64,000 nt of DNA from Ectocarpus siliculosus (taxonomy: Eukaryota > Sar > Phaeophyceae > Ectocarpales > Ectocarpaceae): the NCBI GenBank assembly GCA_000310025.1, contig FN649726.1, positions 826,193-890,192 on the forward strand, written 5' to 3'. The notes beneath the pieces were generated by a model, which saw nothing but the letters and a program-made list of their open reading frames with translations, ran no database searches and was not told where the DNA came from. Position 1 is the stretch's first letter, and each line of letters opens with the position of its first letter. Of the stretch, positions 1-64,000 are shown one piece after another. Both the position numbers and the translations under genes were made by a program.

Positions 1-660
1 CCTGGTACTTCCATGGAAGCCGCATGGAAGTGGTCGTGCGAATCCGCCCCCGTACTTCCACGCTACTTCCATGGAAGTACCTTGCACTTCCATGGAAGTA
101 GCTCGTACTTCCATGGAATCAGCGGTGGTAGCTTCCATGGAAGTCTCGCCTGAAACTTCCACGGAAGTCCGGTCGGACTTCCATGGAAGTTCAATTCCAT
201 GGAAGTCCGACCATCGATCCTTAACGAGAATCTGGCATTAACTTCCACGGAACCACATACATTTACTTCCATGGAAGTAACTTCCATGGAAGTAAAAGGA
301 ACGATTGGGCAGCGACTTCCACGGAACCACACATACTTCCATGGAAGTATTTCCATGGAAGTTACTTCCATGGAAGTAAACGGAACGAGTGGGCAGCGAC
401 TTCCACGGAACCACACATACTTCCATGGAAGTAAACGGAACGATTGGGCAGCGACGTTCATGGAAGATAATCGAGTAACTTCCATGGAAGCGTTCGTCTC
501 GATTCCCACGCACCTTCCATGGAACCTTGTCAACTTCCATGGAAGACATTCCTTGCACTTCCTTGGAAGTCATTGAATTTGCCATAGCTCAACTTCCGTG
601 GAATTCAGCGACTTCCATGGAAGCCATTATTCGAACTTCCGTGGGAGTGTCCAATGGCGA
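1..660. repeat. Array of CCATGG-centred 14-bp palindromes
   Basis: About twenty copies of the dyad ACTTCCATGGAAGT, or one-base variants such as CTTCCACGGAAG, lie in 600 bases. Each copy is its own reverse complement, so both strands read the same. Most spacers are unrelated and of irregular length. An exception is a roughly 55-bp unit (dyad, then ACGGAACGATTGGGCAGCGA, then a CCACGG half-dyad) repeated near 298, 378 and 435. Open frames through the array translate to SMEV, FHGS or LPWK strings and are by-products of the palindrome. No coding content is supported. The array is cut by the left edge. Confidence 0.9.
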
Positions 661-1440
661 GCAAAGGTCGTCTTCCATCAACTTCCATGTGGTATCGATA
701 GTTAATCCGTGGAAGGTGCGTATACTACGCTACCTTCGCCAAAACAACGTAGTAGGTGAAATAGGCCGCATGATGATTGACCTGGAAACAAGTGATAGTG
801 TTGTGTAAGTCACATTGCTTCCGTGGAAGTTCACAAAAGCGTCGGTCCGTGGAAGTCAGCCTGAGCCCCATCACCAAGCCGGCTGGTTGCATGCCGTCGT
901 CGATTATAGTAAGTGAAGTGGGGAACATGGATGGATTACTTTTACGGAAGCTGCAGCGGGCGCCATAGCCACATTGCAACTTTGACGGAAGCTCAAGACT
1001 GACAGACGTGGCTGGCACATTGCTCTGCGGAAGCTCACAAGTGGCTCGTTACAAATGGCGAGTCTACTTCTAGGGAAGCAGTCTGTTCGATACCGAAGCT
1101 GACAATAGAATAGATGTGAAAGTCACACCGGTTCTGCGGAAGCTGGCTGTATACTACCACTTCCTCGCCACAACGTGTAAGTGGGATCTAGGGCATGGTT
1201 TACTTCCACGGAGCTCACGTTATTACTTCCTTGAAAGCTTATATTGCAGCGGTCGTGGAAGTTAGACAATGCAGGTAGCGAAAGTGCGTCTGCTCCTAGG
1301 GAAGCAGGCTGTTTGATGTCATCGTCCAGCCAAACGACGTAGTGCAACAAACTAGTTCCTTCAACGTACGTTAACGGCATGCCGCAGTGGACGCGTAAGC
1401 CGCCGCGTTTTGCAACAGCAGTAATCGAGGTCTGCATGCA
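661..1440. repeat. Decayed flank of the palindrome array
   Basis: Only half-dyads remain here, such as CTTCCGTGGAAG near 820 and single GGAAGCT arms near 950, 985, 1030 and 1137. Two longer degenerate duplications are visible: a block beginning TATACTAC at about 721 and again at about 1150, and a block containing TAGGGAAGCAG at about 1071 and about 1299. This looks like an older, mutated part of the same repeat. No gene is recognisable. Confidence 0.6.
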
Positions 1441-3394
1441 ATTTTTTGCCCTGGTTCACTTTTGCCTCCACAACCCGAGAATCCCACGGCTGTATCTCGG
1501 CCTACAATACTCCAATCAACAAACCAGCACTGGCAGAAGTGCGTGGAAGATGCTGTGACAGCACAACAACTAGGTCGACACTCGTACGACTTCTATGTAC
1601 AGTAGGCGTCTGGTCCATACTGCTGTAGAAACCCAAATATCGAGCCATCTTTTTTTTTTATTCCGATGCCAAAAACAAGAAATGTATCACGTCACGACGA
1701 TCCTGTGAGTATATATATAACACGATAGTTTTGATGGACGGACTCCCATGTAAGTCCGGTAGTACTTCCGTACAAGTGCAGGCGATACTTCTTTCCATGG
1801 AAGCAACCACCGCTGCTTCCATGGGAGCTCAGTCTACCCCCCTTTAAGGTTAACCCATGTGCATGGAAATCGCGTAATCGCGTTGAGCTACGGTGGGGGA
1901 GTCGCACTGCTGTAGCTTCCAGGCGGCTTCCATTAAAGCGTGACAAAATGCCCTGCGCTTCCGAGATGTACTTGCATCGAAAGTAGAAAACGACTGATAC
2001 GGCATGTGGTTGCATATTTTTGCATATTTTGGTTGCATATATATTTGTCTTTGCCACTGCCGAAAAACACCGCTGGATCTTTACGCAGCCCATCTTTCGC
2101 ATTTATTTATCATTTTACAGTGCGAACGACGCAGGACGGGTCGACCTTCATCATTGTCGTTGTTGTTGTGTCTTCGCATTAAAAACCGTTCCGATCTCTC
2201 TCTACCCAGTACCTTCATATGTCCGTACTACTTTTGGATTATTGCCTGTTGGAAATTGTGCGAATCCCTTCATTCCGAGAGAGCCATAATAGGTCGGCAT
2301 CCGGCCTTCTTTTCTTTTTTGGTGTAGACTTTTCTTCTTGTGAAGTTTTGACGTCGCGCTTGCCATCGTCGCTAAGTGTTTGTGTCTTCAAACCTTCTCA
2401 GCCAGCCTTCAAACTTCTAGTTGATAACAAGTCTCCGTGGTAACTTCTCCGTGCATGAGTCACAAGCAAGCACGTAGTTATGACCTGCGCTTTGACTTTC
2501 ACGATGGGTATTCAACCCTAACCCCCCGTCTTGCATTGGTGAGTACCAACGTTATACAAAAGGAGGATCGTTCCACGACGCAAACAAACGTCGACGTCTC
2601 CTTCTTTTTCTCCTTTGCACTCCTTCCTTGCGGCGGTTTTCACACCGACTTCGAACGTGGGGTGCAATTTCCTCTCTTCGTACCTTCCTCGTCGGCCTTC
2701 TCCATCGTCATGTACATAATGTACACCTCGAATTTTCGACTTTTCGATGCAATAGACAAGACTACGGACTGACATGTATGTCCCTTTCACCTCCGACGGG
2801 ACCGCGCGCTCGTCGAGTGTCGAAATTCTTCACCACTTCCTTTCCTCTCCCAACACCGTCCCTTCTTCCCGCCCCTACAAATCCTCTCCCCTTCTTCTTC
2901 TTCTTTCCTTCCTGCCGGACACTCACCACCATCGGTCCTGGATGTTGGCCTCCAGCCCCATTGGGGGGCGGGGGGCCAATCCTTAACCCTAGTCTGTTAT
3001 ATGGGCCTATACTAAGTGAGTCCTCACTTGTATCGTCTCTCTCCTATCCACCAACAAAGATAATGGGAGGGTGCAGGGGAGAACAACTACGACATGGTTC
3101 GTCCGAACTTCGATGTAGCAAAAAGCTGCTGCACTTCTGCTGCGTGGCCCTCCGAATGGTGCTGCATGTTACACGCTCTGTCTCCTGCAGAATGCGAGCT
3201 CCAAATATTTTTCTTCTCTCTTGTGGGACCCCAGAAAAACGAACCAAGACCTCTGAACCTACACGCCCCAAGAGTGCAATAAGCCAAGTACCTACGTAAA
3301 TCTGTAAGACGTCCCGAATTCTTTCGCGCACAGTTTAGTCGCAACGGTATACGTGAAAAAATAATCAAAGACAACGCCAAGTCATCGAAGGTCG
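1441..3394. other. Unassigned non-coding stretch
   Basis: I see no gene. Open frames are short, overlap on both strands and lack recognisable motifs. A small group of decayed CCATGG dyads and half-dyads lies at about 1740-1935. The segment from 2600 to 2960 is pyrimidine-rich. The sequence could be intergenic or a large intron. Confidence 0.5.
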
Positions 3395-3610
3395 GCGTCA
3401 TTTGGGGGGGGGGGCGAGGACATGTACCCATCCATGCAACCCCGGAATTTGCGCCGATGCGTGGGCGAATCGGGGTCGTTTGGGAGAGACATACACATCA
3501 ATGTATCCCCGGCTTGTCCGCCGAGGCATCGTCCCTTCGGTTCCATTTATGGGTAGGGGGGCATATACCCATGTATCCCCGGGTCTACTATCGAGGCGTC
3601 TGTGCGTCGG
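3395..3610. repeat. Imperfect tandem repeat of about 80 bp
   Basis: Three degenerate copies share the core ACCCATGTATCCCCGG, followed after a short spacer by (C)CGAGGC. They begin near 3425, 3500 and 3570. The first is preceded by a G run. Any reading frame through it is short, so I read it as a minisatellite rather than coding sequence. Confidence 0.55.
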
Positions 3611-4865
3611 CGTCCTGTTCTCGCATGGGGTGAATCACCGCTGGCGCTGCTGGCGATGTGGAGCGGTGGAGATCTACTACAGATGGCAGACACCCCGCAC
3701 ATTACAGGGTCAATATCTCAATCTTGGCGTGGATACCCCACGAGCAGCCCCTATAGCCCGTAGTCGCAATGTAACACAATAAGAAAACCAAGGATGTACG
3801 TACAAACGAGTACATTTATTTGCGAGACAAGATCGATCCCTGTTGTGCAGTGCCGAAGGAGGTGGCCAGGAAGGGGAAGTTGGCAAGGCGGGTGGTTCAG
3901 AGTGGAAGCTGGTCAATGACGTGTTCCAACCTAATTTGACGGATACTACTGCTATATCTTGACTATTTTTGTACTCCTACTCTTTTTCAATGTTGGCTCG
4001 TGGGGCTTTGGAACTGAAGTTCTACGAAAAGGTAGATACCGACGCCCGATTGTTTGTTGTCTAAGACAAAACACTTCGTTCCCCCGGGCCCCTTCGAAAC
4101 AATGAAGCAGTCTCCGGCGGCCGAAACAATCCTACACCCGAGGCTGGTGTGGAGCTTTACATAACACTCTTGCCCTTTCATCTGGCCGTTTCGAGACATA
4201 CAACATACTGAGACGCAACGGAGGCCGGCCACAAACCGCAGCTTAGTATGGACTATAAGATGTACCACACACAGCTGTCGCTACAAAACGAGCGACAGCT
4301 AGCTGATAGATGTAACTGTCCTCTCGGACGTGTGCGTCCACAGACAGAAACAGACAGAGTGCAAACACCACGCACCTGATACTACTACACCTACCTGCTG
4401 TGCGCTGGTGTGAGAGCTGCTGTGGTAACGTAAACTTTCACCTGCCGGCTACCCCCCCCCCGTGTCCACATCCCGCTTTCGTGAACGAACCTAGTCTACT
4501 ACACACTGTTGTTGTTCCTATTTATTTTGATCGTTGGTTTCCCAACTCCCACGAAAGAGAAGGATGACACAACAAGTCGGCTCTCGTCACGTAGCGCACC
4601 AATCGTAATCACACCACTTCGAGCGTGTGTGTGCTCCATTGCGATAATATCTCTAGGCGTGACAGCTTTGATAGGCATGGGTGCCGAGTGTGGGAAGACC
4701 TTCGCGACGGCGTGGAATCCAAATAAATCGTATTTTTTTGCCCAGACAATCGGGCTGCATCCCCTGCGAAATAGCCAAACCGTATTTCACATCGCCATGA
4801 TGCTCTCGACGCATACAGAACCAATGCGAGTCTACTCCCGTCACGCCATGACATCTGCGAACGTC
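3611..4865. other. Unassigned non-coding stretch
   Basis: No recognisable gene or repeat was seen. Reading frames are short on both strands. A run of eight or nine C sits at about 4450. Confidence 0.45.
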
Positions 4866-5350
4866 TCCATGGGAGTCGCTAATGAATACTTCCATGGAAG
4901 CTTGGGCCGGACGGCATACTTCCATGGAAGTTTCGCCACGACACGTTTGGACAGCTTCCATGGAAGCAAGATATTTTTACTTCCATGGAAGCTGGGGTCG
5001 GGTGGTGTACTTCCATGGAAGTAGAGCGTTGATGCTTCCATGGAAGCTTGAAATTATGCTTCCATGGAAGCTGTCCGAATATGGCCCACTTCCATGGAAG
5101 CACGTGGAAGTGGGTGTAATCTACTTCCGTGGAAGCCTTCCAAACCACTTCCGTGGAAGCTACCAACTTCCGTGGAAGCTTCAACTTCCATGGAAGTTGT
5201 CGCTGACCCCCCAGCTATGTGAACTTCCACGGAAGTCCACCGCACTTCCATGGAAGTAAGTTTCGAGCTTCCATGGAAGCTAAAATCAATGAGCTTCCAT
5301 GGAAGTATGTACTGCTTCCATGGAAGTAAACATCTACTTCCATGGAAGCT
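4866..5350. repeat. Second array of CCATGG-centred palindromes
   Basis: About nineteen dyads of the form [A/G]CTTCCATGGAAG[C/T] occur, three of them with CCGTGG at the centre (about 5120-5180). Centre-to-centre distances run irregularly from about 18 to 38 bases. The spacers differ from one another while the dyads stay nearly perfect, so this is not an ordinary satellite with a fixed unit. Flanking DNA on the right (5350 onward) drops abruptly to unique sequence. Confidence 0.9.
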
Positions 5351-6494
5351 ACACCCATATGGACAGTAATAATGTAGAGGACTGGTTTGACCTGGCCTCC
5401 TGTAGCCCTACCACCGATACATCTTGCTTCGCTGCCTCGGGTAGGATGCTGAAGACTCGCCTGTACCCATTCTTACCGTTTACAGCCAGAGTCCGCACAT
5501 TCCAGGTTGCTACCCTAAGAAGTCGACCCCGCGGTCCCTCTCGGGCGGTGCGTGCTGCTCTCTTAGCCAGCCTAAACCCAAGTCGGCTAGGTCGCGAGCT
5601 ACCCCGATCTTACGACAGCGGTAGTTCCCGGCCGCCAAACTCAGGATCCCCTTCTGATCAGTGCTAGGGACTGTGTATCCGTCTTTGTTGGGTGGTGTTT
5701 CGAGGTCTAAGTCCACTTACGGACCTCGGCCCACCCCAGCAGGGAGGGGGGCAGGCCGGGATGATTCATTACTATTTACGCTTATTATCTTCCGTGGATG
5801 GATACCGTTCGAACGTTGTTTGTGTTGTATGAAGGAATTTACGCTTTAGAGAAACAGGTACTACGATTAAGCTGCACGTCACTACTACAGTACTGCTACT
5901 GTAAACTCCCACACTGAACTTGCATAGCAGCGTGGACATGAACTACTGTATGTACATCTGACACGCGATGTGGATAGGTGGATGTATGCTCAGCAGCAGC
6001 ACAGCTTGCCAACTTTGCAGTTGACAAGTTGCGTTCGCAAGCTGCGGAACGGCATGTATTCATTCCTTGCTTCTTCATCAGTTCCATCTTCTGTTTTAGA
6101 AGGAAGACATTTGTTTCCTGCGGCTCTCGCACCTTGCCATTCCACGATCACGCAGCAAGCACAACAAGCGCACAGACATAGAGAGCCCTGTACTGCAATA
6201 GTACAGTAGGTAGGAAGGTACGGCTGCTGTGCGATGCTGCGATGCTACTGCCTCATCTTTGGCCGCCTGAATTTGCCGAGAAAATATGCGGACTGATTAT
6301 TTCACGGTTGGAATTTTCCCAAGGCTACCATCGCACGAGCCCGAAGACTTTGGCCAATCAAATGGCCTGCCGCCCTTTCGTCTGATGAATCGGGGATCGA
6401 TCGTTCTAACCTCAAACGCGGGATGGGATACCTCAAGAGAGCTTCGAGCGAGATTCACAGCAGGCGTCCTGCCCGAGTTGGAGGCTCCATCCAT
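5351..6494. other. Unassigned stretch upstream of the modular membrane-protein gene
   Basis: No gene is recognised. If the candidate signal-peptide exon at 6495 is real, this interval would hold its promoter and 5' leader. No confident TATA or initiator element was picked out. Confidence 0.4.
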
Positions 6495-6594
6495 ATGGCT
6501 TGGAGGAGCAGCATGCGAGCTCTTGGTTGGAGATCGATGTTATTGCTGGTGGCAGGCCACCAGGTGCTGCGTGTGTCGGGTACCAGTTCTTCAT
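6495..6594 (+). CDS. Candidate first exon (signal peptide) of the modular membrane protein
   Basis: From ATG at 6495, or the in-frame ATG at 6513, the reading is a short basic start followed by MLLLVAGHQVLRVSG, which resembles a modest signal peptide. The frame runs to TCAT|GTGAGT, a strong splice donor in phase 1. Three of the four linker exons of the downstream gene end GCAT|GTGAGA and the fourth ACAT|GTGAGA, also phase 1, and the next module exon at 10362 needs a phase-1 donor. The fit of phase and donor is the main support. The hydrophobic core is short and the implied intron of 3.8 kb is much longer than the others in the gene, so this remains a guess. Confidence 0.33.
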
Positions 6595-9500
6595 GTGAGT
6601 TGGCAGACGGGATTTCTTCTGCTATAAATGTGCATGCAGGCGATCGAGTGGTGGGCATGTTCGGCGGTGAGCCATAACAGCAGGGCCACGGGTGTTCGAG
6701 AGTATCATTGGACGGTAGGGTGACTTGCCACCACGAGCTCTACGGAGAAAGGGAGAGACGTGCTAGACTCTTCGTGTACGGTGTACCTTTGGTCGCGATC
6801 AAGCATTACTGAAAACGAGTGCGATGTCCGACATGTGCTTGGATTCGAATTTTCACGCAAGTACGGCGCTTGCCTGTCGCTTCAAGCAAATCAACGCGGC
6901 GGCGGTGCGTGCGGTGCGGTGTACAGCAGAAGGGCTGTTTTCGTGATGATTCTACCAACAAGTCGTGTGCAGCAGTGTCCCGAAAGCAGTGCATGGTCGT
7001 CGTCTCCCATTCCGTTAGGTTGCATAGTTTGTGCTGTGGTGTGCGAAACTCACAGAGGGTGTGTGTCGTTCCGGCGTTGCGGGCGTGAAGTCATCACGTT
7101 ATTGGTTCTGATGATGGACATCGATCTCCGCATCAACTCTTGGTTGGGTGTAGAGTACTGCAAACAAATGCATATTTTCAACAACTCTGTTAGTGATGCT
7201 ATTTGAGGCATTCGCCAATAGAACAAGCGCGGGTGAAAACCATTCCTGTACAAGTAGTCTAGTCTATGTCGCTAGACTCGAATGGTATGTAGACCTATAA
7301 AGCTTTTGTATCATCCTCCCGCAAAAACGACACTCGCAAGTGCTGGTGCATCCGACGCTTTAACCACAGCTCTGCATCCTACCGAAGTATTCTGTTTTGC
7401 CCTTAGAAATCACGACGAATTGATCCATCACCATCCACATCCACATGCAGATGAGTCCAGGCTAAATTCGCAAGGAATTGATAGTATTAGCGGTCACTAC
7501 CTCTGTTTCTGCGATTGATTCCCCAAGCAGCATACGTATCTCCCCTGTGGTCAACAAGAGCAGCATATTATCTCCCCTCCTGTTGTTAACATGTTGGACA
7601 TCAGAATGTGTTCCGAAAGGGGCGCAACAATAGCAACAACCGGTGGCTCCTACGTCAAGCAACTGCGAAAATTTTATCCGTTGGTCGTGTACGAGACGCG
7701 AAACATACACGTACGCTACGGCAGGTGTCTATAGATATGAGAGAACCCCCACTGCTCCCCCAGAGGGTACGGCGGAATTTCTGACGTCCTGCCCCAAACT
7801 GAACGAGAGGGCCAATCGGGGTCTGTTTTGTTCCATGTATTCTCAATTTCTTTGCTGACAGAAATTCCCGCCATTGCGCCGCATCACGCACGAATTCTTG
7901 TGTGTGTGTGGGCGTGTGAGAGGGAGAGAGGGTTGGTGGCTGTGCTTGGGTATACTCCACAATCAGATGTTCGCATCCAAAGTGAAATGTCGTATGGTTA
8001 AGGTCGCTTTTCCCTCACTGGCACGTCTGTTGCACCAGAATCAATTTCCTGAAGAATCGAACAACGACCTGCATTCTCAGTCATCATGTAAATGTGTCGC
8101 TCCGTTCGGCATATATAGATGAAGTCAGGGGTGGAATGGATGATGATGTGGAGAGCCGTCGAGAAGGATAGGAAGGGGACCACAGACAAGACAACGAACG
8201 CCCTCTCCGATACGCGTGAGAGTTTGTTTCATTTTGTGTCCTGGCATCAGTTGTACCCTTTTCTGTATATTTTCTGGTGGACGTATCATTCTGCCTCACA
8301 TCTTTCTGCGGCTGCCTTAACGATGGTCTCTAGTCAGATATTCAGGTATTTCTTTCCTTCGTCGACTGTTGTGACGTCAAAACGTACGGAAGGGTACATT
8401 GAACAAATCAAATCGCTCTTCACACTACGGATAATTGGGCAGAATGTTGGAAAGTCCCAGTTCGCGTGACTCGGCCGAGATTCGAGCCCACGTCCAGAAC
8501 GTCGGCGGAAGGTTGCGAGGGTACCGAATGACCACGAGCCCGGGAGGAGGAGGACGATGCTTTTTTTGTGATCTCTGGTTGATCGAGAGGAACGAGGGGG
8601 ATCAGAATCCCCTCCTGCTAATTCTGAAAACTTTCACACGACCCTCTCTAACAAACCATCAATACATCCACTACGGAGACTGTCTTGCCATTTGAGAAAC
8701 AGAGACGAGGAATTTGGCAACATTAAGGGTGTAGTGTAGGTGCGTTCATGGATGGACAAATAACACGGATGGTGGCTTAAACGCTGTATTCGTAAGAAAA
8801 TTCCAAATCACCAGTCATCGACGCAGTCTCGGTTCTGCCCGATCTTCAAACCAAGAGCTTATTGTTCGTGATTACGGGGTTTCTCGGGGGTAAACTGCCA
8901 CTCTCACGTCTACCTTCGCATGCGCGAGGTGAAATTGTGGACTCGTCTCCGACGCCATAGCCAACGCACACGACTGCATTGTTTTGACGAGAGATTCCGG
9001 CCTGGCTAGCGAAAACTCGGTTTCCTTCACTTACTCTTACTGGAGGCAGGTATGGTGTTTGGAGGGGGACAGCTTGTTGACAGAAGCGCAGAGCAAAGAC
9101 TGACCCCGTCGACGTATTGTTCGGAGTGAGACAACGAGGAACCCTGCCGGGGGCCACGGGGTCCAACTTCCCTATCACCACACCCAACGCATCCACGTAT
9201 CCCTGGAATCTCTGTAGATCCGTATCGAGTGTCGGGTACCCCAAACATTGGGTGGGGAACAAGCACGCGGAGGTATGATACGTCAACATTTGCACTGTGT
9301 ACGGCCACAACCGGTGGGGGGAGGGTGGGGGGTGTACTCATAGTCGTGCATGCCGTAGTCGTTAGACCATTGACCTCGCATCCCTACAAAGCCGGGACGG
9401 AGCATGCCGGGTTATCACCGGACCAGGCTCTCACGTCACCAAGCGCGAAGCGCCGTGAGGTATTTGGCGAGTCGCATGAAGGGTGAGCTGCATCCTGCTA

Positions 9501-10361
9501 AGGGTGTTCGGCATCTTGTGCTTACTTCCTTGCGTACGGATGACCGTTACGTATGACTTTATTTATTTTCTGGTGCTTTCACTTCCAGAGACAGTTATAA
9601 GCACTGTGTAACTGCCTCGAGGATGCTTGACCATTTTAACACAGCGTGGTGCGACCACCCCCTTTGTACGGAGTGAGGTTTCTCGACCCCGCACAACATG
9701 ATCTACTCGACCACCATTATGGTTACCGCAAACAAAAAAAAGAGAGGTAAAAAATAAACGGTAACCTGGTTGCCGAGTTCACGAAGTGAATTGGCTTGTT
9801 TTACAACGTCGTTGCCAAGCGACGAAAACCCAACCTCGATGGCAAACACCGGGGTGTGTGTGTGTGTGTCAAGAGGAATAGCGGCAGATGGAGACGGTCT
9901 GGGTCATTCCGGCCGGATAGTAGACGAAAGCGAGTAGCGATCGTATGCAAGAAGATTCACCATGACTCGAGCAACAACTGTCCTACTGATAATTATTGGC
10001 AAATAGATATCCGCGTTGTTCGTCTTTCTTCCTGCCTGGTGTGGCAACACAGACCTCTGCTCCGCTTGCTTTTGCCACCTCGCGAAAGTACAACACGGGC
10101 CCGCACTTGAGATTTTTTGTTTACCAAGTAGAGGCTTTCATTTTCACGAAAAACAAGAAAAATGGAATAAAAGAAATACTTCAGCGGTGGACCCTTGCAC
10201 TAAATGTACCTTTGCTTCACAGTCCTTTCTCGAGAGTCGGGGATGAATGCCGGAGAGAATAGCACGACCTGCAGATGCGCGAAAACAAAAAAAATCAAAA
10301 CAAAGCCCTTAGCCTCTACCTGACTTTGACGTTTCTTATCCCCGGGCCCGTACTGCTCTAG
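6595..10361. other. Putative long first intron or intergenic DNA
   Basis: No module-like exon is seen here. A 154-codon open frame on the minus strand (8846-9310) has no recognisable motif. An eight-base inverted repeat, GGTTACCG and CGGTAACC, flanks an A-rich loop at about 9719-9768. A short GT microsatellite lies at about 9856-9870. The rest looks unique and non-coding. Confidence 0.4.
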
Positions 10362-11998
10362 CTGGCTGCACAAGCGTGACCGTCTCGGGCGTCGGACTGT
10401 CATCGGGAACATACAGGGAGCTTTCCTCCACCTCCTACTACTACGCCGCCGGAGTCGACTACCACGAGCTGTACCTGTCCGATGGCGCATGGTACATCAT
10501 ACCCGCCATCGCAGACTATCCTCGGTATCGGGTGAGCAACAAGAGGGGTTTGGTGTTCTTCTAGTTGTTGACGAACTCAGCGTTGGGCTGCCTGGTTTGA
10601 ATCTCCTGACATGAGTGAAAACACCGAAGGTTCTGTTCATGTTTGAAGCGGTCGCGAGTTCAGCCTCAGGGTAAATTACCCTAATCATGCGACCGTACGT
10701 AGCAACGGTAGGGCCGCTGTGGTTGGCTCTGCATCGCACCTACCAATCTTGGATTTGTCCCCCCGGGGAGGGGTGCCTTCGAAAAAGCTACATAAAACGA
10801 AATTATGTTATTGGAGTTTTCCTAACCAATACCGGGATTTCGCACCCATCTGGATTATGCAATTCAAAGACAAAGAGATACTATGTTACAGTGCGTGTAC
10901 GCGCATTATTACGATGACTTGGTTTGGCCGCTTGTCGCCAGCTTGTCAATCACCAGGCAGGTTATTCGATTCACTCTCGCGTTTCCACCTCCGATGGACC
11001 TGGTCTTGTTGTCGCGGCCGAGAGGAAATGTGTGCGTAGTGACGTGTTCCTGTGAAGGCAGAATATTACAACACACGACATGACGGAGGGTTTCTCCCCG
11101 ACATTTTTGTCGTTGATCCAGTAGATAGAGGAAACTACGGGGAAGATGTCTTGTGACTAGCACCTGCTGGCATCACTCATAAAATGTCAGTGTAGAGGCT
11201 TAAATAGACTCGAAGTAAGCCCAGTACCCAGCCGGTTTCCCTCCACTCACTGCAAAGACTCCACCACATCCCCGTTCGAAAGTGGGTATATCTCGAATGG
11301 GTAGTCTTCCTGTGTTCGTATTTATTTTTCCTATTAAATGTTAGGGTATCTGCGGCAGGATACGCCAGCCATTGGGCTGTCCCCCTTACCACATACCCTG
11401 GCGTGTTGTGTCCCGCAGACGTACGATGAGGTTGCACACCCCAGCGACATCACGCTGGGTTGGTCCGAATGCGATGTCCAGTTTTGCGACTACGTGGAGA
11501 TGTCGACCGCCGTGACCGTCACGTGCGCAGGTGAGGTTGAGCCCGTTTACGTGGTACATCGCGAACTAGCTGTGAGGAGAGACGTTCTGTGTGGGGTGCA
11601 GCGGAAGGACGTTATCCTTCCCCAAGCGCACGTTCTTTCGTTCTTGTTCTTGGCGAGAAGGCAAACGCTCGCTTTCGCCAGGTATCCCAGAATAGCGTTT
11701 CTCACTTGTCCGTTTAGCTTCACGGAGTCTTCCGACATCATGTGTTCGTGCCCTGACAATTAACGTTCCCAAGTGCTGACCTCCGCTACAGGTGATTATC
11801 TTTTGTTTCGCAAAGTATTTCATTGTCCTTCGCCGTAATCACCCCCAAGAGTTATTCACCACCTCTGCAGTGGCAAAATAACCCGTCCGTATCAGGCTGA
11901 GGGAGGTGTAAACCCACCGTCCCCAACCCTTGCACCGTTGTGTTTCGTCTGTGCCGTCTCTGCAGTTTCGTCGAGTTCTGCCAGCGAGGCGACCACAT
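10362..11998 (+). CDS. Module 1 exons plus linker exon 1
   Basis: The first exon encodes the GTYRELSSTSYYYAAG half ending in DYPRYR. The second encodes TYDEVAHPSDITLGW followed by three cysteines. The linker 11966-11998 is a 33-base mini-exon reading roughly VSSSSASEATT. Module 1 is the most diverged in its first half: it is five codons shorter than copies 2-4 and lacks the AGTSSYDELFYM segment. Confidence 0.75.
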
Positions 11999-14900
11999 GT
12001 GAGACCACCGCGGTGGACGTTGACCAGAACTTGGGGGCGCAACTTACAGCAGTTCCTCCGTATTTGTAAGCCAAGGCAGCCAGCTGTCCCCGCTATCCCC
12101 ATCAGCGTTTCCACCTCCACTATCTTTCCTGCGTTGCCGTGCGCGAGCCCCCGTAACGAGCGCGCTACCGGCTTGTGCTGGTTGTCGTCTTCTGTCATTG
12201 CCATTGACCGCCTTAGCTGGCTGCCAGCAGGACCCTCTGATGTATCCCTGATGCGCCCGTTGTAGGTTGGTTATTTCTTCCTCACCCGTACGCGGGTTGT
12301 TTGTCCGTCGCCTGACCCGTCAAAATGCAGCGACCTGCACTAGCATCACCATCTCAAACTTCGGGGATTTTTCCGGAACCTACCGGGAGGTTGCTGGCAC
12401 CAGTTCCTACGACGAGCTCTTCTACATGGCCGCAGGGTCCGAGTACTACTACGTGTACCTTTCTGGTGGGGCATGGTTCATACAACCAAACGTGGCCGAC
12501 TACCCGAAGTACAGGGTGAGTCAGTTCAGTATCAGTACTCGGGAGGCATCTCTGCGGCTGGCCGTAGTGGGTAGCCGCGCCACCACACAGGGCGATTTGT
12601 GATGGACCCTCTCGGGTGTTTATGCCTCATGTCGGCTGCTCGAGATACGTCCAAGCCATAAATTTTCATCACGAGAAAAAGCTATCGTTGGCCAACGCGT
12701 GTGCCGCTGACTTCTGATTGGCCGAGCTTCCGGACGGGGCATGCCGTTAGCCACGCTCGAAAGTTCTCCTTGTGTTCCAGAAGGATCCGCAATAGGTTTT
12801 TGCCCTCATCCTTGTCCTCTCTTTTATGAAGAGTATATATTTGGAGGAACCTGTTATTCACTCTGAAATCGCTTCTGTATCACAGACATACGACGACGCC
12901 GCACATCCCGCGGACATCACCCAGAGTTGGGCCGAATGCGAGGCCCAATTTTGCGACTACGTAGAAATTGCAACAACCATGACCATCACGTGCGCGACAG
13001 GTGAGGTTGAGCCTTGTACTTGTAAATGGGGAAAATTCGCTCGAGAAGTGTCAAGGCATGCGTACTGTCGTTGCAAGAAGATGCCACAGTATTGGGTGGA
13101 AGGAGTGCGTTAACGTACGGCTTGCCCGGGTGTTTCCATAAGAATTTTGCAGGGCGAAGGCAAGCGCACGTTCTCGTAGCCCCCCCCCCCCCCANNNNNN
13201 NNNNNNNNNNNNNNNNNNNNNNNNNNNNNNNNNNNNNNNNNNNNNNNNNNNNNNNNNNNNNNNNNNNNNNNNNNNNNNNNNNNNNNNNNNNNNNGTTTTT
13301 CCCCCCCCCCTTCTCCCTTTTTTTAAAGAGGAAATTTTTTGGGGGGACCTTTTTTTTCCTTTTAAAATGTTTTTTTTTTAAAAAAAAAGGGGGGGCCCCC
13401 CCCTCCCCGGGGAATTCCCCCAGGGGGGGGGGAAAGGGGGGCCCCATTTTTGGGGTTTGGGAAAAATTCCAAAACCAAAACCCCCCCCGGCCGGCCAGGG
13501 GGGGGTGGGCCCTTTTTTTTTAAAAGGGGAAAAATTCCCCCAAAAAGTTCAAAGCCCGGGTTTTTTTTTTTCAAAAAAAACCCCCCATTTTGGGGGGGAG
13601 GGGGGGGTTAAAATTCCGGTTCCCCCGGGGTTTTCCTAAAAATTTTTCGGGGGGGAGGGAAGGCCCCTTTTTTTTTGCCCCCCCCCCCCCCCCCCCCCCC
13701 CCGGACAACTTCTCACATGGCGTTGAACTACACGAACCTAATTATCTACAAATACCTCATCATTTACACTTGCGCTGTCAATGCTTTCCCAGGTTCTGGC
13801 CTCGGCTGCAAGTGCTTTGTTTTCGTGAACAATTGATTGCTGCGCCGTATGATTCCCGCAGTTTTGTGTACCATGTTTCGAGTATTGGCCACCTCAAGCC
13901 GACGGTAGCTAGGTGTATTTATTTGTGAGAGGGAAGAAAGCTAAAACGATCGTGACCCATCCCGTTCTGTTGCGTTCGTCGTCTGTGCTGCCTCTGCAGA
14001 TACGAACTCCACGATAGCATGTGAGACCCCTGTGGACGTTGACCAGAACGTGGGCGCGTAAAATGCAGCTCGGCAATGACTTCGACGACCGCGGCACACC
14101 TTACTTGCCCACGCTAAGGCTCCAGCTTTTGCCGTGGTTACGCGTTGAGTGGTTCCACCCCCGCTAGCTGTAGCGCTCCTGCGTGGCCGTGTGCAAGCCA
14201 CTTTGAAGAGTACGCTGCTGGCTGGCTTGTGTCCATTGTTGTCTTCGCCGATGTCTGTTGGCCCTAGCAAAATCTATCAGGACGCCTGCTGCATCCCTGA
14301 TGCGCCAGTTGTGTAGCTTGGTTGTTTCTTCCTCACCCGCATGCGGGTTGTGTATCCGTTGCCAAATCCGTAAAAAATGCAGCGACGTGCACTAACATCG
14401 CCGTCTCGGACTTGGGGAGCTATTCCGGAACCTACCGGGAGGTTGCTGGCACCAGTTCCTACGACGAGCTCTTCTACATGGCCGGAGGGACCGATTACTA
14501 CTACGTGTACCTTTCTGGTGGGGCATGGTTCATACAACCAAACGTTGTCGACTATCCGAAGTACAGGGTGAGTCAGTTCAATAAGCCAGTTTTCGAGAGG
14601 CTTCTCTACGGCTGATCTTGCTAGGTAGCGGCCTTGCGTGATGCATTCCCTCAAGGTTGTTTTGTGCCTCACAGCATTTCGTCGCGATGCGTCGAAAAGC
14701 GATAGATGCATGAGGGTCAATGACCCCCCGATAGACTGGTGTTTACCGTCGTCCTTGTTTCTCCCCTTGATGCTTGATGCATACAGTGCAACGAATCTGT
14801 GATGTGGCGTTCTTTCCGAAGTCACTAAATGGTGAGTTGCGCACACCTGTCGCTTCTTATATACTACAGACATACGACGATGCCGCACATCCTGCGGACA

Positions 14901-17900
14901 TCACCCAAAGCTGGGCCGAATGCGATAACACTTACTGTGACTACGTAGAAGTGGCGACATCCATGGCCATCACGTGCGCGGCAGGTGAGATTGGGCCTTG
15001 TACGTCGTCAGTCAGGACTTTCAGTCGAGAAGTTCAACGCATACATTGTATGTAGTTGCAAGAAGGTGACGCCGTATCGGGCAGCAGAAACAAGTTAGCC
15101 TCACGCAAGTCCAAGTTCCATGTTTTTGTGCATGGCGAAGGGAAAGACCAGTTTCCGCAAGCCTCCCACCCCCCGGGACATATTGCACATGGCGTTGAAC
15201 GACGCCATCCCAATCGTCTTCAAACACCCTACCTCGCGTGCGCTGTCAAATCACACGTGCGCTGTCAATACGTTCGCAAGTTCTCATCTCTGCTGCAAGT
15301 GTACTCTCTTTGTTTTCGTAAAGCATTTTAGTGCTGAGCCGTATGATCTCCCCAGTTTTGGGTTCTCTATTTTTCGAGTATTCACCGCCTCCAGCCGCGA
15401 CGGTAGCAACGTGGATTAGGTCTATGGGAAAGCAGCTGACCGATGCGACCTAACCCGTTCCTTCGATGTGCGTCGTCTGTGCTGCCTCTGCAGATACCAT
15501 CAACACCACAGCATGTGAGACCCGAGCGGACGTTGACCAGAACTTGGGACGCGCAACTTAAAATACCTCGCTACTTCTTTGCTACAGAGGGCACCAGCTG
15601 GCGCGCCCCATGGTTACGCGTTTCTCATTCAGCGTTTCCACTCCTCTAGTTGTATCCTTCCTCAGTTGGCGTGCATAGACTCCTTAAAAGAGTACGCTAC
15701 CACTTCGTGCCCATCGTGGTATTCTGCGATTGCCATTGGCGATAGCAAATTGCCAGCGCGACCCTCTGGTTCATCGCTGACGCTCGAGGAAAGTAGGTCG
15801 TTGTTTCTTGTCATCGTTGTTGTTTCTCTCTCATCCTCACGCGCGTTGTTTATCCGTTTCCAAATCCTTCAAAGTACAGCGACGTGCACTAGCATCGCCA
15901 TCTCAGGCTTGGGAGACTTTTCCGGAACCTACCGGGAGATTGCTGGCACCAGTTCCTACGACGAGCTCTACTACATGGCCGGAGGGACTGATTACTACTA
16001 CGTGTACCTTTCCAACAGCGCATGGTACATATCGCCTAACGTTGTCGATTACCCGAAGTACAGGGTGAGTCAGGTCAATATCAGTACTCGGGAGGCATCC
16101 CCGCAGCTGATCTGGGTTGGTGGTAACCTTGCGTGATACATGCCCTCACGTTTGTTTGTGCCTCTATCAGCGTTTGCGGGTGATAGCCCGAAAACCATAA
16201 GAGATGCACGAGGTTAAAAGACTGCCCTTAATTTGCTCCCCGTCCCTATTTGATTCTCAATAGTCTAAAGGGCACTCGGGTGGAGGAGTTGGGCAATAGC
16301 ATTCTAGCAGCGGCACGCAGCTCGTGTACGCGTTCATCATCGTGAGCCGGTCGCGTCAGACGTCAGACACCAGTACCAGCGCGTCATCAGCATGGTGGTG
16401 TTCACGCCAACATGGCCTACCATCGCTGCGATCGTTGGGGTTCACGTTCGAGTGACGATATCGTCCATGCCGCGTTTGTCTTGACGCCCTCCCCCCCGTT
16501 TTCGTGTCTTCGCACGCATCGCAGACATATGACGACGCCGGACACCCTGCGGACATCACCCTAGGTTGGGCCGAATGCGACAACGCCTCTTGCGACTGGG
16601 ACGAACCGGCAACGGCGTCCTTTAACGTTACTTGCGCGGGTGAGATTGTGCAGCCTGGTGCAGTAGTGCAAAGCTCAAAGGTTGAAGCCATCCTTGTGTG
16701 CATCCCTCAATATGTGCAGCTCTTTTACGAACGATACAAGAACAGAAGCACCAGCAACACATATTCGAAAATCCCAACTGAAGCAGTTGGACCAGGATTG
16801 TCGGAAGTGCCGCTGCACATCATGATCTACTCGAACGTCCTTCTGACTACGACGAACATGCCTTGCCCCCCCTGCGTCGCTTCCGCCCTCCGTTTCCACA
16901 GACACTGTTACCGCCACAGCATGTGAGACACTAGCATCTTGCTGGCCCGAACGCTGGGTGGAAGAAGAGGCAGTTATGGTTGACGCGCGGGTCGTGTGTA
17001 CTTCTGATCGAGCGATGTATTCAAGTACCTGGTTTCGTTCGATTCACCCGTGCCACCCGCAGTGTTCCTCGCTCACGTGTGCCTCTACCAAACTCTAGCT
17101 TGCCGGTTTGATTTGGTAGCCGGACGCGTGAAGTGTCTCAGTTGGGTTTCATTTCACACGGAAGGCTCGATCATGTTCATACGTGGTGATTTCTTGTTTC
17201 GAACCAAATGAACTGGATGTGCTCTGGAGTTCTCAAGTAGTCAGAGCGCTCTTTACGTGGTAGGGGTACATCGATGTACGACGCTCCTGCCCGTTCAAGG
17301 GTCTAAACCCAACAAACCTAAAAAAAAAATGGCATATGGAACGTGGACCGAATCTGGGTGGAGAATGATACAAAGCTTGCTGACGTTTCGTCATATATCA
17401 AATGGGGGAGCAAATTCAGACTGATCACCAGTGTACCGTGCAATCGCTGTGTAACCATTATTCTCTCGTCGTGCGCCTTAGCAAGCTTTCTCTTAGCTTT
17501 CTGGTAGAAATTGTGGCCACTGCTTTGCGAACCTATTTTAACGTAAACAACGAATCGAACTGCCGTACCGCGCACCTTGTGTCACACACGCGGGCGTAAG
17601 AACAGCGACCTGCACCAACGTGGTTCTCTCCGACTTCGGCGACTTTTCGGGTACTTACGCGGAGGTCGCCGACACCTCATACGACAAACAGTACTCTATG
17701 GCGACTGGGGTTGAAACCTACAGCATCTACCTTAACAATGACGCTTGGAACGTGCAGCCACTTGAAGCCGAATACCCCAGATACCGGGTGAGTCGGGAGT
17801 CTATCTGCTCTGCGCTTGGCTTTCAGCGGGCTTGTCTATGTGAGCTACGCGGTATCGAGGAGCTCGGCGATTCATATCCCCTTGTTGTTTGCGTAGTAAC

Positions 17901-20900
17901 TTGTGTTCGGAGACCGCTGCCATTGATTGGCACCACAGCACGTTGGCTCGACTCCATCGTGCGTCCCTTTCTAATGGCGACGAGAAACAACACGGATGCA
18001 TGAATCTACGTCGCCTCCTGTGTCTCCATCCCGATTAAAGATGGGGCCAAACACATGCTGGCCCCTTAGGGGGGAAGGGGGGGTCGAGTCGAGTTGCACG
18101 AGCGTTTGCCGCCAGTCATGCGTTGAACAAGGCGCGGGCGTTGAAGTGTTTGACTCGGTTTCATTCGCTTCAATTTCGAGGTTGCGTTACTTCTGGTCGG
18201 CCTTTGAGTACAGCGGGAGGTAGGTCTGGGGTGTACTTGTGAGGTCTGCGCTGCTTCACTTCCCGCATGCACTACTGTTGTCGTCCGAACCTGTGTGTTG
18301 TCCAGACGTACGACGATGCCTCGAACCCTGCGGACATCACCCTAGAGTGGGTCGAATGCGACAACAGCTATTGTGACTTCGACATTCCATCGCCGTCACC
18401 AATTGTCATCACTTGCTCAGGTGAGGTTCACCACAAGGCATCACTCGCGTTGTCCCACGTGGTGTCTTCACAAGTCTAGGTTCAAGTTCGTCTTTTTTAC
18501 CCTAACAGTGTCCTTGGTACATAGTCCCCCTTTCGTTCACGCGTGGGGTCGTGTGGGCACATTCTCGTCAGCTGTCCGTAGGCAGCAAGTAGCGGGGGCT
18601 TGGAAAAGTCGCCGCCGAGAAACGAGAGTGGCCATGCCTCATAGGCCGGCGTGGGACATATCAAGCCGAAGCGGATGCCTAGTCTGGCACCCCAAACGGG
18701 GCAGATGTTCGAGTAGTACTGTAGATCTGGCGAATGATACCCTCTCCCTCACTCAAAGCAGGGCACAGAAAAAGTGATTATCAAAGCCTTTTCACATCGC
18801 GGTTCTACATATTTCAAAAGTGCGACCCACAATGGGTTAGACTGTTCGGGGTCAAAAACGAATGTAGACTACTGTACACTCGGGGGGTCCGTTATTAGAG
18901 GGCACTTTGGATGAGGAGCTCCGATATGAGAGAGTCGAAATCGGTTGTCACGGACTCGACCAGCCGTAGTATAGTTCGGTAGCTCTCGACCAGCCATTCG
19001 AAAATCGCGCCGCGTCAATGACGGAGTATCAAGCGCCCTGTTCGACCCTTGGATAGCGCCACGCGAAAATTGCAAGGGTGGTCTTTTCGGCCGGGGAGTT
19101 GTTGCCAGCACACGCCAGCGCCGGGTATTTAGTGGTTTGTTATGCCTTGCGCAAATGGCGAACGAAACGCGTGTTGCCCTCAATCCGGCCCTCGACCTCC
19201 CCGGTTGTCCGCTCTCTGCGGCCGCCATAGAGAGGTAACGGAGGGGTTCTCGTTGATCAACGTATTGTTGACGTCGTCACCAACGGGTGGTACAGGTGTG
19301 ATGACCTGATCGCGCACAATGCTATGCTGCGCTTCTGCCGCAACGGCGTTGGATGCAGTAAATAGCCTTGTAAAACTTGGCGAACGAAACACGTGTGTGT
19401 ACTCAATGTACCCGTCGACCCCACGGTTGCTGCGCCACGCCGGGGTAACAGACTTGTCTTCTTCATCGAACGACGTGTTGCCGACACCGTCACCAGCGGG
19501 TGTTACAGGTATGATGGCCTAGTCACGCGCACCAGGTTCTTGACACACTGCACTTTGCCCTACCAGCGTTGGAAAACTGTTCGTGCCTTGCGAAACATGG
19601 CGAAAAAAACTCTTGTTTACCCTCATTGTTCCCCTCAACCCCCCGGTTTGTCGGCTCCGTGCGCCACAGGCGGGTCATCGTCAAGCGACGTGTTGCCGAC
19701 ACCGTCACCAGCGGGTGTTACAGGTATGATGGCCTAGTCACGCGCACGAAGTTCTTGGAATTCTTGGACGTCGGATTACAGTACTTGACGTTTTGAAACT
19801 TCGCGAACGAAATGCGTGTTTGCCCTCATTGTATCCTTCGATCCCCCGGGCTGTCTGCTCCCTGCGCCACACAGACGGAACGGGCGGGTCTTCGTCAAGC
19901 GACACATTGCTGACACCGTCACCAACGGGTGTTGCAGGTATGATGGCCTGGACATGTGCAAAGCTTTGGGATTACTGCTGTGCCCCACAAGGGTCGTACT
20001 CAGCCTGCAGGGAAGGTTGACTAACGAAAATGATGTTACCATCCCACATTTTTCGCATCCTCATTTGCCTGTTTTTTGTCTGCCCCACGTGCAGAGACAA
20101 CGGAGGGGCCTTTGCCAAGAGGCGTTTCTGCGCCGTCCTCGTCTGCAACTTCAACATACGGTACGGGTATGATTGTCTTGGCTATCGTTTTATTGACACG
20201 CGTCGCACATCTGTATACTGTGCGGTTCGTTCCTATTTTACGCGTCCAGACCTGTCGGGACTGGCACCTGACCTATGATGATTTTGACTCCAACCCTATG
20301 GGTAGACTGGTGGCAGGCTTGAAGGATTACTCAACAAGTCTTTCACACGTAAGGAGAGAGAAGAGAGCGAGACAAGGGAGAGGGAGCGAGAGAGAGAGAG
20401 AGCAAGAGAGAGAGAGAGAGAGAGAGAAACGAGACCCACAGGTTATAGATCCCTGGTGTCATATATTTTTTTTAACAATGAGAGAAAGAGAGAGAGACGA
20501 GAGTCAGGGCGAAGAGTTCCCATGCATTGCGAAAATGATGTACCTACCTACCACGGCACCGAGCCTTGCTGCAAGTTCTACCATTCATCGAAGTCCGCTT
20601 AACGTTGTTTCGTTTGTCTGCTGTTTTGTAAGGATTTCTACAATGTTCAATATTCTAATTTCTTGTAAGTTCCACTAAGCCACGCCTACAACACCTTATC
20701 TTGCATATACAGGCGGGCATGATATGTAGGCCATGCAACCCAAGTCTGTAGCCGAGTCATTGAAGGGTGCGTCAGCACAACCCGATACTCCGTCGCATCC
20801 AATGATTCTTTGTTGGACCCACCCTCTTATTGTGAAAACTCGTCCTCGAAACTTTGATCTCAGAACCATCAGGCAGCTCTAGCGACCCCGATGCCCCGAC

Positions 20901-21117
20901 TGCCGGAAACAGCACCGATGAACCTGGCACTGGCGACGCGGCAAATATTGAGATGGACGATGACGGAGATGACAGTGGTGGCGATGACCTATCAAGTGGG
21001 GCAATTGCTGCGATATCAGCGGTGGTTCTTGCTGTTGTGGGCGGCGGACTGGGCGTAGCATTCAAGCACAACAATATCCACTGTTGCCAGACGACACATT
21101 TTTCCAGCTCAGCGTGA
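10362..21117 (+). CDS. Modular type I membrane protein with five tandem Cys-containing modules
   Basis: The exons are 10362-10531, 11419-11530, 11966-11998, 12331-12515, 12886-13000, 14000-14020, 14383-14567, 14870-14984, 15494-15514, 15880-16064, 16525-16639, 16902-16922, 17606-17787, 18306-18420, 19233-19295, 19452-19508, 19670-19723, 19875-19937, 20095-20166 and 20864-21117. All junctions are GT-AG and every phase agrees. Each module is a first exon (phase 1 to 0) with GTYRE...YYYVYL...W...DYPKYR, then a second (phase 0 to 1) with TYDDAAHPADIT...W.EC...CD...TC. This gives about 95 residues and four conserved cysteines. A Ser/Thr/Pro stalk, one membrane helix and a short tail follow. The architecture implies an extracellular adhesive, receptor-like or wall-associated protein. 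I do not recognise the module family. The 5' end is unproven, and an exon could be missing at the assembly gap. Confidence 0.8.
12331..14020 (+). CDS. Module 2 exons plus linker exon 2, interrupted by the assembly gap
   Basis: The first exon (185 bases) and second exon (115 bases) are almost identical to those of module 3. The linker 14000-14020 encodes DTNSTIA with a potential N-glycosylation site, NST. The intron between the second exon and the linker contains the N gap and a homopolymer-inflated stretch, so its true length is unknown. The spacing exceeds that of the other module copies, so an extra exon could lie in the missing bases. Confidence 0.75.
13195..13294. other. Assembly gap of 100 N
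   Basis: Exactly 100 N follow a run of C at about 13180-13193. A round-number gap beside a poly-C tract suggests a scaffold join where sequencing failed. Confidence 0.97.
13295..13702. other. Probable low-quality, homopolymer-inflated sequence
   Basis: This stretch consists almost wholly of runs of four to ten identical bases and ends in a run of about 25 C. Nothing else in the window has this texture, and unique sequence resumes abruptly at 13703. It is best read as poor base calls at the end of a read next to the gap. Translations through it should be ignored. Confidence 0.8.
14383..15514 (+). CDS. Module 3 exons plus linker exon 3
   Basis: The first exon at 14383-14567 encodes the GTYREVAGTSSYDELFYMAG half. 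The second at 14870-14984 encodes TYDDAAHPADITQSWAEC and the last two cysteines. The linker at 15494-15514 reads DTINTTA with an NTT glycosylation sequon. Intron sequences as well as exons resemble those of modules 2 and 4, for example the TGCCTCTGCAG acceptor and the GTGAGTCAG donor. This points to recent duplication of whole genomic units. Confidence 0.8.
15880..16922 (+). CDS. Module 4 exons plus linker exon 4
   Basis: The first exon is 15880-16064 and is 185 bases long, like copies 2 and 3. The second, 16525-16639, has TYDDAGHPADITLGWAEC but replaces the usual CDYVE with CDWDE. The linker at 16902-16922 encodes DTVTATA. Phase is 1-0-1-1 as in the other modules. Confidence 0.8.
17606..18420 (+). 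CDS. Module 5 exons (membrane-proximal copy)
   Basis: The first exon reads GTYAEVADTSYDKQYSMATG...W...YPRYR and is one codon shorter than copies 2-4. The second has TYDDASNPADITLEWVEC and CDFDIPSPSP before the last cysteine. All four cysteines are kept. No linker exon was found after it. Its phase-1 donor fits directly to the first stalk exon at 19233. Confidence 0.8.
19233..20166 (+). CDS. Five tandem stalk mini-exons (Ser/Thr/Pro-rich)
   Basis: Exons of 63, 57, 54, 63 and 72 bases, all phase 1 to 1, encode variants of SSSSDVLPTPSPAGVTG. The fifth diverges to ETTEGPLPRGVSAP. Exons 2 to 4 lie in a repeated genomic unit of about 210 bases that includes the intron (ACAG|GTATGATGG donor). Because each exon is a multiple of three and symmetrical, any could be skipped or duplicated without a frameshift. 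The composition suits an extended, O-glycosylated stalk between the modules and the membrane. The acceptor of the first copy is the least certain. Confidence 0.7.
20341..20430. repeat. Purine (GA) microsatellite
   Basis: A GAGA-rich tract lies in the last intron of the modular membrane-protein gene. A shorter GAGA tract follows at about 20480-20500. Confidence 0.85.
20864..21117 (+). CDS. Terminal exon: acidic juxtamembrane segment, transmembrane helix, short tail
   Basis: The exon opens in phase 1 and reads EPSGSSSDPD, then an acidic MDDDGDDSGGDD stretch. The hydrophobic helix AIAAISAVVLAVVGGGLGVAF follows, then a 17-residue tail starting KHNNIHCCQ and a stop codon. The helix with basic and Cys residues just after it is typical of a C-terminal type I anchor. 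The tail carries no recognised signalling motif. The CC pair could be palmitoylated, which is inference. Confidence 0.8.
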
Positions 21118-22555
21118 TGCGTCAGGTCTTCAGTTGCTAGCCGTACGTGTCGTGCAGGGGTTATCCAGCCATGATCGTTCATGGTTTCGACCACCAGTCA
21201 CAATGAAGCTCAATCCCGGCCAGTTCACTACGTTCCATTCCTTGGTACATTGCAGAACTTGTCAAATATCTCTACAGTAGAATGGCCTGCATTTTACTGC
21301 TATTTGTGCGAACCACGGGTCGTTGAAAGGGGACTCGATTTTATGCTGCAGATCCAGACAGTGGTGTGCGATAGTACTCTGCTGCGCCTTCTCGAGTTAG
21401 GGCGTCGGTGATGATCTGGATGGAGGTTCACATGAGGCTTGGTGTGTGGTTGCTTGGGTATTTTCATTAGGCAGCAGATTGATTGATTGAACTTGGGAAT
21501 GCGGTTTAAGGCGGGCCATGCAACATATCGTACCATCTTCAAGCGGGGGCAAATCCGGCGTTACACTTGCACCCGTGGACCAAACGCTGACCGCACAACA
21601 TTGATTTTCTTTGCTGACTTCTTGGGTTCATTGGATCTCTGGCATGTTTTCTCCTTGAGATGAGACCGTTGGTGTCGACTGACAAAACTGGGTTTAGGGT
21701 CAAAACTGTGCAGTCTACAACATATAATAGACCACCGATTTGAGTCTACTCGGAGTACATACGTTGTGTATGATATGAACAGATGGCCATTTGTGTAGGA
21801 GTGCAGCGAGATAGTATTAAATCTTTGTACAGCATTTTCTCCCAGACAGGACGAGTCCAAGATGTAGCGCTGGGGTATTAATCCCGAGCATGAAGTATTA
21901 TTTTGTATGGGACTGCGTGCTCCGCGGAAGCGATGTGCTCTCTTTTTTGCCCGATATGTCATCAGCGATGACTGTATCTGGCTGAGGTCTTTTTACTGTT
22001 ATTCGGTCTGTTTTTTGCTCTGATGCCGTCGTGTTTTGGTGTTATTCTTTACGATTGCACCTTGTTTGCGGTAGGTGGCCTGTGACGACGGAACGCCTCC
22101 GCGTCATTTGGACCGGTACGGATGTAGAAGGTACTTATTATTAATGAGTGTGAAGACGAAAGCAACGACAAAAATTACAGCAAAAGAACGATTTGTAGTT
22201 GGCAATATAGTACTATTTGGTCTGCCTGCATATGTGAAGCAGTCTAGTTCTCTGTCGGGCTGGGCAAGAAATTCATCGGCTTGGAGGGCGTATGTAGCGG
22301 CTGGCTATCATGCCGTATCTTGAGTTAAGTGGGAATCATTGTGGAAGAGATCTTGTAATGGCCAGGCCTTCGTCACCCTTGCCCCTTCATTCCCGTACAC
22401 GATGAAGCGGGTTTGGGGTCATTCAGAAAAGGATCATGTCCTTCAGTCTACTGCAACTGAGCGCAGTGAATAGCGACATAGCAACTGAGCGAAGGGATTA
22501 GGACGGAAATTCTTTTGCGTCAAGTTTCGCCAGTGGATAGTACAAAACCATGCAT
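21118..22555. other. Unassigned stretch downstream of the modular gene
   Basis: This contains the 3' untranslated region and intergenic DNA. No gene, repeat or RNA was recognised. Confidence 0.45.
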
Positions 22556-23095
22556 CCTCTGCCTGTGACGCTGTGCGACGTCTCCGGCGTCACATGGAAC
22601 GCCTGGGACGTTCCAGGGGGACCATGGGCCGTCCCACTTGTTCCACGAGCGTCACACGCGTACTATGTGCCGTCCACGGACGTTCCACGGGACTCGTGGG
22701 CGGCCCAGCTACAACTACAACTCTGTGCGGTCCCACAGGTCCCCTCGGGCGGCCGAACTGCAACCGTAACCCCAACCTCAAGGCATCCGGGGGGCTGTCC
22801 CACGCCTTCCACGGAATGTCTTTGTCTTCTCATGGGACGCGTTCGACGGTCCATGGAACTCGCGTGGGGATGTGGGGATGCCCATGAAACAAACGCACAT
22901 GTGAAATGTCATGGGTCGCCGTGTGTGAGAATACACTCTAGTAGCGCAAGCGTCGCGTATGTATACCCGTCGGTGCGTCCTGCTATTTGGAAGCGTCCCA
23001 TGGGACGTTCCATATGAAATCCCGATACTGTCACAAATAATATGGAACGTCCCATGGGACCTACTCCACAAATAATATGTGGGCAGCCGAAACTG
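22556..23095. repeat. Cluster of GTCCCATGGGAC-type palindromes
   Basis: Several dyads and half-dyads share the CCATGG core but have arms different from those at 1-5.4 kb. Examples are GTCCCATGGGAC near 22995 and 23050, GACCATGGGCC near 22620, and many GGGACGTTCC or GTTCCACGGGAC halves between 22570 and 22850. A CACAAATAATATG direct repeat flanks the last dyad (about 23030 and 23067). No gene is supported. Confidence 0.75.
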
Positions 23096-23839
23096 CCTTC
23101 GATGGGTGAGGGCTCCCTATCCCTTTTACCCCGACGAACATTTTGTGTTGATGGCTTGTTCGACGCAATCGTCCTCTGTGCATTGCACGTCCAATCCACG
23201 TGTATGTCTGATTAACATTCCATGAAGAGGCTTCAGACTCTTGATGAGCTGGGACCGGACGACTACGGTAGCGGTCTCACCAGAGGTGGTGGCGGTCGAG
23301 GCAGGTGAGGTGACACGACAGGGAAACGCAAGCCCATCGACGACCGTCGGCTCGTTTCGCCGCATGGGGTCCTCAACGTTAGGTAGTCGTCGAATCCGTC
23401 GTGGGGCTTGCACTTCCCTGCCGTATCTCCTGCCTTGTCACCTGACGAGCCTCGCGGCCGCCACCACAAGAAAAAGACGGCACGGTAGTTGTACGGGCCA
23501 AAAGAGCGCCACCGACAAAATTACGGAAACGTTGTACCCCCCCCCGCCCCCCCCTACCAAAATAAAATATTGTCAGTTCCGCCTGGTAGGGCGACTTCTA
23601 GCGAGTGTCAAGAGTCGCCCGCCGTCTAACATTCCTACGGTCTGTTACCACCGTGTGTGTGGCGACCGTTGGCCTGCACTTAACTTGCTTCCGATGCAAC
23701 CTTAAATCTTCTTTCATCATTTTCGTCCAAAGCCGTTTGACGCAGTTACGATTCAACAAATATTTTCCACCCCATCCCCCCTGCAAGCGCGTTTGATCAA
23801 ATCGTAACTTGACCACACACCGCCCCTCCACCGAGACCA
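23096..23839. other. Unassigned stretch between palindrome cluster and foldback
   Basis: Two overlapping open frames of moderate length exist (23241-23705 on plus and 23598 onward on minus). Neither shows a known motif. A short C-rich tract lies at about 23537-23554. Confidence 0.35.
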
Positions 23840-24610
23840 TCAAGCCAGCGACGTGCCCAAGACACCTTTGCCGCGGCTCCACCAAGAGGCCAATCAGGCC
23901 GCCAGTCTCAGGCCGCCATCGCCGGCGACGCCGCGGCGACATGGACGCACAGACGGCGACAACAGCAGCGCTGCTCCTCGCAAGAGGACGCCACGCAGCC
24001 GTTCCCCTCGCTCCCAGTCTCCCAAGCGCACAATCTCTCACACTCCAGACAGTTTTCTTAAACCGTCCATGTGACACCCATGGGTCACCCATGGGCCGCC
24101 CATGGGCACCTCATAGGCCGCCCATGAAGTGCCAACAGTGGGCATTTCAACCTAGAACTTCGCCACCGGCATATCAACCTGCAGAACTTAACCACCTGCA
24201 CATCAACCAAGAACTTTGCCACCCAGCGGCATCCTAGCACGTATCGTGTGGGCTTAGGCTTGGGGTTACGGTTAGCGTTAGGGCTATTGGCCGCTATGGT
24301 ACCCGTTGATGAGCAGATATTCTGTTGCTTAGGAGTACACTCGTTCCGGTAGAAAGGCTCTCATTGGCCGCCCGCGGGCTTCCCATGGGAATGTCAACCA
24401 TGGGCAACAAAGTGCTCATGGGCGCGTGGGAGACTGGGAGCGAGGGGGAGACCTCCGCGACATCCTCCCGGGAGGGAAGAGCTGCTGTTGCCGCCGTCTG
24501 TGCGTCGATGTCTCCGCGGCGTCGCCGGCGATTGCGGCCGAAGACTGACGGCCTGGATGGCCTCTTGGCGGAGGGGCGGCGAAGGTGTCCTGAGCACGTC
24601 ACCGTGTGAT
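23840..24610. repeat. Imperfect inverted repeat (foldback) with CCCATGGG dyads in the loop
   Basis: The left arm at about 23850-24040 is the reverse complement of the right arm at about 24425-24605, at roughly 80 percent by eye. Shared landmarks are GGGAGACTGGGAGCGAGGGG, GCCGCGGCGTCGCCGGCGAT (with one mismatch) and GGCCTCTTGG. The loop of nearly 400 bases holds ACCCATGGGT and GGCCCATGGGC-type dyads at 24075-24125 and CCCATGGGAATG at 24385. The arms may be a foldback transposon or two opposed copies of one dispersed repeat. Open frames in the arms are mirror images of each other. Confidence 0.7.
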
Positions 24611-25670
24611 CACGGGAACTTCCGGAGGGCTAGACTCTTGCTTCGTGGGTCGAAAGTGAGTTGAATGCTGTACACAAAACGCAAACCGTCCCAAGCGAGA
24701 GCAAAATCAAATGGTATATCGCACCGTCGTGCTATTTCGGAAACTTTCAGGGAGATTTGTCGGCCGTGCTGGTGTGGCTCTGAGCCCAATCCAACGCTCA
24801 CATGACACGCGAAGACCAGTTCCGCACTCCGCAAGGACAAGGACGAGTACGTCATTTGTACTTCAACTTGACCTCGTTTAGGTGTAGGTGGCCACGTTCT
24901 CGAGTAGGGACTGTTAGTTTACATCAGTATCGCTCTGCTCTGCTCATGGCAGCCCCAACGCTGTTCTGCAGGTTGGCCGTGGAGGGCGGGACGTGGCAGG
25001 ATCTTGCGGTTGTGGATCGAAGCAAGGTGTTGCACGAAACGTTTCAACGATTCCTGGCACCGTCCTCGTAGCGAACAGTGTCTCAGTCGAGTGTTCCAGT
25101 ACTGCACCCTGCCGCACAGAACGGCTTGAGCCTTCACGAATCCGTTTTCACGAGCGCCCAAGACCAAAAACCTTACCCTCTCACCATCCCATGGCCTCGC
25201 CACTCCCCGGCTTGAAATACTCGGTTTCCGTTCTATGAGTGATTCTCTCTCCCCACGGATAGACTATGGGTCACGACCCAGTGAGTTCTTGTTTCCAGCG
25301 TTGGGAGGTGCTCGGGCGACTCCGATTAATTGTACATGTTCAAGGAGGGAGACTGCGGCCAGGTGCGGCTTGGTGCCATGCGATCCAGCGACACCATGAT
25401 GAAATAACGTTGTCCACGAAAACCGCTTTTACCAAAATTTTCACGGCCCACGCGCATACGTCGAGTACCAATCCATGCCGCACAAAGGCGAAACCATAAA
25501 AAAATTCATCGCACTTTCCCTCCGCTACAATTCTGTCCGACTCTTACACCGACCGCTACATCAATCCCAGGATTATCGGAAGGTTGACAGAGCAGAATTT
25601 CCGAATCGCTTGATAGTAGAGAAGTCCCGTGCCTCTCGTGCCGCTTTTCACGTCGTCGCTCCGAGCCTCT
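24611..25670. other. Unassigned stretch
   Basis: I see no recognisable gene or repeat. Open frames are short and overlap on both strands. Confidence 0.4.
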
Positions 25671-25679
25671 CTCATCCGC

Positions 25680-26060
25680 GCTGCGGAAAGCGGACCGACC
25701 AGTCGGCGGACACCGGCAGAACCTCAAACCATCTGGCAGGTTCACGTTTCGTCTCTCACCGGGCGCGCTCATCATCTCGTCTCATGCGGACACTACCGCT
25801 ACGCGTTCTCTTGCACGACACCTTTTCTGCTCACTCCGCACTACATCTGCTTGCCTCGGGCCTCTCCCTGAGATTTAGTTGTAACACGCGCCTCTATGTT
25901 TCAAGAATCTGAACCCCGTGGCTGTCTCGCCCGGTCAGTGGAACTGGACCACGCGGTCAGTGGACGCCAGCGGTAGCTCAAACCATCTGACCGGTTTGGG
26001 GTTCGGCCATATGTCTATCGCCGGGGCCGCTCATCTCAGCTGTGACTCGGCAGTTGCTTC
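25680..26060. repeat. Degenerate direct duplication of about 245 bp
   Basis: Two copies share the order CAGTCGGCGGACACC or GTCAGTGGACGCC, then CTCAAACCATCTG, a GGTT block, and GCTCATC. They start near 25700 and near 25950. Identity is moderate, so the duplication is old. No coding role is supported. Confidence 0.5.
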
Positions 26061-27220
26061 TCCACCGGACGCCCTCAGTTTATTGTGACACAGTCTTTTC
26101 CGCGGGCACTCTTCATTGACTTATAGTTGCTCCTCACTACTGGTGGTGAGGCCCGTTCTTCTCTGCTAGTGTGTATGGACCGTTGCTCTCAGACCTTGCT
26201 CTACATGTTTCCCTCAGAATATCTTGTTGTTTTCTCCCGCTAATTGCGTCAAGCGTTGAGCCGCGAGGCCCACACCGACCTCTCCAGGCAAATGCGTGCC
26301 CGCGGTGTTGTCTAAACAAAATACTCCATATATATGAGTCGATACTTCCCTCTATCCCTGTCACGCACACACCACTGACTGTCCTGCCACTGGTTGTGGT
26401 GGTCTCGGTCATGTGTGTGAGTGCGTGTCGTCGACGAGGGGCAACTCTCCCGTAAAAACAAGCACGAGTTGTTAGTGCCAGGGTTCGGGTGCAGATTTCA
26501 AACCAGGATGCAAGAAAAGTGGAAGAGTCAAATTACCTGGTACGCATTCAACAGCTGAGTTATGGTGGCATCAACCATTGCTTTCGATAGTCGTAAAGCC
26601 GCCATGTGACCAGGCTGATACATCAAACATGCACACCGAAAGGTGCGAACTGCAGACTTGGGCCTGAATGGATGGGACGGACACACAAATACCGTGGTCT
26701 CTTGATTGGCCAGTCGGTTGCCGCAGTGTAGGCGGAAAAGACACACGGACGCACACGCCTTCGCTCAGACCTGATGAACATACGTCCCTCCCGCCGAACT
26801 TGTACGTAGTACTTGGTCCCGGTCCCGATCCGCCAGCTCCCCGTCTCGCCATATTCTTGCACAAGTGTCAACCTACTGTAGTGTCCTGCGCAGCACCATC
26901 CGCATCGTCCCGTTGTCCAAACGAAGGCTACTGTATTGGCGGTGTAGAAGACTACATACAGCAGTGTAGAGAGGTGGTACGTTTTGACCTTAGATACACA
27001 GCAGTACCAATGCCAAAACTCAGTATTGTAGCATTCGTATACAGATATCCTTCGACATGTGTACTGTAAGTGAGAGTTGGCAATTCACCTGGAGCCAGAT
27101 GTAGTATCATGGCCTCTCTTGCCTGCCCATCCGCACAAGGTTCGTGATGAGGCTGCGCGTGTGCATGAGAGGCAACGCGATGGACGGTGGGTACTCGCCG
27201 TACTCGCCGGTGATATATGT
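26061..27220. other. Unassigned stretch
   Basis: No gene or RNA was recognised. Reading frames of about 90-130 codons exist on both strands but carry no motif. Confidence 0.4.
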
Positions 27221-27268
27221 GCTGTGTGTGTGCTGTGTGCTGTGTGCTGTGTGCTGTGTGCTGTATGC
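27221..27268. repeat. Heptanucleotide tandem repeat (TGTGTGC)n
   Basis: About six near-perfect head-to-tail units of TGTGTGC form a minisatellite of 48 bases. Confidence 0.85.
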
Positions 27269-27417
27269 ACGTGGTTCTATTCACACGTGTTGCCCCCTAT
27301 GGAAAAATTACCATATTTATTTTTTTTATTATGCAGACAATACAAATCCTGGAATCACAAGGCGGTCCCTCCGCATAGAGTTTTGAGCTATTCTGCTATA
27401 CCTCTCGCTGTAGCGCT

Positions 27418-27693
27418 GATCCCTAATCGTGCACATCCGATATGCCTTGCCCATACATAGAGACGCACACACCCCAATTTCTGTCAGGTTTGGTTGGGGT
27501 TAGGTCTTCAGCAAACGGCGATGAAAGTCCGGTGCGTGCTTCCATGGCTTGGATTTCTATATGTTTTCGGAGGTAGACGCATGATCGTTCTGGAAGCCAC
27601 TTCTGCTGACTACTGGAGTTTAGACTTGAATCTGGGCCGACTTTCGCAGGCCAACTGCGGACGCTGTAGTGGAGATCCCTAATCGTGCACATC
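27418..27693. repeat. 20-bp direct repeat flanking a 236-bp segment
   Basis: The identical 20-mer GATCCCTAATCGTGCACATC occurs at 27418-27437 and 27674-27693. The segment between has an ATG-initiated frame at 27521 with a weak hydrophobic start (LPWLGFLYVFGG). That could be a membrane-anchor exon for the downstream glycosyltransferase gene, but nothing confirms it. Confidence 0.6.
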
Positions 27694-28268
27694 ATGGATT
27701 CGTTCTATGGTCTTTTATCTCTACGATAGGCCAAGTATCGGCCGAATCGGGGGACCGCAGTGTTTCAGCAAGCCTCGGTGAAAGTTGGCTCCCAAGAGCT
27801 GAAAAGGTTGCGCGCAGCAGCAGAAAGCTGGTTCAACTCAGATGTGATCGTGAGGCATTTCTCGCGTCCAAAGCAAAATCAAAGGGTGAAAACAGCTTTC
27901 CGGTGGAGGGTATGATCTACTTGAGGTGCCCGTGTACTTTGGTGGCACGCTGAGGTCTGTGTGAGAAGTACGAGGTGGTGAAAGAACTGGGCTCAGCCTT
28001 GTCCAATCTGGGGAGGGGATGAAACAAAATTGCCCCGCTGAAACCTGCGGCGTGATTTTTTGTCCATACTTTTTTTCAATTTCCTATAGGGGGCAACACA
28101 TGTGATTTCGCGAACAATATAAATGGGGGCTCCGTGAATGTACTGTAGGGTTTCCATCCTGTGCGTCGAGCATGCCTTGTGCAGTAACGGTAGAACTGAA
28201 CGCCATCTTTGTTGGGCCCCTATGTATGGGAGGGGAGCTTGTGTAGTGTGCGCGGGAGATCTCTCTCC

Positions 28269-28270
28269 TG

Positions 28271-28309
<39 letters not shown>

Positions 28310-28311
28310 GC
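28269..28311. repeat. CT microsatellite
   Basis: Near-perfect (CT)n tract of about 40 bases. Confidence 0.9.
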
Positions 28312-29261
28312 ACTTTTGCAAAATGTTCTTGGGGGAGATTGAAAAAAAATTATGTAATTTACTGCCGTATACAATTTCTATTTGTTGTATGCGTGTACAT
28401 GGCTAGTGCTTCGACGTCGAGGTCAATGCATTGAATGCATAGAGTACATGGCAATGCATGGAATGCAGATATTGTTTTTTGGTATCCTTTGTATTCTTCA
28501 GGATCTAGTTCAACGAGTAGACAAAGAGTGCGCGCGCAGTGCGGGGGGATTTCGCCCCCTGTCTGCTGATGTCAACATATCATCCAGTAGATCACGATCT
28601 TTGCCCAGAAAGCTTGTGGGACAGAAAAACGCCTGAAAATGATCCAGATCCACCGCTGGATCTACTCGCTCGCTTGAGTCCACAATTCACCCACGCACCA
28701 AGAGAGAGAGGGAGGGTGCATCAACCGATACGAGATAACCCCGCACGGCCGTGCGACATGAAACGTCGGATTGAACCCGGGAAGGACAGCGATATTGAGA
28801 AGGACGAGGAGTCACGGGAGACACAGCGCAAAGTCAAGGTTCGACTTGGTCGCGTGTGGGCTGTACGCGTGTGCACTAGCGGACGGCTCACCTTGAAAAC
28901 TGCTTCCTGTTGCTTTTGATTCGACCGTTATGGATGGCAATGCCGTCGATGTAAGATGATATGTATTGTTTTATGTAGTGCCAAAATATCAAGCGACCTC
29001 TGCAGGGTGTACCTCGAATCGGTCGTCGGACGCATGTGTATGTAGACTATGTAAACGTGTTCACCAATCGAATCCTGGTTATCGGATGTACTTCAGTTGT
29101 ACCGAGACCAAACAACAATTGCATTTTTCCAGTCTACTCTAATAAGCAGAGGCCAATATGCAGAAGTCAAATCACTGTAGTTCATAGCAGCACGACAGCA
29201 GTATGAAGTAGCACCTACATGTATTATCGCACAACCTGTCTATAGCCGCTTCGGTACATAA

Positions 29262-29395
29262 TATGACGCACGAACAGCACGGCGGCCACCCTTTGGCCAT
29301 GTTTCTCCAGACCTTTGCTTGTATGACGCACGAATAGCACGATGGCCATTTTAGGCTGCTTCTCCAGACCACTTGGCTTCCGAATGTGGTACATG
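29262..29395. repeat. Tandem duplication of about 60 bp
   Basis: Two copies of a block beginning TATGACGCACGAA and ending CTCCAGACC are arranged head to tail. They differ at several positions. A minus-strand GGTGTGCCAAAAAAATATG sequence at about 29426-29445 resembles the end of a mariner-type inverted terminal repeat, but no partner end was found. Confidence 0.55.
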
Positions 29396-31000
29396 GCTGA
29401 AACGTGTGATCGAAGCAATTGTTCATATTTTTTTGGCACACCTTGTATCCATACATAGTCTAGGTGCTGTGAAAAAGACGTGTACCGTGGCCTTCTGATC
29501 CGTTGCATGCGTGTAGACAATATTTTGTTTATTGTGGTCGGTCCTATACGCTGCTACCGTCCATCAGCTAATCCCCAGGCGCTCCGAGCTTACACCAGCG
29601 GTATGGTTTATGCTGAAGATCTTGGTGGGTGTCGGGGGAATAGCCATGGTCGTGAATCCCGTGTATATTTGGGGCGAGGTGAGAACATGACGTTCGATAG
29701 TAGGCTTGCCACACACCTAGTCCTTCTCGTATCGCTGTGAATAGTCTACAAAAGAAGCCCATCCCACCGGTGTCTGAGCGTCAAGGGTAGATGCCCTGTG
29801 TTGGTACAGAAAGAGGGTGCGGAGTTTCAGGCGGTTTCTCTTTTCGGCTGTTGCTGAATTGGCTCAATTGGCCTCGCGATTGTGTGACTTGTTCGTGTTA
29901 ACACGTTTTTGCAAATGCTATTATTGTGGTACGTACAAACGCACATTTCCACTGAACGTAAAGTAGGCACGAGACCGTATGCTGTGGGAAGAAATGACAA
30001 TAGCAATGGGCTCGCGTGTTTCGAGCGTAGCACGCCTGCGTCATTTCGCCTGAGCCTCCGTCCTGTGCGTCGTTTCCCCTTTCAACGCTGATTTCGCACC
30101 CTCCTTGAGGTTGTTTAGATCCTCAGAACCTAGTAATTGCCAACAGCGTTCCCGCCTAAGAAACAATTATTGAAACTATAGGGGAGCCTTCAACGAGAGA
30201 GGGGCCTGTATCTATTCGTCAGGCATCCATTTCCGTGTTGCCAATACCACCCTCCTTCGCCCACTCCGAACAGCAAAAGATGCAACGGCGCTGCCACCTG
30301 CCCTGAGATTGCATTATTTCTCATACTCTCTCTCGCCCCGTCTGTGCATGTGTTCTGTTTTCTACCGCTGGTCCATCCACTGTATTCCCTACCATATGTT
30401 GGCAGCGGTACCTTGAGCTCTAACCACCCTTCAGTTCCCATCAGAACCAGAGGTGTAGATTCAGACCGACGTGAAACGCTGCAGAAAACACTTGGCTTTT
30501 ATTAGCCTGTCATTCCTCGAACCCCTTACTCCCTCTACCCTTCGCCAATCTGTAGCATTTACCCATTGACAGTGCCGTTTGCAAACGTCTGTATCTCTTA
30601 GGCGCCGGGAGGTTTACCTTCCGACACGGATGTCGTGTATCAGCAGGCTGAGTCGACCTTCTACGCGCCTGGTAAGAGGGAACAGTCGGCAGCCTTACCC
30701 GATGGCGTGACACTAAAACCTGGCGGCGGGAACCAGCAACTGCGCCGCGTAGCACATGTCGGCGAGGAACAGGGTGAGAAGATCAGCGTAAAAGTGGCAA
30801 GCACTGAAAGAGGGGGGTCGGTTGTACGCACACATTATTTCACCTCGCAACTATTGTAATCTATCTGTGCGTGCGCCAATGTACACCTGGACGCGGCTAT
30901 TTGACTTGCTGTCGGAAACTGGAGCCATAGGTACATTTTCGTCTCGACAGACTTGGCGAGTGCTCAAGCTTAGGCCCTCGCGTTCGCCTATCCCTTTCAG

Positions 31001-32056
31001 AGATGGAGACCAGCTGTCCTGTTGAAAAGTGAAGTTGCGGCAATAGTGGCAAAAAGCGTGCAACCACTGTACAGAATCGACAGTCGCCGCCACCCCTTTC
31101 CGTGTGTTCGTACCCCGTCTATTGCGGAACGAACAGACCCCATGCCGCCTCTATCTCCCACGGGAGGAGTGAACTCAGAAAATCTACGCGATGTACGTGG
31201 CACCGGTAGCCATCCCGTTGGTGCTGAAGTGGGCCAGTTGAACGCTCCGGTCGCCGGTGAATCGTATGAAATCGCATCAGCTGCCATCGAAACGGACAAG
31301 GCTGAAGACCCAGTCGCCACCGACGTTTTACCCGCAATCACGAAGTTCACGGGGGACGACCGATCTCCTGGCGGGGACTCTTTGGCGGAAGCAGACGCTG
31401 GCGCTCACGCCGGCGTCGCCCTAGCCGCGACCGCCGATGAACGCGATAATGCCGGGACCTTCGTTGTGAAATCGGTCGAGGGAAGGGGACAAGCGGGTGA
31501 GAGCCAGCTGGACAAGCTGGTCGATACTGCTCCGGAACCGAACCAGCAGCAGGAGCTTGTCGGAGAGTACCCCACGCACCAACTCGACGCTGCCTCAACA
31601 GTGCTTGAACCTGCGGAACAACCGCAGGTCACGCGTGAACAGCCCGCGTTCCTCACACCAGAAACTAACGGAGCGGACGAACACGTAGACATCGCATTTT
31701 CACCGGTCACGACAAACTCTGCCAAGCTTGCATCACCGGAAACTAATGGTGTCGAGGGGAGCATCGACACAGCGGTTGCTGCTGCTGAAGCGCCGTCTTT
31801 GCCGGTTGCTGATGCCACTACCTTGTCTGCCAAAATCGGCGTGGAAAATACCGGTGATGAAGACGAGAGAGTTGATGGTCGCGTTGCTGGTGGTGATGCT
31901 GCGTCGCACGTACCACCAGCTACGCCCGTCTTGCCCGATACTTCGTCCCCTGTCGACCTAGATGGAGCCCGTGGTTTGGACGGCTCCAACGTGTGGGCTT
32001 GGCTTCAAGAGGCCACATCTTTGAAGAGCATTTGCCCAAGCAACCCATGCAAAGAC
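31001..32056 (+). CDS. Acidic, Ala/Thr/Glu-rich N-terminal exon
   Basis: This is a 352-codon exon with acceptor TTTCAG|AGA and donor AAAGAC|GTGAGC, both phase 0. The product is rich in Ala, Thr, Glu, Asp and Pro. It has a short internal repeat around PETNGADEHVDIAFSPVTTN and PETNGVEGSIDTAVAAAE, and it ends NPCKD. It is probably disordered and may act as a Golgi stem region. No catalytic motif is visible. A link to an upstream exon is needed, because no convincing ATG with a membrane helix opens it. Confidence 0.65.
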
Positions 32057-35000
32057 GTGAGCAATGCTGGGTTTCGCCGCACGAACGTGCAATCCCCGGC
32101 ACAAATTTTATTCTGTCAGAAACATGTCGATCAGCTTTGCGTACACGTTTCGTTCCAGACAGACACCACCCACGTCAAGCGAAACTACTCCCGCTGGTGT
32201 CTGGCTTGACACCTCAGTACCAACCCCTCTGCGGCTGTGACATCCTGCTCGTTTACAGGGAAAGCACATGCTCACCGACAACGGTGACCTCCGAAATGAA
32301 GTATCGCGCGTCAGGGGTGCGGTGGTCGTCACAAGGCCAGAGCTGACAGCACGTCCTGGTATCCTGACACCAGCCAACGGGTTGGATTTTGTCGAGACGT
32401 TGAGGTCGTACTTTCCCATCTTCAGGAGCTCCCTCTTTCCCAGGTATGGAGCTCCAGATACCCCACCATTGGTGAAAGCTGTAGATATCGGCAACAGAGG
32501 GGAACCCTTCTTTTCGCAATCTTCACTGCCACGCATGAGACCAAAGCATCGAGGTAACGAACCAGTTATCGCGCATGTGAACGGTTGGGGCAGAGATCAC
32601 CTCGATTGAATCGTACTTGCAGTGAACTAAGCCACAAGTAGTCTGGCCAAGGAGGTGCCTATTGTTTGTTTCAATCGCACCCAACACTTATGGAGCTATC
32701 CGAGGAAAAATAGGTCAGTCGTACGAAAGCAGGGGAACTTTTTCCCGGCCATCAGAAATCCCGGCAAGCAGTAGCCACAATCAGGTCAGTCTTAGTGTCG
32801 TTATCCTGCGCGAAGAAAAAGCCACAAAAACCTCAAAATCCGCTGCATTCAGCTCGATCATGCTCTCGTTCTGTCGAATCAAAGGGCAATGCTCGGAGAA
32901 GAGGTGCGGCATGTACCCGAAGTTAGGAGTTTGGTGACATTCCTGGATGCTGTTCGGGACGGAGGAGAGACCGCCGGGAAGTGAGAAACGCTTCGTGTTG
33001 TGGAGGTGTTGCGCTTTAGGCCATCTAGTTGGGTAGACTTTTCATGGACTAGTAGGTCGTGCAGCGCAACAACTTTGAATTGTTTTTCATTCATACAAAA
33101 GCGTTCTACAGACAAATATTGAGAGGAGAGGAGTGTGCTATGAAAAAACCACCGTGATAACGTTCGAGAGGGAACCAGCACCACTGCCGGAAATATGGCA
33201 ACTTCCGTGGGGGTGTTTCTTTTGATGGCATGGTATTTACCGTACAATATTGGCACTATTCACGCATAGACGCATGGATCGGCGCTATGAAACATCGTAG
33301 ACATGGTTACACTATAACGAAAAAACTTCCTAAACAACGCCTCAAAACGACCCACGGGCGGCCCACGGGCAACCCATGGGTAACCCATGGAACGCATGGG
33401 CGTCCCGCGATGGGCCATGGGCGTCCCTGGGACGTCCGACGGGTTCAAATAGTTGGACGGCCCATGAGGCCCATGAGCGGCCCGACACGACGAATGACGA
33501 CCAAGGAATACCAATGGGGTCTCATGACGACTCATTACGACTCATGACAACCATTGCAAACTTCTAGGCATACACGTATGCGCCGTTGCCGATCCTATCG
33601 TATGACTGTGACGGCCCACCCCAACACTACGGCACGAGTCCTTCCGGTTTCGTCACACCTGTAAGATCTCAGCCGATAAATTCTCACCATGATCATGATA
33701 CCGCCACCCCTGTAGATGAAACACATGTCCCGAGTTTGAGCCCTTGGCAGCAACAAACTAGCCCAGAAACGTCGTGCTCTGCGCTAGCCCTCTCGTACCT
33801 GTGATTTGCTGAGAGCCACCTAGAAACGCTTTTTCCGAACGTCTTTCCGCGTTTTCGTACGTAGGCATCTAAGTGTGTACTACCCGGGACCAGACGTCGA
33901 TATGGCCTCATCGTTCAGCAGTGACAACGGGTACGAGGGCGTACCCACCCTCGTAAGCCTCACCGATGTCTTCATCAACTCCTCGGGCTACGTCTGGAAC
34001 GAAAAGGCGAGGCCAACCTCAAGTTTGTCCTTGAACTGGCACGGTCAAAAGAGACGATTCCGCCCGATGTAGTTGTGCTTGTAAACTTGGAAGAAGGACA
34101 GAGTCAGAAAATTTATTTGGAAAAACATCGCTCGAAGGTACGAAAAGGGTTTGCACCAAGTTGTCTAGGCCGTATGGGTGATGACGCTCGGTGTCTTGTG
34201 CCCTCGGTTCTTCCATAAGCTCGATGTTCAGCTTCAACAGACAAGCGTTTCCTATAGGAGACAAGGAGCTTTTCCCAAGGAAACAAGAAGTACCATGGAT
34301 CGACAATGTTCGAAATATCCGTGTCTCTCCTGTCTGTTCGAAAACAGAACTACATTGTGCCGAAGTCCTGTGGGTCTGCCGAGTTCGATGGCTCCTCGGC
34401 GAGATGGTCTCTACCAAGGAATGCTCCGCGGCACGACAAGGTGTGCTATCAGCAGTGCAACGATTGAAACGTCCTCCATGTACCGTTCGAGGCTGATGGC
34501 TGTTCTACACTCAATGGTCGAAACGGGGTTGCCAGCCCCCATAGAACCACCCCGTGACCCCTGCAGCAAAACTTGTTCCTCTATCTCTCGCGTTTCCTCA
34601 CGGAGTTATTCTTCAAACCGCGTTCTTCACCACGGTAGCTTGAGGATGAGACAGCTACAATGGTGGCGATGATTCATGCAGCGTTTAACAGATGATCATC
34701 ACAGGATGAACCTTGTTCATTGTAGCTTCCTCCTGACAATCAGTCTAATCCACGTGACGCGGCGCGCTTTCCTGCTGGATGCATGAACCTCATGGGTACA
34801 CGTGAAGGTGTTCGTGATCACCCAGCACTGGGGAGATGCCTACTTCCACTTTTTGTCGGAGTGCCTGCCTCGAGTGACGTTAATGTTGGACGTCCTGCTG
34901 GCAAACTCCGAGATCAAGGTATGAGAAAGCTTTGGGGGAAGTACCAACATGGTGCCCTTCTCTTTTCCTTAGCACGGCACCATCGAATCCAAGATGCAAC

Positions 35001-38000
35001 AGTGGACTCAAACATCACAGGGGCAATATGAGATAGGCCGCAAGTAAATATGTGACCGTAATCAACGAGCGTGCTGGACATTATTAAAACATCCTCACAG
35101 TGTTACTACACATCAGACAAGGTTATTGAATCATCCTTACAACACACAGGGTTCATGTGTTCGGTAGCTGCATGCATTTGGGGGATGGACCTCGCACACG
35201 TCAGCAGCCCATTGTAATAGTCGGAAAATTGCCCGCGTTGGTGGCTATTCAGGGCATCAAGCCAAGCCTCTGTTGAAGTAAAAACGTTGGTGGTTGGCTA
35301 TGAGCGCATCCAGCTGGATTTCCTGTGCGGATGCAACTGCAGAGGCGGGTTTGAATCACTGCGTGGTATCATTTACCGTACGGCACTCGTCTCAATGAAG
35401 CACAATGGACGGTTGTCGGCGAACACAATATGGAGATGTTGCGGATAGAATATCGGCGAGAAACCCGAACGAAACGCCGAAGAAAATGCACTCAGACAGC
35501 GTCATTTTCTAGCCCGTTCCGAATCTGGGCGTTCCTTTCCCGGGCTTGCTACAAATCTCCACGTGTGTCCTCTTCTTTGTGCTTTCCCAAGATTGCGGTG
35601 CATGCTCCACCACCGACCTGGAGCGACCGCAAGCACTACACATCTGAGCTCATGGCGCTTCTCGGTATACAGGAAGAGCGCCTCATCTTTGTGGACACGG
35701 AGGTACACCGAGAAAGTTACTTGGGTAGTTGACAGGCCAATTCTCCCGGAGAACGTTCGGTCTTGTGGTTGAACGCGACCTCGTAATATCGCATGTTTTC
35801 TCTTGCAGTCCTGAATCCGATGGTTGGTCCGTCCTCGTAATTCAAGCTAGACTCGCTTCCTTAGCTCCTCTGCGGGCAAACATTGGTGGCGGAAACTTGG
35901 TCTTCGCTTTAGCAAAGGAGGTCGGTCGTACTGGTCGTAGCAAGACGATATGTGTGGCCCTGAAACTCTTTTTCAGGTCCGGAAGAGGCGCAATTCTTGC
36001 CCAAAAAGTTGTTTCAAAGTGGCTGCCCGTACCGTCCTCGGAACCCGGCCTGTTTCAGATTCATGCAGATCTAGCAATTCTGCCGGAGTCCACCGCATGC
36101 GAAACGCCCAACACCGCGATGGTCAACATGCTGAGGTCCGCTCTGCTGAAGGTGAGTAGGCCAAGCTAACGCGGAATGAGTAGACGCACCGCCAAAAAGT
36201 GGTCCAGGGCATTCGTACTATAGGGGATATCTATGCAGTCTTCATCCCGACAGTTTCGCAGCCGATATTCGGAGGGTGCCTGCCGTTGTTGGAACACTTG
36301 AAGTGAACTATTCGAGCACACCGGATACGCCCAACACCTGCTCGTTGGTGAGTTGCAGTAGCATACAGCTGGAAAAACTAAAATATCGCATTCAAGAAGG
36401 GCACTCTTTGTTCGCGCCACTCGTCGAAATATGCCGTCGACTTGGCTCACAAAGGTTGTACGCGTCAAGCGTGAAACCCGGTTACATAGTTCGCACGGAA
36501 ATGTCCTGAACTGAACTCGGAAGGCCCTCCAAGGTTTTCTGTACCTCATACACCTGTCTGAGCCATCGTGGCGTTCCTTGTTATGTCTGAATGTACTGTA
36601 CCGATGAATCCACCCTCGATGTGTTGCGGTCACGTTAGCCTTGAAACACCCATCATACTTCATTTAAAACACCCACGAATGTCTGAGTGTTGGCCGTTTG
36701 TTGAAACTTTGAGCCGTTGTTCGACAAGATCACTCCAACCAACAACAAGATCACAAGGCCAACTGTCCTACGTTGACCATGAGTCAAGGCAGTGGCTTTA
36801 TTCCTCGAAACCATCGTCTTCCTGTGTACCACACATGCGTACTGGGCCTTGTCGTCGCGGTGTTCTTGCAGGGGATGTATCCGAGCAGCGCGGGAGTTCC
36901 TCCCCCAGTAACCCGCCCCCCCACCTTGGTACTCGTGCGCCAGAAGGAGGGGGGGCTGAGAAACCACGACCAGGTAAAAATGGCTCGTTATGTTGTTGTT
37001 GTTGTTGTTGTTGTTGAGAGTAGCGGTGAGGATTTCCGCATGCCCCCACTTCTGCTGTTCAGTCATCTTGCCGACAATCGTCTGAAAAGCCGCGTGCTAA
37101 AACGATAGCGTAATTTCGTATTTCCAACCCGCTCCGCCCATGGCGATACAATCAACAACGCAGATTCGGAAGGCTCTACAGACGAAGTTCCCGAAGTACG
37201 ACGTGGTAGAGTCCTTCAGCGACAGTCCCGCGCTGCAGCAGCTGCACACCTTCGCGGTGGCCTCCCTGATCGTGGCCCCCCACACCGCGGGGTTGTCTGC
37301 CATGATTGTGTCGCCCCTAAACACTCCGGTGCTTGAGATAGGGCCGCCGACATGTTCAAGCGGGTACATGCACCTTGCCGTGAAGGTAAGCGCAATCGAG
37401 GAAGACGTGCCGTAAAATTGTCTAGGCTTTTTTTTGTGGATGGTGGCGTGTTTCTTTGTGTCCACGTGCTGGTGTAGTGTGAGGGGGTTACGACGCCTTC
37501 ACCCGTATACCTAGGGTCGGCACCGAACTAAAATACTTCTTTGTATCGCTCTGCGCTCTCCTTGAAGAGTTCATTGCTGGGATCAATATCCAAGTGTTCG
37601 AGCCGATCAATATCTCTGTCGTACTGTCAAAGGCGGATTTTTTGCTGCTTTGACTTTGAACAATCAGACCAGAGGATCCTCAAGTCTGGCCTTTTCGATC
37701 AAGTGGTGACCGTTTGATGCCGATACCCTCAAAGCGGAATTGAACCCTGGTGGACGCATGCAAACAGACAGAGTTTCCCTCGATTTCATCCCGTTGATTG
37801 TTTACCCTCCTTGCGATAAGATCTTTCTTGCCACCAACGTGGACAAAACAACCCCGTCCTCTCAAACCTTCCCGCTGCCGCCAATTCCCCCTCCGGTGCT
37901 GCGCGGTGTGGTGTTGTTACAGCTGCAACACGTATACGCGAGACACCTCGGTTTTAGCGACACCATGAGCGTCGACGCATTATGCGACAGCCATTATGAA

Positions 38001-41000
38001 CCGAACGTCGGTGAAATCATCAACCTCGTTAGGTGGGTGTTGTGTTTACTGTGTGGTTTGATGTCTTGCCAACCCATAGGAATACTAGATGTTAACCTTT
38101 CTCGATGGGGGGGGGCGCATCGCAAAGTATTGGTGGTCGCAATCGGAAGTACAAACCGACCAGCCGAACGTCACTGGAGTAACCGATCTCGTAGCGGCGA
38201 ACTGAGGCTTGGTATTGCGCTTGTAGGACGAGGCACTTTTCTTCACACTGAAGGCGCTCTGCTGTTTGCTGGAGCAATCCAGGATGCGAGGGTGAGAGAT
38301 AAGGATTCAGTTCCCCTTTTGTTGTGCCAGATGGACGTGGATGCCCATCAGCGTTACCTCTTGGAAGACCTGGTCAGCAGTGCATGGGCTTTCCAACCCG
38401 TTCTCCGGTGTACTGGCCGCTTTCACGTCTTGCAACTGCCGCTAGCCATCCTACGTCGTTGACACGCACTATGCCAAGAACACAGGTCATACGTTGCCGT
38501 AGAACTCTCCTCAGCAACATTTGGCTCGGCCTAACAAAACTCAACGCATACCAAGAGGATCAACGCTCTTCGCCGCCAAATACAGGAAGCTCCTCGAGGC
38601 GAAGAATCAGGTCGACATCGCCAGCACTCCGAGTGGCGTCACTACCGCACACGGTGTTGCGGTCGATCTATCGCCTCCTGGTACCATCGCGGACCATCGA
38701 CTACAGGAGGTTGGCGCGCTTGAAAGCAACGTCGTTTCGACGCCGCCCGTTATCGGCATGAATCCCCCGCAGACGAACGTTCATCCAGAGGAGACGGTAG
38801 GCGCGGGGGATAAAGCCTCGAGACGGTTAGCGATGTTACCCCCGGTCGAAAAGATAGCCGACGCGGCCCGCAACTGGATTCACGAGGCCATGAAGGCGTC
38901 AACGGGGCCAGGAGGCACGGGGATGCCATTTTCGAAACCCCAGGGCGATGGGGGCAAACAAGAGCGACAGGCGGAAACCGAGGATACGGAAGGAGAGGAG
39001 AATGCTGCCCAGGATGAGTACAGCGCTGACTATGACTTATTCCCCTACTACGACAGCTGGGAAGATGACGCGATCTTGTGGCGCCTCTCGGACGACGGGT
39101 ACGTCATGTCCGGGCGAGGAGACCATTTCCCCCGAGTCCCCTACCCTGACAACGCCGGCGAGCGGCAGCAAGAAGGGGCCATGAAGCAAGAGAAGATTGT
39201 CTCAAATAATCCGTCCGCCGATCATGGTGAGGAGGACTTCGACCTCATGCAGGGAGATGAATATACCACCGACGACGATAGCGTTTTACGGAGGGCAACG
39301 TGGCCGGGAAGGACGGAGGAAGGGGAGAACAAAGGCCGAAACGTTTCTCCTCTCCCCGACAACGTTCATACTGGCGCGGAATCTCTCAACCCCGAAATCA
39401 ACGGCGCTTACGCTCAAGACGGTGAGATGGTTCACACGGAGGAGGGCCCTCTTCCCACAGAAGATGGCGGTCGCATGCATTGGGATCAGCAGCGAGACCC
39501 GTACGGAGAGTGGCGTGTTGACGACGATGGCATGTTCTTTTTCCGGGCGGACGGAACACCGACAGAGATGAACGTGGGACAACAATCCACCGATGAAGGC
39601 GTTCTCAACCGCGAGTCGTCCATCGACCACGTCACGGGCTACGAACCGCGTCCCAGGGGGCGCACTACTTTCGGCAGTGGGGGGCACGGACAGCCGCAGC
39701 AACCGCGAAGAAAGAGGGACGTCAAGGCGGAAGAACCGGACGTTTGGGACGCCGACGACGACTTCTATTTGAACATTGCTCGAGAGTCGAGGAACGGCAG
39801 AAAGGAGAACCACGGCGGCAGTGGTCCGGAGGAACAGCCGCAGCAGAAAGGAAGGGAGAGGGACGTCAAAGCGGGAGAGGACGTGGACCCGGACGTTTGG
39901 GAATTCGACGACGACTTCTATATCCACATTGCTCGCCAGTGGATGCATGAGAGAAAGGAAAACCACGCCCCCGAGGTGCCCGCGGAAGAGGCGGCGGAGG
40001 AGGTGCACGAGGAAAGCTGGACATGGAATCCCTTGAGCACTGACGTTGAGGATGATTTCCCGTACTACGAAGACCCCGCTTTGTATGAGCCCAATAGTGA
40101 GGTTGAGCCAGAACAACAGGCCATGAACGTGGGGGAATCCATAGGGGTGGCCATCAACCCGGAGACGGACGATGCTGATGAGTACTCCTTGTACGCAATC
40201 GGCGACTTTGAAACAACGAAAGGGGAACAAGCAGTTTCGGCTGGGGGAACGTACAGCGACGAAACTCCCATCGTGTCGAGTTCAACAAGAGAAGCGGAAA
40301 ACGGGCAGGTGACTTCGACCCCAGATGGGTACTCCGGACGCTTGCAAGATGACGATGGCCACCCCATCTTCGCCGAATGGCGTCAAGAGAGACAGGCCGA
40401 TGCGGATGCGGCAGGGGTTGCGGTTGAACAGGAAACGGACGACTGGAGCAGCTCCTCCTCCACTGACGGCGATGTAGGTCTCCAGCGAGCTCATATGCTT
40501 GCGATTATTCGAGGCTGGAATGATAGATTGGTAGAGCAGGGGGGGCAGCACAAAAAAAAAGCAGGAGAACAGTGGTCCAGCTTCCCAAACTTCTATCCGA
40601 ATGACCCGTTTGACCAAAGCGATGAGAGCGAGGGATATTTCGCCTGGGAGCAGCGCTATTCTATCAGGAAACAACCAGGCGGGGGTGATGCTTCTGTTAC
40701 TAACGTGGGAGAAGAGAAGGACGAAGATGACGAAGACTTTCAATTTGATTCATTCGCAGACAACTATCAACTCTTTGCGCACGATCAACACGAGGTGGCC
40801 GTGGGTGCAGCGGCGCATGAGGTTGGCGGTGGACTGAACGACCAGCGAGAATATGGGGTGGAGGAAGGGACACCGCCACTCGACACGGACAGTGAATACT
40901 TCACACACCTTACAGAAATGCAGCATTTCTCGGAGATGGCTCAGGGCCCTAGGTTCACCGGCATGGAGCATCAGCTGCATCAACCGTCTCCCGGGTCGCA

Positions 41001-41355
41001 GTACCGGATGAAGTCGGCTCAGGTCGCTGCTGAACAACCAGGAGAGGCCCTCGAACAGCAGGAAAACAAACGGTGGACTAACCTTCGCAAGACCAGCCTG
41101 GTGGGAGGCGTTGCCCTCAAACTTCTTGAGGCCCTCTTGCCGCGCAACGTTCTAGCCGGTCTTCAGGGCGACAACGACGACGAAACACAAGAAACTCAAC
41201 AAGATCCCGGAAACGCCGATGGAGCCAACTCGAGAATTGGCGACGGGGGTGTGGGTGTTGATATCGACTTTGGCCCCGCAACCCCCGGAGTCGTTCAGGT
41301 GGCGAGAAAGCTTCGCGGCGGTTCAAACGGAAGGAAGCCCACCGAGGAAAAATGA
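31001..41355 (+). CDS. GT61-like glycosyltransferase with acidic N- and C-terminal extensions
   Basis: The exons are 31001-32056, 32259-32443, 33865-34137, 34258-34440, 34808-34918, 35592-35702, 36059-36151, 36872-36973, 37164-37385, 37923-38032 (or to 38291) and 38515-41355. Phases agree throughout except at one frameshift and the last junction. The catalytic part shows the GT61 (DUF563) order: LTDVFINSSGYVWN, then HWGDAYFHFLSECLPR, LMALLGIQEERLIFVD, TLVLVRQ with a following N, and LIVAPHTAGLSAMIVSP with PVLEIGP. This core is about 460 residues, normal for the family. GT61 enzymes transfer sugars such as xylose, GlcNAc or arabinose in the secretory pathway. The donor and acceptor here are unknown. 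An N-terminal membrane anchor was not found and may lie upstream. Confidence 0.82.
33345..33505. repeat. Cluster of CCCATGGG and CCCACGGG dyads in a GT61 intron
   Basis: Tandem dyads GGCCCACGGGC, AACCCATGGGT, GATGGGCCATGGGCGT and related halves lie between 33345 and 33480. They again centre on CC(A/G)TGG or CCCRNGGG, as in the cluster near 24.1 kb. Confidence 0.7.
33865..34137 (+). CDS. GT61 exon with an apparent one-base frameshift
   Basis: The exon starts in phase 2 and reads ...LTDVFINSSGYVWNEK. It then has to change frame at the AAAA run near 34000 to continue as GEANLKFVLELARSK...KIYLEKHRSK and reach the phase-0 donor AAG|GTACG. Staying in the first frame gives a stop at about 34070. 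Both halves read as plausible protein. One extra A in the run would reconcile them. The break may be a sequencing error in a homopolymer or a real mutation. Confidence 0.65.
36991..37016. repeat. GTT trinucleotide microsatellite
   Basis: Eight head-to-tail GTT units lie in the intron after the GT61 exon ending at 36973. Confidence 0.9.
37164..37385 (+). CDS. GT61 exon carrying the conserved PHTAGLS motif
   Basis: This 74-codon, phase 0 to 0 exon encodes the most diagnostic part of the GT61 domain: the helix LQQLHTFAVASLIVAPHTAG, then LSAMIVSPLNTPVLEIGPP. Canonical family members have PHGAGL(S/T)N at this place. Here Thr replaces Gly, while the His and the Ala-Gly pair are kept. Confidence 0.85.
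38515..41355 (+). CDS. Large acidic C-terminal exon with aromatic-acidic repeats
   Basis: Acceptor CCTCAG|CAACAT opens a 946-codon frame ending at TGA. The product is very rich in Glu, Asp, Gly and Gln, with regularly placed Tyr, Phe and Trp. Two adjacent units share PDVW..DDDFY(L/I).IAR and RKENH (about 39735-39970). Related DD-FPYY-type motifs recur elsewhere, and many ERQ, EEE and DDD stretches suggest disorder. A hydrophobic helix, VALKLLEALLPRNVLAGLQ, lies near the end. The phase does not fit the donor at 38032 but fits the one at 38291, so the join to the GT61 core is inferred. It could instead be a separate gene. Confidence 0.65.
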   Translation, partial: QHLARPNKTQRIPRGSTLFAAKYRKLLEAKNQVDIASTPSGVTTAHGVAVDLSPPGTIADHRLQEVGALESNVVSTPPVIGMNPPQTNVHPEETVGAGDKASRRLAMLPPVEKIADAARNWIHEAMKASTGPGGTGMPFSKPQGDGGKQERQAETEDTEGEENAAQDEYSADYDLFPYYDSWEDDAILWRLSDDGYVMSGRGDHFPRVPYPDNAGERQQEGAMKQEKIVSNNPSADHGEEDFDLMQGDEYTTDDDSVLRRATWPGRTEEGENKGRNVSPLPDNVHTGAESLNPEINGAYAQDGEMVHTEEGPLPTEDGGRMHWDQQRDPYGEWRVDDDGMFFFRADGTPTEMNVGQQSTDEGVLNRESSIDHVTGYEPRPRGRTTFGSGGHGQPQQPRRKRDVKAEEPDVWDADDDFYLNIARESRNGRKENHGGSGPEEQPQQKGRERDVKAGEDVDPDVWEFDDDFYIHIARQWMHERKENHAPEVPAEEAAEEVHEESWTWNPLSTDVEDDFPYYEDPALYEPNSEVEPEQQAMNVGESIGVAINPETDDADEYSLYAIGDFETTKGEQAVSAGGTYSDETPIVSSSTREAENGQVTSTPDGYSGRLQDDDGHPIFAEWRQERQADADAAGVAVEQETDDWSSSSSTDGDVGLQRAHMLAIIRGWNDRLVEQGGQHKKKAGEQWSSFPNFYPNDPFDQSDESEGYFAWEQRYSIRKQPGGGDASVTNVGEEKDEDDEDFQFDSFADNYQLFAHDQHEVAVGAAAHEVGGGLNDQREYGVEEGTPPLDTDSEYFTHLTEMQHFSEMAQGPRFTGMEHQLHQPSPGSQYRMKSAQVAAEQPGEALEQQENKRWTNLRKTSLVGGVALKLLEALLPRNVLAGLQGDNDDETQETQQDPGNADGANSRIGDGGVGVDIDFGPATPGVVQVARKLRGGSNGRKPTEEK

Positions 41356-42839
41356 ACAATGGTCCAAAGCCGCCCCACATTTTAGGCGCAGTGGGTCAGG
41401 TCATTTGCGGGCATAGAACCTCAAAACGTATGGTAGGAATCATTCTTTAGCGGGGGTAGTGAAATACATACTGCTCTTAAAGGGTCTGGTTTGACACGGT
41501 CGACGGTACTCGACGAGGTAAATTCACTTCAGGATCCTGCAATTTTCGCTGCAGCTACTCTCAACCTTGCCGATCGATGCGAGAAATGTGGGAAATAGCA
41601 ATCAGATTTGCTTTCCCGACAGAGTCCCACGTATGAGGCGCATAGCCGGGTTGAGCAGTTGATTAGGGCGGGGGAGGCTGCGAAACACGCACCTCGGCGT
41701 TTTATGCTGAAGGTGACACGAAACGGAAATTCAAGAGATGCCACGCATAGCGATAGCGGGAACTGGTAATATAACTACGGCTGTTTGGTGCATGGAATGG
41801 CCAAGGCCTCTGGAAACGAATGCTGCTGGATGGGGTGGAAGGTAGAAGCGACATCGTACCTTTGGGGAACATTCTGGTGAAAGCGAAAACAGTAATTTGC
41901 TGGCAAGTAGGTGTATCCGCCGACACATCAAGTGCATTCTGTACCCGGAGAAGCAATTTAGACTTTGGATTTTTTTCTCTCGTAGTAGTATGTACGGCGG
42001 AATCGACCGATCATGCTTTTTTGGGGAACGTCAACGGGTGGTGGATATCATGACGTCAAAAATATATTGTCTGGTGTACATGGTTCACCATACCTGAAAT
42101 GAATTTACTTGTGTCCATCAATGGGGCCAAGGGAGAAAGTGAACGTTTTGATGCTAAATTGCTAAATTGAATCAACCGATGCATGTGAAGGCCCGACTTG
42201 TTGTTCGCAGACCAGAAAGATCCGAAACCTTCTTTTCGCACCTGTATTTTCTGTGGAAATTTTGAACAGCCGGAGCCAAGGAAAGCCGGAAAAGTCCTGT
42301 AGACGATGATAACGGAGCGTCGTTCTAATCTGTTAGAACCCGGAGCATGCCGTTCTCTTCTTTATAGCATCAGGCAAGATCTGTAGACTTGGTAGCCACC
42401 AAATGACAACGGGGAGATCTGATAGAACAATTACCGATATGTATATATTGAGACATGACGCGCTTCGGTAAAACGGTCGGGAGACTAACCACATGATGAC
42501 GCACTCTGGAGTGAGTGTGGCCGGCACGTGAGTGCAACAAGTGGAATGAGTGCCAGTTGCGAAGGGGTCAACGTTTGCATGCTCCCAGCTCGAGAGCCCG
42601 TGACGCCCTGACGATTCTTCCCGTGCAGATGTGCCGTTCCGCACGTTAACCCTTGTTTGATGACTAAATGCACGATACAGTAGCAGTACGATATGGCAAT
42701 GTCGCAGTTCCAGTTTTTCCGATTTTGGTGGTGTGGCGTGGTGGTGTGTGGTGGTGTGGTGGGGGGTGGGGGAGTTGTTTGGATACCCCCCCGGGTGTTT
42801 TTGTTTGAGTTTGGGGAAAGAATGAGAGACAGACACTTG

Positions 42840-42942
42840 CTGTAAGACTGAAACACTTTGTGCCAGCCAAACCCCCAATCAAGACCACCGCTGGAAGAGA
42901 CAGATAAATCTGTAAGACTGAAACACTTTGTGCCAGCCAAAC
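42840..42942. repeat. 33-bp direct repeat, period 70
   Basis: An identical 33-base block starting CTGTAAGACTGAAACAC is present at 42840-42872 and 42910-42942. Another loose direct repeat, GCGGGACCAC...GAGGT, occurs at about 43053 and 43085. Confidence 0.85.
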
Positions 42943-45839
42943 AATTCTAGGGTCTGCTCATATCCACGGTGCTCACCTTGTTTCTATATACCCTGTCGCT
43001 CAAAACTCACCAATTTGGTCTGCGCCAACACGATGAAACTGGCCAGCGTGCTGTGCGGGACCACTGGCCGAGGTTTATTTTACTGCGGGACCACCGACTG
43101 AGGTCGACTGCCGTGCCAACGGTCGTGCCAGCGGTGTTCGACCTTGCGATACAATGTACCATGGAGTGCAGCAATCACCCAGACTGTGGTGTGCCCGAGC
43201 ATGAGCATGGACAAACAGTCCCGTTGTGCGACACATGCCTCGGTATGCTATGTCCGCCTGCGCCATGGTCCGCGGTGGCTGGTCGGCTGTAGAATGAAAC
43301 GTATACCCGTCGGATCCATCCGATCCGTGGTCCCGTCCACCCCTCCACTTCTGTTGCTGAGGGCATGTTGTTTGAGCACGCAGGTTTGGCTTGGGGTGAG
43401 GGTGGATGCCATGTTGGTGCACGTTGGAATGAAAGATCGCCCCGTATCGCGGAGGAACGCGGAGGAACATTTACCCGTCGTCGGATCATGGTCGTCGGAA
43501 TATGGATCGTGGATTGTGCCGAACTTCGTTCATGCTGTCGACATGGACACTGCTTGGGACCGTTACAGCACGACCATGTCTTCATCGCACACCCGCTGGC
43601 CAATTGGCCAACACTGTATGTATGTTTGTGCATGGACACGTGTCGTACGGCGAGGTGGTCTATAGGATATGGTACGAAAACTTTTTGTGCCGAAAGGTCG
43701 CTGGCGTGCCTCGCTAACGAGAAAAAACCTGCGCCGTAAAGGCGAACAGAGAGACCAAGAGGTAGCCCACCACAGAAGCACGCAAGTGAGTAATGTGTGC
43801 AGAGGTACACGCAGTACCACCATTTGTACAGCAGAAAATGTCTCTGATGTGATCCTTTCTTTCCGGACCCAACCTACCGCCTACTGCTGTACGATCCAAA
43901 GAGAAAATACCACGGGAGGGAAGATACAGCACCCTCAACATGTGATCAACCCGGTTCACGCTTGCGAGATGGAGAGCTGAGATAACGCACACCGGAGCCG
44001 ACGCCAACGTAGTGCCTCGGTGCCTGATGCAGGTCACGACTGCGGCGTGCGTGAGCCAGAATATTGGGAGTGAAGGAGGTTCGTGTGCTGTGTGCAATTT
44101 TCGCTCAACGGAAAGGGTTTTCGGGACTAGATGCACGATAGCATGCGCGATAAACCCTCTCTATCTTTAGTACGGAATTGCAAATTTTGCCGTGATTTCT
44201 ATCCATATTTTGCGATAGTAAGAAGATCATCAATGGGGTCAATTTGCTGTGTGAGCCGGAAAAAAAAAAGTCAATTCAATCCACTCACTTGAGGGTTGTT
44301 GTCATGAGAACGGCGCGGCGCAACCACTTACACCAATCAGTGACGAGGAATCGCGAAAGCTGAGCAGGGTGATGCCCTCTTTTCTACAACATCGAAACAT
44401 AGACTAGACTGTGGTACTGTATGGTGTACTCGCGGTCCGCCCTCCCCCCTCGCTGCTGGGCGATCGATTGCCATCAACTGCTCCCTCCCTCCTCAGAAAG
44501 TCCGCCTAGATTCGCATATGCGCAAGCCAAATGCATTAGACCAGACGATGACATCACGTCACAAATGGAGCGGTTCTTCATTGATCATCTCCGCCGGTGA
44601 CCAACTTCCAATAATTCCAATACTGTTGGGGCTCTTCCATCTCGCGACCCATGTCGGAGATGATTTCCCGAGAGTTCCCGAGAGGCTATGAGAGGGCCCA
44701 TAATGGAACAGTGTCCGAAGTCGGTGGAAAATCCAAACTCTCTACAGTAGTTTGGGATGATAATACTGCTTGGGACATGTAGGCATCATCCTACAACGTA
44801 CATCTGATCCTCAACCACCCGGCAAAACCGTGTACTCATACCCCAGCCTCGATTCGTCAGAAGGGCCTAATGAGCGTTCCGAAGAATTTGTCGTTGTATG
44901 GTAAGTCGGTGTCGTTGTCATGTTACGGGATCGTGCTCGGCAGCCAAAATAAAAGGGGCTCCAAAAGATTCATTGCGCGACAAACTCAAAATCCATACAT
45001 GTACCCGTTCGAAATGCGGCGGAAAAGCTTCCTCGGGGCAGGTGGCAGAGATGTGTACCGAACTCCTGATTGGTAGGCTACGAGACACCCAGCCATCCCG
45101 GACTTGAAGAAGGTGCTTATCTTGGCGTAGGTTAAACGGGGCTTTACTTTGATGGCGGATAGGCTACGTTTACGCAAAGAATTAGCCGGAATCGGACAAA
45201 TTTCGCGTCCAAGCACTTGCGGCGTGCTCGTCTTTCCATGCTTGAGATGGGCCGATCACCGACACAGCCAAGCGTTCACGCAGGAGGAACAAATCGAGTT
45301 GAAACTTGCTGAGGGCGTGTACAGTAGTGCAGGATGGTCCGTGGGGCGGCTTGTCGCGCGTCGGCGGTTTGCACAAAAAAGTGCATGGTCCGGGTCTTCC
45401 GACTGATACTGATCATTCACTTTTGTCTTAGGGAGCGGTGAAACCTCTAGAGACCGTGCCGGTCTTAGAAATGAAAATCAAGCAGTGACAACAAGTTGAA
45501 GACACCATCACATCATGACTAGATAAATTTTCTACGTGTGACACCAATACGTACAAAATCACCATCCCTCAATACTCAAGACGAGGAGTCGCGACGTTGC
45601 TAAACTCAGCACAAACAGCCCATGTACACCACCAAACGAGGTAAACCACTCACGTGCATCACTGTGTACATCACGCATCTGCGAACCCTAGGCTACAGGG
45701 CAGCAAACCTGGAACGATGAGCATGTCGTGAGCCACCCCGCGTTTCTCTATGTTGGGAGGGAAGTATGGCTTCTCGAAATACTTTGATCCCCTCGCGTCG
45801 GAAAAAACATGCAGCAGGCCACGCAACCTGCATAACGCC

Positions 45840-46200
45840 TCTGAGATGGGTTATCGCGCTTGGTAGCGGGTGGCCTTAGACGCCTCGCCCAAGCCCCTTG
45901 TCCCACATATTCCGAGCACCTTCCAACTGGTGACACCGCACCTTTGGCCCTTGGTCCTCAAAATTCCTAGCTCGAAGTTGTAGACTTCAAGCTGGCCGAT
46001 GGAGCTTCCATGTTGTAGAAAACATTCCAAGCATGCCACAAAGCCATCCGTAGTCCGCGAACAGTTCGGCTTCGGCTGGCAGCAGCTTCAGGCCGCTGTG
46101 CTATCGCACTTGGTGGTAACCGAGGTCTTTCTCAAGCTCCTCGTCCCACAGTCGGTTCATCGTCTCCAAAGCGCTTCTTCCCGCCACACCTCCCATCTTA
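45840..46200 (-). pseudogene. Possible decayed coding relic, family unknown
   Basis: One minus-strand frame reads as convincing protein interrupted by about three stops: ETMNRLWDEELEKDLGYHQV, then LKLLPAEAELFADYGWLCGM, then FEDQGPKVRCHQLEGARNMW. The residue mix is protein-like and the stops are few, which suggests a relic of a gene or transposon protein. I cannot assign a family, and chance is possible. Confidence 0.3.
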
Positions 46201-48133
46201 CAGTGCGGTGCACAGTGCTGACTGCGTAATTCGTAATGCGACAGATCAAAAGGAGGCCGGTGCGTGCGAAGCCGAAAAGGAGGGACGGGGGGCGGGTCAG
46301 CATTACCTAGGCCACGTTCACGAATTGTTATTGTTTTTCTTTTGTGAAGACTCCAAACAGTACCAACTTGGACTGACTATTTTCATGTCATTGAACTCGA
46401 GGTTTTAATTTTGCCGTCTTCAACTCCTTTCAGACAAATATTTGCAGTTATTTTCCGGTGAGTTGTTGCCCACCAGATCAAATACCCACGGTAGCAGGTC
46501 TACGATGTGTGGCATATGTTTCACCCTCGAAAGCTCTTGACATTTTCAGATGGCTTTCATGCCCACAAGCGAGGTCAGAATCCCCTTGAACCCTCCGGCT
46601 AGTGTCTGCGGATACATTCAAAACACGATGTACCGTGGTAGAATCCTAGGACGTGGCATTCCGTTCTGGTCGCGATACTAGGGATACATAACGGGCATAT
46701 TGATGGGCATCCCAGAGCGGTCGAATGCTCCCTCGTCTGTCCTGAAGGGTGTCGAAGCGACGGTGGTCATAAGTGCCTGGAATTGTTTCCTCATCTTCTC
46801 TCTCTCTCTGTCTCTCTCTCTCCTGCCTGCCTCTTGAGCTAGTTTCTCGAGATTGGGTGTTGGCTTTTTGGAGCTCAGATTACGAACAACAGTACGTATG
46901 TTCGCAACGACATGTGATCGGAACGGTATAGGTGGACAGGTAAACGTGTGGCGCGTTCACAGTGGATATGATTCTCGTTCTTCCTTTCCGGGTGGTATTG
47001 AGCAAAAACCAGGTGTTCGACAGACAGAGAACCCTGGCCGCGACCGCCTCCTTAAAGAAACATTACTGTTGCTGCTTCGTCCAAAGTGCGGCTTGACCAC
47101 CGTCGCTTCGACACCCTTAGGGACAGACAAGGGAGCATTCGACTGTTCTGGATCTCCGTCCGAATGTCCCTTGTGAAACATATCGCGACCAGTACGGAAT
47201 GTCACGTACTCAGATTCAGCCACGGTACATCATTGCATTTGGATGTACACACACAAGGCGCCATAACTATATTTTCCAGATCTCCACGCCTTGTGTCCAC
47301 CCAGACTTAGGTCGAGTGAGTTTTCACTCATACAACCCCCGAGCATGTTTTCTGCCCGCATATTGTCAGCAACGCAATCTCGGCACGAAGTCCTAAAGGG
47401 TGGTATGATCCAAAAGCTTGATACCCGCCGGTTTTAGACGGGCTTGGCCAACGCTCACGAGCTTTGAGGCTGAGCAGGAGCCGGTTGTAAGGTGTGTAGC
47501 CATGCCTTTGCACACAAGTCGACTTGCCGGACGCGTAGAGTCTCAGCTCGAGCGGATGGAGACGAAATGGCCAATACATTAGCAAACCCCACAGGTCTCA
47601 CGTGCACACTTGATGTGACAAGGCCAAAAGGAACTATGCTATGCAGGATTTTGAATAAAACGGGGGCTTCGCCAGGTGTTGCATGCCTTCATCAGGCCCA
47701 ACGACACGATAATCACTACCATCACCACCACGAACAGCTTCCCACACCTGTTCAAATAGTACATCTGTTTTCGAGACGATTCCATCTTGGCCGCCAGAGC
47801 ACTGTCCGGCACGCTCTTGTAGTTCCCACCCAAGCCGTACCTAGAGTCCAAGAGAGTCACCACAAGTTGTAGCAGTGTAGCAGCTGATGTCAAGAGCACA
47901 ATGGTCCTGGAGTTCGCTGGACGAACGGCGGGAGAAAGTTCCTACGGAAATCTCTAAACCAAGTGCTGCGGGGGGTCGGCAGGAATGTCTTCGTGTCAAA
48001 CAGGTCTTGCCTTGGGAATCGCAGGGGATACAGCAGCGGTGATCACAGAATATCGACTGCAACCCTTGCTTGTGGGACGCTCCCACTACTGGCCAAGGCC
48101 ACACCGAACCCCTGAGGTTTGCCTCATCTTAGC

Positions 48134-48870
48134 TCACAGTGTATCTAGCGACATGAGCCACATTTTCAGCCCGTCCTTGGCGAGCATGTCCTCGTAAAGA
48201 ATCTTCTCATAAAACGGCGCCCACATCTTGACGGCGTCAAAATCTAGGATTTTGGCCTGAAAATATTGGCGTTAACGCACACACAGAGAGACACATAGGG
48301 AGAGGGAGGGAGAGAGACACACACAGACAGACAGACAGAGAGAGAGAGTACTGGTTACGAGCAGGCACGTGAGGGGGAACGCACACACCGCTACAAGCAG
48401 GAGGCTCCCTACCATAGACAAACATACCGGCAGGCGACAATGAAAGAAGAATGCAAGAAGAGTCGTTTAGGCCAGGGAGTCACAGAGGACCCACACGCCC
48501 TATTGATAGACGCACGAAAGCGAGCGAGACAGAGAGACCGCATCACACCGGGGGAAGATTGGGATCAGACAGCAGAAGAGCATACTCGAGGGATTTCGTT
48601 CTGTGAGGGCGAGATCATACAAGGCAACAACAAGACACACCTTGATTCACCAAAACGCATATCTACCCGACCGGACGAGGGAATCGGGGATAACCAAACA
48701 CATGCCAGGTTGGCCCAAGTGACTGCGGCAAACAAAAAATCATCAACCTTCCGCAGCTCATAGATGTTCCCGTACGCCTCTCCGCCCGGGTCCAACTCAT
48801 AGATGGCGGACTCGTCTCCTGGCCGACAGGGAAGTACCTCCCACGGCAAAAAGTTGTCGATGCAAGGCAA
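48134..48870 (-). CDS. Sulfotransferase C-terminal exons
   Basis: Exon 48870-48748 begins LPCIDNFLPWEVLP and contains YELDPGGEAYGNIYELRK. Exon 48256-48134 begins AKILDFDAVKMWAPFYE and contains KILYEDML, equivalent to the RYEDL segment of the family. Both joins are phase 0. The intron between them holds a GA/CA-rich microsatellite (about 48275-48349). Confidence 0.8.
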
Positions 48871-51800
48871 CTGATGGCGGCAATGACGGCGGCAACAGCA
48901 ACGTCAACAGCAACAAACGACGTACGGTGTAGTACTCTCAAAGATGTGTCCAACCCGACCGAAACAGAAATTGTTCGTCCAAAAAAATGCGATAGCACGC
49001 ATCCCCCAAAAGCGCAGGTGAGTTTGGCGGAGGCGTTGTAGGATCTAGATGGTGATAATTTTGTGTGGCCACGCCGCGCACAACATAGGGGTACAGCTCG
49101 AATCGCATCAGAAAAGGAAAAAAAATAAAAGAGCACCAGCGACAACCATAACGATATACGGCTTCAAGCCTCAACAACGGCTTTGTTGCAATGAACTCAC
49201 GAGGGCTTCTCTACACGAGATGATCGAAAGGTTGCATCTCCGTACTGAGTCGTGACCCCGGATCTCCCGTGACTTGTGCACAGCAGCAAAAGCTTGCCGT
49301 TTCGCCGCGAGGGTCAGTTTTGTTCGCCTATTCGACAATGAAAATGTATCTACGTGGGTACCTCGAAGAAGGTGCGGGCAAAGATAAGAGCAAGTGAAGG
49401 TGCGACGCGGATGCCGATGTGCACCGAATTCAAAATGCGCAATAAAAGCTCGGCAGAATAGAGGAGGAGTTTGAAAAGCATTAAAAGGTAGCGAGAGCGC
49501 GAGTAAGGAGTACTCGAACCGGTAGTGTAGTGAACATGAGCATTGAATTTGGAGGGTAGAAAACCAGCAACGACCATTCATGTTGTCCCCCATCGACATG
49601 TGCCGTCTGCCGGGGGTTCAAACCGAGGAGCAAAAACAAAAGAAGCACCCGGAACAAGGGTCAGCGTGAAACCCACCACAGACAAGATGGTTTGACACAA
49701 TTCCAAGCAGGTGGACACGAGTTGGAAAGGGTGGATGTGACGACATACAGGTCCATATCGTGAAAAAACATATCCCACAGGACTAGCCAACAAATCGTTG
49801 CCACAGCTTACCTCGTCTTTGGCCCTGATGAGCGCCTCCTTCCTGGCGTGCTTCTCTTGCTGTCGGGGTGCGGGACGGCCATGGAACGGAAAAAAACACG
49901 AGGAACAGCGGATACCAATTATACCAATGGCGTCGGCGACACGGGTGACGGTGCGTTTCAAGACATTGGGACGAACACACTTCGAAGGACAACTGCTGTG
50001 GCCAGTGCTGACCTGGCCGTAGCAAGCGTGAATCGATTTCAATTTGTCGACGCAGGACATTGGGTATCTCGTCCGCATGCGACCATCGGCTACCACGACT
50101 CTTCTATGGCGTTGGTATGGCGAACCTCCACAGAATGCGGGTGAGACGGAATGAGAAAGTCTGATGCTTGGCGGTGCCACTCCTGTGGAGTGGCAAGGAC
50201 CTCAGCGGCGTGTCGTGTTGCGCCCCAACCGACGTATGGACTTTGCCCCTGGGCTTGCGAATATGTCTACGTGCTCTGCGATGATCACGAACCTCGGCGC
50301 CCATAATCCATGGCATCGTCATAAACTTGCTCATGTCCGGAATGCTAGCATGCGCCTGTCGAGCAAAAACGACCGAAAAATTATCCGGCGAATACAAAGA
50401 TTCAGTTTGATTATTGGATTTGATAGACAAGAACCGATATAGAAAACGTCACCCGGCCCATTTATCTCAACGTCGCTAACCAAGCATTGGAAGAACCACG
50501 AGAATTTGAAGGGCCGAAAGGTACGGGATTCGACGTGCGAAGACGGTGCCGTACGTTCCCGCTAATTACCACTTCGTACCATGCACGCTTGAAACGTATT
50601 TTGGGTCGACCAGGTGTCATCATAATTTGATACATGAATGCAACCATTAATTACTGTTGCGCAAGCGCACCTCCACACAAACCCAACCCGGAGATTGAGT
50701 GGACGTCAGCATCACAAATCGTGCCCCCTGCATCTGAGCATGTCATGGAACTACTGACTACCCTGACTAGCTTTACATACGCGTATGTGCCTTTGTGAGC
50801 ACCGGAACAAAAACACGGAGGTACAGAGATAACTGAATACACGAGTAAAAAACATACAAACAGGGAGGCCCTCCCACACTTTGGCCACCGACAAAGCTAT
50901 TCCTACCCTAGAATTGTGCGGAATGAAAAGCACAACTGCAAAGCACCTGAGCGTGCCATGGGATCTTGTGCATCCCGCTGATCCAGTCGTAGGGGTTCCG
51001 CCACATCGCGACCACCAGGGTGTGGTTGATGTCCTTGCACGCGGGGCACTGCTGCCCTTCTCTGCACGGCCTTTTGCCGTCGTGGATATCTTGGTAGATG
51101 CGATCTTGAAACCAGTGCTGACAATGGTGCGAGGAGGGAATATGGCAGACGAGGAACAGATGGATTGGGATGGGCGGGATGTCGAGCTTCCGAGGGAGAG
51201 AATCGAATCCTGGTATGTACGACGCACAAATAATGGTGTTGCGCATGGTGGGTTGTGTCGACTTTTCGCGACTTTCGTTCCAGGTTTGAGAAGAACATTT
51301 GCTGCTCGCAATCCAAAGCGATGCCGTGACCTGCCGTCATCATCCTCGCCTCCTGAACAACGGGTAACTCGGGACAAGTAGAAAAATGAAAAAATCTCGT
51401 AGTTGTCTGCAAGAATTCACCGCGCCCTTGACACGTCACACACACGCTGTACAACTCACGCGCCATAGGGTTGGGATGGCCATATAACACCTCAACACCT
51501 CTGTCGAACATGCAAGCAACCTGCCCATGTTACCTTCCACGTGCAAAGCGTCGCGGTGACCGTGATGTCCTTATCTCGAAAGTAGTCTTGCAAGAACTTC
51601 ACCATCCACGTTGTCCCGCTGTGCCTCTCGCCAATGAGCGATATGTACTTGATTTCCAGAGGGCCAACACCTGTTGCGGCCGGGGAAAACAGAGAGGGCA
51701 GGGAGGGAGGGGCGGGGCAAGGCGAGGGGGTCGAAAACAATGTATGTATTCATCCGGGTAGTTTGCAACAGTGACGGTTCGTGTTAGAGAAAATGTGATT

Positions 51801-54800
51801 GCACTCATGCGCTTCATCACTCCCAACGTTGTCGGGTGGTTCGACTCATTCCATCCGCGCCCTTGTGTATTCCGATCGTTGTCGGGTTTACTCCCAAACT
51901 CATTGCTTTGGGTGTATTCTGAGTGAGGTGCTTCTAGATTGGTACCTGGTATGATAGACATTATATTTTCGAATTCCCACCCCCGTGCATAGGTTCGTAC
52001 TGTGAAAGGCTACCTGCATCTCACTACAATTCCCGCGGCTTGGTGTTGAATCCCCTGCGGCTCCAAACGTTTCGTGTTGACTTACGGAAACAAAATCGAA
52101 ACGTTTCTGCCCTTCCCTGAAACTCCGAGCGCTGTTCCGTTCAAGCATGTTTGCGGTTCAACACTGTTTTCCCATTGTTCTGGGTCGAGCAATGTTTCCA
52201 TCAAAAGCAGTGTCCCCGATTCTGAAGGGGGCGCCAGCGTCCACTAACATTAACATTTCATTCTGGCCTTTACGGAGTTCATAAAGGCAACCAAAGAAAA
52301 CAGCTATGGTCAGCTCCTCATTGGTGGGAATTGATCCGCAGCAATCAAAGATATTTTTTTGTTTCTTTTCTTTACTGTTGCACGTGGGGAGCAGTAAACA
52401 ATGTCGCCCATTCCTCAACACTGGGCTCCAGACTCGGAAACCTGTTGGCATCCTCCACACCGAGGATAGGTAGAAGTCGAAATAGTCGTGTGGAGGTCTG
52501 GCCACGTGATGGCAAAAGGAAGGCGTTTCGTTGAGGCTGAAGAGTTGATCGGCATGCCCAGAGGGGCTGCCTACGCAAGAGAGAACGTGATTACCAGGGT
52601 TCTGAACTGCAGTTCTAGGCAGGATGTTCATGTTCTGGTGGGAGCTGCAACTCCCAAGGATTGCGACGAAAAACCACTAGACAGGGGGTGTGCAGACCTT
52701 CACCCTAACCACAACCCCAACTTATCCGTTTCGATACTGAATCCAATATGATTGTTACTTAGAAAAACCTGCTTACACCACTGTGTGCATACTTAGAAAG
52801 ACCTGCGTAGACTACTGGCCCAGAGATTTTTACGCGAACTACGACGTGAGGTAGGCGTGAAGATCGAGTGAGCAAAGAGTGCGGACATCGTGAAATGGTC
52901 ATGGCGCTGTCGCACTGCAAAGGCCGTGGTGTGGGCTTTATTGGTATGCCGTTTGTTTTGGTTTTCTGGATCCCTTCATGCTCTCTCACTGTTAAAAATA
53001 TGTGTGCCCATTTTCGGGTAGGTACGTAGCCTCTGGCCATGGAAGGTGTCCGCGTCTGCTGGACCACGACGTGCTACCTGAGCAGGGATTGTATTGCGAA
53101 CACAACAACACACATTAACGGTTGTCTTTGGAGAATAAACAGAATGTTTGTGGCTTGGATATGAGTCCGATCTGTGCATCCTCTGTGGGGGATACGCGTA
53201 TTGGAAGTATGGGTGTGAGGGTATGTGTGCGGTTGTGGTCCAAGTGCGGGGCCCCCGGGAGCACGCGGCGGTGTGCTCCCGGCACTTGCCTGAGGGGCTT
53301 GCGTGTCGAATACCAGCTTGCCTGAGGGGCTTGCGTGACGAATATATACAATACATGGTCCTTTTTTATCAGCTGTTCCTGGGAAAACATAGTCCCCAGT
53401 CTCAACACCACAGACCGCTGAGGGCGGCAGTGCACTAACACGATATCGTGGAGCCTAGCTAGGCCAGGTGTTGGTACAGCGATGACGGAAAGAGAGAGAG
53501 AGTGGAAGAAGGAATGAAGAAAGCGGAAGCCGAGAATGCGGAGTTACGGAGGGAACTTGAGGAGGAAAGGGAGCGCAGTTCAGCGGGGGACGCTACTAGA
53601 GATAGGGTGGATGGCGCTGGGTACGCGTCGGGGTATAATAGGGGTGGAGCAGCCGGGGGGGCGGACACCTTTGGAGCCGGTGGAGCGGCTACTTCTTTTC
53701 GAGATGGTCCAGTGCAACAGCAGTACAGGGACCGCAAGCCACCAGTGTACGACGGCAACTTCCCGCTCTTCAAAACGATATTCGAGGTCTTCCTCGCCGG
53801 CGAAGATCTTGGGCACACACTCACTCCGCCGGCGAGTCCTGATCAACGCATCTGGCTCATCCACACCTCCAGGAGCGAGAACATAAGATTCCACAGTGAG
53901 AAGCGTGTGCGTGATCACGAGCGTGCTTTCGATTACTTGAGGCCAGCCACGAAGGGGGCGAAGTTCCAAGGGGGCGAAATTCCAATCGACGATTCTTGCT
54001 GTAGGGAATGTGTCGGGGGCATGGGAGGCTGCCCAGGAGTTTTGTCTTCCGATGAGTAGCTCTGAGAAGGAGGCCCTGAAGTTGTCTCTCGCTAACATGA
54101 AGATGCAGCTCGGAGAGGACCCGCAAGACTACTTTCTGAGGTTTAACAAAGTGCTGAATACGCTTCGCGCTGTCAACGGTTATGAAATCCCGGAAAGTGA
54201 GGTCCTTGCGACTTTACGTAGAAGCCTCTCGGCAGACTACGAACAGGTCAAGACCGTGCTCATGCATGATCACACGCTCACACGCAGAAGCTTGGAGATT
54301 CTTGTGCGTAGCCACCACGTTGAGAAAAATCTCGGTGATCGTGCTCAGCGGACGGCCGCGCCGGCTGGCGACCCGCACGCTCTTCGTTTCGGCGGAAATT
54401 CACGGCCCAACGGCAACGGCGGCGGCGGCGGTGGCGGCGGCGGCGGTGGTGGTGGTCCGCAGCGGAGGACCGGTGGGTTTTCCCAAGGCAGACAATAGGG
54501 TAGAGATGGACAGCAGCAGCCGGGGTGGGGAGGGGGAACTCAGGGAGAGTACAACGGGGGATATCGCCCGCAGCTGCAGCAGCCGCAACAGTCATTTAAT
54601 CAGCAGGCGCCGCAGCAGCAGTATCAACGGAGATTCCCTCAGCATTTTCCGCAGCAGTCGTTTCAGCAGCAGCAGCAGCCCCAGCAGCAGCAGCAGCCCC
54701 AGGAGTTCACTCCCGCAATGGCGATGGGGTTCGTTCCGGGTGGTCCCAGGGACCCCGGGCGGAACGCAGCGTGGCCGCAGGAGGCATCCCCCATTCCCCC

Positions 54801-57800
54801 GGGATCACCGATGTGCGCCGTGCCCATGTGTGGTCGCTGCGGTCATGTCGGGCACACGGCCATCATCTGCCAGGCTCCTCCGCGATTTTATGGTAGGTGT
54901 TCTGTTTGTGGTGAATCCGGCCACACGGCACGCAACTGCAAATTTAACACATCCAACAATCTGCAGCAGCCGCCGCGCCAACACGCGGCGGCCAACACGT
55001 CTCAGGCACCCCACCTCAACGCCGTAATGCCCCCACCTTACCAGCCTTTCTCGCAGCAGCCTTTCCCCCAGCACTCCCATCTCAACAGCGCGGAGCCGGG
55101 GTATTCGGCAAGTTGTGTAGACGGGTCGATAGCGCACCATTGGCCCGTGTCGGCGCCTCTTCCGCAGCAGCACCTTGCCGTGGTGCATCAGGATGACTTC
55201 AGCGGAGGTGTGCAGCCATGGCAGGGTTCTGGCGGCAGCGGCTATGGTGGTGTGCCCCAGCAGCAGCAGCCAGAAAAGCAGCTTGGCTCGGTGGGTGGAG
55301 CCGGTAGTGAGGTCCAGTTTTCTGTGGGTGATGGGCAGCAGGAGCCGCAGCAGCAGCTGCAACAGCAGGAGGGCCGCGCGTGGGGGGATGCTTCCGGCGT
55401 GGATACACAGGTCAGTGGCGATGAGGGTGAATGCGTTGATGGAGTAGGGGGGGATGGTCATGCCGGTTCGTACCGCACCGTAGAGCCGGTAGGTCCCCCC
55501 CCCGATCGTAATGCTCTTCACGTTTTCTGCCAACACCGTCACCCTGTAGCGTATCCGCCGGCCCCTGTCCCCACTTTGCTGTCGGCGTCTGGGTGTACCG
55601 ACTGGTGGGTTGGTGATAGTGCCGCGTCTACCCACAGCACTAGCAGCACCGACTTCGTGTCGTCCCCGGTCGCCGCGATGGCCCCGGGCACCTCGACGGA
55701 CGCAGCAGCGGTGGTGGCGGCGTCGGCGGCGGGGGGGGCGGCAGCGGCGGCAGCAGCAGCGTCGTCCCTGGTCGCCGCGATGGCCCCGGGCACCCTGACC
55801 TGCAGCAGCGGCGGAGACGACGGCATCTGCGGTTTCGAGAGGGGCGCGTCGTACCCTTTTGACCCTGGAGGATTTTATACGCTGGAGGTGCGTGTGGATG
55901 GAGAGGAGAAGTATGGTGGAGAGACGGATGACCCGAGCAGCGGCGGCCGCAGCAGCAGCAGCAGCAGCAGCAGCAGCCGCGGCGGCGGCGGTAGCGACAT
56001 CGGTGACAGGGGGAACGGCAGCGGCAGAAGCAGCAGCGGCGTCCCCGGTCGCCGCGTTGGCGTCGGGTGTCCAGACGGCCGCACGGGCGGCGACGAGGGG
56101 TTGGACGAAATCTGGAGTGGAGCCCCGACGCACCCTTTCGACCCCGGGAAGGCTGAGGGAGACGCGAGCAGCAGCAGCAACAGCGGCAGCTGTAGCAACA
56201 GCGGCGAAGACAGTGGCGGCGATGGGGGCGGGGACGAGGGGTTGCATGGAACCTGGAGTGGAGCCCCGACGCTCCCTTTTGATCCCGGAAAGACTGAGGA
56301 GGAAGTGAGCTGCAGCAGCAGCAGCAGCAGCAGCAGCGAGGAAAGCGGCAGTGATGGGAACGGGGGTGAGGGGTTAGATGAAACCTGGAGTGGAGCCCGG
56401 ACGCACCCCTTCGACCCCGGTAAGGCATCTTCGCGTTGCGCGAGGAGACGGGGGGCGGTCCCAGGGTTGGCGTACCCCTTCGATAGGGGCAGGAACGGGA
56501 GCGGCAGCGGCAACGGCGGCAACGGCGGCAGCCGCGACGGGAGTGGCGGCTTCGGCCAGAGCTCCGGCGGCGACACCGGCGGCAGCAGGAGCAGCGACGG
56601 GAGTGGTGGCTTCGGCCAGAGCTCCGACCGCAGCAGAAGACGGCAGCGGCGGTTTTGGCCAGAGCCCCGTCGGCGGCAGCGGCGACAACGGCGGCGGTGG
56701 TAGAGGCGGCAGCATCGACGTTACCGGCAGCCGTGTTGGCGCTGGAACTCATGACGGTCGTGGCGGCGGGGGAACGGCAGCGGCGGCGATGGCAGCGGCG
56801 GCAGCAGCGGTGGCGCCCTCGAGTCGACCGGGAACGGGGAGGACACGGTGACAGCGACGATCTCACCTTGTTACAGCCAAGTGGGAAATCATGTGAAACG
56901 TTTACGACTTTGTTCGGTTTTGCGAGCAGCCATGAACGTTTTAGCTTCGCCATTTGGCTTCATATTATTATTATTATTTTTTTCTATTTTTCCCTTGCAA
57001 GCACGCCGTGCACTTTGATGCAGAAAACACGTGTGCCACGGCGTGTGCGTAATATTTTTTTTTCTGTACTTGGTTTCACGATAATAAATGTTCGCTGCGA
57101 CAAGATAAGCATTGCCACAACCTGTGGAATAGGAAGCAGCAGGTGGGGTTTTATTTATTTTTTTTTCCTTGGTTCTTCGTATGTTTTCAGTCGCGTTTTA
57201 CCTTGCAGCTGAATGCTTCATATTATTTCCCTATTCTTTGGCGCTTAGGGTGTTTCGATACTTTTTTTTTTTATGTTAGGTCCTGAGTTAAGCGGTCGCT
57301 CTCTGCGGTGTGTTTTTGGCCGCGCGCAAGAAATGGGATGATAGCGGGTTGCTTGACGTGCGTGAAGGCATGTGGCTCAGGGAGCAGGGTAGCTTTTGGA
57401 GTTCCAGTTGCAAATACAGTTTTCATACGGTACGAATTTTTCCGGAGTTTGATGCCATGAGTGTAACGTGTTTTCATGTTTTTGGTTTGTATCGCATGTT
57501 TTGCTGCTCTTGCATCGAAAATCATGGGGGGGGATGTCATGTATGACCATGATTCTAGGGGGCGTGAGCAGCAATCGAATTGGTTCGTTTTCTGGCCTTG
57601 TCTATTTGTGTTTTAGGTGAACGGCAAAGCAAGGGGGACTGTTGACATCGAGATATTAGCTCGGGGTGAAGTTTGGGAGCTGACAGCAGGGGGGCTGTTT
57701 GCGTGGATGCTTGCTTATATTTTCTATCGTTTCTTGGACAACAGCGACGGTACCGATTATCGGGTGCGCGCTGTTTAGGATTTGGTCCTCGGACACTGTA

Positions 57801-60056
57801 TTGGAGGAAGGGTTTGACATGTTTTGACGATTAATGGTTGGGGCCATTGTGCTTTCCGAATTCTCGTTTTGATTGGTCAAGAAGTTGAGTTTTTGTTTTG
57901 TTTGAGGATTTGGTGCCAACTCTTTTGGAAGTTGTTTTTTTCCAGAAATGTCCGTTTTCGTTCCGACGCCTTTCTGATGTAGCACAAAGAATTGTTGGGT
58001 ACTTTTCTAAGGATGATTCTTTTGTGTCAACGGTTTGAGATTATTTCCAGAGACGAACGCTTTGGATTCGTGAATAAACTGATGGAGACGCTTTGTGTTG
58101 GATGCGTAGCCAGTTTTGTTGAATAAGTTTTCTCAAGGGGTGTTTTTCTATGTTTGCTGATTGCGTTTTTTCATTGGTTGCAAGATCGTACATCGTATCA
58201 AGTAGGGGGGCTGTTTGTGGTACTTGGATATGAGTCCGATCTGTGCATCCTCCGTGGGGGATACGCGTATTGGAAGTATGGGTGTGAGGGTATGTGTGCG
58301 GTTGTGGTCCAAGTGCGGGGCCCCCGGGAGCACGCGGCGGTGTGCTCCCGGCACTTGCCTGAGGGGCTTGCGTGACGAATATATACAATACATGGTCCTT
58401 TTTTATCAGCTGTTCCTAGGATAACATAGTCCCCAGTCTCAACACCACAGACCGCTGAGGGCGGCAGTGCACTAACACAGAATACATGCAGCACCAGCAT
58501 CTACACCAGGAAGCGTAGGTGTACTGCGGGACAAACTACCAAAGACCTCTTAAACGTTCTATTCCGGGGGGTGCGCGTTATTTTTGTGGTAATTCTTGTC
58601 TCCCGTTTGGTGCCCGTATTTGTCTGGTGCATTTTGATCGCATGGGTTTTAAACGCCTCCGTGAGCGGGTGCCTACACACGTACGCGCAGCATGCATACG
58701 TGCAAAGTCTGGTGGTGGTGGTCGTGGTGTGGCATGTGCATCGCATGACCCTCAACGGGCCAGCCCACGTAGGAGCGAAGCGACGCTCACAATGCGGTGT
58801 TTTGGCGTTTGTTAAATGTCGTTATTGTTGTTGCTCTCTTCACATACACAATGATGCGCACAACTCTGTGCCGCATGTAGGCATGCTATTGGACTACCCA
58901 GTTCGCCTCTTCAAACTGCAGACGCATGTAGAACCGCCCTTGCCTTCAGTCTCCTGCGCCCTCCTATACGCGGACGATGGGACAGGGTTACATCCGACAC
59001 TCGCTCAATGCATGACACTGCTGTAGTCTAGAACCGCCGAGGTACACCGTTTTCGACACAAGATACCACCCCACAAAGACAAAACCACACCGTTATGGGA
59101 TTTGAGCACAAAGATCTCAAGTGCAGTTCAATAGGCAAGATGTTCAGGTTTTGGCGGGAGCTGCAACTCCCTCGGATTGCTTCCCAAAGGGGGTACATAC
59201 AAGTATTGCCATGCAGCCCCCCCTGCACGGAGAGGTCCGCTACCCGCCTTCTGTTCAGTGCAAGAGAAAATAAACAGTAAGTATGATACTGCCCACTAGC
59301 GACAAAGAAGCAACATGTACAAGTGAGTACTTCACCAGAGGGCAAGATCTTAAGGGATTGCTGCGCGTGTAAACCTCACAACAACAACCGGCGGACGTAT
59401 CATCAACACAACCCCCAAGCATCACACCCTGTGACTGTTTGTAAGCCAACTTCGTCCAAAGGGGTGTACAAAAACTCATGTAGAGAAAGACAGGATCCCG
59501 CCGCCCGAGACAAGGATATCGTCTGGATCAGGGTCTGGACATGAAATGCATCTTACCTCGACACGTTCGTACCGCGTGGTCCTCTCATGGTGGCTGCGAT
59601 CAAGGCTACACGTGGTCCTGATCGCCCTCTAAGAATAGCATACGTAGCATATCAACTGCTGTACGGGTACGGGTGCGCCACACTTGTACCAGGCGTATTA
59701 CTACCTGCACGAGACGACAGGAAACGGAACACAAGTACAATGTATCGTATGTGCTGTAGTTACCACACCCACCCACCCCGTGTCTTTCTCGCGAGGCTCA
59801 ATGGAGTCGTCCTAGTCTCGCTGTTGAAAGGTGATGCTTCTCCCTCCAGAGACCGGCCCTTGTCCTGCTGGGATATCCGCCGTGTTGTTGTAAACATTGA
59901 TGTCTTGTTCGCCGCTGCAACTGCTGCATTATCGAGGTGATGTCTCTCTTCTGCCCGCATCTTCTCCCGTAGGGGAGACCAGGAAATACGTCCTACCACT
60001 ACTACCCCAGCCGTCACGACGAGAACCAGTAGTGCTAGTAGAGAAGGCCTCCCCAT
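48134..60056 (-). CDS. Golgi-type sulfotransferase (type II membrane protein)
   Basis: The minus-strand exons are 60056-59777, 51670-51534, 51117-50947, 50355-50293, one ending at 50013 with an unresolved start, 49859-49812, 48870-48748 and 48256-48134. Exon 1 encodes MGRPS, a hydrophobic anchor and a stem. Exon 2 holds the 5'-phosphosulfate-binding P-loop IKYISLIGERHSGTTW. Exon 3 holds the 3'-phosphate-binding VVAMWRNPYDWISGM. Later exons have YRPG-like CRPGDESAIYELDPGGEAY, NIYELRK and KILYEDML. The product is about 350 residues, usual for carbohydrate sulfotransferases, which transfer sulfate from PAPS to glycans in the Golgi. The acceptor is unknown; in a brown alga sulfated fucans would be a candidate. 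The first intron carries an LTR element. The junction between the fourth and fifth exons and the 3' end are uncertain: ACACT|GTGAGC near the stop could be another donor. Confidence 0.82.
48275..48349. repeat. GA/CA microsatellite in the last sulfotransferase intron
   Basis: Mixed ACACAC, GACAGACA and GAGAGA runs form a roughly 75-base simple-sequence tract. Confidence 0.8.
50947..51670 (-). CDS. Sulfotransferase exons 2 and 3: PAPS-binding core
   Basis: Exon 2 (51670-51534, acceptor GCAACAG) carries GERHSGTTW, the PSB loop. Exon 3 (51117-50947) starts HWFQDRIYQD right after TLCTWK, so the WKHWF segment found in these enzymes forms across the splice. It then contains a Cys-rich CREGQQCPACK insert and RNPYDWISGMHKIPWHA. 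Both exons are exact multiples by phase. Confidence 0.85.
52158..52631 (-). other. Unassigned open frame inside the sulfotransferase first intron
   Basis: A 157-codon minus-strand frame includes EELTIAVFFGCLYELRKGQN and DAGAPFRIGD. It is in the same orientation as the host gene but is not needed by the phase of the flanking exons. No family was recognised and it may be chance. Confidence 0.2.
52608..52664 (+). repeat. Dispersed repeat, copy 1 (left of the LTR element)
   Basis: The block runs from TGCAGTTC to GGATTGC and includes GGGAGCTGCAACTCCC, a small hairpin. A second copy is at 59122-59180. In one frame both copies encode RQDV.VL.GAATP.DC, and two of the differences between them are silent. 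Confidence 0.65.
53145..53440 (+). repeat. 5' LTR (296 bp)
   Basis: It matches the 3' LTR with about three substitutions over some 260 shared bases. It contains a 32-base tandem duplication of the CTTGCCTGAGGGGCTTGCGT block not present in the 3' copy, and it lacks a TA dinucleotide near the start. A ten-base perfect hairpin stem, CCGGGAGCAC with GTGCTCCCGG, lies at 53255-53282. A TATATA sequence at about 53343 may be the promoter. Confidence 0.92.
53514..56703 (+). pseudogene. Disrupted gag with zinc knuckles and partial protease
   Basis: The first part (from ATG 53514, stop at 54059) has MKKAEAENAELRRELEEERE, a coiled coil, then DGNFPLFKTIFEVFLAG. The next block, from about 54010, is in another reading frame and carries the gag core EDPQDYFLRFNKVLNTLRAV. 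It is cut by one TAG at 54496, after which the same frame runs on through Gln-rich sequence to 56703. Zinc knuckles CGRCGHVGHTAIIC and CSVCGESGHTARNC lie at about 54832-54936. The protease-like WWVGDSAASTHS is at about 55600. A degenerate repeat, GL(D/H)..WSGA.T.PFDPGK, then occurs three times (56095-56425), with looser copies on each side. One frameshift and one stop mean the copy is probably inactive. Confidence 0.8.
58212..58477 (+). repeat. 3' LTR (266 bp)
   Basis: It starts TGTTTGTGGTACTTGG and ends GCACTAACA, followed by the CAGAA target duplication. It carries the same hairpin at about 58324-58351. The low divergence from the 5' LTR indicates recent insertion on an evolutionary scale. 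Confidence 0.92.
58483..59776. other. Intronic stretch with a possible reverse-transcriptase relic
   Basis: This lies between the LTR element and sulfotransferase exon 1. A plus-strand frame ends in LLYADDGTGLHPTLAQ (about 58955-59025), resembling the YADD box of LINE-type reverse transcriptases. No other RT motif is seen nearby, so it may be chance. A second copy of a dispersed repeat follows at 59122. Confidence 0.3.
59122..59180 (+). repeat. Dispersed repeat, copy 2 (right of the LTR element)
   Basis: Counterpart of 52608-52664, with the same orientation and about 80 percent identity by eye. It is outside the LTR element, so it is not part of it. It extends rightward in frame as PKGGTYKYCHAAPP. 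Confidence 0.65.
59777..60056 (-). CDS. Sulfotransferase exon 1: membrane anchor and stem
   Basis: An ATG at 60056 opens MGRPSLLALLVLVVTAGVVV, a short cytosolic start followed by a clean signal-anchor helix. A charged stem with an NKTS glycosylation site follows. The frame ends in phase 1 at ACACGGG|GTGGGT, which fits the phase-1 start of the P-loop exon at 51670 and gives KTRG-VGPLEIKY. Strand, topology and phase support the join. No transcript evidence is available, and the implied intron is 8.1 kb. Confidence 0.65.
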
Positions 60057-62080
60057 CCTCTCTCAAGGATAGTTCGATTGCTCGTGGATAGCATTGTTGT
60101 TGCACGCTGAAGCAACCGGCACCGCTTCACCGCTCGAGATAGCAGATAGGGGATAGGGGAACAATGGATCGTACCCTTGGATTGAGCGCGGGGGGGGTGC
60201 CGCTCTTGTTCATCATCTACGATTTCAACCTGGCTGTGCCTCTACCGCAAGTATATTCGAGAATATTGCGGTACCACACAGCAGGTTGGGATGAGGGGCC
60301 GTGATCTGGGGGTCTGGGTCATCATACGCATATGTTCACCGTAGCATCTTCATTCATATTATCCGAGGCAAGGACGTGCCGTTGCCGGTAGTAGTGTAAA
60401 ACGCGATGTGTTGAAGAGGGCACGTGGGGTGCATAACTGCGAACATACATACATACATGCAATCTACAGCAGAAAGATATCGCGCCCCGAGGAGCCAGGA
60501 AGACCGACACCCAAAGCGAGGCTCAACTGTACCTACTCCACGACGAGGAGGATGCCGACATCAAATGATGCGCTCTCAGAAAGCTCTCGGCAAGACGGCT
60601 TCAGCGCAACCATTTTCGGCACCGCCACTCATATTTGGTGTGCAGTTGTCGAGCTTTGAAAATCGGTCCAGCGCCCCCTATACATCCTCCAAGTGTTTGG
60701 CCTGATCTCACCCCACCAAGACTCCGATTTTAGCCAGACACAGGCCAAATCAGACAATAAGGGGCAGGTAGGCAATCACCCACGACTCGAGGTGCACACG
60801 AGGCTGCACCTCTCGTCCTTGTACATCCAGTACTTGGTTTTCGTAGCAGGAAAGTAGCGATGCAGTCGGTCGACAAACACTCATCTTGTATTGGAGGTAG
60901 GATGTGTGTGTGGAACACGCCACTTCCCACTTACGACGGAATATCACCACCAACGGTTGCCGACAGGAGGCAGGCAGGCAGGAAGCTGCTAAGACCAAGC
61001 AATATAAGGAATACAACGGTCAACCCATTTCTGTGTTTTGGAATCTACTGGTTCATTGCACGCGACACGAACCACAACAAAGTCGGTGACAAGGTTGCCT
61101 GACCGCAACGATCTTCACATCAACACAATCGTCAGCTAACGTAGCATCACGTATTTTCTTCGCGTAGAGCAGATTCGGAATAACGGCATGACTCGCGCAT
61201 ACATTCGAAATAACGAAAACCACAATCAGCGTTAAATAAAAAAACAAGCACAGCAGCTAGAACACGACAACACAAGCACAGCAGCTAAATAGAACAACGT
61301 ACAACCGCACCACATTCGCATTATACATTGCACAGCACAGGGTCTGTAACAGACGGCACGGCAAACAACACAAAGCTCCATCCACGCCACGAATCACATC
61401 ACGCACATTGACGGCGATACCGCTGCACCCCGAAACTGACAGCGGTATATCACACCACACCTTGCAAGGAAGAGGGAGGCTCAACGGAGGTGGAGCAAGC
61501 AAATGCGATGGTCACGCAACCGCCCCCTCCACACAGTTCGGTCCGGTTGCCTCGGCAAACACGAACACGCTAATACGCAAGCAAATGCGCTTTTCTCTCC
61601 CTGGAGGCCCATCATTACAGTAAAACAACGGCAAAGGGTCTTCGTATCTACGCGGCACGAAACAGCGCAAGCAGCTGCCTAATGGCTGCGGCTCTAACGC
61701 CATGATACCGCGTGTACAGCGGGAGGGCAAAGATAGCCCCCACCACAATCAAGCAAATACGTTGTAGCCGAACCGAACGAGCCTCTGCGTACGGATTGGC
61801 CAGAGTTTCTCAGCATAGTCAAAATTGTTTGTGCCCCCGGTACTTCGATACGTCCGCCGAGAAGCGTACGGCGATCGTGCAGCACTGAGATTGCACCAAA
61901 AACAAACCACACCATGCGTCAACATGTCCAGCTAGCGCCCGCCGGCACTCTCGTCCAATCGATGCCGCAAAACATGTCCCGATTTGGTGGAGCCACAGAT
62001 ATCGGCCTAAGTCGAACCCAAAATTCTGTCCGGCAGTCCGAGAGAGGCTCCGGCGCATCAAACCACACCGGTGGGGTCTC
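60057..62080. other. Intergenic stretch upstream of the sulfotransferase gene
   Basis: It lies between the start of the sulfotransferase gene and the 3' end of the ankyrin gene, both on the minus strand. It should hold the sulfotransferase promoter and the ankyrin 3' untranslated region. No gene or RNA was recognised. The inverted half-sites TATATTCGAGAATATT and CTCGAGATAGC near 60130-60265 are unexplained. Confidence 0.4.
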
Positions 62081-62552
62081 TCAATTGTGGTAGCTTGGGA
62101 AGGCCGTCTTTGGGGCACCGTCAAATGAACGAAGCCCCCAGTCGGTGGTAGGATGACAATCACTCAGCCCAGTTTCCGACCCCGCCCCGTCCCTAACCCC
62201 AACCACCTCTAGCTCAAAGATTTCGTTATCGAAATCCTCGTCATCTTCCTCTTCCTCCTCCTCCTCGTGTCCTGGCCCACTCCCCGCTTGCGCAGAACCG
62301 TCTCCGAATTTTCCATGGCCCTCCCCGCCTTCCCTCCCGACGGACGCTGCGGCGGAAATGCCATCCGAACGACCAACTCCATCAATATCCACGTCAGGGC
62401 CTCGGTCCTCGGAGAGTCCCGTCCAGGTCGACGTTTTTCTGCGCCAAGGCTGGACCGCGCTGGTGGTAGTCTTTAACGCGGGGGTGTCGCGATCCCCCCC
62501 GCCGGCGCTATCGGAAGGCCCGGACGCCGCCGCCGCCGCCGCCGCCTCTTCC

Positions 62553-62583
<31 letters not shown>

Positions 62584-64000
62584 CTGCGGCCCGGGCAGCC
62601 GGCGGGATGTAACGACTCGGGCTTCGCTCCTTGCCTTGGATTGGGTCGGTGTTGTTTCGAGCTCGGCTCCAAGCGCCGGCGCCCGGCCATGGCGTGTTTC
62701 CGACGGCACCAATACCGTTGGAAGTGCTGCGAGCCTTCTCGCTTTCCTTCAGCAGGGCGGCGATCACCTGGACGACAAATCAAAACATTTGGCACGAAAG
62801 CGCATGATTTTCCTGAAGATGTACGCTGGTGCGGCAGGCAGGGTTGACAAGGACGCGCTTCGGAACGGCATGAGAGAAGGTTTGCCGAACGTGCGCCCGT
62901 GCACGTTGTGGGCTGCGGGCAGACAGCGAGCATGGCACCCTCGACTATGGACGGTCAGTTTCACAAATGCATCGGGGTGAAACACGACACTTTTTGAACC
63001 GTGGTAGAACACTGGACCACAATATACACTGCCTTCTTGTCCGAAACTTTAGTCGCTTCTGTCCCGCCGCGAAACGCCTACTCCGGGGGATGATCGCTGT
63101 CAATATGCTCATCCTTGGGTACACCCACATTAGCTAACATTACCTAGCATGTGTAACCAGCACAAGATACATACCTGCCGCCGTTCGCTCGGAACGTCAT
63201 TGTCAAAGCTCTGTCCAGGACGTTGCAAAATGTCGTCCTTTGCTGACGTGGCCGCTCCTCTCCGCAGAAGGAGGTCCACGATGTCCGCATGTCCGCTGTG
63301 GCACGCGCGATGCAACGGCGTGGTCTTCCAGCTGTCTCTAGAGTCTACCTCGGCCCTTCGGGAACAGGGAATCGAAAAAACGGCGCGCGGTTCGGGGGGC
63401 CTTCTTCATTGCTCGCCTTAGTTACCGGGCCATTGGACACTATCGTTATCATACGCCAATTTGTGTCTGTTTGCCAAGTACACCAAGAATATCATGCTGT
63501 GTCTCTTTCATGCCTTTAGGTGTTTGAGCCATCAAAATTCTCCTGGAATGGCGATGGTTCTCATCACCGACTGCTCACGTGCTGAACAAACGTGTCTTAC
63601 ATCTTGCCCATTGGTAGACTGCACCCACATGGGCATACATGTAGAGCAGCAGCAAACAACGCACACCCACCAAACCTAGCTCGTGCGCACGCCCACTGCT
63701 GTCGCCTCACATAGACTAGCCCTCTCCCCCTCGCCAACGCCAAAAAACGAAACGATCCCCTCTCTCACTCACCCCGCATCGAGAACAGCGCGCGAGGCCT
63801 CCAGATGCCCCTCGAGGCACGCCCGGTGCAGCGGAGACGCCCCCCACTTGTCGCCGGCTGATACGTCGGCGCCCCTCCGGGCCAAGAGGCTGACCATGTC
63901 GGCCGACCCCGCGTAGCAGGCGAGGTGGATTGCTCGGTAGTCGCCTCTTCTCGTAGGGACATCGACGTCGGAGTTCGCGCAAGCAACGGCAGAGGCATCT
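62081..64000 (-). CDS. Ankyrin-repeat protein with acidic, homopolymer-rich C-terminus (5' end outside window)
   Basis: The minus-strand exons are 64000-63773 (open at the edge), 63355-63175 and 62767-62081. Phases 2 and 0 match exactly. Ankyrin repeats read AIHLACYAGSADMVSLLARR, then PLHRACLEGHLEASRAVLDA, then TPLHRACHSGHADIVDLLLR. The first splice falls inside a repeat (LDAG-AEVDSRDSWKTTPLH). Ankyrin repeats bind protein partners; no enzymatic domain is visible. After the last repeat the protein has VIAALLKESEKARS, an Ala/Glu homopolymer from GCC-type triplets (about 62525-62590), and an EEEEEEEDDEDFDNEIFELE tail. The role is unknown. Confidence 0.85.

Follow-up and report, generated by a model that had tools for sequence, protein, structure and literature searches.

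Several DNA transposons carry short motifs, bound by protein, just inside their ends. The Ac transposase is reported to bind subterminal AAACGG repeats (PMC3260210), and the BED domains of Hermes to bind AAG(T/C) motifs, two of them cooperatively on a quasi-palindrome (PMC10368747). The soybean CACTA element Tgmt* is described with up to 24 subterminal repeats over 732 bp (PMC2613891). In Ectocarpus, a 2025 survey recorded 51 families of unassigned DNA transposons, and a term search of its main text returned neither 'subterminal' nor 'palindrom' (PMC12477816). The window analysed here, a stretch of 64,000 nucleotides of the Ectocarpus siliculosus genome, begins with two dense arrays of short palindromes (dyads). 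They form the inner ends of a cut-and-paste DNA-transposon family, little studied so far, of this brown alga, whose genome also shows its brown-algal nature in its EsV-1-7 domains. The element in the window is one copy, about 5.4 kb long plus a terminus lost in a sequence gap. Its structure seems to be a fresh version of a type already known, and not a new kind of repeat.

The initial annotation had counted about forty 14-bp perfect palindromes in the two arrays. The count was borne out: 25 and 18 dyads were found at ≤2 mismatches, and the window contains 27 exact copies of CTTCCATGGAAG (13 of them in array 1, the other 14 in array 2), where 0.00 were expected by shuffling. Allowing ≤2 mismatches of 12 to CTTCCATGGAAG gave 53 dyads in the window, 25 at 8-636, 7 scattered over 818-1927, 18 at 4889-5337 and 3 elsewhere. 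The genome-wide count that the annotation had suggested showed 272 occurrences of ACTTCCATGGAAGT and 0 of the same letters reversed. The perfect symmetry over 14 bp held only in part. A palindromic core of 12 bp was kept, but the base outside it, mostly a purine on the left and mostly a pyrimidine on the right, was complementary to its partner only about as often as by chance (window 22/40, 19.3 expected; all loci 336/817, 361.9 expected). Each dyad consists of two GGAAGY half-sites facing outwards around a 2-bp AT centre, and the two central bases were the positions changed most often. The centres were AT in 446 dyads, AC/GT in 86 and GC in 3, with about 4.0 GC expected if the two sides were independent; the half-sites of a dyad vary independently, and no excess of paired changes preserving the palindrome was detected among the dyads. 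The proposal that CCGTGG and CCACGG centres reflect CpG-type decay runs the wrong way, because the change from CCATGG to either of them creates a CpG. Helical phasing at 10.5 bp gave no signal (R 0.12, null 99% 0.18). Several other spacing periods did rise above the null, among them 5 bp (R 0.34, null 99% 0.19) and 4.5, 5.25, 5.5, 11 and 12, and since the arrays are related to one another we treat these periods as a lead only.

Array 1 (1..660, 25 dyads) corresponds by homology to a type-2 end (GGGTAATATACATTATTGTCCATATGG...), and the terminus beyond it falls in an N gap ending just before position 1. This array holds two copies, 95% identical, of an 84-bp direct repeat (264..431, plus strand), which is an internal duplication of dyads together with their spacers. 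The adjoining interior (660..2002) contains 7 decayed dyads at ≤2 mismatches, and stretches of it match C117, C94 and C12 at 91-98% identity. Two parts of a dispersed repeat X lie in this region and beyond it: one at 1415..1726, which in other copies, such as L006, is oriented oppositely to the 2017-2993 part, and one at 2017..2993 within the element interior, which was found at 82-91% identity in at least about 38 other places among the 40 scored of 2123 candidates. The interior from 2000 to 4866 is 97% identical to C12:1739424-1742248. Array 2 (4866..5348) has 18 dyads at ≤2 mismatches, 14 of them exact, spaced 18-39 bp start-to-start, in agreement with the variable spacing first described. 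It is followed by the type-1 terminal repeat (5349..5384), which reads CAGTCCTCTACATTATTACTGTCCATATGGGTGTAG on the minus strand and places the terminus at 5384. At 36 bp this repeat exceeds that of other copies by 3 bp, and the first dyad of the window copy lies 36 bp from the terminus, not 33. The spacers, which had been called unrelated, do mostly differ within one array, but partial internal repeats occur among them and different genomic copies of the arrays have spacers in common. Spacing units are also duplicated inside arrays (15+20+35 and 25+25+30).

Elsewhere in the genome the same kinds of end enclose elements of 0.35 to 24.8 kb, and copies are dispersed over many contigs. The termini are sharp, with the same terminal bases abutting unrelated flanks in many copies. 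The terminal inverted repeats (TIRs) are imperfect and about 33 bp long, and each element carries two different terminal 8-mers, the commonest being CGATCTCC, GGGTAACC, CAGTCCTC and GGGTAATA. With canonical termini, exact 8-bp target-site duplications were found in 4/18 elements and in 0/306 mismatched pairs; these elements measured 6.8 kb, 0.94 kb, 1.0 kb and, for the C12 element with GACCAAAT, 24,777 bp. Matches of ≥7/8 occurred in 5/18 elements versus 0/306 mismatched pairs. When the boundary was allowed to shift by ≤4 bp, 8/8 duplications were seen in 8/18 elements versus 1/306 mismatched pairs, and ≥7/8 duplications in 11/18 versus 12/306. Seven of the 18 elements, including a 487-bp copy on C11, had no 8-bp duplication of ≥7/8 even with such shifts. 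The geometry of the ends was nearly constant: among 55 filtered ends covering four terminal types, many of them copies of one another, the first dyad followed after 33 bp in 51 and the second 22 bp further on in 46. Larger copies have about 18-27 dyads per end, the array L002 reaching 27 dyads over about 700 bp. Dyads are spread over most of the length of the ~1-kb elements (30 in the consensus).

Between distant subfamilies the spacers have diverged, in one comparison as far as chance level, whereas the dyads and their spacing order are kept. For the C12 array L002 and the C9 array L020 the spacing order scored 20.5, whereas 1000 shuffles reached at most 19.0, and the spacers in matched register were 0.35 identical (shuffled 0.31). 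Fourteen pairs were examined in this way, in a test whose motif-based dyad identities are biased upwards. The observed score was reached by 0/1000 shuffles in five pairs (W2-L002, W2-L008b, L002-L020, W1-L008a and W1-L023a) and by 3-7/1000 in three (W1-L003R, L002-L022 and L002-L023). The order was weaker in the other six, where the counts per 1000 shuffles were 258 for L020-L022, 55 for W1-L014, 110 for W1-L014r, 67 for L022-L023, 28 for L002-L014 and 675 for L002-L014r. In a looser spacing-chain test the observed arrays of distant pairs were not separable from shuffled ones. Four deep comparisons, in which only one sequence of the pair, L002 or W1, served to define the dyads and the global alignment may pair any dyad with any dyad, gave dyad identities of 0.76, 0.89, 0.93 and 0.84 against spacer identities of 0.56, 0.64, 0.46 and 0.57. 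A difference of the same size arose in 0/570, 0/426, 1/487 and 2/429 circular shifts, respectively. Among 13 copies of the ~1-kb elements the dyads were 0.859 and the spacers 0.801 identical (3/1023 circular shifts as large). The young type-1 subfamily showed no extra conservation of dyads (0.925 versus 0.940 for spacers; 487/629 circular shifts as large).

Because the dyads and their spacing order outlast the spacers and the half-sites vary independently, the evidence favours sites for a dimeric protein rather than a satellite or a palindrome that moves by itself. The suggestion that the arrays are binding sites for a symmetric protein finds indirect support, and the dyads are predicted to be sites of a dimeric protein, for which the transposase is the most likely candidate. 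We think it likely, taken as a whole, that the two arrays form the subterminal regions of a DNA-transposon copy with ~33-bp imperfect TIRs and 8-bp duplications, whose dyads are bound by the transposase. Each dyad would be occupied by a pair of transposase DNA-binding domains, the transposase would act in trans on members of the family, and a large number of sites at either end would make it more probable that ends are captured and paired, a role modelled on proposals for hAT and CACTA subterminal repeats. Host proteins could bind the dyads as well. The copies with far-drifted spacers and kept site positions are natural variants that offer a test of the part played by spacing in transposase assembly.

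A rather unlikely alternative is that the dyads are bound by a host protein or a transposon-borne accessory protein (TNPA-like, ParB-like, or a chromatin or silencing factor), with the arrays serving to regulate or mark the element and not to pair its ends. An array of 27 dyads over about 700 bp, as in L002, is large for a synaptic complex; in CACTA elements a separate protein is believed to act on the subterminal repeats (PMC2613891); and an Ectocarpus Sola-1 element is reported to encode a protein that combines ParB-like with DNA-methyltransferase domains (PMC12477816). However, the near-fixed distance at which the first dyads follow the terminus, whichever of the four end types is considered, is as expected of a cutting machine, and the PF01555 methyltransferase domain (N6/N4) gave 0 matches in the genome among 3 candidates scored, while 11/14 control genomes were positive. 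It is improbable that the dyads serve, in the manner of parS, for loading or marking by a dedicated palindrome binder (not the transposase) that spreads over the transposon or marks it epigenetically and helps to keep very large brown-algal elements silent or together; were it true, the smallest elements would be almost pure arrays of binder sites.

We regard as very improbable an origin of the arrays, with no binding role, from a tiny palindrome that multiplied itself through hairpin-primed copying or local duplication. The internal duplications described above (the 84-bp repeat and the spacing units) are what such copying might leave, and dyads and spacers decay alike within young copies. 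Against it, the dyads travel as passengers in elements with TIRs and 8-bp target-site duplications, and the idea of a mobile palindrome raised at first is not supported. All 7 apparently solitary exact 14-mers, fetched from 50 listed of the 272, sit inside clusters of 4-24 dyads each at ≤2 mismatches; palindrome-keeping paired changes are not in excess; and the spacing order shared by L002 and L020 has outlived the faded spacer sequence. The chance that this is an ordinary satellite or minisatellite is negligible: short stretches score as tandem repeats and, as the annotation's own satellite test envisaged, dyad-plus-spacer units do recur elsewhere, but they recur as interspersed transposon copies dispersed over many contigs, with TIRs and in many cases target-site duplications, and within an array spacings and spacers vary, with no head-to-tail repetition of one whole unit.

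Pfam recognised no transposase domain in the selected element frames submitted, and autonomous status is therefore not claimed for any copy. Of 20 hAT matches (PF05699) in the genome, 10 neighbourhoods were examined and none had a dyad array or the family termini; one of them, L054, contained one single 2-mismatch dyad. None of 45 MULE/Mutator matches (PF10551) lay between known paired ends when compared by eye. The KDZ domain PF18758 gave 0 matches in the genome, and no control genome gave a match either. A 7.9-kb end pair on C25 proved to be a small element into which a Copia-type sequence has inserted. In the 24.8-kb C12 element one frame is a Copia-type reverse transcriptase. A 424-codon frame of the same element has at least 108 matches in the genome (99 of 409 candidates scored), no Pfam match, a weak likeness to Cre (E 0.03) and by eye the look of a tyrosine recombinase. 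On these grounds it is taken to belong to a high-copy element nested in the C12 copy. A link to viruses was set aside after the dyad-pair pattern, searched as exact matches only, gave 0 stretches in viral_contigs. Literature searches with CTTCCATGGAAG, TTCCATGGAA and ACTTCCATGG led to unrelated topics among the matches listed.

What appeared as a puzzling repeat is thus a mobile element whose ends and duplications are mapped and whose internal layout recurs, and it can be set beside known systems. It resembles hAT elements (Ac/Ds, Hermes/Tol2), as described in the sources consulted, in its 8-bp target-site duplication, short TIRs, many short motifs inside the ends and small non-autonomous derivatives (PMC10368747, PMC3260210, PMC8151067), and the AAG(T/C) motif reported for Hermes is present in each GGAAGY half-site (PMC10368747). 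It differs from hAT in having no linked hAT transposase at the 10 of 20 loci examined, in its 12-bp dyad unit, of which larger copies have about 18-27 at each end, and in half-sites that point outwards. Those of Hermes point inwards. CACTA/EnSpm elements, as reported, likewise have ends with long arrays in which motifs lie in direct and inverted orientation, and they can pass 20 kb (PMC2613891). The algal family departs from them in its 8-bp duplication and in its own termini, where CAGTCC or CGATCTCC is paired with GGGTAA. CACTA elements have a 3-bp duplication and CACTA/CAC termini. The giant KDZ elements reported from Ectocarpus are alike in size (up to 30.3 kb, against 24.8 kb here) and in carrying nested insertions (PMC12477816), and an 8-bp duplication is reported for Zisupton (PMC12730594), whereas the CA..TG terminal motifs and 7-bp duplication reported for Kyakuja are unlike those of the algal family. 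Comparable with the proposed role of the dyads are the palindromic sites near the ends of piggyBac and piggyBat, described as bound by paired C-terminal domains of a transposase dimer (PMC11707139), which differ in numbering at most three per end and, for piggyBac, in the TTAA target (PMC8151067).

The palindrome arrays reported in the initial annotation are real: CTTCCATGGAAG had 27 exact matches in the window, against none expected from shuffling, and the 14-letter ACTTCCATGGAAGT occurred 272 times in the 189-Mb genome, against 0 occurrences of the reversed letters. When up to two mismatches were allowed, 25 of these 12-bp dyads were detected at 8-636 (array 1, 1-660) and 18 at 4889-5337 (array 2, 4866-5348), together with seven decayed dyads at 818-1927 and another three elsewhere in the window. 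The surrounding sequence was also found in other places, with 660-2002 recurring on contigs C117, C94 and C12, and 2000-4866 on C12 at 97% identity. Beyond array 2 the likeness among copies ended at about 5384, at the start of CAGTCCTCTACATTA(TTA)CTGTCCATATG on the minus strand, and the flanks at this boundary differed in eight loci, including the window; GGGTAATATACATTATTGTCCATATGG formed the terminus of other copies. Since sequence from within and beside the arrays is repeated elsewhere, and the copies share a sharp end with differing flanks, we conclude that this DNA belongs to a transposon. In the window copy, a gap of 5,864 N immediately preceding position 1 hides the left terminus. On C11, the two kinds of end known from this first subfamily enclosed 16 dyads in a copy of 487 bp, and no clear duplication was found around it. 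Elements of another subfamily, roughly 1 kb long, had one end with CGATCTCC-CACACTATTTGACAAATG and the other with GGGTAACC-YACACTATTTGACAAATG. The consensus of the approximately 1 kb element showed two tracts of TTAGGG repeats, a telomere-type unit, inside small transposons.

Target-site duplications were examined in 18 elements with both ends, using 306 mismatched end pairs as the null. Directly beyond the canonical termini, the flanking 8-mers were identical in four of the 18 elements and in none of the mismatched pairs. These four perfect duplications were seen at loci L008 (ACACAGCA), L028 (CCTTGGCG) and L036 (GACCCGGT) and at a 24,777-bp element on C12 (C12:1738668-1763444; GACCAAAT). Permitting a boundary shift of up to 4 bp gave 8/18 against 1/306. 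Seven of the 18 stayed below a 7/8 match even with this shift; in one of them, L012, an 8-bp repeat (GAGTGAAA) emerges if one terminus lacks its last 8 bases. Some dyad elements lay within or adjoining CCCATGGG-rich DNA (flanks of L016 and L035), perhaps an insertion preference. MULE elements, with duplications of 8-10 bp, are a possible superfamily. Among the superfamilies listed in PMC12477816, the 8-bp duplication also fits hAT and KDZ, the latter on the basis of what is described for Zisupton (PMC12730594).

Distant arrays kept the order of their spacings while the spacers drifted. In a test of 14 array pairs, the order match of L002 and L020 (20.5) was above all 1000 shuffles (maximum 19.0), with a spacer identity of 0.35 against 0.31 for shuffled letters; the matches of L002 with L022 and with L023 were reached by 5 and 7 of 1000 shuffles (spacers 0.63 and 0.57), and six other pairs were unconvincing. 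In a fairer test, with dyads defined in one sequence only, dyad identities were 0.76, 0.89, 0.93 and 0.84 against 0.56, 0.64, 0.46 and 0.57 for spacers. The contrast was small, though present, among 13 copies of the subfamily of roughly 1 kb (0.859 versus 0.801) and absent in the young type-1 subfamily, named for the terminal repeat beside array 2. This absence is compatible with copies that decay neutrally once inserted, selection acting solely on those that still move; a functionless array would likewise show it.

Geometry at the ends was regular. Ends were retained when the terminal motif had no more than 3 mismatches, 22-42 bp preceded the first dyad and three or more dyads were present. 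Of the 55 ends that passed, 51 had the first dyad beginning after 33 bp and 46 had the second 22 bp from the first. This rule was common to four terminal types, many of the ends being copies of one another. The window copy fell outside the motif filter, with 3 extra bases placing its first dyad after 36. The half-sites varied independently. A hairpin or palindrome-copying process predicts paired change, but paired central changes were not above the single-change expectation (GC, 3 seen versus about 4.0 predicted), and pairing of the bases flanking the dyads was not beyond chance. A dimer contacting each half separately does not predict paired change. From the geometry, the constraint and the independent half-sites, we interpret each dyad as a pair of GGAAGY half-sites. 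These would be occupied by two DNA-binding domains, which most likely belong to the transposase mobilising the family. The original observation is explained in kind: at the ends of members of a DNA-transposon family, such sites form subterminal arrays. What is unusual is the use of a 12-bp perfect dyad as the site, the spread of dyads across the greater part of some 1-kb elements, and the retention of site spacing after the intervening sequence has faded.

No transposase domain was detected in the element frames submitted to Pfam, and among the 20 hAT matches, the 10 whose loci were examined had no dyad array. The giant C12 element contained a Copia-type reverse transcriptase, FNIP repeats, a high-copy frame with weak similarity to Cre and further frames. 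The EsV-1-7 domain, which has proliferated in brown algae (PMC12477816), had at least 150 matches in the genome (the best 150 of 880 candidates scored), marking the genome as brown-algal. Simple repeats on a different palindrome (CCCATGGG/GGGTACCC) were observed within the C12 element, at L005 (in a flank) and, as translated repeats, at C12:1760481-1761860. A repeat inside the window copy (repeat X, 1415-1726 and 2017-2993) had 38 or more further occurrences at 82-91% identity (best 40 of 2123 candidates scored). C29 and C479 each carried two copies of it, similarly oriented and separated by about 1.7 kb, and at L006 its two pieces had a relative orientation opposite to that in the window. Elsewhere in the window we observed an 11-bp CCATGGGCCAC repeat (24067-24126) and a long Q/S/G-rich, gag-like frame (54499-56700) with CCHC knuckles recognised by eye and no Pfam match.

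The Hermes half-site has an orientation opposite to that of these dyads. The likeness of its AAGY to the dyad half-site amounts to four letters, and this resemblance may be taken as a lead only. In Hermes, AAG(T/C) motifs are recognised by BED domains, which act cooperatively on a quasi-palindrome; where exactly this lies with respect to the terminus matters (PMC10368747). Ac transposase binds AAACGG repeats (PMC3260210), and one end of a CACTA element holds 24 subterminal repeats within 732 bp (PMC2613891). The nested insertions described for Ectocarpus giant elements (PMC12477816) are matched by the C12 element.
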